From Bacteroidales bacterium (GTDB lineage: Bacteria > Bacteroidota > Bacteroidia > Bacteroidales > JAADJA01), in the NCBI GenBank assembly GCA_016783885.1, contig JADHVR010000028.1, positions 1 to 43,383 of the forward strand: a stretch of DNA of 43,383 nucleotides. Direction: 5' to 3'. Within the stretch, counting starts at the first letter, position 1. Every line of letters begins with the position of its first letter. Positions 1 to 43,383 of this stretch are shown in pieces. A program made the position numbers and the translations under genes. The notes under the pieces were generated by a model. It was not told the origin of the DNA. It saw nothing but the letters and a program-made list of their open reading frames with translations, and did no database searches.

Positions 1-961
1 CAAGATTGCCAAATGAACCTTCTTCGATACCGTAGTTCACATTTAATGCGCCGCTACCATCAGATAAGTCAGGGTCATCCGGTACAGGTGTTCCATCCGC
101 GGGAACAGGCAAACTGCTGTTTATACCTGCAAAGATGATATAAGCATCAGGTAGTTGTGTTCCGATTGCATCCGTCCAGCTCAGGTTGATAGTTGTTACT
201 GTAACATCTGCATTAAAATTGGTTGGGTAGTTGGAAGGTTCGGGAATTAACGTAATAGTTGCATTTGCAGTCGGAGCGACACCGTCATTTTTAAAGTCGA
301 TATAAGAACCGCTGTTTGTATATGGATAAATAGAGAAGTAATAAGTTGTGTTCGGGTCAAGATTATCAAACGAACCTTCTTCGAGACCGTAAGCTACATT
401 CAAAGCGCCGCTTCCATCAGATAAGTCAGGGTCATCCGGTACAGGTGTTCCATCCACCGGAACAGGCAAACTGCTGTCAATACCTGCAAAGATAATATAA
501 GCATCGGGTAGTTGTGTTCCGATTGCATCCGTCCAGCTCAGGTTGATAGTTGTTACTGTAGCATCTGCATTAAAATTGGTTGGGTAGTTGGAAGGTTCGG
601 GAATTAACGTAATAGTTGCATTTGCTGTCGGAGCCGTACCATCATTCTTGTAATCAATATCAGAACCGCTGTTAGTGTATGAATAAATAGAAAAATAATA
701 AGTCGTGTTCGGATCGAGATTACCAAACGAACCTTCTTCGAGACCGTAAGCTACATTCAAAGCGCCGCTTCCATCAGATAAGTCAGGGTCATCCGGTACA
801 GGTGTTCCATCCACCGGAACAGGCAAACTGCTGTCAATACCGGCAAAGATGATGTATTTATCAGGCAGTTGTGTTCCGACGGCATCTGTCCAACTTAAAT
901 TAATAGTCGTGCCAGAAGCATCGGCAGCAAAGTTTGTCGGGTAGTTGGATGGTTCGGGTAA
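1..961 (-). repeat. 357-bp in-frame tandem repeats (about 2.7 units)
   Basis: The same sequence recurs with a period of exactly 357 bp: the block beginning at position 1 reappears at 358 and at 715. The period is 119 codons, so each unit encodes one Fn3-like module with PEPSNYPTNF near its start and GTPVPDDPDLSDG inside. The copies at 1-357 and 358-714 differ at only scattered positions. A more diverged relative of the module lies at about 1465-1812. Such identity suggests recent unit duplication or gene conversion, and it is also a place where short-read assemblies collapse. Confidence 0.9.
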
Positions 962-2347
962 AATAATAATGTCTTCTTCTCCGGTTATTGAAATATCATC
1001 TACTTCCCATGTAGCCGCCTCAGAAGATGTGGAAGTATATTGAAATGCCACATACACAGCACTGCCATTAAACCCTGAGATGTCAATTTCACCGGAGAAA
1101 GTCCATTCCCATGAACCGGGTGTCATTATATAAGATAATGTAGTCCATGTAGCCGAATATGGGTCGCCACCGCCATTGTAATCAGTTGAAATTTTACATT
1201 CCATATCAGGACCGTCATAATTCTTAGCATTATAAAACACAAGGGTTTCATTGTCATAATTATCGAAGTCCATTGCAGGTGAAATGAGCCAGTCGTCATT
1301 TTCTACCGGGCCACCTGCATAACCGTTCATCCTTGCACAGGGAGTATTATTCAGCCCATAATTGTTGTCACGGTCCCATACCTGTTCACCTACTACACTG
1401 ATTGTTGTCCAGTTACCCCAACTCACATCAAAATTTTCAAATTCAATGATCGTTAAATCAGAGGTTATTGCATTTGCAGCAGGGGCAGTGCCATCTGTTT
1501 TAAAGTCAATATTTGATCCGCTGTTGGTATAAGGATAAATTGTGAAATAATACGTTGTGTTTCCTTCAAGATTTGCGAAAGTAGCTTCTTCAACTCCGTA
1601 CGAAATATTAAGAGCGCCGTTTCCGTCAGATAAATCCGTGTCATCCGGTACAGGTGTTCCATCTATTGGAACCGGCAATGAAGGATCGATACCTGCCATA
1701 ATGATGTATGCCGATGGTAATTGTGTACCCGTTGCATCTGTCCAGCTAAGGTCAATTGAAAGATTAGAGGCTGTTGCTGTAAAATTAGTGGGGTAATTGG
1801 AGGGTTCGGGATCAACTATAATATCTCCGCTAAATACAAAGTCATCATAATATACAGAGCCTCCACTAATATCATCCTGCTTATATACCCTTACCTCAAA
1901 ACGGAATCCGTCGGCTGAAGCAGGGGCGGTCAGCACAACATTGAACTCCTGCCAGTTGGGGTTATCTTCTGAATATGTGGAGGGACGTAAAATTTCAACA
2001 TGATCGGGAAGGGTGCTTACTCCTGATAACCAGTATGACCAAATCCGGGTTCTTGCCTCCGGGTCATTATCTAAATACCAGTAATTGATTGTATAATCCT
2101 GACCTCCCTGTATGCCTGAAATGTCCTGCTGTAAATCTTTAGTTGTCTGATCCGATGTATGCTTCGCAGAATAATTTCCTCCATGGATAATTATAGCTTC
2201 CTGGGAAATGTTCTCTGCTTTGGTCCAGCCATCAGGAGCGCCGCCTGTCCATGATTCCATATCTCCGTTTACAACAATGTTTTGAGATTTAACTGCTACA
2301 AAGCTAAAAATAGCAAATGTTACTGATAATAGTATTACTTTTTTCAT
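1..2347 (-). CDS. Secreted multidomain Fn3-repeat protein, 3' end outside window
   Basis: The reading frame starts at the ATG at 2347-2345 and stays open to the window edge, giving 782 visible codons. It begins with a lipid-free signal peptide (MKKVILLSVTF...VAVKSQ, about 22 residues). A carbohydrate-binding-like jelly-roll segment follows (about 25-175, containing VNGDMESW and a VYYDDFVF end). Next come an Fn3-like module (about 179-294), a cleaved-adhesin/choice-of-anchor-J-like module (about 295-454, with DDWLISPAMDF and WEVDDISI), and then Fn3-like modules repeating every 119 residues up to the edge. The N-terminal segment resembles that of the 7129-10140 protein. It is probably a surface or secreted adhesin or glycan-active protein; no catalytic motif is visible. 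A C-terminal sorting domain is expected, but that part lies outside the window. Confidence 0.85.
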   Translation of the reverse strand, partial: MKKVILLSVTFAIFSFVAVKSQNIVVNGDMESWTGGAPDGWTKAENISQEAIIIHGGNYSAKHTSDQTTKDLQQDISGIQGGQDYTINYWYLDNDPEARTRIWSYWLSGVSTLPDHVEILRPSTYSEDNPNWQEFNVVLTAPASADGFRFEVRVYKQDDISGGSVYYDDFVFSGDIIVDPEPSNYPTNFTATASNLSIDLSWTDATGTQLPSAYIIMAGIDPSLPVPIDGTPVPDDTDLSDGNGALNISYGVEEATFANLEGNTTYYFTIYPYTNSGSNIDFKTDGTAPAANAITSDLTIIEFENFDVSWGNWTTISVVGEQVWDRDNNYGLNNTPCARMNGYAGGPVENDDWLISPAMDFDNYDNETLVFYNAKNYDGPDMECKISTDYNGGGDPYSATWTTLSYIMTPGSWEWTFSGEIDISGFNGSAVYVAFQYTSTSSEAATWEVDDISITGEEDIIILPEPSNYPTNFAADASGTTINLSWTDAVGTQLPDKYIIFAGIDSSLPVPVDGTPVPDDPDLSDGSGALNVAYGLEEGSFGNLDPNTTYYFSIYSYTNSGSDIDYKNDGTAPTANATITLIPEPSNYPTNFNADATVTTINLSWTDAIGTQLPDAYIIFAGIDSSLPVPVDGTPVPDDPDLSDGSGALNVAYGLEEGSFDNLDPNTTYYFSIYPYTNSGSYIDFKNDGVAPTANATITLIPEPSNYPTNFNADVTVTTINLSWTDAIGTQLPDAYIIFAGINSSLPVPADGTPVPDDPDLSDGSGALNVNYGIEEGSFGNL

Positions 2348-2377
2348 AATGCGATATTTTTTATTTTAAATTTTTTG

Positions 2378-2407
2378 TAAAATTACAAGATAATTGAAGT
2401 TTGACAA
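2378..2407 (-). promoter_or_regulatory. Candidate Bacteroidota promoter for the Fn3-repeat gene
   Basis: On the minus strand, TTG (2407-2405) is followed 19 nt later by TAATTTTA (2385-2378). This matches the TTG-N19/20-TANNTTTG pattern except for the last base. It lies about 31-60 nt upstream of the ATG at 2347. Confidence 0.35.
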
Positions 2408-2490
2408 TATTTATTTATAAACAAATAAACCTGTGAATAATTAGGTATAGAAATAACTTTTTTATAATTGGAACAATTGCTCTATGCCCC

Positions 2491-2511
2491 CTACTCCCTA
2501 CTCCCTACTCC
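2491..2511 (+). repeat. CTACTCC heptamer, three tandem copies
   Basis: Three exact copies of CTACTCC lie just beyond the 3' end of the aldolase gene. It is a short low-complexity tract with no visible function. Confidence 0.7.
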
Positions 2512-2519
2512 ACGCCCCT

Positions 2520-3599
2520 TTAATCCCTGTCAACACAATTCAAATCCTCGAAAGCCATTTTCAATCTTTCAACCATACTTTTTTCACCTTCGCGCAGCCA
2601 TTTTCTCGGATCGTAATATTTCTTATTCGGCTTATCTTCTCCTTCCGGGTTGCCGATTTGACCTTGTAAATAATCGTGATATTTTTCGGCATATCTTCTT
2701 ACACCATTCCACATTGCCCATTGTGTGTCGGTGTCAATGTTCATTTTGATAACTCCATAAGATATAGCTTCTCTGATCTCTTCACGGCTTGAACCTGATC
2801 CTCCATGAAATACAAAACTTACCGGTTTCTCACCTGTGTTAAATTTTTTCTGAATGTAATCCTGCGAGTTTTTCAGAATAACCGGTTGCAGATTGACATT
2901 GCCCGGTTTATAAACACCATGAACATTACCAAATGCAGCAGCAATGGTGAACCTGTCGCTTATTTTCATTAGTTCTTCGTAAGCATAAGCAACTTCTTCA
3001 GGTTGAGTATAAAGTTTTGAACTGTCAATACCAATATTATCTACCCCGTCTTCTTCACCGCCGGTAACACCGAGTTCGATTTCAAGGGTCATCTCTATCT
3101 TGCTCATTCTTTCGAGATATTTTTTACAAGTAGCAATATTATCTTCAATTGGTTCCACCGAAAGGTCTAACATGTGAGAACTGTATAAAGGTTTCCCGTA
3201 TTTTTTATAGTACGCTTCGCCCACATCCAGCAGTCCGTCGATCCAGGGCAGCAGTTTTCTGGCTGCATGGTCGGTATGGATAATAACAGGCACACCATAT
3301 AATTCCGCCATTTTATGAATATGTTGTGCGCCGGAAACAGCGCCGGTAATGGCTGCTGTTTCATTTTCATTCGACAGTCCTTTTCCTGCATAAAAAGAAG
3401 CTCCCCCGTTAGAGAACTGGATGATAACAGGTGAATTAACCTGTTTTGCAGCTTCAAGGGCAGCATTTATAGAATCACTCCCTACTACATTAACAGCAGG
3501 TAAGGCAAACTGATTTTCTTTGGCAATTGATAAAACTTTTTGCAAGTCATCTCCGGCAATAAAACCCGGTTTTACATGATTAAGAATTTTTTCAGACAT
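2520..3599 (-). CDS. fbaA: Class II fructose-1,6-bisphosphate aldolase
   Basis: This 359-residue cytoplasmic enzyme splits fructose-1,6-bisphosphate into dihydroxyacetone phosphate and glyceraldehyde-3-phosphate in glycolysis and runs the reverse reaction in gluconeogenesis. It is collinear with the class IIa E. coli FbaA type over its full length. The catalytic Asp and first zinc His are D110 and H111 in HTDHA. The other zinc ligands align to E175 (TLEIELG), H227 (GNVHG) and H265 (FHGGSGS). The substrate-binding NIDTDTQW motif is at 287-294. One difference is that the residue after H111 is Ala, where E. coli has Cys. The gene stands alone. A perfect TANNTTTG -10-type element (TAAATTTG, minus strand 3645-3638) lies about 40 nt upstream of the start, but I see no clear -33 partner. 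Confidence 0.97.
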   Translation of the reverse strand: MSEKILNHVKPGFIAGDDLQKVLSIAKENQFALPAVNVVGSDSINAALEAAKQVNSPVIIQFSNGGASFYAGKGLSNENETAAITGAVSGAQHIHKMAELYGVPVIIHTDHAARKLLPWIDGLLDVGEAYYKKYGKPLYSSHMLDLSVEPIEDNIATCKKYLERMSKIEMTLEIELGVTGGEEDGVDNIGIDSSKLYTQPEEVAYAYEELMKISDRFTIAAAFGNVHGVYKPGNVNLQPVILKNSQDYIQKKFNTGEKPVSFVFHGGSGSSREEIREAISYGVIKMNIDTDTQWAMWNGVRRYAEKYHDYLQGQIGNPEGEDKPNKKYYDPRKWLREGEKSMVERLKMAFEDLNCVDRD

Positions 3600-3760
3600 A
3601 TTTTTAGAATTTTAAATTGTTTATTTTTTAGGGAACGCAAATTTACTGAAATTGATTTAAGTTATATAAATTAATGTTAAATTGTTGATAAAAGTGGAAA
3701 AATAATTAAACCGTATCAGGTTGTCAGAATATAAATATTAATTTTGCCTGGATTTAGATT

Positions 3761-3823
3761 GCGAAGCGACTCTTCCATCCCAATAAATATCGGGATGCAG
3801 ACTCTGGAAGGTCTTTGGCTTCG
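3761..3823. repeat. Imperfect palindromic REP-like hairpin
   Basis: A long imperfect hairpin has outer arms GCGAAGC / GGCTTCG, middle arms CTTCCA / TGGAAG and inner arms ATCCC / GGGAT. It sits between the aldolase gene and the tRNA, followed by an A-rich stretch of repeated AAAATC words. It looks like an intergenic REP-type palindrome. No T-run makes it an obvious terminator. Confidence 0.5.
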
Positions 3824-3862
3824 AAAATCGAAAATCTCAAATCAAAAATCAAAAATAACACT

Positions 3863-3935
3863 GGTCCCGTAGTTCAACAGGATAGAATGTCAGATTCCGG
3901 TTCTGACGATGGGGGTTCGAGTCCTCCCGGGATCA
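3863..3935 (+). tRNA. tRNA-Arg (anticodon CCG)
   Basis: A complete cloverleaf can be folded by hand. The acceptor arm is GGTCCCG (3863-3869) with CGGGATC (3928-3934), and the discriminator is A3935. The anticodon stem is TCAGA/TCTGA and the loop TTCCGGT, placing anticodon CCG at 3897-3899, which reads the Arg codon CGG. The T arm is GGGGG-TTCGAGT-CCTCC (3911-3927). The variable loop is short at 4 nt. The 3' CCA is not encoded. Confidence 0.93.
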
Positions 3936-3949
3936 CAGGATAAATAACT

Positions 3950-3991
3950 AACCACTTGTAAGTAAATATTTTGCAAATGGTTGTTTTTTTT
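3950..3991 (+). terminator. Rho-independent terminator after tRNA-Arg
   Basis: AACCACTTG (3950-3958) pairs with CAAATGGTT (3974-3982) with one mismatch and a 15-nt loop, followed by a G and a run of eight T. The placement 15 nt beyond the tRNA fits tRNA transcript termination. Confidence 0.65.
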
Positions 3992-4141
3992 AGGGGACTG
4001 TTTTGAGGAGGTTTTGCTTTCAAAGTTACTTTGTAAATTTTCAGATAAAGTTACTTGAAATTTTTGAGAATGTCAAATTGGATCGCTATTATTTTAAGTA
4101 AATTCTACCTATAGGAAACTCAATAGAAATTAATTAAAAAT

Positions 4142-5878
4142 TTAGACTCCTGGAATTTCCAATTTCTTTGCCATTTCATTATATAATGACCCCTTAACAA
4201 ATCCACAACTTTTATTTGTAATGGATGATGTTACTTCTTCAAAAGTTAGATATTGTTTTTGCTGTGCAACACTTGAATTACCAAATCTATGCGCAGCTGC
4301 TCTTCTATATTGCAACTCTGCAACATATTTTTCTAGCAAACGGATTAAATTTATTTCATTGTTGCTAAAAGCATCAAAGCAATTGAGAAAAACATCAAAA
4401 TCAATCATGACGAGTTCTCTAATCATAAAAAAATCAAATTTCTGGGCTCTTATTACATCACTAAAGCAATTTTTCAAATAATCATTTATTCCAGAAATAC
4501 CCCATGATTTATGGGTATAGACAATTACTGGGTAAATTATGATCCTAGACTTATCAATACCCTCCTTTTCAAAATCATCAAATTTTTTGAAATCATCTTG
4601 AAATTTTACAATCTGATCTATTAGCTGCAAAACAGCTTTCTTTTTTATCGTACCCTTATGTTCAACCTGTATCATTTTTCTGTCGATATCCGTCTTAATA
4701 TCTATAAATTCAGAATTGTAGTTTAACAGTACGTCTTTAAATTCAAAGAAAATAACCTTATTTTCTAACCTATAATAGTAATCGAAATTTTGATTTATAC
4801 TATCCTCCTTGAAATGTACTCCACCTGATTTTGAAAATATCTTGTATAGTATATTTTCAAATACCTTCTTTTGCGCGAATTCAAGCCCAACTTCAGATTT
4901 GAACCAATTAAAACTATGATTTTTGTCAATACCTGAATTATGATAAAAATCAAATAAAAATGATTGGAATAACTTATCTACAGCAAAATTCCAACTGGTT
5001 AAAGTAAAGTATCCATCTTCAAACCTAATAAAGGGCTTTTCCCTTAAACCGACAAAATTTTTATGTTTATCCTGTGCTTCATACTCCTGAACATCTAAAG
5101 TTGTGGGTTCAATTACAAATTCATTTAATGAAGTATTCCTTTCCAAAAGGTCAGGTGCGAAACGAGAATGAAATTCTCCTTTACCCATTTTATAACTATG
5201 CACAAATAGGCCAATAAGGTCTTTCAAATATGTTTTAAAATCTCCAGAATCTGATTTTTTTAAATAATCTCTAAGGTATTCTTTGAAAATGGAATCTCTA
5301 CCGAGGTATTCTAAAAATTCAACAGCTAAATAGATTTGGCTTGAAAAATCTTTAATATATGTAAATTCAAATTCCCCTATTAATTTGGGCCATACAATTT
5401 TATGAAAAGCATTAATATTGTTAGAAGAAGGAATATTTTCAGCTTTTTTAATTATCTCAACAAATTCATTATTATAATTTTCATTAAATACTAATAAACT
5501 CTTTAAGATGTTTAGTTCCTCTTCGGCTGGAATTTGATCATATACTCCGTTTCTAAAGTTTAAAATCTCATATTCCGTTAAACGAAGAAGAACAATTTCA
5601 GGAAAAATTATTGGTTGATTTTTTGGGTGATCTTTGATAAAACTATCGAGGTTTTCGTTAATTGCACTGCGGTTTTCTTCTGGTAATCTTCCAATAAGGG
5701 CATAAAAAATTTCCAAGTGTACCTTTAAATCCCGTGATTTTACAAATAGTCTTGAATTAATGAATGATACAGCGTTCAGTGTAAAAACCGACGGTACATT
5801 TTTTAATAGTTCACTTAATTCAGGGACTTTTTCACCCTTAAAAATATCAGAAAATACCGGTATTAATCCTACCTCCAT
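4142..5878 (-). CDS. Unrecognised 578-aa protein with PD-(D/E)XK-like nuclease core
   Basis: I do not recognise the family. The protein has no signal peptide or membrane segment and is rich in Phe, Lys and Asn. Near the C-terminal third, D366 (NFDYYY) is followed by E379-F-K381 at the end of a predicted beta strand (ENKVIFFEFK). This spacing fits the D-X(12)-E-X-K active site of PD-(D/E)XK nucleases. A Gln in the following helix (LIDQI, Q422) and a later hydrophobic strand (RIIIYPVIVYT) fit that fold. The first 320 residues look helical. It lies 23 bp downstream of, and on the same strand as, the remnant end of a type III restriction subunit, which suggests a restriction or defence locus. Nuclease function is inferred from the motif only; it could also be an effector without DNA specificity. 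Codon use is more AT-rich than in the flanking housekeeping genes. Confidence 0.6.
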   Translation of the reverse strand: MEVGLIPVFSDIFKGEKVPELSELLKNVPSVFTLNAVSFINSRLFVKSRDLKVHLEIFYALIGRLPEENRSAINENLDSFIKDHPKNQPIIFPEIVLLRLTEYEILNFRNGVYDQIPAEEELNILKSLLVFNENYNNEFVEIIKKAENIPSSNNINAFHKIVWPKLIGEFEFTYIKDFSSQIYLAVEFLEYLGRDSIFKEYLRDYLKKSDSGDFKTYLKDLIGLFVHSYKMGKGEFHSRFAPDLLERNTSLNEFVIEPTTLDVQEYEAQDKHKNFVGLREKPFIRFEDGYFTLTSWNFAVDKLFQSFLFDFYHNSGIDKNHSFNWFKSEVGLEFAQKKVFENILYKIFSKSGGVHFKEDSINQNFDYYYRLENKVIFFEFKDVLLNYNSEFIDIKTDIDRKMIQVEHKGTIKKKAVLQLIDQIVKFQDDFKKFDDFEKEGIDKSRIIIYPVIVYTHKSWGISGINDYLKNCFSDVIRAQKFDFFMIRELVMIDFDVFLNCFDAFSNNEINLIRLLEKYVAELQYRRAAAHRFGNSSVAQQKQYLTFEEVTSSITNKSCGFVKGSLYNEMAKKLEIPGV

Positions 5879-5901
5879 TTTGTTTTAATAAAAAAATATC
5901 A

Positions 5902-6096
5902 CTATATCAAATCCTCAACTTTCGTTGCTGGTTTGAACTCAACTCCTTCAAACTGTTTAAAGTGCCTTGTTCCGCATTTTATCTTCATTCTTTCTTCCGG
6001 ACTCAATTTACTGAGGCCTGTCGTTAATTTGGTTTCTGCTACAAAATATACCTTCTTTTCATTCTTGAAAACCAATGCCACGTTGTAAATATATGT
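5902..6096 (-). pseudogene. C-terminal remnant of a type III restriction endonuclease (Res) subunit
   Basis: An open frame without a start codon ends at the TAG at 5904-5902 and is closed upstream by a TGA at 6099-6097. The ~64-residue product contains KVYFVAETK, LSPEERMKIKCG and RHFKQFEGVEF. This is the typical end of type III Res subunits, where a V(R)ETK strand is followed by an E(K/R)xKIxCGxxHF block. Full Res proteins are about 900-1000 residues, so more than 90% is missing, including all helicase motifs. No mod methyltransferase is visible. The break point coincides with an inverted-repeat cluster (6083-6181). Confidence 0.7.
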
Positions 6097-6181
6097 TCAT
6101 TTTTTGAACTAATTAGTACAATATGTCCGGTTTTTTGAAATTTTCTGGACACATGGTCATTTTATGTTCAATTTTTTACAA
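6083..6181. mobile_element. Nested inverted repeat, possible IS-end remnant
   Basis: TTGTAAA (6083-6089) is mirrored by TTTACAA (6175-6181). Inside, TTGAAC (6104-6109) pairs with GTTCAA (6166-6171), and ATGTCC (6123-6128) with GGACACAT (6147-6154), around a centre near 6137. The two 25-bp arms (6104-6128 and 6147-6171) match at roughly two thirds of positions. Multiple TGTTC/TTGAAC words at an end resemble terminal repeats of some IS21-type elements, but no transposase gene is present. It lies exactly where the restriction-gene remnant stops. Confidence 0.45.
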
Positions 6182-6198
6182 CAAGTTTTTTGGATAGA

Positions 6199-6351
6199 TC
6201 ACAAAGCAAAGTTTGTCCATGATTCGGTTTCAGAAAAGGATATAAATAATTCTATTTGACCACCTTCTCCTTTATCTACCTGCACAAATAAATAATTACC
6301 ATCAACTGCAATATCTATTTTGTTATTTTCTATATTAAGACAGAAACTCAT
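6199..6351 (-). CDS. Small hypothetical ORF, 50 aa
   Basis: An ATG at 6351-6349 opens a 50-codon frame ending in TGA at 6201-6199. The product has coding-like alternation (NNKIDIAVDG, LFVQVDKGEGG, SFSETESW) suggesting a small beta-rich protein. The same frame continues upstream past a TAA (6388-6386 region) into a second short peptide starting MKAVFEELEK. It may therefore be the decayed end of a somewhat longer gene. I do not recognise a family. Confidence 0.3.
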   Translation of the reverse strand: MSFCLNIENNKIDIAVDGNYLFVQVDKGEGGQIELFISFSETESWTNFAL

Positions 6352-6576
6352 AAGATATGAAAAAACAGACTTAGTAATTCGTGATTAGTTTAAGTCTTTT
6401 TCCAACTCCTCAAAAACTGCCTTCATATATTTATTAAAAGTAAAAGTTAAAAAAAAGTGAAAATTTCAGGTAACAATAAGGTGAAAAAATGAGTATTATA
6501 ACAAGTACTTAATAAAATCATTTCAATAATAAGTGCATGAATTTTTTAGTGTATTAATTTTTATGGAGGATTAGTT
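6352..6576. other. AT-rich intergenic leader before the receiver gene
   Basis: No further gene is visible here. The stretch is A/T-rich and contains the ribosome binding site GGAGGA (6565-6570), 6 nt before the ATG at 6577. A Shine-Dalgarno match this strong is unusual for Bacteroidota, whose leaders are normally A-rich. I see no clear TANNTTTG promoter. Confidence 0.5.
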
Positions 6577-7047
6577 ATGGAAACCCAGATCGATAAAAAA
6601 ACAAATATTTTTTTGGTTGACGACAATGATATTTTCGCTGACATTGTAAGTTCACGTTTGGAAAGCAATTCTGTTTATAATGTAGAGTCATTTCCAACGG
6701 GTGAGGATATGCTGGTAAAGCTTACCAAACATACGCCTGATATTATAATTCTGGATTATGAGTTAGACAGTGTTAACGGTAATTCAATGAATGGCAGTGA
6801 GATTCTGAGTCTTATTACAAAAAAAAGACCTAATGTGCCTGTAATAATGCTTACGGCAAAAAGAGGTATTCAAAAAGCCTTACACCTGATGCATAGCGGA
6901 GTTAGGGATTATATTGTAAGAGACAACAACTTATTTGATAACTTGAATAAATCTCTGGAAAGTTTTACGGAGATGTCAGAACTGAAAAACGAAATAGTTG
7001 GATTAAAGGAAAAAACAAAGAATTATTTCCATCATATCTATATATAA
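6577..7047 (+). CDS. Stand-alone response-regulator receiver protein
   Basis: The 156-residue protein consists of a REC domain (about 10-130) and a short charged helical tail. The acidic pocket is D15-D16 (LVDDND), the phosphoacceptor is D60 (IIILDYEL), and the switch Thr is T93 (MLTAKR). The conserved Lys near beta-5 appears as Arg (DYIVRD, R116). The loop after D60 carries an insertion (SVNGNSMNG). There is no DNA-binding or enzymatic output domain, so it probably works by protein contact, as in phosphorelays or Spo0F/CheY-like adaptors. No histidine kinase gene is adjacent, so the partner is unknown. The start is fixed by GGAGGA at 6565-6570. A strong terminator follows 33 bp after the stop. 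Confidence 0.9.
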   Translation: METQIDKKTNIFLVDDNDIFADIVSSRLESNSVYNVESFPTGEDMLVKLTKHTPDIIILDYELDSVNGNSMNGSEILSLITKKRPNVPVIMLTAKRGIQKALHLMHSGVRDYIVRDNNLFDNLNKSLESFTEMSELKNEIVGLKEKTKNYFHHIYI

Positions 7048-7080
7048 GTGGTTCAAAGTGAGTCTTTTTTCAGGCTCACA

Positions 7081-7111
7081 AAAAAGCCCGCTGTTATTAA
7101 GCGGGCTTTTT
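7081..7111. terminator. Bidirectional rho-independent terminator
   Basis: AAAAA-GCCCGC-TGTTATTAA-GCGGGC-TTTTT forms a perfect 6-bp GC stem with A and T runs on both sides. It lies between the convergent receiver gene (+) and the large secreted-protein gene (-) and can serve both. Confidence 0.88.
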
Positions 7112-7128
7112 GATTTGTTTTATAATTG

Positions 7129-10100
7129 TTAATTCGGCACCTGTGAACTTGTACCTTCATTCGGTAACCAGAGATCATTTTTATCCTGGTTATTTGATTG
7201 AGTGTTTAAATTAAGGTCACCTCCAAGATAGCCGGACGCTCCTGCATCGGTTGACCATCCATTACCTTTATCATCAGCATTAATGGTTCCATCAGCGTTC
7301 ACATCGCCGGCAACCATACCCCATACATTAGTTTCAAGTTCAATATATCCTGCAGCGCCTCCATATACCTGTCCCGAGCCTGTTGAGAAATCATAAGTTT
7401 CAACAGTGCCATCAACCGGATTTAATCCTGTTGCATTCATAATGCCAAGATGGTTTCTGTGCCAGATAACGATAAATAAGTTATTACTGATTGTAAGGTT
7501 AACATTTAAAGGTGTTGAACCGTTCAGGCTGACTACTTTTCCATCTGCCATAAGATATGCCGGATATTGTGCGATCATAGTTCCGCTACCGGCTCCGGCG
7601 GCACTGCTTGCATCTCTTAATTCAATCAGAACCCAATCAACTGCATAGTAAGGTATATATGTTATAGTATCGATTCCTGAATATTGCCATACAGGATTGT
7701 TGTTTCCGTAATAAGGTAAAGCCGGATCGAAAGGCTGGTAGAAAGGCAATAATCCATCACTTCTAAGATCATTTCCCATGCTGTCGTTTACGGTGTTGTA
7801 CGGACCTTCGAGAAAGACTTTTAAATCGAGCTTAAAGCCTCCGGTCATTATCTGATCATATCCGTTTGAGCCGGGAGAACCTCTGTCGCCGGTATCACCT
7901 GTATAAGTTGATTCTCTGAAAGTAGCATAAGTCCATTTTGTTCCGTCATTATTATCTTCTGAAGGGAAACCTGTAAATGTCATTGATGTTCCTGTTGGAT
8001 CAGGCCAAACAGGACCGCCGTCATATTCAACCCTGTCAACTTCCGTAACTCCGTCAGGAAGAAGCAAAACTACTTCGTCATCACTATTACCTAACGTAAA
8101 TCCGGTATATTCATAATCACAGGTATATCCTCCATTCGTTGCAGGGTCTGCATCTCTGCCTAACACAGCGAATCCATAAGAGGGAACGATCAATGTTCCT
8201 GAAATAATATGACTGTCCGTACCATCATCTTTGATTGTCCATCCATCCATATCCACAGCACTTCCTGTATTATTAAACACTTCAAACCATTCACCATAAG
8301 TATCACTAACCGCAGCAGGATTTTGCATTATCTCCGTGATAATAATATCAGGAACAGAAAATTCAATAACATTAAAAGGATCGCTTGTCCCGGATGCTAA
8401 ACCGAAAAGATTATCATCATTCGCAGTAATGGTAACATTTGTTCCTGTAGGTGCCATTTGAACACCTGTAACTGTTACCTCACCGGTTCCGGCAGCTATG
8501 ATGCCTGTTGTTGTTGTTCCGCCAACAAATCCAACAGTTCCCAAATCACCGCCATTAGTAGTAAAAGTAAAATTAACATTTGATGTAACAAAAGCAGGGT
8601 CTCCTGCAGCATCCTGTGCTTGTACAATAACTTCAAAATCTACATTCTCATAAGGATGAACGCCCCCGTTTACACTAATTACTGCTAATTGAGTTGCAGG
8701 GTTTGAACTGCCTTCTATATCAAGTTGATTACGAGGATTTATTCTGTAATACGGACCGCTATAATTCCAGTCAATTACACCTGTTATAGACGGATAAGTA
8801 GCTCCGACAGAAAGCGTAATATTGTTTAAGTGATAATCAACATTATCACCAATGTTAAAAACATAGGTGGCTTTTGAGTCAGACCAGCTACCCCAATATG
8901 AATAGGTTCCGGCTGAATCAACAGTGAAATTTTCGATCTTTACCAATTGTCCTTCCCAGGGTTCTGCCGGGTCAGTATCAGCGCCTATCGTATATTCAAT
9001 ATCCGATCCATTGATTACAGATGGCCCGTAAGGAGTGTTGCCGGTTGTAATCTTAGTAATTAAACCCGGATTCACTAATTCAGAAAGGTTGTTATAGGGA
9101 CTTCTTTCAGCATAAAATAAAATTTCATCACCAACTGCAACTTCACCATAAAAACTATAATTATAGATTAAAATTCCATTATACTGCCCGGCAGCATCAC
9201 TTACCCAAACACTGTTATTATCATCATTAGCAGAAACAATTCCGTGGAAAGTAGCTGTGTAACCATCGCTCATAGTCCCTGTCGGGTTATTTGTATTAGT
9301 ATAATAGATGGGCATAATTCCGGCATAAAAATCAAAATCGGTTCCGTTACCATCATCAGCAATATTATCTAAAGTAATATCACCTACCATAGGAGGATTT
9401 GCACCTGACAAATGAACAATTTTAGCATCACTGCCATCAATAGTGGCTGAAGAAAAAACTGTGTACGCAGTTCCAGTAAGGTAGTAATCGCCAGGATCAA
9501 CGGTTGTAATATTTTTGTCATAAACTACATCCATAGCATCAGAGCTAATAGAATATGCATTTACAATAACAGGTGGTAAACCACTTAAATCTTCAAAAAC
9601 AGCATCATCAACATAAACTGTAGCGGTACCGGGCCATCCGGAAACATCGTATACTCGTATTTCCGCTGAAGCTTCTACAGCTAATGCAGGAGCCTGAACA
9701 CTTCCTGATGATAAAAGTTGCCATTCAGCCATATCTACTGAATACGGGTCAGCAACCGCTGGATAAACTTGCGAGCCTGTCGCATCCCACCATCTTAAGT
9801 ATATCCTTGCTCTTCCACCTGGATCATTGTCATAAACCCAAAAGGAAAACTCATAACTATTGCCTGCAGTTATAGGTATGTCAATTTGCTGCAAATAACG
9901 AGTGCTGGTTGTAGTCCAGGTAATCTTAGCAGAATAAGTTCCGCCATGAATTGTAGTTGCTTCTTGTTCTGCTGTCATACTTGTCCCGGATAATGACCAA
10001 TCATCCGGAGGACCTCCTGCGCCATTAACAGTCCAGTCTTCAAAACCCGGATTAGTCAGCATATTCTGTGCCTGGGCTGTCCGGTTGTTGGCAATAACAA

Positions 10101-10140
10101 AAACCACTGCCGTTAGTAAAAGTAAAATCGTTTTTTTCAT
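7129..10140 (-). CDS. Large secreted protein with lamin-tail domain and dockerin-like C-terminus
   Basis: The 1003-residue protein starts with a signal peptide (about 1-25, ending TAQAQ). A carbohydrate-binding-like jelly roll follows (26-185, NMLTNPGFEDW to VYVDDAVFEDL). Then come a Big/SwmB-like segment (about 187-275), an OB-fold/DUF5689-like region (about 280-475, YTATFHGIVSAND, NPRNQLDI), an Ig-like module (485-590) and a lamin-tail domain (597-725, DIIITEIMQNP, GEWFEVFNNTG). A Bacteroidota-typical C-terminal domain ends it (about 765-925, LKVFLEGPYN, VIWHRNHLG). The last 60 residues carry two Ca-loop-like motifs, GDVNADGTINADD and GDLNLNTQSNNQDKND, and end SSQVPN. No classical T9SS type A tail is visible. 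It is probably a surface-exposed or extracellular binding protein; no catalytic residues are identifiable. Confidence 0.85.
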   Translation of the reverse strand: MKKTILLLLTAVVFVIANNRTAQAQNMLTNPGFEDWTVNGAGGPPDDWSLSGTSMTAEQEATTIHGGTYSAKITWTTTSTRYLQQIDIPITAGNSYEFSFWVYDNDPGGRARIYLRWWDATGSQVYPAVADPYSVDMAEWQLLSSGSVQAPALAVEASAEIRVYDVSGWPGTATVYVDDAVFEDLSGLPPVIVNAYSISSDAMDVVYDKNITTVDPGDYYLTGTAYTVFSSATIDGSDAKIVHLSGANPPMVGDITLDNIADDGNGTDFDFYAGIMPIYYTNTNNPTGTMSDGYTATFHGIVSANDDNNSVWVSDAAGQYNGILIYNYSFYGEVAVGDEILFYAERSPYNNLSELVNPGLITKITTGNTPYGPSVINGSDIEYTIGADTDPAEPWEGQLVKIENFTVDSAGTYSYWGSWSDSKATYVFNIGDNVDYHLNNITLSVGATYPSITGVIDWNYSGPYYRINPRNQLDIEGSSNPATQLAVISVNGGVHPYENVDFEVIVQAQDAAGDPAFVTSNVNFTFTTNGGDLGTVGFVGGTTTTGIIAAGTGEVTVTGVQMAPTGTNVTITANDDNLFGLASGTSDPFNVIEFSVPDIIITEIMQNPAAVSDTYGEWFEVFNNTGSAVDMDGWTIKDDGTDSHIISGTLIVPSYGFAVLGRDADPATNGGYTCDYEYTGFTLGNSDDEVVLLLPDGVTEVDRVEYDGGPVWPDPTGTSMTFTGFPSEDNNDGTKWTYATFRESTYTGDTGDRGSPGSNGYDQIMTGGFKLDLKVFLEGPYNTVNDSMGNDLRSDGLLPFYQPFDPALPYYGNNNPVWQYSGIDTITYIPYYAVDWVLIELRDASSAAGAGSGTMIAQYPAYLMADGKVVSLNGSTPLNVNLTISNNLFIVIWHRNHLGIMNATGLNPVDGTVETYDFSTGSGQVYGGAAGYIELETNVWGMVAGDVNADGTINADDKGNGWSTDAGASGYLGGDLNLNTQSNNQDKNDLWLPNEGTSSQVPN

Positions 10141-10383
10141 GATAATTAATTTTTTATTTGTTAATAATTCATTCAGATTATAGATATAGAAATTATTATT
10201 CGGAAGAAGATTATTTTAATCCTTTCGTACTGAATAACTTTAGAATATTTATAAAGCATCGGTTAATATACTTTCATTTGATTCAAAAAAACCCAAAAAG
10301 GGAAGCAAATGTAAAAAATTTTACTGTTATTATTAAAAAATATTTATGAACAATTTTTGTTTAATAGTTTATTAAATTATATT

Positions 10384-10517
10384 AATAGTTCGGTAATTTT
10401 TTGTTCGCGCAAAGGCGCAAAGATCGCAATGCTTTGATATGTAATGATTTAAATAAATTATGCATTAACTTACAAATGTGTAGCGATCAATGAATTAGAA
10501 TTTATTACCGAACTATT
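10384..10517. repeat. 13-bp inverted repeat flanking 108 bp upstream of nikR
   Basis: AATAGTTCGGTAA (10384-10396) and its exact reverse complement TTACCGAACTATT (10505-10517) enclose 108 bp containing a GCGCAAAGGCGC tract. The right arm ends 24 nt before the nikR -10-type element. It may be a two-site operator for a looping regulator or a miniature transposable element. It does not match the E. coli GTATGA-N16-TCATAC NikR box. Confidence 0.6.
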
Positions 10518-10541
10518 GTTATATAAATTGAAAATAAATTT

Positions 10542-10549
10542 TAATTTTG
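10542..10549 (+). promoter_or_regulatory. -10-type element upstream of nikR
   Basis: TAATTTTG matches TANNTTTG perfectly, 27 nt before the nikR ATG. The nearest TTG (10516-10518) is 23 nt upstream, longer than the usual 19-20, and it overlaps the right arm of the inverted repeat. Confidence 0.4.
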
Positions 10550-10576
10550 TAACACGAATAATTTTAAAGTAACACA

Positions 10577-10978
10577 ATGCAAGTAAAACGTTTCGGAGTA
10601 TCATTAGAGAAAGAACTGCTAACAGAATTAGACAGGCTTGTTAGTAAACATAAGTTTCCTAACCGTTCGCAGGCAATCAGGTTTCTTATAAAAAAATATT
10701 CAGTTGAAGATGAATGGGTAGAAAACAGAGAGGTTGCCGGTGCAATAGTTTTGGTTTACGATCATCATAAACGCGAACTGCAAACGCAGTCAACCGATAT
10801 ACAGCACGACTATCATCATCTGATCTTATCGGTGCAGCACGTGCACCTCGACCATAGTAACTGCCTTGAAACAATTGCAGTTAAAGGCAATGCCAGGGAA
10901 CTGAAGGACCTGGCAAACAAGCTTATTGCCATTAAAGGTGTAAAACATGGCGAGTTAGTTATGACTGCTAAGAAATAG
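10577..10978 (+). CDS. nikR: NikR-type nickel-responsive ribbon-helix-helix repressor
   Basis: The 133-residue protein has an N-terminal ribbon-helix-helix DNA-binding domain ([25 protein letters not shown]) and a C-terminal ACT-like nickel-binding domain. The E. coli ligands H76, H87, H89 and C95 align with H77, H88, H90 and C96 here ([11 protein letters not shown]). All four are present, so nickel sensing is likely intact. NikR tetramers bind operators when loaded with Ni2+ and usually repress uptake genes. The gene is 26 bp upstream of a His-rich membrane transporter on the same strand, probably one operon, with autoregulation possible through the upstream inverted repeat. Confidence 0.93.
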
Positions 10979-11004
10979 GAATTGAAGAATTAAAAATTTG
11001 ATAT

Positions 11005-11706
11005 ATGTCAAACGAACTCATAATATTAACCGGAACAGCAGCTTCCATTGGTTTCTTTCATACTTTGTTAGGGCCCGATCATTATCTGCCTTTTATTTTT
11101 ATGGCAAAAGCCCGGAAATGGTCAATGTTTAAAACTACTTGGGTTACAATTGCCTGTGGTATCGGGCATGTGGGAAGCTCAATTGTTCTGGGATCAATCG
11201 GGATCATTTTTGGAATAGCCGTAGGGAACCTTGAAATATTTGAAGGTGTTCGCGGTGATATAGCAGCATGGGCGTTTGTTTTGTTCGGTCTGATTTATTT
11301 TATCTGGGGATTAAGAAGAGCTATTATAAATAAACCACATAAGCACAGGCATATTCATAAGAACGGGTCCATTCACGTACATGAACATACCCACATTAAT
11401 GATCACGATCATGTTCATAAAACAAATATAACTCCGTGGATATTGTTTACCATTTTTGTTCTTGGTCCATGTGAGCCATTAATTCCTTTCCTGATGTATC
11501 CTGCAGTGGAAAGCAGTACAGCAGGATTAGTTTTAATAAGCCTGGTTTTTGGTCTGGTAACTATTGCAACCATGCTGGGAGTTGTATTACTGGCAACTTA
11601 TGGGTTTAATTTTGTCAGGTTTGGAAAACTGGAAAGGTATTCACATGCTTTGGCCGGGGCTATTATTTTATTAAGTGGGATTGGGATTTTGTTTTTGGGA
11701 TTATAA
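11005..11706 (+). CDS. His-rich membrane transporter, UreH/NicO-like (probable nickel or cobalt)
   Basis: The 233-residue integral membrane protein has about six predicted helices. Helix 1 carries H19...D25-H26 (HTLLGPDH), comparable to the HX4-5DH metal signature of NiCoT/UreH/RcnA-like transporters. A cytoplasmic or periplasmic loop at 112-138 holds 11 His in 27 residues (HKHRHIH, HVHEHTH, DHDHVH), typical of nickel/cobalt handling. A second conserved motif, GPCEPLIPFLMYP, opens the fourth helix. Co-transcription with nikR supports nickel as substrate. Direction (uptake or efflux) cannot be read from the sequence. No urease or hydrogenase genes are visible nearby. The last 44 bp overlap the end of the convergent lipoprotein gene. 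Confidence 0.85.
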   Translation: MSNELIILTGTAASIGFFHTLLGPDHYLPFIFMAKARKWSMFKTTWVTIACGIGHVGSSIVLGSIGIIFGIAVGNLEIFEGVRGDIAAWAFVLFGLIYFIWGLRRAIINKPHKHRHIHKNGSIHVHEHTHINDHDHVHKTNITPWILFTIFVLGPCEPLIPFLMYPAVESSTAGLVLISLVFGLVTIATMLGVVLLATYGFNFVRFGKLERYSHALAGAIILLSGIGILFLGL

Positions 11707-13195
11707 ACTCGTAAGCCCCCAAATCAGGTTTGTCCTCCAGGATTCGGGAATTGCCATTCAGATCAATCGTAATATCTAATTCAGATGAATCGATGACTTC
11801 CATACTTCCCGTATCAATAGCGGGAGAAAGTGTATCCAATTGGTAATCATTGACTAAATAATCTACAAATTTCGGGTCTGTATTTTTCAAACAATCAAAA
11901 TAAAAATTTGGGTCGGAAATATCTGATTGTGTCTTTAAAATACAATGGTCAAATTTATAATTGAACTCAGCCTGATTATCCTTTGCAAGAAGAATTTCTT
12001 CCTCAACATTACCATAAATAATGCAATTTCCGAAATAAGCATTTTCAAGATCGCCAAGTAATGTAACAAGGTTTCCATTGGCATCCTGTACAATAAGGTG
12101 ATTACTTAAAATAAAGGACGGGTCCAGCCTAACGGAATGGCTCCAGTAATTAGCAAAAGTGCATTGCCTAAAATCGTAATATCCTCCTGTTGAAATGAAT
12201 AAAGTATTTTCGGCACAATTAGCAAAAACACTATTGGCTGAAATCACCCGGTAAGCAATAGTGAACAATCCCCAGCGGCTCATATTTTTGATGATTGTAT
12301 TATTTAAAATTAAAAAATTAGACATTGTTTCATCCGGAATAAGTGTTTCTGCCTGTATCCCGATAAATCCATTTTTAATAACAGCATAGTTAAACTCATT
12401 ATTCACACTGCCTTCATTTATCCAAATTCTGTCCCATTGTCCGGGCAAATCACGGAATTCATATTCGAGCCTGTCGCCCTGAAAAGTTACGACACTGTCT
12501 TTTTCTCCGTTTACATGGATGGAGCCGCCCCTGTAAATCCACAATCCCGAATTTTGATGAAAATGGATGTCAACACCAGGTCCGATATTCAAAACTCCTG
12601 CCGAATCAACTACAGCCCAGTTATAAATTACATAAGGTTTGTCGTCTTCCCAGGTAACTGTTTCATTTTCACCTGCAACAATGATGTATGGATAACTTAA
12701 TCCTTCAATATACTTGTTACCCACAAAATAATGAGCATCCTGTCCCCATGCCACAAGATCAACATCCTGAAGGTTACCGTTGGTTTCAAATATGATTGAA
12801 TCCGAAATTATTAGCGGAGAATTATGGCTCGTAGGATCAACTGTTACTTTTACGAAAATATACAAGCTGTCATCTTTAGCCAGTTCAATATCTGTTATTG
12901 AAACAACAGGTGTTCCGTCAATATTGATCTTGTATTGGGAATTAATTCCATTAGCCAGGAAAATACCGTTAATTTTTACTTTACTGTCATTCCGGTTATA
13001 AACTTTCAGGTAACGTGTTGTTGAGCCTACTGTTGTAAATACCGTATCAAAAGTGATAGTATCAGTTGAAAATTCTAATTTATATGATGGGTTTGTGCTG
13101 ACATCATCTTCTTTTTTACATGAGGAGAAGAAGAGGTAAATCAGTAAAAATGAAATAAAAGTATAAGGAATTAACTTTGATAGTTTAATCTTCAT
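11663..13195 (-). CDS. Right-handed beta-helix lipoprotein
   Basis: The 510-residue protein has a lipoprotein signal with the acylated Cys at C26 (LFFSSCKKEDD). A beta-sandwich-like segment follows (about 35-150, EFSTDTITFDTVFTT). A parallel beta-helix region occupies about 190-440 (GGSIHVNG, NNTIIKNMSRWG, NCIIYGN). Near the end, TLSPAIDTGS and PDLGAYEF resemble the choice-of-anchor Q ending of Bacteroidota pectate-lyase-fold proteins. No catalytic residues are evident. It may bind or process polysaccharide at the cell surface. It overlaps the convergent transporter gene by 44 bp at the 3' ends, and both frames look intact. Confidence 0.8.
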   Translation of the reverse strand: MKIKLSKLIPYTFISFLLIYLFFSSCKKEDDVSTNPSYKLEFSTDTITFDTVFTTVGSTTRYLKVYNRNDSKVKINGIFLANGINSQYKINIDGTPVVSITDIELAKDDSLYIFVKVTVDPTSHNSPLIISDSIIFETNGNLQDVDLVAWGQDAHYFVGNKYIEGLSYPYIIVAGENETVTWEDDKPYVIYNWAVVDSAGVLNIGPGVDIHFHQNSGLWIYRGGSIHVNGEKDSVVTFQGDRLEYEFRDLPGQWDRIWINEGSVNNEFNYAVIKNGFIGIQAETLIPDETMSNFLILNNTIIKNMSRWGLFTIAYRVISANSVFANCAENTLFISTGGYYDFRQCTFANYWSHSVRLDPSFILSNHLIVQDANGNLVTLLGDLENAYFGNCIIYGNVEEEILLAKDNQAEFNYKFDHCILKTQSDISDPNFYFDCLKNTDPKFVDYLVNDYQLDTLSPAIDTGSMEVIDSSELDITIDLNGNSRILEDKPDLGAYEFIIPKTKSQSHLIK

Positions 13196-13252
13196 CTTTG
13201 TAGAGAATTAAGAGTATTATACTAAAAACGGGATAAATTATTGCATTTTTTT

Positions 13253-13511
13253 GTCCCGTAGGGACTTAATATTTATAGAAAAAATAATCACAATAGAGTA
13301 CAAGTCCCGTTAGGGACGATATATTATTGAATGTCTTTTAAAATATACCGCTCATCATAATCAATATTAAATCTGTTTAACAATTCAAGATATTCCTCTC
13401 TGAATGTCTTCTTTTTATATTACGTCCCTATGGGACTTTGTTATGGGTGTATTTCATTTTCTATAAATATTAAGTCCCTAACGGGACAATCCCGAATCCC
13501 GAAACTTCGGG
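13253..13511. repeat. Cluster of GTCCC palindromes (REP-like)
   Basis: Four short palindromes occur: GTCCCGTAGGGAC (13253-13265), GTCCCGTTAGGGAC (13304-13317), GTCCCTATGGGAC (13424-13436) and GTCCCTAACGGGAC (13474-13487). The outer two extend into a ~30-bp inverted repeat (13253-13282 with 13457-13487, sharing the TTAATATTTATAGAAAA side). A fifth hairpin, CCCGAA-AC-TTCGGG, lies at 13498-13511. The arrangement is typical of REP elements around a REP-associated transposase. Confidence 0.8.
13324..13419 (-). pseudogene. C-terminal remnant of an IS200-like REP-associated transposase
   Basis: Between the second and third GTCCC palindromes, a minus-strand frame without a start encodes about 31 residues ending at the TAA at 13326-13324. 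It includes KKKTFREEYLELL and NIDYDERYIL. This resembles the C-terminal tail of Bacteroidota Y1/IS200-like REP-associated transposases, which end with a (F/Y)xEEYxxLLxxFxIxYDExYLF block. The catalytic HUH domain is absent. The position inside the REP cluster supports the identification. Confidence 0.55.
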
Positions 13512-13664
13512 ACGGGAAAAAGAAACAAATCAAAATGTACAAAACCTGTCCGTATGGATTTACCCCATTTGATTTATAGAACACCAATACACACTATTTT
13601 ATTGTTGAACTGTTTTGTAAACTCTGATATACTGCGTTTCAGAGTAAACCTCTTTTCTTCGGGT

Positions 13665-14429
13665 TTAACGGTATAAGCCGTCAGGATCTACCTGTTGCCT
13701 CAATATCCTGAGTTCTTCCGGTGTCGGAGGCTTGTTGGCTGTGATCTCATCTGCCATCAAAAGTTCAAAACCGGTATTTTCAATCACGTTTTCCATGCTG
13801 ACTCCGGGATTTAGACTGAGCAGTTTCATACGCTTTGTATGATCATCATAACCCATCACACATAGATTGGTTACCACACGGTATGGTCCCGTGTTAGCCG
13901 GAAGACCAGCCTCCTCCCTTGCACCAGGACCTGACAAATATCCGGGTGTTGTAATAAAATCAATTTTTTCTATAAAGCGTCTCTTGTCATGACGCATGAT
14001 AGCGATAGTACGCCAACAGCATGAGCCAACATCGTTGGCGCCTCCGCTGCCGGGCAGTCTTACTTTTGGGTTTTTATGATCACCGATGACAGTGGAGTTT
14101 AGGTTCCCATAACAATCGATCTGTGCTCCGCCCAGGAAACCAAATTCCACAAAGCCCCTTTGTGCGGTTTCCATAATATCGCAGATACCTGAGGCTGCGA
14201 TCGCTTTGTTGTATGTTCGCATATCTCCCACGGCAAGGGGAAGTTTTTCCAGTATGGCACCTGTTCCTCCGAATTCAAATATCGGAATAAGGTTCGGAGC
14301 GTGCATATTTTGTGCAAGGCTGGCAGCAAGCATAGGTATTCCTGTTCCGATAAATGCTGTCGTCCCGTCTTCCATCACCCTGGAAGCCAGGCATATTAAT
14401 AATTCTGAAGGTGAATATTGATTTGTCAT
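13665..14429 (-). CDS. CoA-transferase subunit B (glutaconate CoA-transferase-like)
   Basis: This 254-residue cytoplasmic protein is the beta subunit of a class I CoA-transferase. A glycine-rich start (AFIGTGIPMLAA) is followed by IFEFGGTGAI, where E52 occupies the position expected for the catalytic Glu (compare E(N/x)GxxG in class I enzymes). LPGSGGANDVGS and a GFLGGAQIDCYGN block match GctB/IpdB-like subunits. Its start overlaps the stop of the upstream alpha-subunit gene by 4 bp (ATGA), giving translational coupling. Substrate is not certain: glutaconate, another dicarboxylate, or a ring-cleavage acyl-CoA as in IpdAB are all possible. Confidence 0.88.
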   Translation of the reverse strand: MTNQYSPSELLICLASRVMEDGTTAFIGTGIPMLAASLAQNMHAPNLIPIFEFGGTGAILEKLPLAVGDMRTYNKAIAASGICDIMETAQRGFVEFGFLGGAQIDCYGNLNSTVIGDHKNPKVRLPGSGGANDVGSCCWRTIAIMRHDKRRFIEKIDFITTPGYLSGPGAREEAGLPANTGPYRVVTNLCVMGYDDHTKRMKLLSLNPGVSMENVIENTGFELLMADEITANKPPTPEELRILRQQVDPDGLYR

Positions 14430-15418
14430 AGTAATACTTCCTTTAATGAGATTTCTTTTAAACGTTGTGTGCCGATTTTTTCTATAAGAGATTTATGGTC
14501 GGGAATGTCAAGCACCCATTCCTTCATATACTCATCTGTCGCATCCGGGGACTGTTGCTTTTCAATAAACATCTTGTAGTGTGTTTCATCACGTTCATAA
14601 AGCCCGTTCATTTCTCCTGGCCAGGAGCCGTAAGGAGCATGAACCACAGCATCAACAAGGTAATAAGGTATAATGGTTCTGTCGGGGTGTTCCCTGATCT
14701 CCTCTGTTTTAACGATCTGTTCCGTACTGATTATAAGATGTTTGCAAGCCCGTGCCATTTCAAATGCAAAACCACTAATACCGTCGATCTGGCAATTGCC
14801 ATGAATGTCGGCACGGTTTACATGTATAAATCCTACATCAAGCACTAAGGCAGGCAACAATGCAACTTTCTTCCCTGTAAAGGGACACTCAATTACTTTC
14901 GCAGAGGATTTCCGGAGTGTATCTGTGCCTAACATGCATCGCGTAGGGACAAAAGGAACTCCCATGCTTGCCGCTTTAAACCTCCAGGTGAGGCAGGCGT
15001 TCGACCATTCAACGATATTCGTAACAGAGCCGGATTCGACCCTGCGCCTGAGAAGTTGAGAAACACCATATACCTCAAGCCCGATATAAGTGAAATCAAT
15101 CTCCCTGACCATATCCCTGGCAAATAAAAGATCAAGTTCATAAACTCCCTGTCCGGCAACCCGGAAATCTTTTTTCCCTGACCTGACCAAAGCTCTTGTC
15201 AGGCTGACCGGACAACGTACTGTGCCATAAAGTTCAAATCCAAGGTAATCTCCATCTTTGACAAATCTATCAATAGCTTCTTCCTCAGTCATTGTTTTGT
15301 TAATAAGAGATTTGGATTTATGCCTGTTGTGCTCGCGAAAACTATCCAGGTCAACCGGTTGGATCAATGGAGCTTCGCCTTCAAAAACAATTGGGATACA
15401 CTTTGAATTTTTATTCAT
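14426..15418 (-). CDS. CoA-transferase subunit A (glutaconate CoA-transferase-like)
   Basis: This 330-residue alpha subunit is encoded directly upstream of, and overlapping, the beta subunit. The recognisable core starts near residue 42 (MTEEEAIDRFVKDGDYLGF) and includes HVNRADIHGN and the CKHLIISTEQIV segment characteristic of GctA/IpdA-like proteins. About 40 residues precede the core, a longer N-terminus than typical GctA. The two subunits would move CoA between acyl-CoA and a free carboxylate, as in glutamate or other amino-acid fermentation. A TAGTTTTG element (minus strand 15463-15456) about 38 nt upstream of the ATG fits the -10 pattern, with no obvious -33. Confidence 0.88.
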   Translation of the reverse strand: MNKNSKCIPIVFEGEAPLIQPVDLDSFREHNRHKSKSLINKTMTEEEAIDRFVKDGDYLGFELYGTVRCPVSLTRALVRSGKKDFRVAGQGVYELDLLFARDMVREIDFTYIGLEVYGVSQLLRRRVESGSVTNIVEWSNACLTWRFKAASMGVPFVPTRCMLGTDTLRKSSAKVIECPFTGKKVALLPALVLDVGFIHVNRADIHGNCQIDGISGFAFEMARACKHLIISTEQIVKTEEIREHPDRTIIPYYLVDAVVHAPYGSWPGEMNGLYERDETHYKMFIEKQQSPDATDEYMKEWVLDIPDHKSLIEKIGTQRLKEISLKEVLL

Positions 15419-15503
15419 AGGTGATAATTTAATTAAAGCATAATATTGAACTTTTCAAAACTACTTAATATTTTAATATGGTAATATAATTTAAAAAAAA
15501 TTT

Positions 15504-15566
15504 CACCACAGATTACTCAGATTTTCACAGATTCGTTTCTATGTTTTTCTGTGCCAATCTGTGGTG
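15504..15566. repeat. Inverted repeat CACCACAGATT / AATCTGTGGTG
   Basis: CACCACAGATT (15504-15514) and AATCTGTGGTG (15556-15566) are exact inverted copies 41 bp apart. The ATCTGTGGTG word recurs at the end of each downstream 118-bp repeat. It is an intergenic palindromic element with no T-run, so probably not a terminator. Confidence 0.7.
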
Positions 15567-15574
15567 TTATTTTT

Positions 15575-15810
15575 ATTACCCGGGCTTTTTCGGATTTAGA
15601 TGCAGGAATTAGAACAGCTAATCCGAAAGAGCAGACAGATTCGTTTTTTATTTTATTTGTGTTAATCTGTGTTTATCTGTGGTGTTATTTTTATTACCCG
15701 GGCTTTTTCGGATTTAGATGCAGGAATTAGAACAGCTAATCCGAAAGAGCAGACAGATTCGTTTTTTATTTTATTTGTGTTAATCTGTGTTTATCTGTGG
15801 TGCTATTTTT
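15575..15810. repeat. 118-bp tandem duplication with internal palindrome
   Basis: The block 15575-15692 is repeated almost exactly at 15693-15810. Each copy contains a palindrome-like core (15585-15632 and 15703-15750) with arms CTTTTTCGGATT and AATCCGAAAGAG, followed by an AT-rich part and the ATCTGTGGTG word. A diverged inverted copy of the core is at 37737-37783, so this is a dispersed intergenic repeat. No ORF is present. Confidence 0.85.
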
Positions 15811-15840
15811 TTAGCCTACTCTAGCACTGAACCCGAAACT

Positions 15841-17718
15841 CTAAACTTCCTTATAACACCTTACCCAGTCAATCTCCATTGAAGCTGGCAAACTGCTGCC
15901 GTCAACCTTTCCGGTAATTGATGAACTGAAAACAAGATACATTTCCTCCTGCGGAATTCCCTGAGTTTGTTCATTTACAACCACATCATTTATTTTCCAG
16001 GTAAGTTTGTTTTTTTGCCATTCAAGGGTGTAAATAAAATAATCCTGAGAAACGTCAAGCCCTGAAAACTCTGCTTTCACTGTATCCGGCCCTTTTTTAT
16101 CAGTAATATTTCCTGTATGGTGTGCCATGTCGATTTTCGATTTTTTCTTTTTCAGTTTTAGAATATCGACGTGAGGAAGGTTTTTTTCGGAAGTCATCCA
16201 AAAATTATAGTTTACCGGCTTGGCATAGTTTACTTTTATTTTTGCCTCGATCTTTCCGTATTTCTGACGATGATGTTTTGCAGTGCTCACTAAACCGGTT
16301 GTATAATCAAAATCATGTGGTATAAAACCAAAGGGTTGCTTCCACACTTTTCCGTTTGTTTTTTCTTTCCTGGTAACGATTTTCAGGATGTTGTTTGAAA
16401 TCTCGATGTTTTTGCCGTCAGTAGGGAATGCCGTGTCGGTTTCGAGCGCATAAGCATCATTTATCAGTTTGTCGCCCCAGAAATAGCGTGTCATCCATTT
16501 TTCTTTATTTAATTTGTCAGAGTCAAAATTATCTTCAAAAGCTATTTCCCACTTTTTCAACTCATCAAATTTATCGGAATCCTTGAGTTCAAGATACCAT
16601 TTATATTTTTTAGAGTTTTTAAATTCTTCGTATTGCTTTTTCTTATCGTTCTCCGTCTTCTCTTTTTTTTCTAAAGATATTAACAATTCTTTATGCTCAT
16701 CAGATGCAAGGTATTTCTCCAATTCAAGATAATCAGCCAATTCTTTTGATTTTTCAAAAGTCCGGAAATCTTTGAACTTTTGTGAATTTTGGAACTTATA
16801 GAAATCTTTAAATTGTTTTGATTTTTTCTTTTGCCCGTAGTCTTTAAGTTTGGCATTTATTTCGTTCAACTCCTTTTCTGCCTTAATTTTCTTTTCTTTA
16901 AACTCGTCGGAATTGATGTAATCCTGGAGCTTATAAAAATCTTTCAATCCTTCCGACTTTTCAAACTCAAGATAACTTTTATATTTGGCTGATTCCCCGA
17001 ACTTATAGTAGAACTTAATATTCCTGGATTTCTTCAGGTTTTTATATTCCTGCTGCTTTCTGCCTTCTTCCGTGTTTTTAAATTCCTTTGGATCAGCAGC
17101 ATTTTCCTTTTGCTTGAATTCGTCTGAATTAATGAACTTTTCAAGCTCTTCAAACTCCTTTAATTCTTTTGATCCGACAATACTATTGAATTCTTTCAGC
17201 TTTGCCGAGTCTTTGAATTTGAAATATGTTTTAAAGGATTTGGACTTCTTCTGACCATTGTACTCCTTTTCTTTTTGGTCTTCTACTGCTTTTTGCTCTT
17301 CCAAAGACTTTTTATTGCTTGCGAACTCATTGGAAGTTACAAGATTTTCAAGCTCTTCGTAATCTTTTAATTCTTTTGATTCGACAAAATCATTATAATT
17401 CTTCATCTTTTGCGATTCTTTAAACCTGAAATAGTCTTTGAACTTTTTGGATTTCTTCTGGCTTTCGTACCTGTTTTTCTTTTCCTGTTCTCCTTTTTTT
17501 CCTGTCTCGATGGAACTCATCAGGTTTGAATGTTCTTTTGAACTCAGGTATTTTTCAAGTACATAGAAATCTTTTAACTCCTGCGAATTTTCAAAAGCAA
17601 TAAAATCCTCATGTTCTTTTGCCAGGTTTGCCCTGTCCTGTTCAATTTTTGATGTTTTAGGAATTGAACTGAATTTTGAAAAAATGAAATACTTGTTTCC
17701 AAATGTTATGTTACCCAT
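15841..17718 (-). CDS. Five charged ~69-aa repeats fused to a GH16-like pseudoenzyme domain
   Basis: The 625-residue protein has no signal peptide or lipobox. Residues 45-390 form five repeats starting at S45, S114, S183, S255 and S324 (69, 69, 72, 69 and ~67 residues). Each reads roughly S-x-E-L-K-D-F/Y-x-x-L-E-K-x-[hydrophobic]-x-S-x-E, then a Lys/Glu-rich helix, KKSKxFKxYF(K)F, and a SxKxKxF segment. Residues ~392-625 look like a GH16/concanavalin-A-type lectin fold: FEDNFDSDKLNKEKW start, GKIEAKIKV, NFWM, and a MEIDWVRCY end typical of GH16. The GH16 active-site motif ExDxxE is replaced by HVDILK (H516, D518, K521), so both catalytic glutamates are missing. It may be an intracellular binding or scaffold protein. 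Function is unknown. Confidence 0.8.
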   Translation of the reverse strand: MGNITFGNKYFIFSKFSSIPKTSKIEQDRANLAKEHEDFIAFENSQELKDFYVLEKYLSSKEHSNLMSSIETGKKGEQEKKNRYESQKKSKKFKDYFRFKESQKMKNYNDFVESKELKDYEELENLVTSNEFASNKKSLEEQKAVEDQKEKEYNGQKKSKSFKTYFKFKDSAKLKEFNSIVGSKELKEFEELEKFINSDEFKQKENAADPKEFKNTEEGRKQQEYKNLKKSRNIKFYYKFGESAKYKSYLEFEKSEGLKDFYKLQDYINSDEFKEKKIKAEKELNEINAKLKDYGQKKKSKQFKDFYKFQNSQKFKDFRTFEKSKELADYLELEKYLASDEHKELLISLEKKEKTENDKKKQYEEFKNSKKYKWYLELKDSDKFDELKKWEIAFEDNFDSDKLNKEKWMTRYFWGDKLINDAYALETDTAFPTDGKNIEISNNILKIVTRKEKTNGKVWKQPFGFIPHDFDYTTGLVSTAKHHRQKYGKIEAKIKVNYAKPVNYNFWMTSEKNLPHVDILKLKKKKSKIDMAHHTGNITDKKGPDTVKAEFSGLDVSQDYFIYTLEWQKNKLTWKINDVVVNEQTQGIPQEEMYLVFSSSITGKVDGSSLPASMEIDWVRCYKEV

Positions 17719-17938
17719 CTTAAATATTTTTTTCTTAAAATTATGACAATATTACAAAACAAATAGTTTGCTGAAAAATTTTATTTTGTATTTAATATAA
17801 AAAATTATGAATTATGTTTAAAACGAACTTTAAGATTAATTATTGAGCGCTTACAATATCATAAAATAGTTGAATTTATAACAATTGATTCAGGATTTAA
17901 TATACTTTAAGGTTTTTCCCTCCGTTAATATATTCGAT
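17719..17938. other. AT-rich divergent intergenic region
   Basis: This separates the GH16-like repeat gene (-) from the TonB receptor operon (+). It is strongly A/T-rich. No ORF, repeat or hairpin is evident apart from the receptor promoter that follows. Confidence 0.5.
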
Positions 17939-17970
17939 TTTGTTTCTTTTGTATTATATAATTAATTTTG
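17939..17970 (+). promoter_or_regulatory. Bacteroidota-type promoter of the TonB receptor operon
   Basis: TTTG (17939-17942), a 20-nt spacer and TAATTTTG (17963-17970) match TTTG-N19/20-TANNTTTG at every defined base. Transcription would start near 17977. This excludes the in-frame ATG at 17968 as the translation start and supports the ATG at 17995. Confidence 0.65.
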
Positions 17971-17994
17971 GAAACCAATTATAGTACACAAACC

Positions 17995-20349
17995 ATGAAA
18001 ACACTTGTGATTGTTTTAATCACATCTTTAATAATGCTGTTGCCTCATAAGGTTGTTAAAGCTGAAGGTGATGATGTAAAAACCAAATATACCATCAGCG
18101 GACATATAAGTGACAAGGAAACCGGCGAAGACCTGATTGGCGCTACGGTTTTTATTAAAGAATTAAAAACCGGCACCAGCTCCAATGTATATGGTTTTTA
18201 TTCAATAAGTCTTGAGCCGGGAACTTACACTCTGATATTTTCATATATCGGCTATGAATCGCATAAAAATTTTTTTGACCTTAACAGCGACATCACTTAT
18301 AATGTTGATATTGCCGTTAAAAAGCAGGAGCTTGACGAAGTGGTAATAACAGGAACTGCACTGAACGAGAATATTACACGAGCCGAGATGAGCACCATTA
18401 AAATGGATGTAAAAACCATCAGGCAGATACCGGCATTGATGGGTGAGGTGGACATAATCAAAGCCATTCAGCTATTGCCGGGGGTTCAGACCATTGCCGA
18501 AGGCAGTTCGGGGTTTAGTGTCAGAGGTGGAAGCATGGATCAAAACCTTATCCAGTTGGATGAATCAACCGTTTACAACGCCTCTCATCTTATGGGTTTC
18601 TTTTCGGTGTTCAATAACGATGCAATAAAGGATGTAAAACTTTATAAAGGCGATATTCCCGCATCTTCTGGCGGTCGCCTGTCATCATTACTTGATGTAA
18701 GGATGAAGGACGGAAACTTAAAGAAAATATCAGGGACAGGCGGAATAGGCACCATTGCAAGCAGACTGACCCTTGAAGGCCCAATTGTAAAAGATAAAGT
18801 TTCTTTTATTGTTTCAGGAAGAAGAACCTACGCCGATATTTTCCTCAAATTATTCGGAAATGCTGATGTGAGGGATAACAGAATCTATTTCTATGATCTT
18901 AATGCTAAAGTGAATTATAAAATAAATGAAAACAACAGGGTTTTTGTTTCGGCATATTACGGCAAAGATATTTTTAAGAATCCTGATTTCAAGATTGGAT
19001 GGGGCAATCAAACATTTACTACCCGGTGGAATCATCTTTTCTCGAAAAAATTATTTTCTAACTTTACGTTTGTTTACAGCAAATTCGACTATGAGTTGGG
19101 TGTACCCGAAGGACAAGCCAATTCTTTCAGTTGGATATCTAATTTGAAGGATTATGGCTGTAAGGCTGATTTTAGTTATTATTTGAATACAAACAACACA
19201 ATAAAATTTGGAACGAGCGTAATTTATCACAATTTTATACCGGGCACAGCAAAAGGTCTTGGAGAGGAAGCTTTTGCTACCGAATATAAAGTTCAGGACA
19301 ATAATGCAATTGAATCAGGTATCTATGTGAGTAATGAACAAAAAATAGGATCGAGGTTAACATTGAAATATGGTTTAAGGTTTTCATACTTCCAGAATGT
19401 AGGTGAGGCTACTATATACAATTTTGATGAAAACTACGAGGTAATTGATTCAACGGTTTATAACAAAGGTGTGTTTTTTTGTCCCTATTACGGGTTTGAA
19501 CCAAGGGTGGGAGCTACATTCGTTTTAAACGAGGTTTCATCTGTAAAAGCAAGTTATGCCATGACAAGGCAGTACATTCATTTAGCCCAGAACTCCACAG
19601 CAGGAACACCGCTCGATATTTGGTTTCCTTCCTCACCTAATGTGAAGCCACAGATAGCCGACCAGGTTGCTCTTGGATATTTCAGGAATTTTAAGGGAAG
19701 TAAAATCGAAGCCTCTGTGGAAGCCTATTATAAATACATCAATAATGCTATTGATTTTAAGGATCATGCAGAATTGTTGCTTAACCAGCATTTTGAAGGA
19801 GAGCTAAGGTTCGGAACAGCATGGGCTTACGGACTGGAATTCATGGTTAACTATCACATAAAAAAGGTTTCAGGATGGGTTAGCTATACTTTATCGAAAA
19901 CCGAAAGAAAGATAAACGGAATAAATGATGGGAATAAGTATCCGGCAACTTATGACAAACCAAATGATGTTTCTATTGTATTTAATTATGATGTAAGCAA
20001 AAGGTTATCAATCGGGGCAACATGGGTTTATTCCACAGGCTCTGCCGTTACTTTCCCTGCCGGCAAATTTCTTTACGGAAATAAGTATGTGCCAATTTTT
20101 AGTGAAAGGAACGGTTACAGAATGCCCGATTATCACAGGCTCGACCTGTCAGTTACCTTGCGAAGTAAAGATAAGCCCGGCAGAAAATGGTCGTATGATT
20201 GGAATTTTTCGGCTTATAATGCATATAACAGGAAAAATCCCTGGGTCATAAATTTTAAGCAGGATCCCGACAATCCAGATGTAACTTATGCCGAAATGAT
20301 TTACCTGTTCGGCATTGTACCTGCTATTACATTTAATTTTAAATTCTAA
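17995..20349 (+). CDS. TonB-dependent outer-membrane receptor with carboxypeptidase-regulatory-like N-domain
   Basis: The start at 17995 gives a 784-residue protein with a clean signal peptide (MKTLVIVLITSLIMLLPHKV...A). An upstream in-frame ATG at 17968 lies within the promoter and is rejected. Order of domains: CarboxypepD_reg-like beta-sandwich (about 32-115, ISGHISDKETGEDLIGATV), TonB-box-like ELDEVVITG (about 117-125), plug (about 130-235, LPGVQTIAEGSSGFSVRGG) and a 22-strand barrel to the end (final TFNFKF). It is smaller than SusC proteins (about 1000) and paired with a DUF4249-type lipoprotein rather than SusD. Substrate is unknown; peptides or a metal complex are possible. The downstream lipoprotein gene starts 5 bp after its stop. 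Confidence 0.92.
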   Translation: MKTLVIVLITSLIMLLPHKVVKAEGDDVKTKYTISGHISDKETGEDLIGATVFIKELKTGTSSNVYGFYSISLEPGTYTLIFSYIGYESHKNFFDLNSDITYNVDIAVKKQELDEVVITGTALNENITRAEMSTIKMDVKTIRQIPALMGEVDIIKAIQLLPGVQTIAEGSSGFSVRGGSMDQNLIQLDESTVYNASHLMGFFSVFNNDAIKDVKLYKGDIPASSGGRLSSLLDVRMKDGNLKKISGTGGIGTIASRLTLEGPIVKDKVSFIVSGRRTYADIFLKLFGNADVRDNRIYFYDLNAKVNYKINENNRVFVSAYYGKDIFKNPDFKIGWGNQTFTTRWNHLFSKKLFSNFTFVYSKFDYELGVPEGQANSFSWISNLKDYGCKADFSYYLNTNNTIKFGTSVIYHNFIPGTAKGLGEEAFATEYKVQDNNAIESGIYVSNEQKIGSRLTLKYGLRFSYFQNVGEATIYNFDENYEVIDSTVYNKGVFFCPYYGFEPRVGATFVLNEVSSVKASYAMTRQYIHLAQNSTAGTPLDIWFPSSPNVKPQIADQVALGYFRNFKGSKIEASVEAYYKYINNAIDFKDHAELLLNQHFEGELRFGTAWAYGLEFMVNYHIKKVSGWVSYTLSKTERKINGINDGNKYPATYDKPNDVSIVFNYDVSKRLSIGATWVYSTGSAVTFPAGKFLYGNKYVPIFSERNGYRMPDYHRLDLSVTLRSKDKPGRKWSYDWNFSAYNAYNRKNPWVINFKQDPDNPDVTYAEMIYLFGIVPAITFNFKF

Positions 20350-20354
20350 AAAAA

Positions 20355-21197
20355 ATGACAAAAAACTTATTAATTCTTCTACTTAGTACAATGCTTATGG
20401 CAGGCTGTACCGAAAGAATTGACATTGATTTGGGAACTACTTATACACGGCTTGCTGTTGAGGGTCATATTACAACCGATACAACCACTCACTGGGTCAG
20501 ATTGTCCAAATCGACCGATTATTATAGCAACACTCCTCCACCGCCTGTTAGTAATGCCGTAGTTACGGTTAACGACGGGTTTGAAACATTTACACTTAAC
20601 GAAAACGATACTCTGCCCGGATATTATGAAACACTACCTGATTATTATGGAATACCCGGCAGAACGTATTCATTGGAGATAGAATTGCAGGAGGAGATAC
20701 ATGGATATAAGTCTTACTCTGCTTCTTGCGAACTCAAACCGGTTGCACCGATTGATTCCATAAAGGTGGAATATATTGAGAAATGGGAAGCCTGGGATGT
20801 AAAAATTTATGCATGGGAACCTCCGAGCGTTGATTTTTATACATTTAATATTATTAAAAATGGCGTTCTGATTACCGATACGATAGATGAAATAGGAATA
20901 TCGGACGATCGTTTCTTTAATAGTAATTATACCAATGGGGCGACTGTATATTATCTGATGGAGGAAAATCCTGACGAAGTTGTTAATCCAGGCGATACCA
21001 TCACTCTAATAATGGGAGGTGTAACAAAAGAGTATTACAACTTTATTGTTGAACTGATGGATGAAACTTTTGAATACAGGAATCCTTTGTTCAGCGGACC
21101 TCCGGCAAATGTCAGCACCAATATTTCGAATGGGGCTGTTGGTTTTTTTACGGCTTATTCTAATACTTATTCGAGTACGGTGTACCAAGGTCCCTGA
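20355..21197 (+). CDS. DUF4249-type lipoprotein partner of the TonB receptor
   Basis: The 280-residue protein has a lipoprotein signal with lipobox LMAGC, acylated at C18. ERIDIDLG after the Cys and RLAVEGHITTD are typical of DUF4249 lipoproteins, which in Bacteroidota are encoded right after a TonB receptor of this type. It begins 5 bp after the receptor stop, in the same operon, and lacks a convincing Shine-Dalgarno. It probably sits on the outer membrane next to the receptor and helps capture the ligand. It is slightly shorter than many family members, but the frame ends cleanly. Confidence 0.85.
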   Translation: MTKNLLILLLSTMLMAGCTERIDIDLGTTYTRLAVEGHITTDTTTHWVRLSKSTDYYSNTPPPPVSNAVVTVNDGFETFTLNENDTLPGYYETLPDYYGIPGRTYSLEIELQEEIHGYKSYSASCELKPVAPIDSIKVEYIEKWEAWDVKIYAWEPPSVDFYTFNIIKNGVLITDTIDEIGISDDRFFNSNYTNGATVYYLMEENPDEVVNPGDTITLIMGGVTKEYYNFIVELMDETFEYRNPLFSGPPANVSTNISNGAVGFFTAYSNTYSSTVYQGP

Positions 21198-21327
21198 CCT
21201 GAAGGGCAGGGAACTCAGTTTTCAAGGGAACAATCTTTTTTGCAATTTTTTTATTGCTAAATAATTACAATAAAACCAGCCGATTCAATTTTATTATTTT
21301 AAAATTCAGGAATAATGTGGATTAAAT

Positions 21328-22389
21328 TCACTTCAAGGTGTAACTAAAAGCTATTATCAACTTGTCATGGTATATGTTTTCTTCCTGAAGTGAATACAGG
21401 TCAACTGAACGGAATACAAAAATCCCATGCGAAAAACCGGCTTTTAAATGAAATCTTCCGAAATCATAACATGTCATTATTGAATAATTCCCGAGTTTAA
21501 GCGAACTCTTGGTTTTGTTAACCATGTATTCAGGATTTATTGTGAATCTTTTAAAAAGCACCCTGAATCCGTTAATAAAATCAATTTGTTTCTTTGTATC
21601 TTCACTACGCAGGTCTTTTTCAGACGGTACAATTTTGCGTATTGATAAATATATATTATACATTAGGTCTTTCTTATCTGCGGGTTCGTTCAGGTAATAA
21701 TCGCCAAGAGCAATTGTAAAGAACGACAAATTCTGGAAATCGCCGGGGATGGATAATCTGTTTTTATCTGACTCCGCAAATCCTTCTAATTCGGATGTGT
21801 TAAACGTATAACTCGTATATATTGAATTAGCAGAGTGCATTAGCTGTAATGTCAACAATTTATAATTGAATAATACAGATAAATCATAGCCAAACGGAAA
21901 TGTTTTATTATAATAAAAATCATTCCCCATGATGTTATACCTTCCTGCCAGTCCTAACTGCATTTTTGAATTTCCGGTTTCATTAAATTGAATTATTTTG
22001 ATATACCGGATAGCAGGGGTAATAATAAAATTTTTACCTTTATCATTGTATAGTTTTATTAATATAGGTGCGTTGTAATATAACTCCGGTATATCATATC
22101 CTTTTGTAATAAACCCATTAATGCATGCTCCTATTTCAGAATTATTCAGTAACCAATATTTTTTATTTGTTAATTTGAACCTTGATATCACCTGAAAATT
22201 ATCTAATATATTCGGGATGGTATTTTCGAAATGTAATACTGAATAAGTCTTGAACCCGAATTTTGCCTTTTGTCCCTCTGAAAGTACAGACCTCAGGTTG
22301 TAATATGAATCAAGTGTTTCATGGAAATACTGGCTTTTAGCAAAAGAAAAGAAAATTATTAACAACAAGGGGGTTAGCCAGAATTTCAT
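21328..22389 (-). CDS. Predicted outer-membrane beta-barrel protein
   Basis: The 353-residue protein starts with a signal peptide (about 1-19, ending FAKSQ). The rest is amphipathic strands rich in Tyr, Phe and Asn (IITPAIRYIKIIQF, LKAGFSHGIFVFRSV) and ends in a typical barrel strand KLIIAFSYTLK. Many Bacteroidota surface barrels of 300-400 residues look like this. I do not recognise a named family. It lies 65 bp downstream of a large DUF3352-like gene on the same strand and may be co-transcribed. Confidence 0.7.
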   Translation of the reverse strand: MKFWLTPLLLIIFFSFAKSQYFHETLDSYYNLRSVLSEGQKAKFGFKTYSVLHFENTIPNILDNFQVISRFKLTNKKYWLLNNSEIGACINGFITKGYDIPELYYNAPILIKLYNDKGKNFIITPAIRYIKIIQFNETGNSKMQLGLAGRYNIMGNDFYYNKTFPFGYDLSVLFNYKLLTLQLMHSANSIYTSYTFNTSELEGFAESDKNRLSIPGDFQNLSFFTIALGDYYLNEPADKKDLMYNIYLSIRKIVPSEKDLRSEDTKKQIDFINGFRVLFKRFTINPEYMVNKTKSSLKLGNYSIMTCYDFGRFHLKAGFSHGIFVFRSVDLYSLQEENIYHDKLIIAFSYTLK

Positions 22390-22454
22390 TTGGGTTAATG
22401 CTTGATAACAATAATTCTTTATAATTGCCAGCCAAACTAATAATCATTTTCTAT

Positions 22455-25196
22455 TTATTCTAACAAATAATTCATTACTTTATTCCCCGAACAAATCACC
22501 ATGTTGATTTTGCCGTCATTGTTCAGGCTGCCCACAATAAATGGCGTTTCGCCCGAGATATACTGATTAGTAAAAACCCGTCCGCTTTTATCAAAAATGA
22601 ATACTTCCTTTGTTTTTGAATCAATAACGCCAAGATAACTTTTATTCCCGTTAAGAGTAAAAAATACAGGCTTGACTGTGACTTCGGAGTTGAAGGTATG
22701 CTGCTGTATTACTTTTTTAAATTTGTTAAAAACAGTCAGTGTATTGTTATCAAGGAATATGAAGTCTTTGGAATTATCACCGTCAAAGTCTTCGTACAGG
22801 AAAAAATGACCTGGAGAAAAATCCCCGAAGGATGTTTTACTGATCTTTCCTTTTGGAGAAATGTACGTTAGTTTCCCATTTTCATCTGTTGTAATAATAA
22901 TCCCTTTGCTGTTGGTTTCGTTTTTATAGAACTTTGAATTTTTTGCTTTTACAAAATTCTTTTTAAGCCTTATCCGGGCTTCACCCCGGCGGTTGGTTAT
23001 TGTAACATTGCCGTTTTTATCGGTGATCAGGATATAGTCTTTGCCTTTAGCTGTCAGGTGTTCTGCCGGATATGGCACTGTGGTTTTAGCCTGTATTTTT
23101 TTCCAGCCTTCAACCAACTCTCCTTTGATGTTGTAATTATATATCTTATTATCTTCTAACCCAAGCAGGAGGCGATATTCATTTTTTCTTTCATAATCAA
23201 AAACCGAAATACCGTTTGTTGCAGCGGCTGCAAGTCTTACAGGGTAATCAGCAACATTACTGCCGTTCAGGTCGATCAGAAACAGGTAGTTCTTCGAATT
23301 GAATAGATATTGAAACTTCCGGTTCTTATAGTAATCCACAATATAAACATCGCTAACCGGATTCTCAGGCAAAGGTATCTTCCATTTGATCAAGCCGGTA
23401 TGGTCAATGAGATATATGTTTTGAAGTTCGTCGAAGACCACTACATTCAGCTTGCCGGTTTTATGATTGCGCACAAAAAATGGTTTTCCTGTGATGCGGG
23501 CATTTGTTTCAGTTTCCCAGCTCGACGGATTGACCTCACGGTAGGTTGGGTTATATTTCAGGTAAATGTTTGTGTAAAACATCCTGTTGATGTAGCTGAA
23601 TTGTAAGGCAAGCCCTTCAAAAGTTTGAATCACATCCTCGTTATTTTCGATGTGTGTCTCTAATTCTTTATTTAACAAAGGCTTTATTAAATCGAGCGAT
23701 TTTTTGATGTTGCAATAAAGGTAAATGTTTGATCGCTCGGAAATGTTATCCGAGAAAGCCTGGTAATTAAAATTCTCCGATAAGGTCTTTTGTTTGTAAA
23801 AGCAATTTATCAGATGTATCAGGGCTTCGGGGTTATTGGCAAAAACAACGTATTCTTTAATAGTGATAAAATAGTTATTTTTCAGATGAGAAAACCATGG
23901 ACCAAATATTTCAGGAATAAAGCCGGGAATGTCTATTCTTCCGATCCGGTATTCATTGTATTCCCTGGCGAATTGCTCCTTTCCTGTACGTCTGTCGGCA
24001 TTTTGAGCAATTTTAAATAAATTCTGCGCAGCTTTTTTAATATCATTTGTCCGAAAGAATACATAGCAGTTTTTTCCGGTATTTCCTGCCGGTTCGGCAA
24101 AAGCTATCCCAGCCTCATTACCTATCCATGAAAAAAACTGATTTTGAAGGTTGACTCCATATTTTCTGTTTATCTTATTTAAGCTGCTTTTTAAATCATC
24201 CGGGACCTGGATGTTTTTTAAATAATTTTTATACCCTGAAATAAATTTTTCAAAATCCTCAAACCCAAAATCAAGCAATACAGAAACATCATAAGGCAGG
24301 ATAGTAATTACATCGACCGGTTGAGGTTCCTGCCTGAAACAATCGAGAAACTGTCCTGAAGAATCTGAAGTTACGGTGTATCCGTTTAGCAGCAGCTCAT
24401 TGTTTTTTATAATAAGATCAATTTCCGACCATTGAGCGAATTCAGATAAGTGTTTTACTGAAGATGAGGTTGCCGGATGTGTGTATTTGCTAAGAAAAGT
24501 TTGAAAGTACCGGTAATTCAGGAAAAAATTTGCATCCACCTTTTTCCCGGCAGTAAGCATGATTTTTTGAAATCCTGCACCGCGTTCGACAGGCTTACCG
24601 GAATTAAGTTGATTTAAGGCGGCTGTTACAAATGACTCGTTGAAACTTCCCAAAAAAACACCTTTGCAAACAGCACAGTAAAATAACCTTTCCGTTCCGG
24701 CAATATTAACCGTGTTGATTTTAACTTTGTTATGAATTTTCTGAAAAACAATGCTTTTATTACCAAGGGCTTTTTTTATAAAATTTTCTATCGTATATTC
24801 CTGGCTCAAGGAAGGAAATTCAACAAGGAAAAGCAAATCGAAACGACCGGTATCAACAGGATGCACCGATACCAGGACTTTATTTTGCTCAATTATTTCG
24901 CTTATTACATTATCAGTTTTGATAAGTGAATCGAGAAGGCTTAATTGCCGGTGAATTTGATGGATAGGCTTAATGTGTATAAGCTCTTTCCACAAGTCGG
25001 TGTGGTCTGCAAGTTTATTCCATGTTGCCGGGGTGTTATTAAATTCGGCAAAAAAAACAGCGTTTTCAGGTATTGCCCCAATGGCAGGTAATACAGGATT
25101 TTTTAACTCACGATAATATTTGTAACCGAAATAGCCGGCTGCCAAAACAATACAAGCAGATAAAACAATCAGAATATATTTTTTAACTGATCCCAT
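22455..25196 (-). CDS. DUF3352-like membrane-anchored protein with C-terminal propeller-like region
   Basis: The 913-residue protein begins with an uncleaved-looking membrane helix (about 6-24), so it is probably anchored in the inner membrane with a periplasmic body. Residues about 35-560 contain PAIGAIPENAVFFAEF, FLVEFPSLS, YGVNLQNQFFSWIGNEAGIAFAEP-like segments typical of DUF3352 proteins, shown here only by short matches. Residues about 590-913 repeat short beta units with D-x-[N/D]-G turns (LIDLNGSN, ITDKNGNV, TTDENGK, NNDGKINM), like a quinoprotein or FG-GAP propeller. Function is unknown. It may be co-transcribed with the downstream barrel gene. Confidence 0.7.
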   Translation of the reverse strand: MGSVKKYILIVLSACIVLAAGYFGYKYYRELKNPVLPAIGAIPENAVFFAEFNNTPATWNKLADHTDLWKELIHIKPIHQIHRQLSLLDSLIKTDNVISEIIEQNKVLVSVHPVDTGRFDLLFLVEFPSLSQEYTIENFIKKALGNKSIVFQKIHNKVKINTVNIAGTERLFYCAVCKGVFLGSFNESFVTAALNQLNSGKPVERGAGFQKIMLTAGKKVDANFFLNYRYFQTFLSKYTHPATSSSVKHLSEFAQWSEIDLIIKNNELLLNGYTVTSDSSGQFLDCFRQEPQPVDVITILPYDVSVLLDFGFEDFEKFISGYKNYLKNIQVPDDLKSSLNKINRKYGVNLQNQFFSWIGNEAGIAFAEPAGNTGKNCYVFFRTNDIKKAAQNLFKIAQNADRRTGKEQFAREYNEYRIGRIDIPGFIPEIFGPWFSHLKNNYFITIKEYVVFANNPEALIHLINCFYKQKTLSENFNYQAFSDNISERSNIYLYCNIKKSLDLIKPLLNKELETHIENNEDVIQTFEGLALQFSYINRMFYTNIYLKYNPTYREVNPSSWETETNARITGKPFFVRNHKTGKLNVVVFDELQNIYLIDHTGLIKWKIPLPENPVSDVYIVDYYKNRKFQYLFNSKNYLFLIDLNGSNVADYPVRLAAAATNGISVFDYERKNEYRLLLGLEDNKIYNYNIKGELVEGWKKIQAKTTVPYPAEHLTAKGKDYILITDKNGNVTITNRRGEARIRLKKNFVKAKNSKFYKNETNSKGIIITTDENGKLTYISPKGKISKTSFGDFSPGHFFLYEDFDGDNSKDFIFLDNNTLTVFNKFKKVIQQHTFNSEVTVKPVFFTLNGNKSYLGVIDSKTKEVFIFDKSGRVFTNQYISGETPFIVGSLNNDGKINMVICSGNKVMNYLLE

Positions 25197-25622
25197 TTTG
25201 TTTTTAGTCTGGTTTCATAATGTTTATAATTTGTAATACGTTAACTATTTGCCATTCACATTTAATCATCCCATTGTGTGTCTAATTATAAAAAACATGA
25301 GTGTTTCATCACATAACAAAATTATATGAAAAAAAACCATTGGTTCAATAAAATTAAAAAATAAGCTAACAGGTGGTTGTTAATAGCGGAGAAGTCAGAA
25401 ATCTCAGACACAGATTGGAAAAGCTCTGTTTCAGGTTACAGATTTCATGTCCCAGGTTTCACGTTCCAAGTTTCAGGTTTAATCATTGACCATGCCTGAA
25501 TAAGGTTGACCATTTTTAACCTTTTTTTAATTATGTAATATATATGTTGACTTTTTCTTTTTGGCCTACTTTTTTCTTTTAATCTTGATTTATTCTGATA
25601 ATATTTTCTTAAATCAAAAATT
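25197..25622. other. Intergenic region with degenerate repeats, no gene
   Basis: No credible ORF is seen. The middle part (about 25388-25485) consists of degenerate CAGGTTTCA/CAGATT-like words of the kind found between Bacteroidota genes. GGTT and AACC flank a short loop before a T-run at about 25504-25528, a weak terminator-like feature. Confidence 0.4.
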
Positions 25623-25703
25623 TTATTGCTTGCTACAAATCACAATAAATTCTTTCGATTCAGCATCGAGTTCATTTTCCTCAAAATCTCCAAAAATATT
25701 TAC
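25623..25703 (-). pseudogene. Possible 3' remnant of a SAM-dependent methyltransferase gene
   Basis: Directly after and overlapping the C10 peptidase stop codon, another frame of the minus strand reads 26 residues to a TAA at 25625-25623: IFGDFEENELDAES then KEFIVICSKQ. This pattern (GDF/Y, D-x-x-S, FIVxCxK at the end) resembles the last beta strands of class I methyltransferases. No start or body is present. The match is short, so this is tentative. Confidence 0.35.
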
Positions 25704-27208
25704 CGGATGATAAATTTTTTAGTTTCTGACATATCATTGACCCGTAAGCGACAGAAATAAATCCCATCTTTTATTTTAGAAGCACCAGAGCAATTTAAGT
25801 TCCAGGTATATTTGCAAATTCCATCATCCATATCGTCGTTAACCAGGGTTTGAACCAATAGCCCAGTTATATTAAATATTTCTATTACTACATTAGCAGG
25901 TTCATCAAGAGAGTAATTTATTTCAGCATAATTTTTTACCGGGTTTGGAGAAATCTCAAGAGAAAAATCAACAATATCCAACTTGTTCTTCAGTATGGTT
26001 GTATAAACCGGTGGGTAAGCAATATTTACGATCGCCCCTTCTATAACAGTTAATCCATAAGGAATTTCATCAGGCAAAAGATACCAGCCATTATAGCTTC
26101 CACCCCATCCAAAATTCAAATGATAATAGTCATCAGTATTATATCCGTCAATAACCACATTATGGCCCATTGTTCCCGGAGGGTCAACCACAGCAAGGTG
26201 TACAGGGCGGGCATCCATCATATTTTGCGATAAATAAGTATAAAGAGCAGTATCATTTTCATCTAATAGCAAAGCATCTTCAAAACTGAATTTCATATAA
26301 GCATCATAAGCCTGGCTTACTCCAAAAGTTCCTGATATGCTCGAAGTATAAACCTGATGTGCAGCTACTCCACAAGCAAAAGTCAAAGCTGCTTTTTCAT
26401 CAGGCTTTAACGTTGTATGATTTATATAACAATTTGTCAGGGTGTCGAGATGTGCATTAAGAGTTGGGAAAGACGGGAAATCAAGATCTTCAAAATCATC
26501 ATCAATCCAGTAATTTCTTCCGGCATAAGCATGGTAATAATCGTCATCATCAGTAAAATATGTATCATTTATTGTTTCGTAATAATTTACGATCATAGCC
26601 ATTGCAACTGCAGGGCATCCGGCTACACTCCTTATATTAGTTACCGGGTCCATCGGGCAAAAATTATTGTAAGGCGAACTTTGCGTCCAGTTTGATTCCA
26701 GCCAACCGCCTGTTGATGTGGTTCCTTCAGGTGGCCATTGCTGAAACAGGTCCGAAGATTTTTTAATTATTTCTTCATTAAGAAGGCCTTGCCAATCATT
26801 GTTTCTTTGCTGTATAATTTTATCAGGCAAATTGTCTATATTTTTTAGCCTCAACTTAATATCAGAAATAAGCAACTTAATAAGAATGTTTTCCTGCGAA
26901 CCAGTCAATTGATAATCGTTTTCAAATGAATAAGCAATAACCGGAGGCAGGTCGGTATCGCCTGTTACAACTATATATCCTGATGGATTTAACTCAAAAA
27001 TATAGAACAGGGCTTTTCCCTCTTTATTGTAATAAATATTCTTATCGTTTTTAATAGATAAAATACCTGCTTTACTAAGTTCGAACAATTTTTGATGCGC
27101 CGCCTTTCGAGCGGTTTGAAAATCAACGGCATCAGCATAAGCTGAAAAACCGGTTAAAAAATTTGTGATAATAAAAATTAATCCGAATAAAAATACTTTT
27201 TGTTTCAT
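25700..27208 (-). CDS. C10-family (streptopain-like) cysteine peptidase with T9SS sorting domain
   Basis: The 502-residue protein starts with a signal peptide (about 1-26). An N-terminal propeptide-like domain follows (about 28-150, ending before TSTGGWLESNW). The mature C10 peptidase contains the catalytic Cys C198 (SVAGCPAVAMA) and His H349 (MGHNVVIDGYN), plus the conserved FGWGGSYNGWY. Residues about 416-502 are a Por-secretion type A sorting domain (LEISPNPV start, DGIYFCRL, KKFIIR end). It is therefore exported by the T9SS to the surface or medium and degrades proteins, like Porphyromonas PrtT or streptococcal SpeB. TATTTTTG (minus strand 27248-27241) is a -10-type match 33 nt upstream of the ATG. 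Confidence 0.93.
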   Translation of the reverse strand: MKQKVFLFGLIFIITNFLTGFSAYADAVDFQTARKAAHQKLFELSKAGILSIKNDKNIYYNKEGKALFYIFELNPSGYIVVTGDTDLPPVIAYSFENDYQLTGSQENILIKLLISDIKLRLKNIDNLPDKIIQQRNNDWQGLLNEEIIKKSSDLFQQWPPEGTTSTGGWLESNWTQSSPYNNFCPMDPVTNIRSVAGCPAVAMAMIVNYYETINDTYFTDDDDYYHAYAGRNYWIDDDFEDLDFPSFPTLNAHLDTLTNCYINHTTLKPDEKAALTFACGVAAHQVYTSSISGTFGVSQAYDAYMKFSFEDALLLDENDTALYTYLSQNMMDARPVHLAVVDPPGTMGHNVVIDGYNTDDYYHLNFGWGGSYNGWYLLPDEIPYGLTVIEGAIVNIAYPPVYTTILKNKLDIVDFSLEISPNPVKNYAEINYSLDEPANVVIEIFNITGLLVQTLVNDDMDDGICKYTWNLNCSGASKIKDGIYFCRLRVNDMSETKKFIIR

Positions 27209-27283
27209 AATATTGTACTTTTTAAATTTTAGTTATATCACAAAAATAAACATTATTACTTTTAAGTTTTAAAATATTTGTTT

Positions 27284-27733
27284 ATGCCTTTCTCTATATT
27301 TTCGGATACACACTTCATGAAAGAAGCCCTGAAAGAGGCGCAAAAAGCCTTCGAAGCTGATGAAGTGCCGATAGGGGCGGTTATTATATGCAACAATCAA
27401 ATCATTGCCAGAGCCTGTAATCTTACCGAACGGCTCACCGATGTTACTGCCCATGCCGAGATGCAGGCTTTTACGGCTGCTTCAAATTACCTCGGTTCAA
27501 AATTTTTGGATGAATGCACGCTTTATGTAACTGTAGAGCCTTGTGTAATGTGCGCCGGAGCCGCTTACTGGACAAGGATTGGGAAAATCGTTTATGGGGC
27601 AAAGGATGAAAAAAAAGGATATACAAAAATTAAAGGGACACTTTTACATCCCAAAACAGAAGTTGTTCAAGGTGTTTTGGAAAAGGAATGTTCAGATATG
27701 ATGACAAGGTATTTTATACAAAAAAGAGAATAA
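27284..27733 (+). CDS. tadA: tRNA-specific adenosine deaminase
   Basis: The 149-residue cytoplasmic enzyme deaminates adenosine-34 of tRNA-Arg(ACG) to inosine. The zinc ligands are H57 in HAEM and C87/C90 in EPCVMC; E59 is the proton shuttle. The length matches TadA (about 150-165). The ATG at 27284 is chosen over a TTG two codons upstream. It is divergent from the C10 peptidase gene with 75 bp between the starts, so the two share a control region. The anticodon in this window's tRNA-Arg (CCG) is not its substrate. Confidence 0.95.
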   Translation: MPFSIFSDTHFMKEALKEAQKAFEADEVPIGAVIICNNQIIARACNLTERLTDVTAHAEMQAFTAASNYLGSKFLDECTLYVTVEPCVMCAGAAYWTRIGKIVYGAKDEKKGYTKIKGTLLHPKTEVVQGVLEKECSDMMTRYFIQKRE

Positions 27734-27805
27734 AAGATTTTTAATAAACAGAATTAATCTGATATTGTTTATATATTTGTCCGTTTTTCTTAAAAATATC
27801 AAGAT

Positions 27806-29764
27806 ATGATAAAAAGAACTTATGCCTTATTGATTCTGATTTCGTTGAATTTTTCAACATGGGCTAATCCACAGATAATTGAGTTGATAAATAATGCTGG
27901 TAATGCAGAAGATTACCCTGGTAAAAATTCCCTTATTATTTTCGACAGTACAATGGTTGATGTACAGGAAACCGGTTTGAGTTATGTGGACATCCATAAA
28001 CTCATTAAGATTTTGAGCCCGGCAGGAGCAAAAAACAATGCGGTTATCAAATTCGGTTACGACCCGCTTTCGGCTTATATAGAGATCAAACAGGTAAATA
28101 TTTACCGCAAGTCTGGTGAGGTTGAAGAACTGGACATGTCGAAAGTGCTGGACTATCCTGCTCCTGCCCGTGCTATTTACTGGGGGTCGCGTGAAAAGAT
28201 GATAGAAGTTGGCAGGCTTGAACCTGGTGATGCTGTTGAGGTTTTTCTTTTCAGAAAAGGATTTACGTATGCACTTTTATTGGATGGGGATGATGATAAG
28301 TATATTCCCCCCATGAGAGGGCATTTTTACGACATCGTGGAATTCTGGAGTTCCGATCCGGTAATCGAGAAGGTTTACCAGGTTAAAATTCCAAAAGATA
28401 AATTCCTTCAATACGAGTTTTATAATGGCGAGGTGAGATCATCTTTGGTTCCGACAGAAAACAAATGGGTTTATACATTCACAAAAAATGATTTCTCACA
28501 ACCTAAACGAGAACCTCGCATGGTAGCCCGTTCCGATGAATTTCCGAAACTGCTTTTATCAACCAGCCCCGACTGGAAAGCCAAATCGCTTTGGTTTTAT
28601 GGTGTGAATGAAGATTTTGGCAGCTTTGAATCGACTCCGGATATTGATGCTAAAGTAAAAGAGATACTCGAAGGTGCGAAAGATGAAATGGATTCAATTT
28701 CCAGGTTGACGCACTGGACAGCCGACAATATCAGGTATTCGGGAATATCAATGGGCGAGGGAGAAGGTTATACATTACACAATGGCGAAATGAACTTTAC
28801 CGACCGTTGTGGTGTTTGTAAAGATAAAGCCGGTATGCTGATTACTTTTCTTCGGGCAGCAGGCTTTGAATCTTATCCTGCCATGACTATGGCAGGCTCA
28901 CGCATTGATTATATTCCTGCCGATCAGTTCAATCATAGTGTTACATTAGTAAAACTCTCAGACGGAAAGTATCATTTACTCGATCCGACATGGGTTCCTT
29001 TCCTGCGTGAGTTATGGTCGAGCGCCGAACAGCAGCAGAACTACCTGCCAGGCATACCCGAAGGTGCAGACCTGAAGATTACACCGGTATCGCCCCCGGA
29101 AAACCATTATTTAAAAATTATCGGTAATTCAGTTCTTAAATCTGACGGCACATTAGAAGGCGAATTTATCCTTGAAGCTGAAGGACAAACGGATGCGGCT
29201 ATCAGAAGAATGTTTACAAGCAATTACAAATCGAACTGGAATGCAACACTAAAAAGAGAATTAATCAGGGTACATCCCCGTGCCGAAATTTTTGAAATGA
29301 ATTATGGTGAACCATATAATTATATGTCAGGACCTATCAACATAAACATCAAATTTCGAATCCCTGATTATGCTATTATAACGGATGAGGAAATAATTTT
29401 TACACCTTTGGTTGTTTCCAATATTTTCAAAAGGGCAATGACTCACCTTTATTTCAGCACTGACCTGGATGAGCGCCAATATAATTTTCGCGACAGGTGT
29501 TCACGACAGGTTCAATTAGAAGAAACCGTTAAATTACCAAAAAACGTAACTTCGGTTTACATCCCCGATACACCCATGTCGAGCGGACCAGCCGCATCTT
29601 TCAAAGGGGGATATAAGGTTGAAGGTGATAAACTAATGGTATTCGAAAACCTGAAATTCAAAAAGAGAATATATGAACCGGATGATTGGGGGTCGTTCAG
29701 GGAAGCAGTGATGATGCAGAAAAAAATTACAGAAGAACCGGTGATTTTGGAAATTATTGATTGA
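27806..29764 (+). CDS. DUF3857 transglutaminase-like periplasmic protein, active-site residues intact
   Basis: The 652-residue protein has a signal peptide (about 1-20). A DUF3857 beta-sandwich domain occupies about 45-230, with IKILSPAGAKNNAVIKFGYD. A transglutaminase-like core spans about 275-400, and a C-terminal DUF2569/DUF3858-like sandwich follows. The catalytic triad aligns as C338 (DRCGVCKDKAG), H377 (FNHSVTLV) and D393 (LLDPTW), all present. These proteins are widespread in Bacteroidota; their substrates are not established. A perfect TATATTTG -10-type element lies at 27772-27779, 27 nt before the ATG. A paralogue without the Cys follows 99 bp downstream. Confidence 0.88.
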   Translation: MIKRTYALLILISLNFSTWANPQIIELINNAGNAEDYPGKNSLIIFDSTMVDVQETGLSYVDIHKLIKILSPAGAKNNAVIKFGYDPLSAYIEIKQVNIYRKSGEVEELDMSKVLDYPAPARAIYWGSREKMIEVGRLEPGDAVEVFLFRKGFTYALLLDGDDDKYIPPMRGHFYDIVEFWSSDPVIEKVYQVKIPKDKFLQYEFYNGEVRSSLVPTENKWVYTFTKNDFSQPKREPRMVARSDEFPKLLLSTSPDWKAKSLWFYGVNEDFGSFESTPDIDAKVKEILEGAKDEMDSISRLTHWTADNIRYSGISMGEGEGYTLHNGEMNFTDRCGVCKDKAGMLITFLRAAGFESYPAMTMAGSRIDYIPADQFNHSVTLVKLSDGKYHLLDPTWVPFLRELWSSAEQQQNYLPGIPEGADLKITPVSPPENHYLKIIGNSVLKSDGTLEGEFILEAEGQTDAAIRRMFTSNYKSNWNATLKRELIRVHPRAEIFEMNYGEPYNYMSGPININIKFRIPDYAIITDEEIIFTPLVVSNIFKRAMTHLYFSTDLDERQYNFRDRCSRQVQLEETVKLPKNVTSVYIPDTPMSSGPAASFKGGYKVEGDKLMVFENLKFKKRIYEPDDWGSFREAVMMQKKITEEPVILEIID

Positions 29765-29863
29765 CTATTGATTATTTATACAAAATTACAAACAGACATG
29801 TCAGGTTGAGAATGGACAGGAAGGGATGGAAAACCTGACTTATCGAAAAAAAAATAACATATT

Positions 29864-31675
29864 ATGAAATATATTATATTAATTACTATTTGCTTTTATA
29901 TTAGCATTGTTAAAGCGCAGGAACCGACATCAGATGCTGTATTTGAAAAAATAATTAAAGAATACACCCTTAACGAAGATGGCAGCATGGATTTTCATTA
30001 TTACAAAAAACTCAAGCTGTTAACCCATTTTTCCTTTAACAGGCTGTATGGTGAAACTTTCATTATTTACAACCCGCAATACCAGGAGCTGACCATTAAT
30101 AAAAGTTTCACAACCCAGGAAAACGGAAATGTGGTTCAAACCCCTGATAATGCCTTTAACGAGGTGCTGCCACGATTCGCTGCCAATGCACCTTATTACA
30201 ACCACCTGCGTGAAATGGTAGTTACCCATACCGGTTTGGAACTCAATGCTACCATCGAACTTGATTATACTATCCACACAAAACAAGGATATTATCCGGC
30301 GCTTATGGGAAATGAACAAATCACGGAATCCTCTCCTGTAGCAGAGGAAATCATTATTATTAATATCCCTGCTGCCAAAAATCTAAACTACAAAGTCTTT
30401 AATATACGAACCGCACCGGAAATAAAAGAAGAAAAGGGAATGAAAATTTACAAATTTACTTTTCACGGAATCGGCGAACGTCCGCATGAATCATTCCAGC
30501 CGGAATATGGCGCTAATTTTCCGAGACTGGTATTCAGCACTGCGACAATGGAGGAGGCTTACCAGTTTATTACTGACCAGGGTGCTTTTAATTTCAAAAC
30601 AGATAAAAAAATGTCGGAGGCTATCACAAAAATCAAGGAAGATGACAAAAATGACCTGATGGTCGCTTTGAAACTTCAGGAACTTGTGGTGAACGATATT
30701 AACTATTACAATATCCCGCCACAATACACGAGCTTTCAGGCAAGGCAGGCTATTGAGACATGGAACAGCAACGGCGGGACACAGTTTGAGAAAAGCATTT
30801 TATTGGTCAGTCTTTTACGCGAGGCAGGTATCAATGCAGAACCTGTAATGGTGATGCCTTCAGTGTTTTATGATAAAAAGACAGGCTGCCTGCAACTTAT
30901 CAGGGACTTCCGGGTGCAGGCAAATCCGAAGGAAAGCGAGCAACTGTATTTATCGCCGACAAGCATCTCAGACCAAAACCTCGTTTTCGGAATGGAAAAC
31001 ATGGCAGTTTTCGCTTTGAATCCTGATAAACCATTGCGCAGGGAAAATATTGAGAAACCTGATAATAAAATTTCACTGAAAGGAAAACTCATTTTTGATG
31101 ACTCTTTAAAATGCTCCGGAAAACTAGAAGCTGTTCTTTTTCATCAGGCAAATCCATACTTTAAATTGAAAGAAGATTCAGCGTATGCAAAAAAAGTACT
31201 TTCAGGAGGTTTGTCTTCAAAAGATGTCAAAGAGTTCTCACTTGAGAATTGTGCACAGACCCGATCAATTATCAAATATGATATTGAAAATGAGAAACCT
31301 TTGAAAAACCAGGCAAATTATTATTTCTTTGAAATTCCTGCCTGCAGCAAAGGAACTCAAAGCTGGCACCTGAACTACCTGAATGCCGAAAGGGAAACGC
31401 CTCTTGAAATTCCGTTTACTATCAATGAAAGCTATGAGTTTACTATTACTTTACCCCAAGGTGTTAAGCTCATACAACAGGTTGAAAAAATTGAAAGACA
31501 GGCGGATTTCGGAAAGCTATTCATTGAAATTGTTCAAAATAATAATGAGGTGAAGATAAAACGTTCATTTGAGATCTCTGAAAAGACCATTCCTGTTTCT
31601 TCTTATAAAAAATTTAAAGAGATGATGGATTTATGGAATGAGAAGAAGTTTAGAGAGTTGGTTTTGAAGAAGTAG
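29864..31675 (+). CDS. DUF3857 transglutaminase-like paralogue lacking the catalytic Cys
   Basis: The 603-residue protein has a signal peptide (about 1-18, ending VKAQ) and the same architecture as its upstream neighbour: DUF3857 (about 30-220), a transglutaminase-like helix bundle (about 245-330) and a C-terminal beta domain. In the active-site motif, where the neighbour has RCGVCKDKAG, this protein has NGGTQFEKSI. Gln Q307 replaces the nucleophilic Cys, and no His/Asp pair is clear. It is probably not an active transglutaminase and may be a structural or partner subunit of the upstream protein. The two genes are probably co-transcribed. Confidence 0.82.
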   Translation: MKYIILITICFYISIVKAQEPTSDAVFEKIIKEYTLNEDGSMDFHYYKKLKLLTHFSFNRLYGETFIIYNPQYQELTINKSFTTQENGNVVQTPDNAFNEVLPRFAANAPYYNHLREMVVTHTGLELNATIELDYTIHTKQGYYPALMGNEQITESSPVAEEIIIINIPAAKNLNYKVFNIRTAPEIKEEKGMKIYKFTFHGIGERPHESFQPEYGANFPRLVFSTATMEEAYQFITDQGAFNFKTDKKMSEAITKIKEDDKNDLMVALKLQELVVNDINYYNIPPQYTSFQARQAIETWNSNGGTQFEKSILLVSLLREAGINAEPVMVMPSVFYDKKTGCLQLIRDFRVQANPKESEQLYLSPTSISDQNLVFGMENMAVFALNPDKPLRRENIEKPDNKISLKGKLIFDDSLKCSGKLEAVLFHQANPYFKLKEDSAYAKKVLSGGLSSKDVKEFSLENCAQTRSIIKYDIENEKPLKNQANYYFFEIPACSKGTQSWHLNYLNAERETPLEIPFTINESYEFTITLPQGVKLIQQVEKIERQADFGKLFIEIVQNNNEVKIKRSFEISEKTIPVSSYKKFKEMMDLWNEKKFRELVLKK

Positions 31676-31700
31676 AAGGCAGTAAAAAATATTATAAAGA

Positions 31701-31726
31701 CCAATTTGTTGACTTCAACAAATTGG
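31701..31726 (+). terminator. Perfect 11-bp hairpin after the DUF3857 pair
   Basis: CCAATTTGTTG-ACTT-CAACAAATTGG is a perfect stem-loop 25 bp after the stop of the second DUF3857 gene. It lacks an immediate T-run, so termination is plausible but not certain. Confidence 0.4.
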
Positions 31727-31910
31727 CAGAATCAAATTAATTTTCTTTCTTATCAATTCGGGTTTTTCCCATTTCAATTACATGATGTAATTTTTTTGCA
31801 AGCAACTCTTTGGGCATCTGTTTTTGACCAGGTCAATTCTCTACACAGTGTGGGGATTTTTTGTTCATCTGTTAAACCTTTCAGTAATAATGATCTCAGG
31901 GTTTAAGGCT

Positions 31911-34900
31911 TTATTTCTTTGCCAGAAATTTATTTACCTTCGCCAGCAGCTTATCCCCATCGTAAGGTTTGGCAATGTAATCATCACATCCTGCCTCCTG
32001 ACATTTTTCCATCTCCTCTACCATAGCAAAAGCGGTTTGAGCAATAACAGGTATGTCTTTATTCAGCTTTTTAATCTCTCTTGTTGCATCATATCCGTTC
32101 ATGCCCGGTATTTTAATATCCATTAATACGAGGTCGATTTTATCGGGTGATTTACGGCATATTTCAACAGCAGAAATACCGTCAGCAGCCCCGATAATAT
32201 TTACGTTATGAGGTTTAAGGTAATTTTCAATCAGTAAATAGTTAATATATTCGTCTTCCACCAGAAGGATATTCTTTCCTTCCCAATTATAATCAATCTC
32301 TTTGGCTTCGATGTCTTCGTCAAACTTCAGACCCTTTTCAACACTTTTATAAGATATGGCAAAGAAGAATGTCGAGCCTTTTCCTAATTCCGACTCTACC
32401 CATATTTTGCCTCCGAGAAGCTCGGTCAGTTTTATAGAAATCGCCAAACCTAAGCCTGTACCATCTTTGTTATTAGTGTATGACTCTTCAACCTGGAAGA
32501 ATCTGTCAAAAATGATCTCCTGTTTGTCTTTAGGGATACCGATTCCGCTGTCTTTAACAAAAAACAGTAATTTATCCGATGATTCAATGCTATATCCAAA
32601 CTCAATAAATCCCGAGTCGGTAAATTTAAGAGCATTTCCAATCAGGTTCGATAAAACTTGTTGCAACCGGTATGGATCGGTAATAATTGTGAAATTCTTA
32701 TCAGGCGTACCTCTTTTAATCTTTAAAATTATATCCTTTTCTTTTTTGTTAATTTCTTCATAGAAAGTCGTAAATATTTCTGCCATCAGACTGTTTAACC
32801 TTAATTCTTCTTTTTTAATTCTTATTTGACCGGCTTCAATTTTTGATATATCAATAATGTCATTAATAAGATTAAGCAGGTTTTTTCCACTCATAACGAT
32901 ATGATCGAGATATTTATCTTTATCAATATTATCTGTAGCACCCTCTTTTAAAAGATCAGCGAAACCGATAATTGAACTCACCGGTGTCCGTATCTCATGC
33001 GACATATTTGCAAGAAAAGCTGTTTTAAGCCTATCAGCCTGTTCCGCTTTTTCCTGTGCTATTTTACGTTCTTTGGCTTCCTGTTGCAATTCAAGGGTTT
33101 TTTCATTTACCAACCGCTCCAGCTTTTCTTTTTGCACTTTGATATTTCTGATCCTAAACATAATAAATATATAAATAAGGCTTATTATAAGAAAAAAACC
33201 TAAAATCCTGAACCACCAGGTTTGCCAAAACGCGGGTTGAATTGTAAATGAAAAACTTACCGGTTTATCATTCCAGAAACCATCATTATTGCAGGCTCTG
33301 ACTTTAAGGATATAATCGCCCGGAGGAATATTTGTGTATGGGGCAATCGTTGATTGAGTCAGCGGGTTCCAATCAGTATCAAAGTTTTCAAGTTTATACT
33401 GATACCAGACTTTATCAGGCGCCGTCAGGCTGACTCCAATATATCCAAATGTCAGATGGTTTTTGTTATAAGGTAAAACCATGCCGGCAGGTAAAAGAGT
33501 TTCCGGATGAATCGAATCTGAATAACTGTTGTAATCAAAATCATTGAAGAATAATTTTATATTTTCAATCGTCGTAACCGGAGGAATTGTATTCAAATGA
33601 TCTTTGGCAGGATCGAACCTGACTACTCCGTTCATGGTTCCAAACCACAAAATTCCATCACGACTTTTACAAATAGCATTCTGATTACTTTCAATACCAA
33701 TGAAACCGTCTGCTTTATCGTAATGTTTAAAAATTTCGGTAACCGGATCAAATTTATCTATTCCCGAATTTGTTCCAATCCATACATAATCCAAATCATC
33801 GCATATAATGGTGTATGGACTATCTGAACTAAGGCCATCTTCTAAACTGTAATTAGTAAATTGCGTGCCGTCAAATTTAAAGATACCGCTAATAGTTGCG
33901 ATCCATAAATTATTTCTGCTGTCGTGTGTAATGGCACCGGCGCTCAGGCTTGTCAGCCCGTCTTTTTCGTTATAAGTTGTGAAGCTTTTACCGTCGTATT
34001 TTGTTAAACCTGCATTATCACTGCCAAACCAGAGGTTTCTTTGTCTGTCTTTATGAATTGTCCAGATAATATTACTGCAAAGCCCGTCTTCAACAGTATA
34101 AGTCTCAAATTTTTCAGGGGTTCCCTTATCAGGATATGTATATTTTGAAACACCGATTCCCAAAGTAGCAAACCACACATTTCCTTCTTTATCTTCATTA
34201 ATAGTAAGTACGGAATTGGTGATCAAGCCATCGTCAGTTGTAAAAGTCCTGAATTTCTCCGATCGCGGATCATATCTCATTAAACCCCCATCAAGATAAT
34301 AACCCATCCAGATATTACCCCGGGAGTCTTCGAAAAGTACATCAACCGAATTGCTCAATAAACCATTTTGGGTTGTAAAATGCCGGTATTTTTTTCCGTC
34401 GAATTTACTAACTCCTTTTTCGGTAGAAATCCAAATATTTCCTTCGTTATCCTCAATAACGGAATTAACTACATTATCAATTAATCCGGACTGTATATCA
34501 AAAATTAAAAATTTATCTCCTGAGTATTTATACATACCCGAATTCATAGATCCTATCCAGATATTACCTTCATAATCCTGCATCATTGTATTAATCTGAT
34601 CATTAAACAATCCGGTTTTCGGTGTATAAAATTTAAAAACTTTATCCTTCAGTTGAAAGATTCCATAATCACCTGTACCCCAAATTGTGCCTGCTTTATC
34701 ACAAATTATAATATGAAGGAAGTTTAGTTGTATATTTCCGTTAAAAGGAAAATAATCAACTTTTTTGAAAGCCGGATGTTTTTTTCTATGCACCTCAGCC
34801 AATCCGTCATAACCCAACAACCAAATCACAGAATCATTATCCTGTGTAATAGAAAGGACATCTTGAAAAGGTAAACGATTGTTTTCAGTATTAAATTCGG

Positions 34901-35504
34901 ATATTTCCGGTTGCTGCAAATTATTGCCGAATTTAATGATTTTAATACCGTCATCAGTTCCTGCCCATAGTTCGCCGGTATCTTCTATAAAGATGTCATA
35001 TATTTTTGACTTTGTTGAATCAGAATGAGTGGATAACTGAATAAAATTTTCAGCTTTTACCTCTTTATCCACTGGAAGAATAAAAATTCCATCCCCGTTT
35101 GTACCGATCCAGATATTTCCGTTCAAATCCTCCCTGATCACATTAATCCTTTCTTTGGTCAGTTGGATATGTAAAATATCTTTTCCGTGCATAAGCGATA
35201 AACCTTTGTACCTGTGACCAAACCAATATCTTCTTTTTTTATCCTGTGAAATAGCAGTAATATAATTCCCGCCCAATCCATGCCTTGTATCAAAGGTTGT
35301 AAATGTTTTTCCGTTGTATTTACAAACACCCCCCTGCGTACCTATCCAGATATTGCCATTATGATCCTGGTAAAGAGATATTACGCTCGATTGTGGAAGG
35401 CCTTCTTCTAATGAATAGTTGATAAAGATGTTGCGATGTGCCGAAGAAGAAAGTATAAGCACAGAAAAAGCTATTGTAAGATATATTTTAAAATCCTTGG
35501 ACAT
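31911..35504 (-). CDS. Hybrid histidine kinase with Reg_prop propellers and C-terminal receiver
   Basis: The 1197-residue inner-membrane sensor has a signal/anchor segment (about 8-22). Its periplasmic part (25-640) has about 14 Reg_prop repeats with the GNIWIGT signature (e.g. 50-56, 129-135, 314-318, 356-359), forming two propellers. A Y_Y_Y domain follows (about 690-755, WYQYKLENFD), then a membrane helix (about 763-783) and a coiled coil (785-825). The kinase part has HisKA with H836 (NMSHEIRTP) and HATPase_c with N957 and GTGLGL (1015-1020). The receiver (1077-1197) has phosphoacceptor D1129 and K1179. There is no AraC-type DNA-binding domain, unlike classical HTCS regulators. It therefore needs a separate output protein. 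The orphan receiver at 6577-7047 is not adjacent and any link is only speculative. Confidence 0.94.
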   Translation of the reverse strand: MSKDFKIYLTIAFSVLILSSSAHRNIFINYSLEEGLPQSSVISLYQDHNGNIWIGTQGGVCKYNGKTFTTFDTRHGLGGNYITAISQDKKRRYWFGHRYKGLSLMHGKDILHIQLTKERINVIREDLNGNIWIGTNGDGIFILPVDKEVKAENFIQLSTHSDSTKSKIYDIFIEDTGELWAGTDDGIKIIKFGNNLQQPEISEFNTENNRLPFQDVLSITQDNDSVIWLLGYDGLAEVHRKKHPAFKKVDYFPFNGNIQLNFLHIIICDKAGTIWGTGDYGIFQLKDKVFKFYTPKTGLFNDQINTMMQDYEGNIWIGSMNSGMYKYSGDKFLIFDIQSGLIDNVVNSVIEDNEGNIWISTEKGVSKFDGKKYRHFTTQNGLLSNSVDVLFEDSRGNIWMGYYLDGGLMRYDPRSEKFRTFTTDDGLITNSVLTINEDKEGNVWFATLGIGVSKYTYPDKGTPEKFETYTVEDGLCSNIIWTIHKDRQRNLWFGSDNAGLTKYDGKSFTTYNEKDGLTSLSAGAITHDSRNNLWIATISGIFKFDGTQFTNYSLEDGLSSDSPYTIICDDLDYVWIGTNSGIDKFDPVTEIFKHYDKADGFIGIESNQNAICKSRDGILWFGTMNGVVRFDPAKDHLNTIPPVTTIENIKLFFNDFDYNSYSDSIHPETLLPAGMVLPYNKNHLTFGYIGVSLTAPDKVWYQYKLENFDTDWNPLTQSTIAPYTNIPPGDYILKVRACNNDGFWNDKPVSFSFTIQPAFWQTWWFRILGFFLIISLIYIFIMFRIRNIKVQKEKLERLVNEKTLELQQEAKERKIAQEKAEQADRLKTAFLANMSHEIRTPVSSIIGFADLLKEGATDNIDKDKYLDHIVMSGKNLLNLINDIIDISKIEAGQIRIKKEELRLNSLMAEIFTTFYEEINKKEKDIILKIKRGTPDKNFTIITDPYRLQQVLSNLIGNALKFTDSGFIEFGYSIESSDKLLFFVKDSGIGIPKDKQEIIFDRFFQVEESYTNNKDGTGLGLAISIKLTELLGGKIWVESELGKGSTFFFAISYKSVEKGLKFDEDIEAKEIDYNWEGKNILLVEDEYINYLLIENYLKPHNVNIIGAADGISAVEICRKSPDKIDLVLMDIKIPGMNGYDATREIKKLNKDIPVIAQTAFAMVEEMEKCQEAGCDDYIAKPYDGDKLLAKVNKFLAKK

Positions 35505-35715
35505 TTGTTTAATTATTTTATTAGCACATCTAAATCTTATAAATATTTTATACTGATAATTGCCATTTAGGTTCTAAAAAAGAAATAATAAATACCATGA
35601 AACAGTATAATTTTTTCTGATAATTAACTATTATTAATTTTCTTTCTCCTTTTAAAAACATATTCATCACCAAATGATTTTTCCATTATTATTCCCGACA
35701 ATGGGATAAAAAAAT

Positions 35716-36729
35716 TTAATCTTCAATAATTTCCTCTATCGCCCTTTCCATAATATCATCAATTCCCTGTGCTTCATTTTGCGGGTCCATCCAAACAACA
35801 ATATCGGGTGGTACGCCATCTTCCCAATTATGCCCATCTGCTGAAATAGTTCTGGAGCAAGAAAATCTGTATGACCAGCCATTGGGTAATTCAAAGCCTG
35901 CAGGAGCGCCCAACCCTCCACCGGTTGTATCACCAGTTTGAATAATATGAGGAAAGGCTTTCATAGCTGTGGAGAATAATGAGGTAGCGCTAAAACATCC
36001 ACGATTTGTCAAAAAGGTCACTTTGTTGGTATATTGCCTGCTACCACCGGGTTCCATATAGACTTCGGCAGGATCGCCAAAATCATTATGCCCTGAACCA
36101 TTTTTCAATGCTGAGGAATAAATCAGCCTTTTCTTATCTGCAAAACGGCTGCCAATTGTGTGAATATTAGTAACCGTCCCTCCGCCATTACTCCTCATGT
36201 CAAGGATGATACCTTTGGTGTTCCTGAATCGTGAAATAACATAGTCAATATGCCAGGTGCTTACCATCTGTGAAAATGAGCCGTAATAAATATAACCGAT
36301 CAGATGTCCGCTCCTTTCAATAAAAGTATTAATTAACGGGCCGGTTATGTTATAGTCCCATCCGATATAATTATCCTTAAGAAGCCTGAAATTAAAGTTT
36401 TCAGGGTTGGGATATTGAAAAGAGTAACGCGAAATATTAAACGGAGACACAAGATTAACATGTCCGTCGCGTAATTCAGTAAGCATGTTACCCAACACGT
36501 AGAACAGATGTTCATCAGACATATTATCATTGATCTGCGGGCGGTAAATATTGTAAACCTCATCCCAGTCAATATTTTTATACTCAAAAAAAGAGTATTT
36601 TTCATTCGCTGTTTTCCATAGGCTTTCGAAATTCTCAAAAGGATTGTTTGCCGGATCTTTTTCTAATAAAACCTTCTCACAAGAGGCAAGTAAAAAAACA
36701 GCGGAAATAATGATTATTATCTTTTTCAT
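35716..36729 (-). CDS. S41-family peptidase lipoprotein
   Basis: The 337-residue protein has lipobox LLASC with the acylated Cys at C17. A helical N-terminal domain (about 30-100) is followed by a C-terminal-processing-protease fold (about 165-325) with the strand GIILDMRSNGGG and the nucleophile motif NRGCFSATS, where S247 is the likely catalytic Ser. No PDZ domain is obvious, as in several Bacteroidota S41 lipoproteins. It is probably anchored in a membrane facing the periplasm or outside. It follows the barrel gene on the same strand with a 6-bp gap, so the two form an operon. Confidence 0.9.
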   Translation of the reverse strand: MKKIIIIISAVFLLASCEKVLLEKDPANNPFENFESLWKTANEKYSFFEYKNIDWDEVYNIYRPQINDNMSDEHLFYVLGNMLTELRDGHVNLVSPFNISRYSFQYPNPENFNFRLLKDNYIGWDYNITGPLINTFIERSGHLIGYIYYGSFSQMVSTWHIDYVISRFRNTKGIILDMRSNGGGTVTNIHTIGSRFADKKRLIYSSALKNGSGHNDFGDPAEVYMEPGGSRQYTNKVTFLTNRGCFSATSLFSTAMKAFPHIIQTGDTTGGGLGAPAGFELPNGWSYRFSCSRTISADGHNWEDGVPPDIVVWMDPQNEAQGIDDIMERAIEEIIED

Positions 36730-36735
36730 TTGATA

Positions 36736-37662
36736 TTAATTTAATTCATTTTTCTCAGCCTTAGCCTTATTTTTATTATTAAGCTTAAAAACAAAGGAGA
36801 AATACAAGCCATTCATTGCTCCCTGAACTTTGTTATAACCCGGATTGTATTGATGGAACTCCCATAAGTAGGTTAATTTTAGCATGTTTCCGTTGTGAAG
36901 TTTGTAATAAAGTTCAACCTCCGAACTGATATGAAAATAAGTAAAGAGTCCTGTTTTCAGGTTATCGGGGTTTATTAACGGTGTTTCAGGGTCGGCAAAA
37001 TTTATTATTGTAACATAACCCGGACGGTAGATAGAGGTGAAAACCGGGAAATAAAGTTGCCAGCTTAACCTGAGATCACGGTCGCGACGGCGTAATTTCA
37101 TGCCAAGTAATTTACAATCTTTACTTTTGTAACTGAATGGAAACTCAAACCGGGTTGACAATCCGACCCCGGTCATATATTCGTAATTATACAGTGCATT
37201 TCCATATTTGTAATTGATTCTCGAATAGTTTGAAAAATCCAAAGCAGGTCCAAGATACCAGTTGATTTTATTATTTGCTAACTGCATTACCCTGTATATA
37301 TGCGCAAACCGAAAATTGAAGTAAATACCGATTTCATATCCTCTTGTCAGTCCATAATGTGTATCTTTATTGGTTTTCAGATAACCTGCTCCTACTGCCA
37401 GGTCAAAGGTTTTAATCAGTTTATCGGAATGAACGAGGTATTCCAGGTTACCTAAGCCAATTAATCCGGAATAAAGCAGAGGTGAGGTGGCTTTATCTTT
37501 TGCGCTCATCCATGCAAAGCCAATGCCGGCATTTAAGTATTTATCCCTTGCCTTTCGTTCCAGTTTTTTTTGTTGCTTGCGTTCGGATTTGGTTTCCTGT
37601 GTAAAGCTGTTGTTGATAAAAAACAGTAAGCAGGTTAAAAGTAATAGTGATGTAAATCGCAT
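36736..37662 (-). CDS. Predicted outer-membrane beta-barrel protein in operon with S41 peptidase
   Basis: The 308-residue protein has a signal peptide (about 1-21, ending SFTQ). A Lys/Arg-rich linker (SERKQQKKLERKARDK) is followed by amphipathic strands with aromatic girdle residues (YEIGIYFNFRFAHIYRV, LFTYFHISSEVELYY) ending FVFKLNN plus a charged tail. It looks like an outer-membrane barrel; I do not recognise a named family. TAGTTTTG (minus strand 37694-37687) lies 25 nt upstream of the start and fits the -10 element, without a clear -33. Confidence 0.65.
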   Translation of the reverse strand: MRFTSLLLLTCLLFFINNSFTQETKSERKQQKKLERKARDKYLNAGIGFAWMSAKDKATSPLLYSGLIGLGNLEYLVHSDKLIKTFDLAVGAGYLKTNKDTHYGLTRGYEIGIYFNFRFAHIYRVMQLANNKINWYLGPALDFSNYSRINYKYGNALYNYEYMTGVGLSTRFEFPFSYKSKDCKLLGMKLRRRDRDLRLSWQLYFPVFTSIYRPGYVTIINFADPETPLINPDNLKTGLFTYFHISSEVELYYKLHNGNMLKLTYLWEFHQYNPGYNKVQGAMNGLYFSFVFKLNNKNKAKAEKNELN

Positions 37663-37736
37663 AGGTGAATAATTTTAGTTTAGGAGCAAAACTAAAGAAA
37701 AATCGAAACAAAAACTATTACTACTTTGGATATTAA

Positions 37737-37783
37737 CTTTCGGATTAGCCTTGCCTAATTCCAACCCTAAAATCCGAAAGAGC
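37737..37783. repeat. Dispersed palindromic repeat, third copy
   Basis: CTTTCGGATTAGC ... AATCCGAAAGAGC forms an imperfect palindrome. Read in reverse complement it aligns with the cores at 15585-15632 and 15703-15750, including the shared CTAATTCC inner word. It is another copy of the same intergenic element. Confidence 0.65.
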
Positions 37784-37793
37784 TTCCGCTATT

Positions 37794-37820
37794 AAAAAAG
37801 GGCTTGATTATAACCAAGCC
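37794..37820 (-). terminator. Rho-independent terminator for the DUF4160/DUF2442 transcript
   Basis: On the minus strand GGGCTTG-GTTATAAT-CAAGCCC is followed by TTTTTT. It is a perfect 7-bp stem placed 25 bp after the stop of the S46 remnant, so it was probably the terminator of the former S46 gene copy. Confidence 0.78.
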
Positions 37821-37844
37821 CCTCTCTTAAATGTTTAAAAAGCC

Positions 37845-37946
37845 TTATTGAATTATTGTCAACTCTTCAATTAAATTTGTTGCACCGGCAAATTTATCAA
37901 TCACAAATAAAACATACAAGCCATAATCTTTACTCTTGTGTAATTG
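37845..37946 (-). pseudogene. 3' remnant of a second S46 peptidase gene
   Basis: Reading the minus strand from 37946 to the TAA at 37847-37845 gives 33 residues that end YVLFVIDKFAGATNLIEELT then IIQ. The intact S46 protein encoded at 38712-40892 ends YILFIIDKFAGAQNLIDELT then IIQ, a match at 19 of 23 positions. The frame is the same as that of the DUF2442 gene, whose TGA (37949-37947) directly precedes the remnant. A tandem S46 duplicate was therefore lost except for its end and its terminator. Confidence 0.8.
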
Positions 37947-38189
37947 TCAGGCATTCTCTTTTACTGAGTCTAAGTACAGGGTATCCGGACAAATGTCTTG
38001 TTCATTAGGCCATACTACTGTGCCATCAATTACTTTCGCTTGATTGAAATAATGTTTGTTTATTAGCTCTTTGAATACTCCGAAATCAAGTAGCTTAGAA
38101 CAATCATAAATCCCCTGTTCACCGTTAGTAAAGACAAGGTTTAATTGATAATTGTCAGTGGCGGATACTTTACTTATTCTTGGGTTCAT
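37947..38189 (-). CDS. DUF2442-family small protein
   Basis: The 80-residue protein has the DUF2442 pattern: N-terminal PRISKVSATDNYQL, an FTNGEQGIYDCS segment, and the end V(V)WPNEQDICPDTLY. DUF2442 proteins are small, often paired with DUF4160 proteins in mobile or accessory regions and regarded as toxin-antitoxin-like partners, without firm experimental function known to me. It starts 4 bp after the DUF4160 stop, in one operon. Its own stop codon abuts the S46 remnant in the same frame, so its end may have been set by the rearrangement. Confidence 0.85.
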   Translation of the reverse strand: MNPRISKVSATDNYQLNLVFTNGEQGIYDCSKLLDFGVFKELINKHYFNQAKVIDGTVVWPNEQDICPDTLYLDSVKENA

Positions 38190-38193
38190 CGTT

Positions 38194-38463
38194 TTACTTC
38201 AATGGTTCAATTTTGTACGGTTGCTCTCCGGATACTGCTAACTCCCAATTAGCTATAAGTTCGTCTTTATGTATTTCAATCCAGGCCTGTAGAAGCTTCA
38301 TTTTGGGGGTTGGTATACTCCCTTCAAGAATATTGCCTTCAGGGATCGACACAATAACTTCGTGCTCTTGATATTTGACATGAATATGTGGAAGCTTGTG
38401 TTGTTTATTATCCATGAAATACATGTAGATTATGATTCCATAGAATGTTGATATTGAGGGCAT
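38194..38463 (-). CDS. DUF4160-family small protein
   Basis: The 89-residue protein has the DUF4160 signature: PSISTFYGIIIYMYF, then HKLPHIHVKYQEHE (conserved HxPHxH), and a C-terminal ALQAWIEIHKDEL-like helix (LLQAWIEIHKDEL here). The His-rich HKLPHIH motif could bind metal or form an active site. It is the first gene of the pair with DUF2442 and has its own full promoter 22 nt upstream. The pair resembles a toxin-antitoxin module in size and layout; which one would be toxic is not known. Confidence 0.88.
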   Translation of the reverse strand: MPSISTFYGIIIYMYFMDNKQHKLPHIHVKYQEHEVIVSIPEGNILEGSIPTPKMKLLQAWIEIHKDELIANWELAVSGEQPYKIEPLK

Positions 38464-38485
38464 AATTTTTCCTTTTATTAATTCG

Positions 38486-38516
38486 CAAATTTATGTAATA
38501 AAATCATAAAATGCAA
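38486..38516 (-). promoter_or_regulatory. Perfect Bacteroidota-type promoter of the DUF4160/DUF2442 pair
   Basis: On the minus strand TTG (38516-38514), a 20-nt spacer and TAAATTTG (38493-38486) match TTG-N20-TANNTTTG completely. The expected start site is about 16 nt before the DUF4160 ATG. The small pair is therefore an independent transcription unit, not read only from the S46 gene. Confidence 0.65.
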
Positions 38517-38635
38517 GAAAAAATTATTTACATATAACACGCATATTTGTAACGAAAAATAGAAATTTATATTTAATATGATGAGAAATGTGTTTAACCG
38601 AAAATATTAATTCCACCTCTCAAAAAATTTATATT

Positions 38636-38686
38636 AAAAAAGAAACTGTCTCAAAAGTTGTTATTACAAGCTTTTAAGACAGTCTC
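38636..38686 (-). terminator. Rho-independent terminator of the S46 peptidase gene
   Basis: On the minus strand an 18-19-bp stem (AGACTGTCTTAAAAG... pairing with ...CTTTTGAGACAGTTT) with a short AT loop is followed by a run of T. It starts 26 bp beyond the S46 stop and separates it from the DUF4160 promoter. Confidence 0.72.
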
Positions 38687-38711
38687 TGAATCAATTACTC
38701 TATGTTATTTC

Positions 38712-40892
38712 TTATTGAATTATCGTCAACTCATCTATCAGGTTTTGTGCGCCTGCAAATTTATCTATGATGAACAAAATATACTGTGAATCAACACAAA
38801 TGGTCCGTTGTAATTCCGGTTCAAAGGCTATGTCGCCGCTCATTGCTTCCCAGTTACCGTCGAATGCCAGTCCTATCAGCTCGCCGTTACCATTAATAAC
38901 AGGGCTTCCTGAATTTCCGCCGGTAATGTCGTTAGTGGTCAGAAAGCCAACGATCAATTTCCCGTCTTTTCCATACCTGCCATAATCCTTTTTCTCATAA
39001 AGCTCTTTCAGTTTGGCAGGCACGATAAACTCATCATTATCCGGGTCTTCTTTTTCCATTACACCGCTTAGATGTGTAATATAATCATAATGAACAGCAT
39101 CAGCAGGGTAATAATCCAGCACCGAACCATAAGAAAGTCTCAAGGTTGAATTGGCATCGGGGTAGAAAACTTTATCAGGATTCATTTCACGTAATCCGGC
39201 AATAAACAACCTGTTCCCATGATTTAGCGCTGTTTGTGCAGCCCGGTACTGACCGCCAGCAGCCATCAACGATCCCATAACATTTCCTGCAAGTATTAAA
39301 GCAGGATCTCTAACTAATTTTTTTGCGCTGGGGTTATCGAGGAAAGTATTCACTTTATCTTCACTTGTAAAAATGGATTTTTCAAAAATATAATCAGCAT
39401 ATTTATTAAAATCACCTTTATATTTTTTGTTTATCTCTTTAAAAAAATCAGGGTATTCATCCTCCGGTATATTATTCGCATACATCTGGTACAAACCGGC
39501 AAGTATTTTTTTATCAGTCGGCGCGTTGTAATCCTTGAAATGTTCTTTGGCAGATTCTCTCAGGCTTTCTGCCGTTTCTGTCGGAGCCTCGGGATTTTCC
39601 TTAATATCTTCCAGTTGCTGTTGATATTGAGTGAATTCCTGAGCAAAAGAAACAATACCAGGCGCCATCAAACCTAAATTTATATACATCAAAGGTTCAA
39701 CCATTTTACCTAATTTATCGTATCCTTGCTCAATTTCATTTAATACGTCACCGTATTTTTCTTTTCTTGCCTCGTCAGCATTTACCCATTTTGTGAAATC
39801 TTTTTCAATCTCTTTTTTCTTATCAATCACGTACAATTTTTTAACTCCCCTTGACTGACCGATAAAATACTTCCAGCCATTTGCCAGCCCTGCATAATTG
39901 GATGCATATTTAATTTTCACTTCGCGATCAACATCCATGTCTTCTTTCAATATCTCAAGCTGTTTTCCTAAAAGATCAATTAATGCTGGTGCAAATTCTT
40001 CTACATTATACTGAACTCCATAAGAGGTCATATAGCGGTTTGTTCCTCCGGGGTATCCCCATATCATGGCGAAATCATCTTTTTCAACTCCTTTAATTGA
40101 CACGGGAATGAAATGTTTTGGATTGAGCGGCACATTCTCTTCTGAGTATTTTGCCGGAGAACCGTCAGGAGCTGAGTAAACTCTGAAAATAGTGAAATCG
40201 CCTGTGTGTCTTGGCCACATCCAGTTATCGGTATCTCCTCCGAATTTACCGATTGATGATGGTGGTGCACCAACCAGCCTTACATCTTCGTAAACCTCGT
40301 AAACAAATAAGTAGTATTCATTACCTCCGAAAAAACTTTTTACAACCACATGATGTTTGCCGTCTTCAGAGGCTGCTTCTTTAAGCCTGTTCCTGGTTTC
40401 TCTTATTTTTGAACGTCTGTCTGCTTCTGTCAAAGTATCTGAGAGGAACGGAATTATACTATCAGTTACATTATCCATTCTGATAAGGAATGATGCAGTT
40501 AATTCTTCGTTTGGCAATTCTTCGCTTAAATCCATTGCCCAAAACCCGTCAGCCAGGTAATCGTGTTCGAGTGAGCTGTGCTGCTGGACAATGTCATATC
40601 CACAGTGGTGATTTGTAAACAATAAACCTTTGTCCGATACAATCCCACCTGTACAGAAATATCCATTCGGTGTACTGCTCGTTGAAAGCCCGACAATAGC
40701 ATCCTTTAAACTCGAGTTATTAATACTGTAAATCTCTTCTGCGGTCAACTGCAGCCCCATCTCCTGCATATCAACATAATTCAGCCTGTCAACAAACATA
40801 GGTAACCACATCCCTTCATCAGGCGGAGAAAATGAAAATGAATTAATCGTAAAGAAAAGAAACCCAAAAAGTAAGAATGTCAGCTTTTTCAT
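38712..40892 (-). CDS. S46-family dipeptidyl peptidase, DPP7-like
   Basis: I take the ATG at 40892 (726 residues), because MKKLTFLLFGFLFFTINSFS is a clean signal peptide; an in-frame ATG 17 codons upstream would put a charged stretch in front. The chymotrypsin-like halves carry the catalytic His H96 (TNHHCGYD) and Ser S661 (TGGNSGSPV), with the usual S46 length of about 700. The residue 18 positions after the Ser, which separates DPP7 from DPP11 (Gly versus Arg in Porphyromonas), is Gly here (AFDGNW), favouring a non-acidic, DPP7-like specificity. It acts in the periplasm on oligopeptides, releasing dipeptides for uptake. A second, lost copy lay directly downstream. Confidence 0.93.
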   Translation of the reverse strand: MKKLTFLLFGFLFFTINSFSFSPPDEGMWLPMFVDRLNYVDMQEMGLQLTAEEIYSINNSSLKDAIVGLSTSSTPNGYFCTGGIVSDKGLLFTNHHCGYDIVQQHSSLEHDYLADGFWAMDLSEELPNEELTASFLIRMDNVTDSIIPFLSDTLTEADRRSKIRETRNRLKEAASEDGKHHVVVKSFFGGNEYYLFVYEVYEDVRLVGAPPSSIGKFGGDTDNWMWPRHTGDFTIFRVYSAPDGSPAKYSEENVPLNPKHFIPVSIKGVEKDDFAMIWGYPGGTNRYMTSYGVQYNVEEFAPALIDLLGKQLEILKEDMDVDREVKIKYASNYAGLANGWKYFIGQSRGVKKLYVIDKKKEIEKDFTKWVNADEARKEKYGDVLNEIEQGYDKLGKMVEPLMYINLGLMAPGIVSFAQEFTQYQQQLEDIKENPEAPTETAESLRESAKEHFKDYNAPTDKKILAGLYQMYANNIPEDEYPDFFKEINKKYKGDFNKYADYIFEKSIFTSEDKVNTFLDNPSAKKLVRDPALILAGNVMGSLMAAGGQYRAAQTALNHGNRLFIAGLREMNPDKVFYPDANSTLRLSYGSVLDYYPADAVHYDYITHLSGVMEKEDPDNDEFIVPAKLKELYEKKDYGRYGKDGKLIVGFLTTNDITGGNSGSPVINGNGELIGLAFDGNWEAMSGDIAFEPELQRTICVDSQYILFIIDKFAGAQNLIDELTIIQ

Positions 40893-41142
40893 TTTAATTA
40901 AAATTTTATGGTTAATGAAATTTATTTTGTATTCTATTTTCAAAAAACGGCAATAACCCGAAAATTATGCCATTAAAATTAACGAATTGGTTTAAAGACA
41001 AATGCAATACTTGATGTTTGAGCATACAAAGTAATAATGTTCGGTTATAAACGCTTTGTGTTCAAATACGAACAAAAGGAAAATATTAAATAAGTGTATA
41101 GGTATATAAGGAAAATATACTTATTTACTATTTACCTCCTCT

Positions 41143-42792
41143 TTACAATCCCAGCATTTCCGGTCCTTGCTCAAACACAATGTCAATAGGAATGCCTGCT
41201 TCAGACAGACGATCCAGATCAGCCTGTAATTCAGGATTTATAACTCCCATTTCTTCAACAAGCTTTTTGGCTGCTACATAGTCACCATCTCCCTGTATTT
41301 TAAGAACAAGCTGAGTAAGTTCAGTGGCAGCTTGTTTCATCTTTTCAAAATTGATGGAATAAGTTCCGTCTTCATTTTTTGAGAAAGCACCTTTTTCTTT
41401 AAAGAAGTTAAATCTGATCATATTGGCTTTGCCATGAGAGCTGGCAATACCAAAACGAATCGAACGAAAAATACTTGCCATAAAAGTAACGTAATTATTC
41501 ATCAGGTCGGTTTCGGGAAATTCACCCATTTCGTGGAGCTTAGTAACAAGATAAAGACCCAAAATATCGGCTTTGCTTTCTTCAATTGCCGAATATTGTT
41601 CTTTTAATACTTTTCTAACCGTTCCCTTGCCATCAATAGTATTTTTAATACCCATTCCGTGTGCAACTTCATGGAACATAGTATTGGCGAAGAATGCATC
41701 GAAGGAGATGTATTTCCTTTGATCTTCAGTTATAAGTATATCGGAAATCGGCACCAATATTTTGTCAAATTTGGCTTTCATAGCATTCTTTAACTGCAGC
41801 TTACGTGATCCTTTCTTCAAATGAACCTCCTCATCGTTTGGCAGGTTGATAGCAATGGTTTTTCCAGCCATGTTACAATCGCCTGCATAATAAACCACAT
41901 CGTAAGCATTCAAATCAGCATTCGAGCCAGGTATTTCCTGTTTATAAACCGGATCAACAGGAAGTTCTTTCTGAAGCTGTGGAAGGTATTTGGCATACTT
42001 CGAAAGCTTAGCGCTCCAGTCTTTATCTTTTATCAGTATAAAAGCTTCGTTAGCTGCCTTATATCCGAATAATTGATCGGTATAACTTTCAATTGGTCCG
42101 ATTACAAGATCAACATTATTATCTTTCATATCCATCCACGCAAGATCGCTCGGCAGGTAGTTGTCGGTTAATAAAGCCTCTGATCTGAGCTTAAGATAAT
42201 GAGCAAACTCTTTGTCTCCTGCCAGTTTGGAGGCTTCTTTCAGTAATTGAGCAGCTTTGGTAACCCGGTCTTTGTAAGCCTCATGATACCAAACTGTTTT
42301 TAAACCTCCGTTTTCATTTCTTCTGACAAGAGTGTAAAGGCTGGTTTTGTCAGGATTATCAAAGGCTTCAAATTCTTCTTTTGTCATGTCGTGTGGATAA
42401 AATTCCGAGCCGGCAGATTTTTTACCATAACCTTCGATAAACGGCTTGAGGTTGTCAAGTTCATCCCACGGTCCGTAATTGATCACAGCAAATTCTTTCG
42501 TAGCCGGATCCTCAATCGTTGCAAGAAATTCTTCCTTATTACCTATATTTTGCAACCAGAAGATATCGTCCATCAGTTTGGCAGCTTCAAACAAAAATTT
42601 GAGCATTTCTTTTTCATTATCGCTCAAATGCGAAATATCAGCCGTAAGCTTTACATGTGCGTACTCATTCAGTTTCTTTTGCATTTCGGTAAGTTCAGTT
42701 GATTCCGATTTTTTTTGAGTTGCGTTGTCACAACCTGATATAACAATTATCAGGGCTGACACTAATACTAAACTTAAAATTCTGTTGATCAT
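41143..42792 (-). CDS. M49-like (dipeptidyl-peptidase III-like) zinc peptidase lipoprotein
   Basis: The 549-residue protein has lipobox VISGC with the acylated Cys C21. The zinc motif is H374-E-V-A-H378 (MFHEVAHGMGI), and the downstream EESKAD (404-409) supplies the Glu ligand. The surrounding pattern, including YYAGDCNMAGKTIAINLPND and LGLYLV after the Glu, resembles the Bacteroidota branch of M49 that is often mislabelled as dihydrofolate reductase. Classical DPP III has a longer HEXXGH motif; this one is HEXXH. It is also shorter than the usual 670-730 residues. It is probably an extracytoplasmic peptidase cleaving short peptides. Family assignment is by motif only. Confidence 0.8.
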   Translation of the reverse strand: MINRILSLVLVSALIIVISGCDNATQKKSESTELTEMQKKLNEYAHVKLTADISHLSDNEKEMLKFLFEAAKLMDDIFWLQNIGNKEEFLATIEDPATKEFAVINYGPWDELDNLKPFIEGYGKKSAGSEFYPHDMTKEEFEAFDNPDKTSLYTLVRRNENGGLKTVWYHEAYKDRVTKAAQLLKEASKLAGDKEFAHYLKLRSEALLTDNYLPSDLAWMDMKDNNVDLVIGPIESYTDQLFGYKAANEAFILIKDKDWSAKLSKYAKYLPQLQKELPVDPVYKQEIPGSNADLNAYDVVYYAGDCNMAGKTIAINLPNDEEVHLKKGSRKLQLKNAMKAKFDKILVPISDILITEDQRKYISFDAFFANTMFHEVAHGMGIKNTIDGKGTVRKVLKEQYSAIEESKADILGLYLVTKLHEMGEFPETDLMNNYVTFMASIFRSIRFGIASSHGKANMIRFNFFKEKGAFSKNEDGTYSINFEKMKQAATELTQLVLKIQGDGDYVAAKKLVEEMGVINPELQADLDRLSEAGIPIDIVFEQGPEMLGL

Positions 42793-43070
42793 TTTATTAT
42801 AATTTAAATGGTTTGAAAATTTTTACGGCGAAAGTAAATATATTTTTATTGGCAAATAGGAAATCAGGTAAATATTTTTTTATAAATAACTACCCAAACC
42901 TTTTAACGATACCGACTTTGTTACCAATACTCTTTTTCCATATCCATTTATACTAATGCAACCATTTAATATGACTTCTTGTCTTTGAATTATATTTAGG
43001 TGTTATACGCCTGTATCTTTTTCAGAATGCGTTCTTTATGTGATCTTGATTAAAATCCTTTATTGAAAAA

Positions 43071-43102
43071 ATTGGTAAATACAAATAAAGTTTGTAACTT
43101 TA
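43071..43102 (+). promoter_or_regulatory. Candidate promoter of the sigma-factor gene
   Basis: TTG (43072-43074), a 20-nt spacer and TAACTTTA (43095-43102) match TTG-N20-TANNTTTG except for the final base. It would give a leader of about 80 nt. The rest of 42793-43190 is AT-rich with no ORF. GGGTTTTTTCAACCC (43151-43165) is a small hairpin in the leader. Confidence 0.42.
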
Positions 43103-43190
43103 CGCGTTTTTTTAAAATGGTTGATTTTTAATTATTTACAACTAATACGGGGGTTTTTTCAACCCAATAAGGGTTTACTTCAACTTATCA

Positions 43191-43383
43191 ATGTATTCTG
43201 AAGAGGAATTAATCGATCGGTGCTTACAGAATAATTCACGAGCACAAGAATCTTTCTACAGGCGCTTTGCACCTAAAATGTATGGTGTATGCCTTCGTTT
43301 TGCCAAAAATCAAATGGAGGCTGACGATATTCTTCAGGAAGGATTTATTAAGGTTTATTTAAACCTTAAAGCTTTTAGAAATG
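43191..43383 (+). CDS. ECF-type RNA polymerase sigma factor, 5' part
   Basis: The frame opens at the ATG at 43191 and runs to the window edge (64 codons). The sequence has the sigma-70 region 2 pattern: EEELIDRCLQNN start, YGVCLRFAKNQMEADDILQE core and GFIKVYLNLKAF. ECF sigma factors of this kind in Bacteroidota often pair with an anti-sigma factor and respond to envelope signals. The remainder and any anti-sigma gene lie outside the window. Confidence 0.9.
   Translation, partial: MYSEEELIDRCLQNNSRAQESFYRRFAPKMYGVCLRFAKNQMEADDILQEGFIKVYLNLKAFRN

Follow-up and report, generated by a model that had tools for sequence, protein, structure and literature searches.

A GH16-type jelly roll with a replaced catalytic motif behind a helical repeat array in Bacteroidales

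Background

The locus raises the question of what role is left to a protein whose glycoside hydrolase domain has lost its catalytic residues. The product of the gene ends in a GH16-type domain in which the active-site motif ExDxxE, starting at residue 516, reads HVDILK. The gene lies in the window, which is the whole stretch of 43,383 nucleotides analysed here. Its strand and length are as an earlier note on this DNA had given them, a minus-strand reading frame of 625 residues. The protein is composed of an N-terminal segment, an array of 69-residue helical repeats and a GH16 jelly roll, in that order:

15841..17718, minus strand: whole coding sequence, 625 amino acids and stop (open reading frame listing; homologues)
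17656..17718, minus strand: residues 1-21, N-terminal segment leading into P20-x-T22-x-x-x-E26 (conservation, pLDDT, hydropathy)
17467..17655, minus strand: residues 22-84, first and shorter repeat unit (repeat-profile match 34-81, 35.4 bits)
17260..17466, minus strand: residues 85-153, repeat unit (profile match 86-151, 70.2 bits)
17044..17259, minus strand: residues 154-225, repeat unit of 72 amino acids (profile match 156-221, 73.0 bits)
16837..17043, minus strand: residues 226-294, repeat unit (profile match 227-292, 60.5 bits)
16630..16836, minus strand: residues 295-363, repeat unit (profile match 297-361, 65.6 bits)
16552..16629, minus strand: residues 364-389, capping part-unit between array and jelly roll (match 361-387, 13.4 bits)
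15844..16551, minus strand: residues 390-625, GH16-type jelly roll (PF00722 match, modelled strands from 390, Foldseek)
16156..16173, minus strand: residues 516-521, HVDILK in place of ExDxxE (motif position, structure alignment, homologue counts)

Fold of the protein

The whole protein was modelled with AlphaFold2 from an alignment of 48 sequences (mean pLDDT 89.4, pTM 0.58). Residues 22-389 are mostly helical in the model and residues 390-625 form a strand-rich jelly roll; given the pTM, the placement of the rod relative to the jelly roll is unsure.

Pfam identifies Glyco_hydro_16 (PF00722) at residues 436-619 (E 4.8e-13, 49.4 bits against a cut-off of 22), and a second Pfam domain was not found in the window protein. 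Two NCBIfam glucanase models stay far under their cut-offs (49.7 against 700 bits and 28.8 against 300). The nearest solved structures by sequence are GH16 enzymes (phmmer; 4crq, 1.1e-08). When the whole model is compared with the PDB by Foldseek, laminarinases and carrageenases rank first (best 3azx, E 1.1e-17), with TM scores by target length of 0.66-0.80 in the top ten. The GH16 fold proposed in the earlier note is thus recovered by structure prediction and structure search, residues 390-625 being a jelly roll with laminarinases as best matches. The domain belongs to GH16 by fold and by sequence, but it lacks the two catalytic Glu in ExDxxE or ExDxE that mark active GH16 enzymes.

Homologues and distribution

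The homologue set was assembled from 80 of the 325 matches of the contig search, the window protein, L003-L028 and 28 of L143-L171, leaving out L152 as an ordinary GH16. These 135 sequences gave 112 members after removal of those with identical last 230 residues. Two of the 112, L020 with a short C terminus and L027 with a frame broken after the motif, are outside alignment A1. Member lengths are 324-905 residues, some sequences being cut by contig ends. Pfam finds GH16 in three of the four full-length homologues scanned and misses it in L062.

Some match to the protein was found in 33 of 60 genomes, its own included, and 26 of these 33, again including its own, hold the kind with repeats and GH16. 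Six others have weak-scoring matches to the GH16 part, and G002 has a weak repeat stretch with two stops. In a sample of the order, 104 of 393 genomes and 59 of 206 genera match the profile at 1e-25; among the 104, G612 holds an ordinary secreted GH16 (L152) and G755 has a similar E-value and the same family code. The gene is therefore patchy, a match being absent from roughly three in four genomes sampled within the order. The sample of the phylum gave matches in 130 of 395 genomes at 1e-10, but those listed, the window's own genome aside, reach at most 80.4 bits and begin no earlier than profile position 227, around the GH16 part. Cultured holders include Ancylomarina, Marinifilum, Carboxylicivirga, Anaerophaga and Thermophagus. 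Frames have no internal stops in nearly all family matches listed and are broken in a few copies (G058, G504 and G723).

The protein family is absent from every library searched and is held by part of one order, Bacteroidales. The architecture was named nowhere among the results of a literature search, the scope of which excluded subscription journals and preprints, so that this is no proof of its being unpublished.

A mobile or viral origin was considered and rejected. A pattern scan of viral contigs found no relative, and the model of the array found nothing at E 0.001 among viral models. Plasmid records with a match number 29; coverage stays under 80% of the query in every one, and the 20 listed span residues 380-624 only.

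Five metagenome-assembly records titled Atribacteria, Bacteroides fragilis or Chlorobiota (L045, L088, L035, L048 and L057) sit among Bacteroidales members in the tree, and their titles may be wrong.

The catalytic motif

The assignment of H516, D518 and K521 in the earlier note is correct by position. The query stretch PHVDILK aligns in phmmer onto the motif stretch of 4crq, an entry titled ZgLamC mutant E142S, and this alignment places K521 at the acid/base position. Glu at both catalytic positions was found in none of the 112 distinct homologues. The loss of the catalytic pair is accordingly not a mutation of one copy of an ordinary ExDxxE gene, which would have shown the motif in its homologues, and is a trait of the family.

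Position 516, that of the nucleophile, is H in 61 members, Q in 26, E in 19 and another residue in six. Position 518 is D in 98, N in five and another in nine, while position 521, that of the acid/base, is K in 60, R in 38 and another in 14. Position 521 is thus basic in 98 of 112 members, and position 516 is split. The commonest triplets at 516, 518 and 521 are H-D-K (32), H-D-R (24), E-D-K (15) and Q-D-R (12). Because Glu516 is found in 19 members and a basic 521 is missing in 14, the altered cleft is not uniform; in L160 and L161 it is position 521 that carries Glu, position 516 being Arg or Gln. None of the 112 homologues has Glu at 520 or 522, and so the acid/base is not hidden by a shifted bulge.

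Around the motif P515 is kept in 109 of 112 members and the two positions after 521 vary freely. Elsewhere in the domain F394, F398, W408, W459 and G464 are invariant in all 112, and the family-specific R484 and Q485 are present in 102 and 101.

Six GH16 domains from the order were used as comparators, five of which read E-I-D-x-x-E and one E-F-D-L-E. The last is the second GH16 of the window's own genome (L002, G000 contig C22:64075-64464), a frame of 269 residues that has a hydrophobic stretch in its N-terminal region and sits on a long branch of the tree.

Phylogeny and selection

The tree took 85 of 111 members with sufficient domain length, and a single branch separates all 85 from 35 motif-bearing GH16 domains (SH-aLRT 90, short of the 95 at which the tool gives a star). 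It was made by a quick method and rooted at the midpoint, so that the root is not inferred, and some end branches are long. The 35 comparators were picked by a regular expression matching anywhere in the domain, and a chance match is possible. The topology would fit one catalytic loss at the base of the family, and the Glu516 of the 19 members may have been kept or regained. Traced on this tree, position 521 switches residue 23 times and switches between basic and not basic 11 times; the changes number 40 at 522, 48 at 523, 19 at 516 and 11 at 518.

The dN/dS ratio was counted only at dS below 1, in pairs of near relatives some of which share a sequence. It is 0.039-0.119 for the GH16 part (7 of 18 pairs) and 0.070-0.149 for the repeat part (8 of 18). 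Nine more distant pairs have dS of 1.6-4.7 and gave a GH16 value from four and a repeat value from one. The family is under purifying selection. The basic replacement has been kept, charge being the likely constraint.

The helical repeat array

The self-similarity of residues 31-390 peaks at a lag of 69 (mean BLOSUM62 score 1.38), while the highest value at lags 60-79 in 300 shuffled controls is 0.195. A sub-period of 12 residues is present within the repeat. Lys makes up 23% and Glu 16% of these residues, and the KS landmarks are spaced 69, 72, 69 and 69. The five Lys- and Glu-rich repeats described earlier are real, but they consist of one shorter N-terminal unit and four full ones, after which a short cap follows. 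The cap residue W374 is present in at least 90% of 43 sequences.

The helical character proposed for the array is borne out by the models. Modelled alone, the array has a mean pLDDT of 91.5 and a pTM of 0.64, most ten-residue blocks being at 95-98. Each full unit is built from a long helix (about 28 residues) and three short ones (about 10, 10 and 13 residues), and Ser is found where they break; the long helix is itself interrupted in one of the units, around residues 199-229. In the region of the first unit the modelled helices are 22-43, 46-58 and the start of 61-89.

The array sequence had no match in Pfam or among PDB sequences at E 1, and none of the PDB folds was a significant Foldseek match to its model (best E 0.18). 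A search of 12 genomes with the repeat profile gave 23 matches, every one of them within this one gene. The number of units per member varies from 0 to 9. The window protein has 5, the shorter first unit being counted and the cap excluded, L062 and L171 have nine, and none was detected in L156 and L158; the rod is therefore not needed everywhere.

N terminus and location

The residues P20, T22 and E26 are each present in at least 90% of 48 sequences. The preceding residues 1-20 have pLDDT blocks of 37-61, and the median net charge of the first 20 residues is +2 among the 112 members. The window frame can be extended upstream by only 11 codons, and the Kyte-Doolittle mean of 15-residue stretches near the start exceeds 1.65 in none of the 112 members. 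For at least four of these (L024, L038, L058 and L061) the record does not contain an N terminus beginning with Met. By the frame limit and by hydropathy, used here in place of a trained predictor, no signal peptide is visible, as the earlier note had stated; an unusual export route stays compatible with this. Since a signal peptide is not visible, the protein is most likely inside the cell, perhaps with membrane contact.

Comparison with known systems

The window family has the jelly roll in common with the GH16 laminarinases and kappa-carrageenases 3azx, 4dfs, 4crq and 5ocq (E 1.1e-17 to 6e-16, TM scores by target length of 0.66-0.77, 20-22% identity). Those proteins are catalytic with ExDxxE, 4crq being an engineered mutant, whereas the window family has no catalytic pair and no visible signal peptide and carries the helical array in addition.

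The coiled-coil arms of Rad50, Smc5/6 and MukB, which form long helical rods, rank first in the PDB when the repeat model is searched by itself. The likeness is non-significant, with TM scores by query length of at most 0.27 in the best 50 listed, and the unit of one long and three short helices differs from such arms. Neither by fold nor by sequence does the array match a coiled coil of the SMC/Rad50 type significantly.

The noncatalytic relatives of GH16_4 include the beta-1,3-glucan recognition proteins, or GNBPs, of invertebrates, immune proteins that act outside the cell in animals and carry a glucan-binding domain at the N terminus. They and the window protein alike have a GH16 jelly roll in which the catalytic residues are missing. 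Unlike them, the window family is bacterial and has a helical array and a basic residue at the acid/base position; secretion is not indicated by hydropathy, and a glucan-binding domain was not found by Pfam in the repeat part at E 1. The GH16_4-related binding proteins are the closest precedent for non-catalytic GH16 folds, and membership is not claimed. PMC6827312 describes "homologous noncatalytic binding proteins" of GH16_4 and gives the loss of one or both catalytic residues as about 9% of GH16_4, 0.7% of GH16_3 and 1% of the others.

Gene neighbourhood

The genes around 80 loci and the window were clustered. Among these 81 loci no operon partner is conserved across lineages and no sugar-pathway neighbour recurs across lineages. 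Of 77 loci, 54 have an upstream gene that shares the orientation of the family gene, and the downstream gene is convergent in 49 of 73. The window's own group has a CoA-transferase gene within the fetched flank (cluster 20, 7 of 81 loci), and other loci have outer-membrane, TonB, peptidase, transporter or kinase genes nearby.

Histidine kinases, response regulators and a SiaC-family gene are found upstream in several lineages. The kinase and regulator were rejected as one conserved partner because identity between lineages is low, 28-32% for the regulators and 22-40% for the kinases, with a few pairs at 43-48%. The SiaC-family gene lies about 30 bases upstream of the family gene in L074:208-594, L084:8859-9239 and L086:5590-5979, and in the latter two it is preceded by a kinase and a response regulator.

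Possible functions

Judged from the sequences, the protein is probably a non-cutting one. The reading given the most weight, with the balance of belief about level, is that of an intracellular, GH16-derived pseudoenzyme on a helical rod of 0 to 9 units, a binding protein or tether and not an enzyme. The old cleft would still bind a ligand, now one with a negative charge near Lys/Arg521; candidates are sugars that are acidic or phosphorylated, and intermediates in which a sugar is linked to a lipid. The rod would set the distance between the jelly roll and the target of the conserved N-terminal motif, so that the protein would act as a tether or adaptor rather than as an enzyme. A more specific version is rather unlikely, namely that many lineages of the order retain an intracellular sensor or tether in which the cutting fold has turned into a receptor for an anionic sugar, with Lys/Arg for the acid/base Glu and an adjustable helical ruler whose repeat fold has no known relative. 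A precursor at the membrane's inner face, phosphorylated or linked to a lipid, could for instance be its ligand.

A pure protein-protein module is possible, if on the whole doubtful. The cleft would then no longer bind sugar, and the protein would be a structural scaffold with protein contacts made by rod and jelly roll alike, perhaps at the membrane by way of the N-terminal segment. The lack of a sugar-related neighbour recurring across lineages, the wide variation in repeat number and charge and the weak, non-significant likeness of the rod to the Rad50, Smc5/6 and MukB arms agree with this. The conservation of the former active-site strand (P515, D518 and the basic 521) is not obviously needed by a plain scaffold.

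Alginate lyases of PL7, which have a jelly roll as well, rely on Gln, His and Arg. New chemistry in the cleft, for example of lyase or transferase type through His/Gln516, Asp518 and Lys/Arg521, would agree with a replacement that was kept rather than decayed and with the family-specific R484 and Q485. It is nevertheless improbable, since position 516 is split among His, Gln and Glu and no single new catalytic residue is therefore kept there.

That the charged repeats bind nucleic acid, with the jelly roll as a passenger, is very improbable. With a pI of 9.1 and a net charge of about +13, the stretch of residues 1-390 is basic in the window protein. Across the 112 members the repeat part has a median net charge of +8.5, and 99 of them are positive there. 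This charge ranges from -24 to +46, however, being negative in eight and zero in five, and the longest member, L171, is the most acidic. The role in nucleic-acid binding suggested in the earlier note is weakened because this charge is not conserved.

Decay of an ordinary secreted glucanase gene, drifting after loss of its signal peptide and active site, would account for the missing catalytic pair and visible signal peptide and for the broken frames in three genomes, but is scarcely credible given the spread over 59 of 206 genera, the dN/dS of 0.04-0.15 where dS is below 1 in the pairs measured, the scarcity of internal stops among the family matches listed and the retention of the basic replacement.

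Pfam labels proteins of this kind GH16, and surveys of GH16 genes would therefore misread a probable non-cutter as a polysaccharide degrader. With Glu, Gln or His at one catalytic position and Lys or Arg at the other, the family is a natural series for the study of how an enzyme cleft turns into something else. It also provides a helical repeat that has no Pfam or PDB match.

Other genes in the window

Two CoA-transferase subunits adjoin the gene (13665-15418, minus strand), and their relatives are near it in the other loci of the group. Genes resembling acyl-CoA synthetases and fatty-acid kinases are found upstream in these CoA-transferase loci. On the other side, divergent from the gene with the GH16 fold, a TonB-dependent-receptor-like gene is followed by a DUF4249 gene (17968-21197, plus strand). 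The region 25700-27208 (minus strand) encodes a C10-type cysteine peptidase that carries an inhibitor prodomain as well as a type IX secretion tail, and 31911-35504 (minus strand) a hybrid two-component regulator with propeller repeats, a histidine kinase and receiver domains. A protein of 1003 residues with a lamin-tail domain and a CBM_4_9 domain is encoded at 7129-10140 (minus strand).
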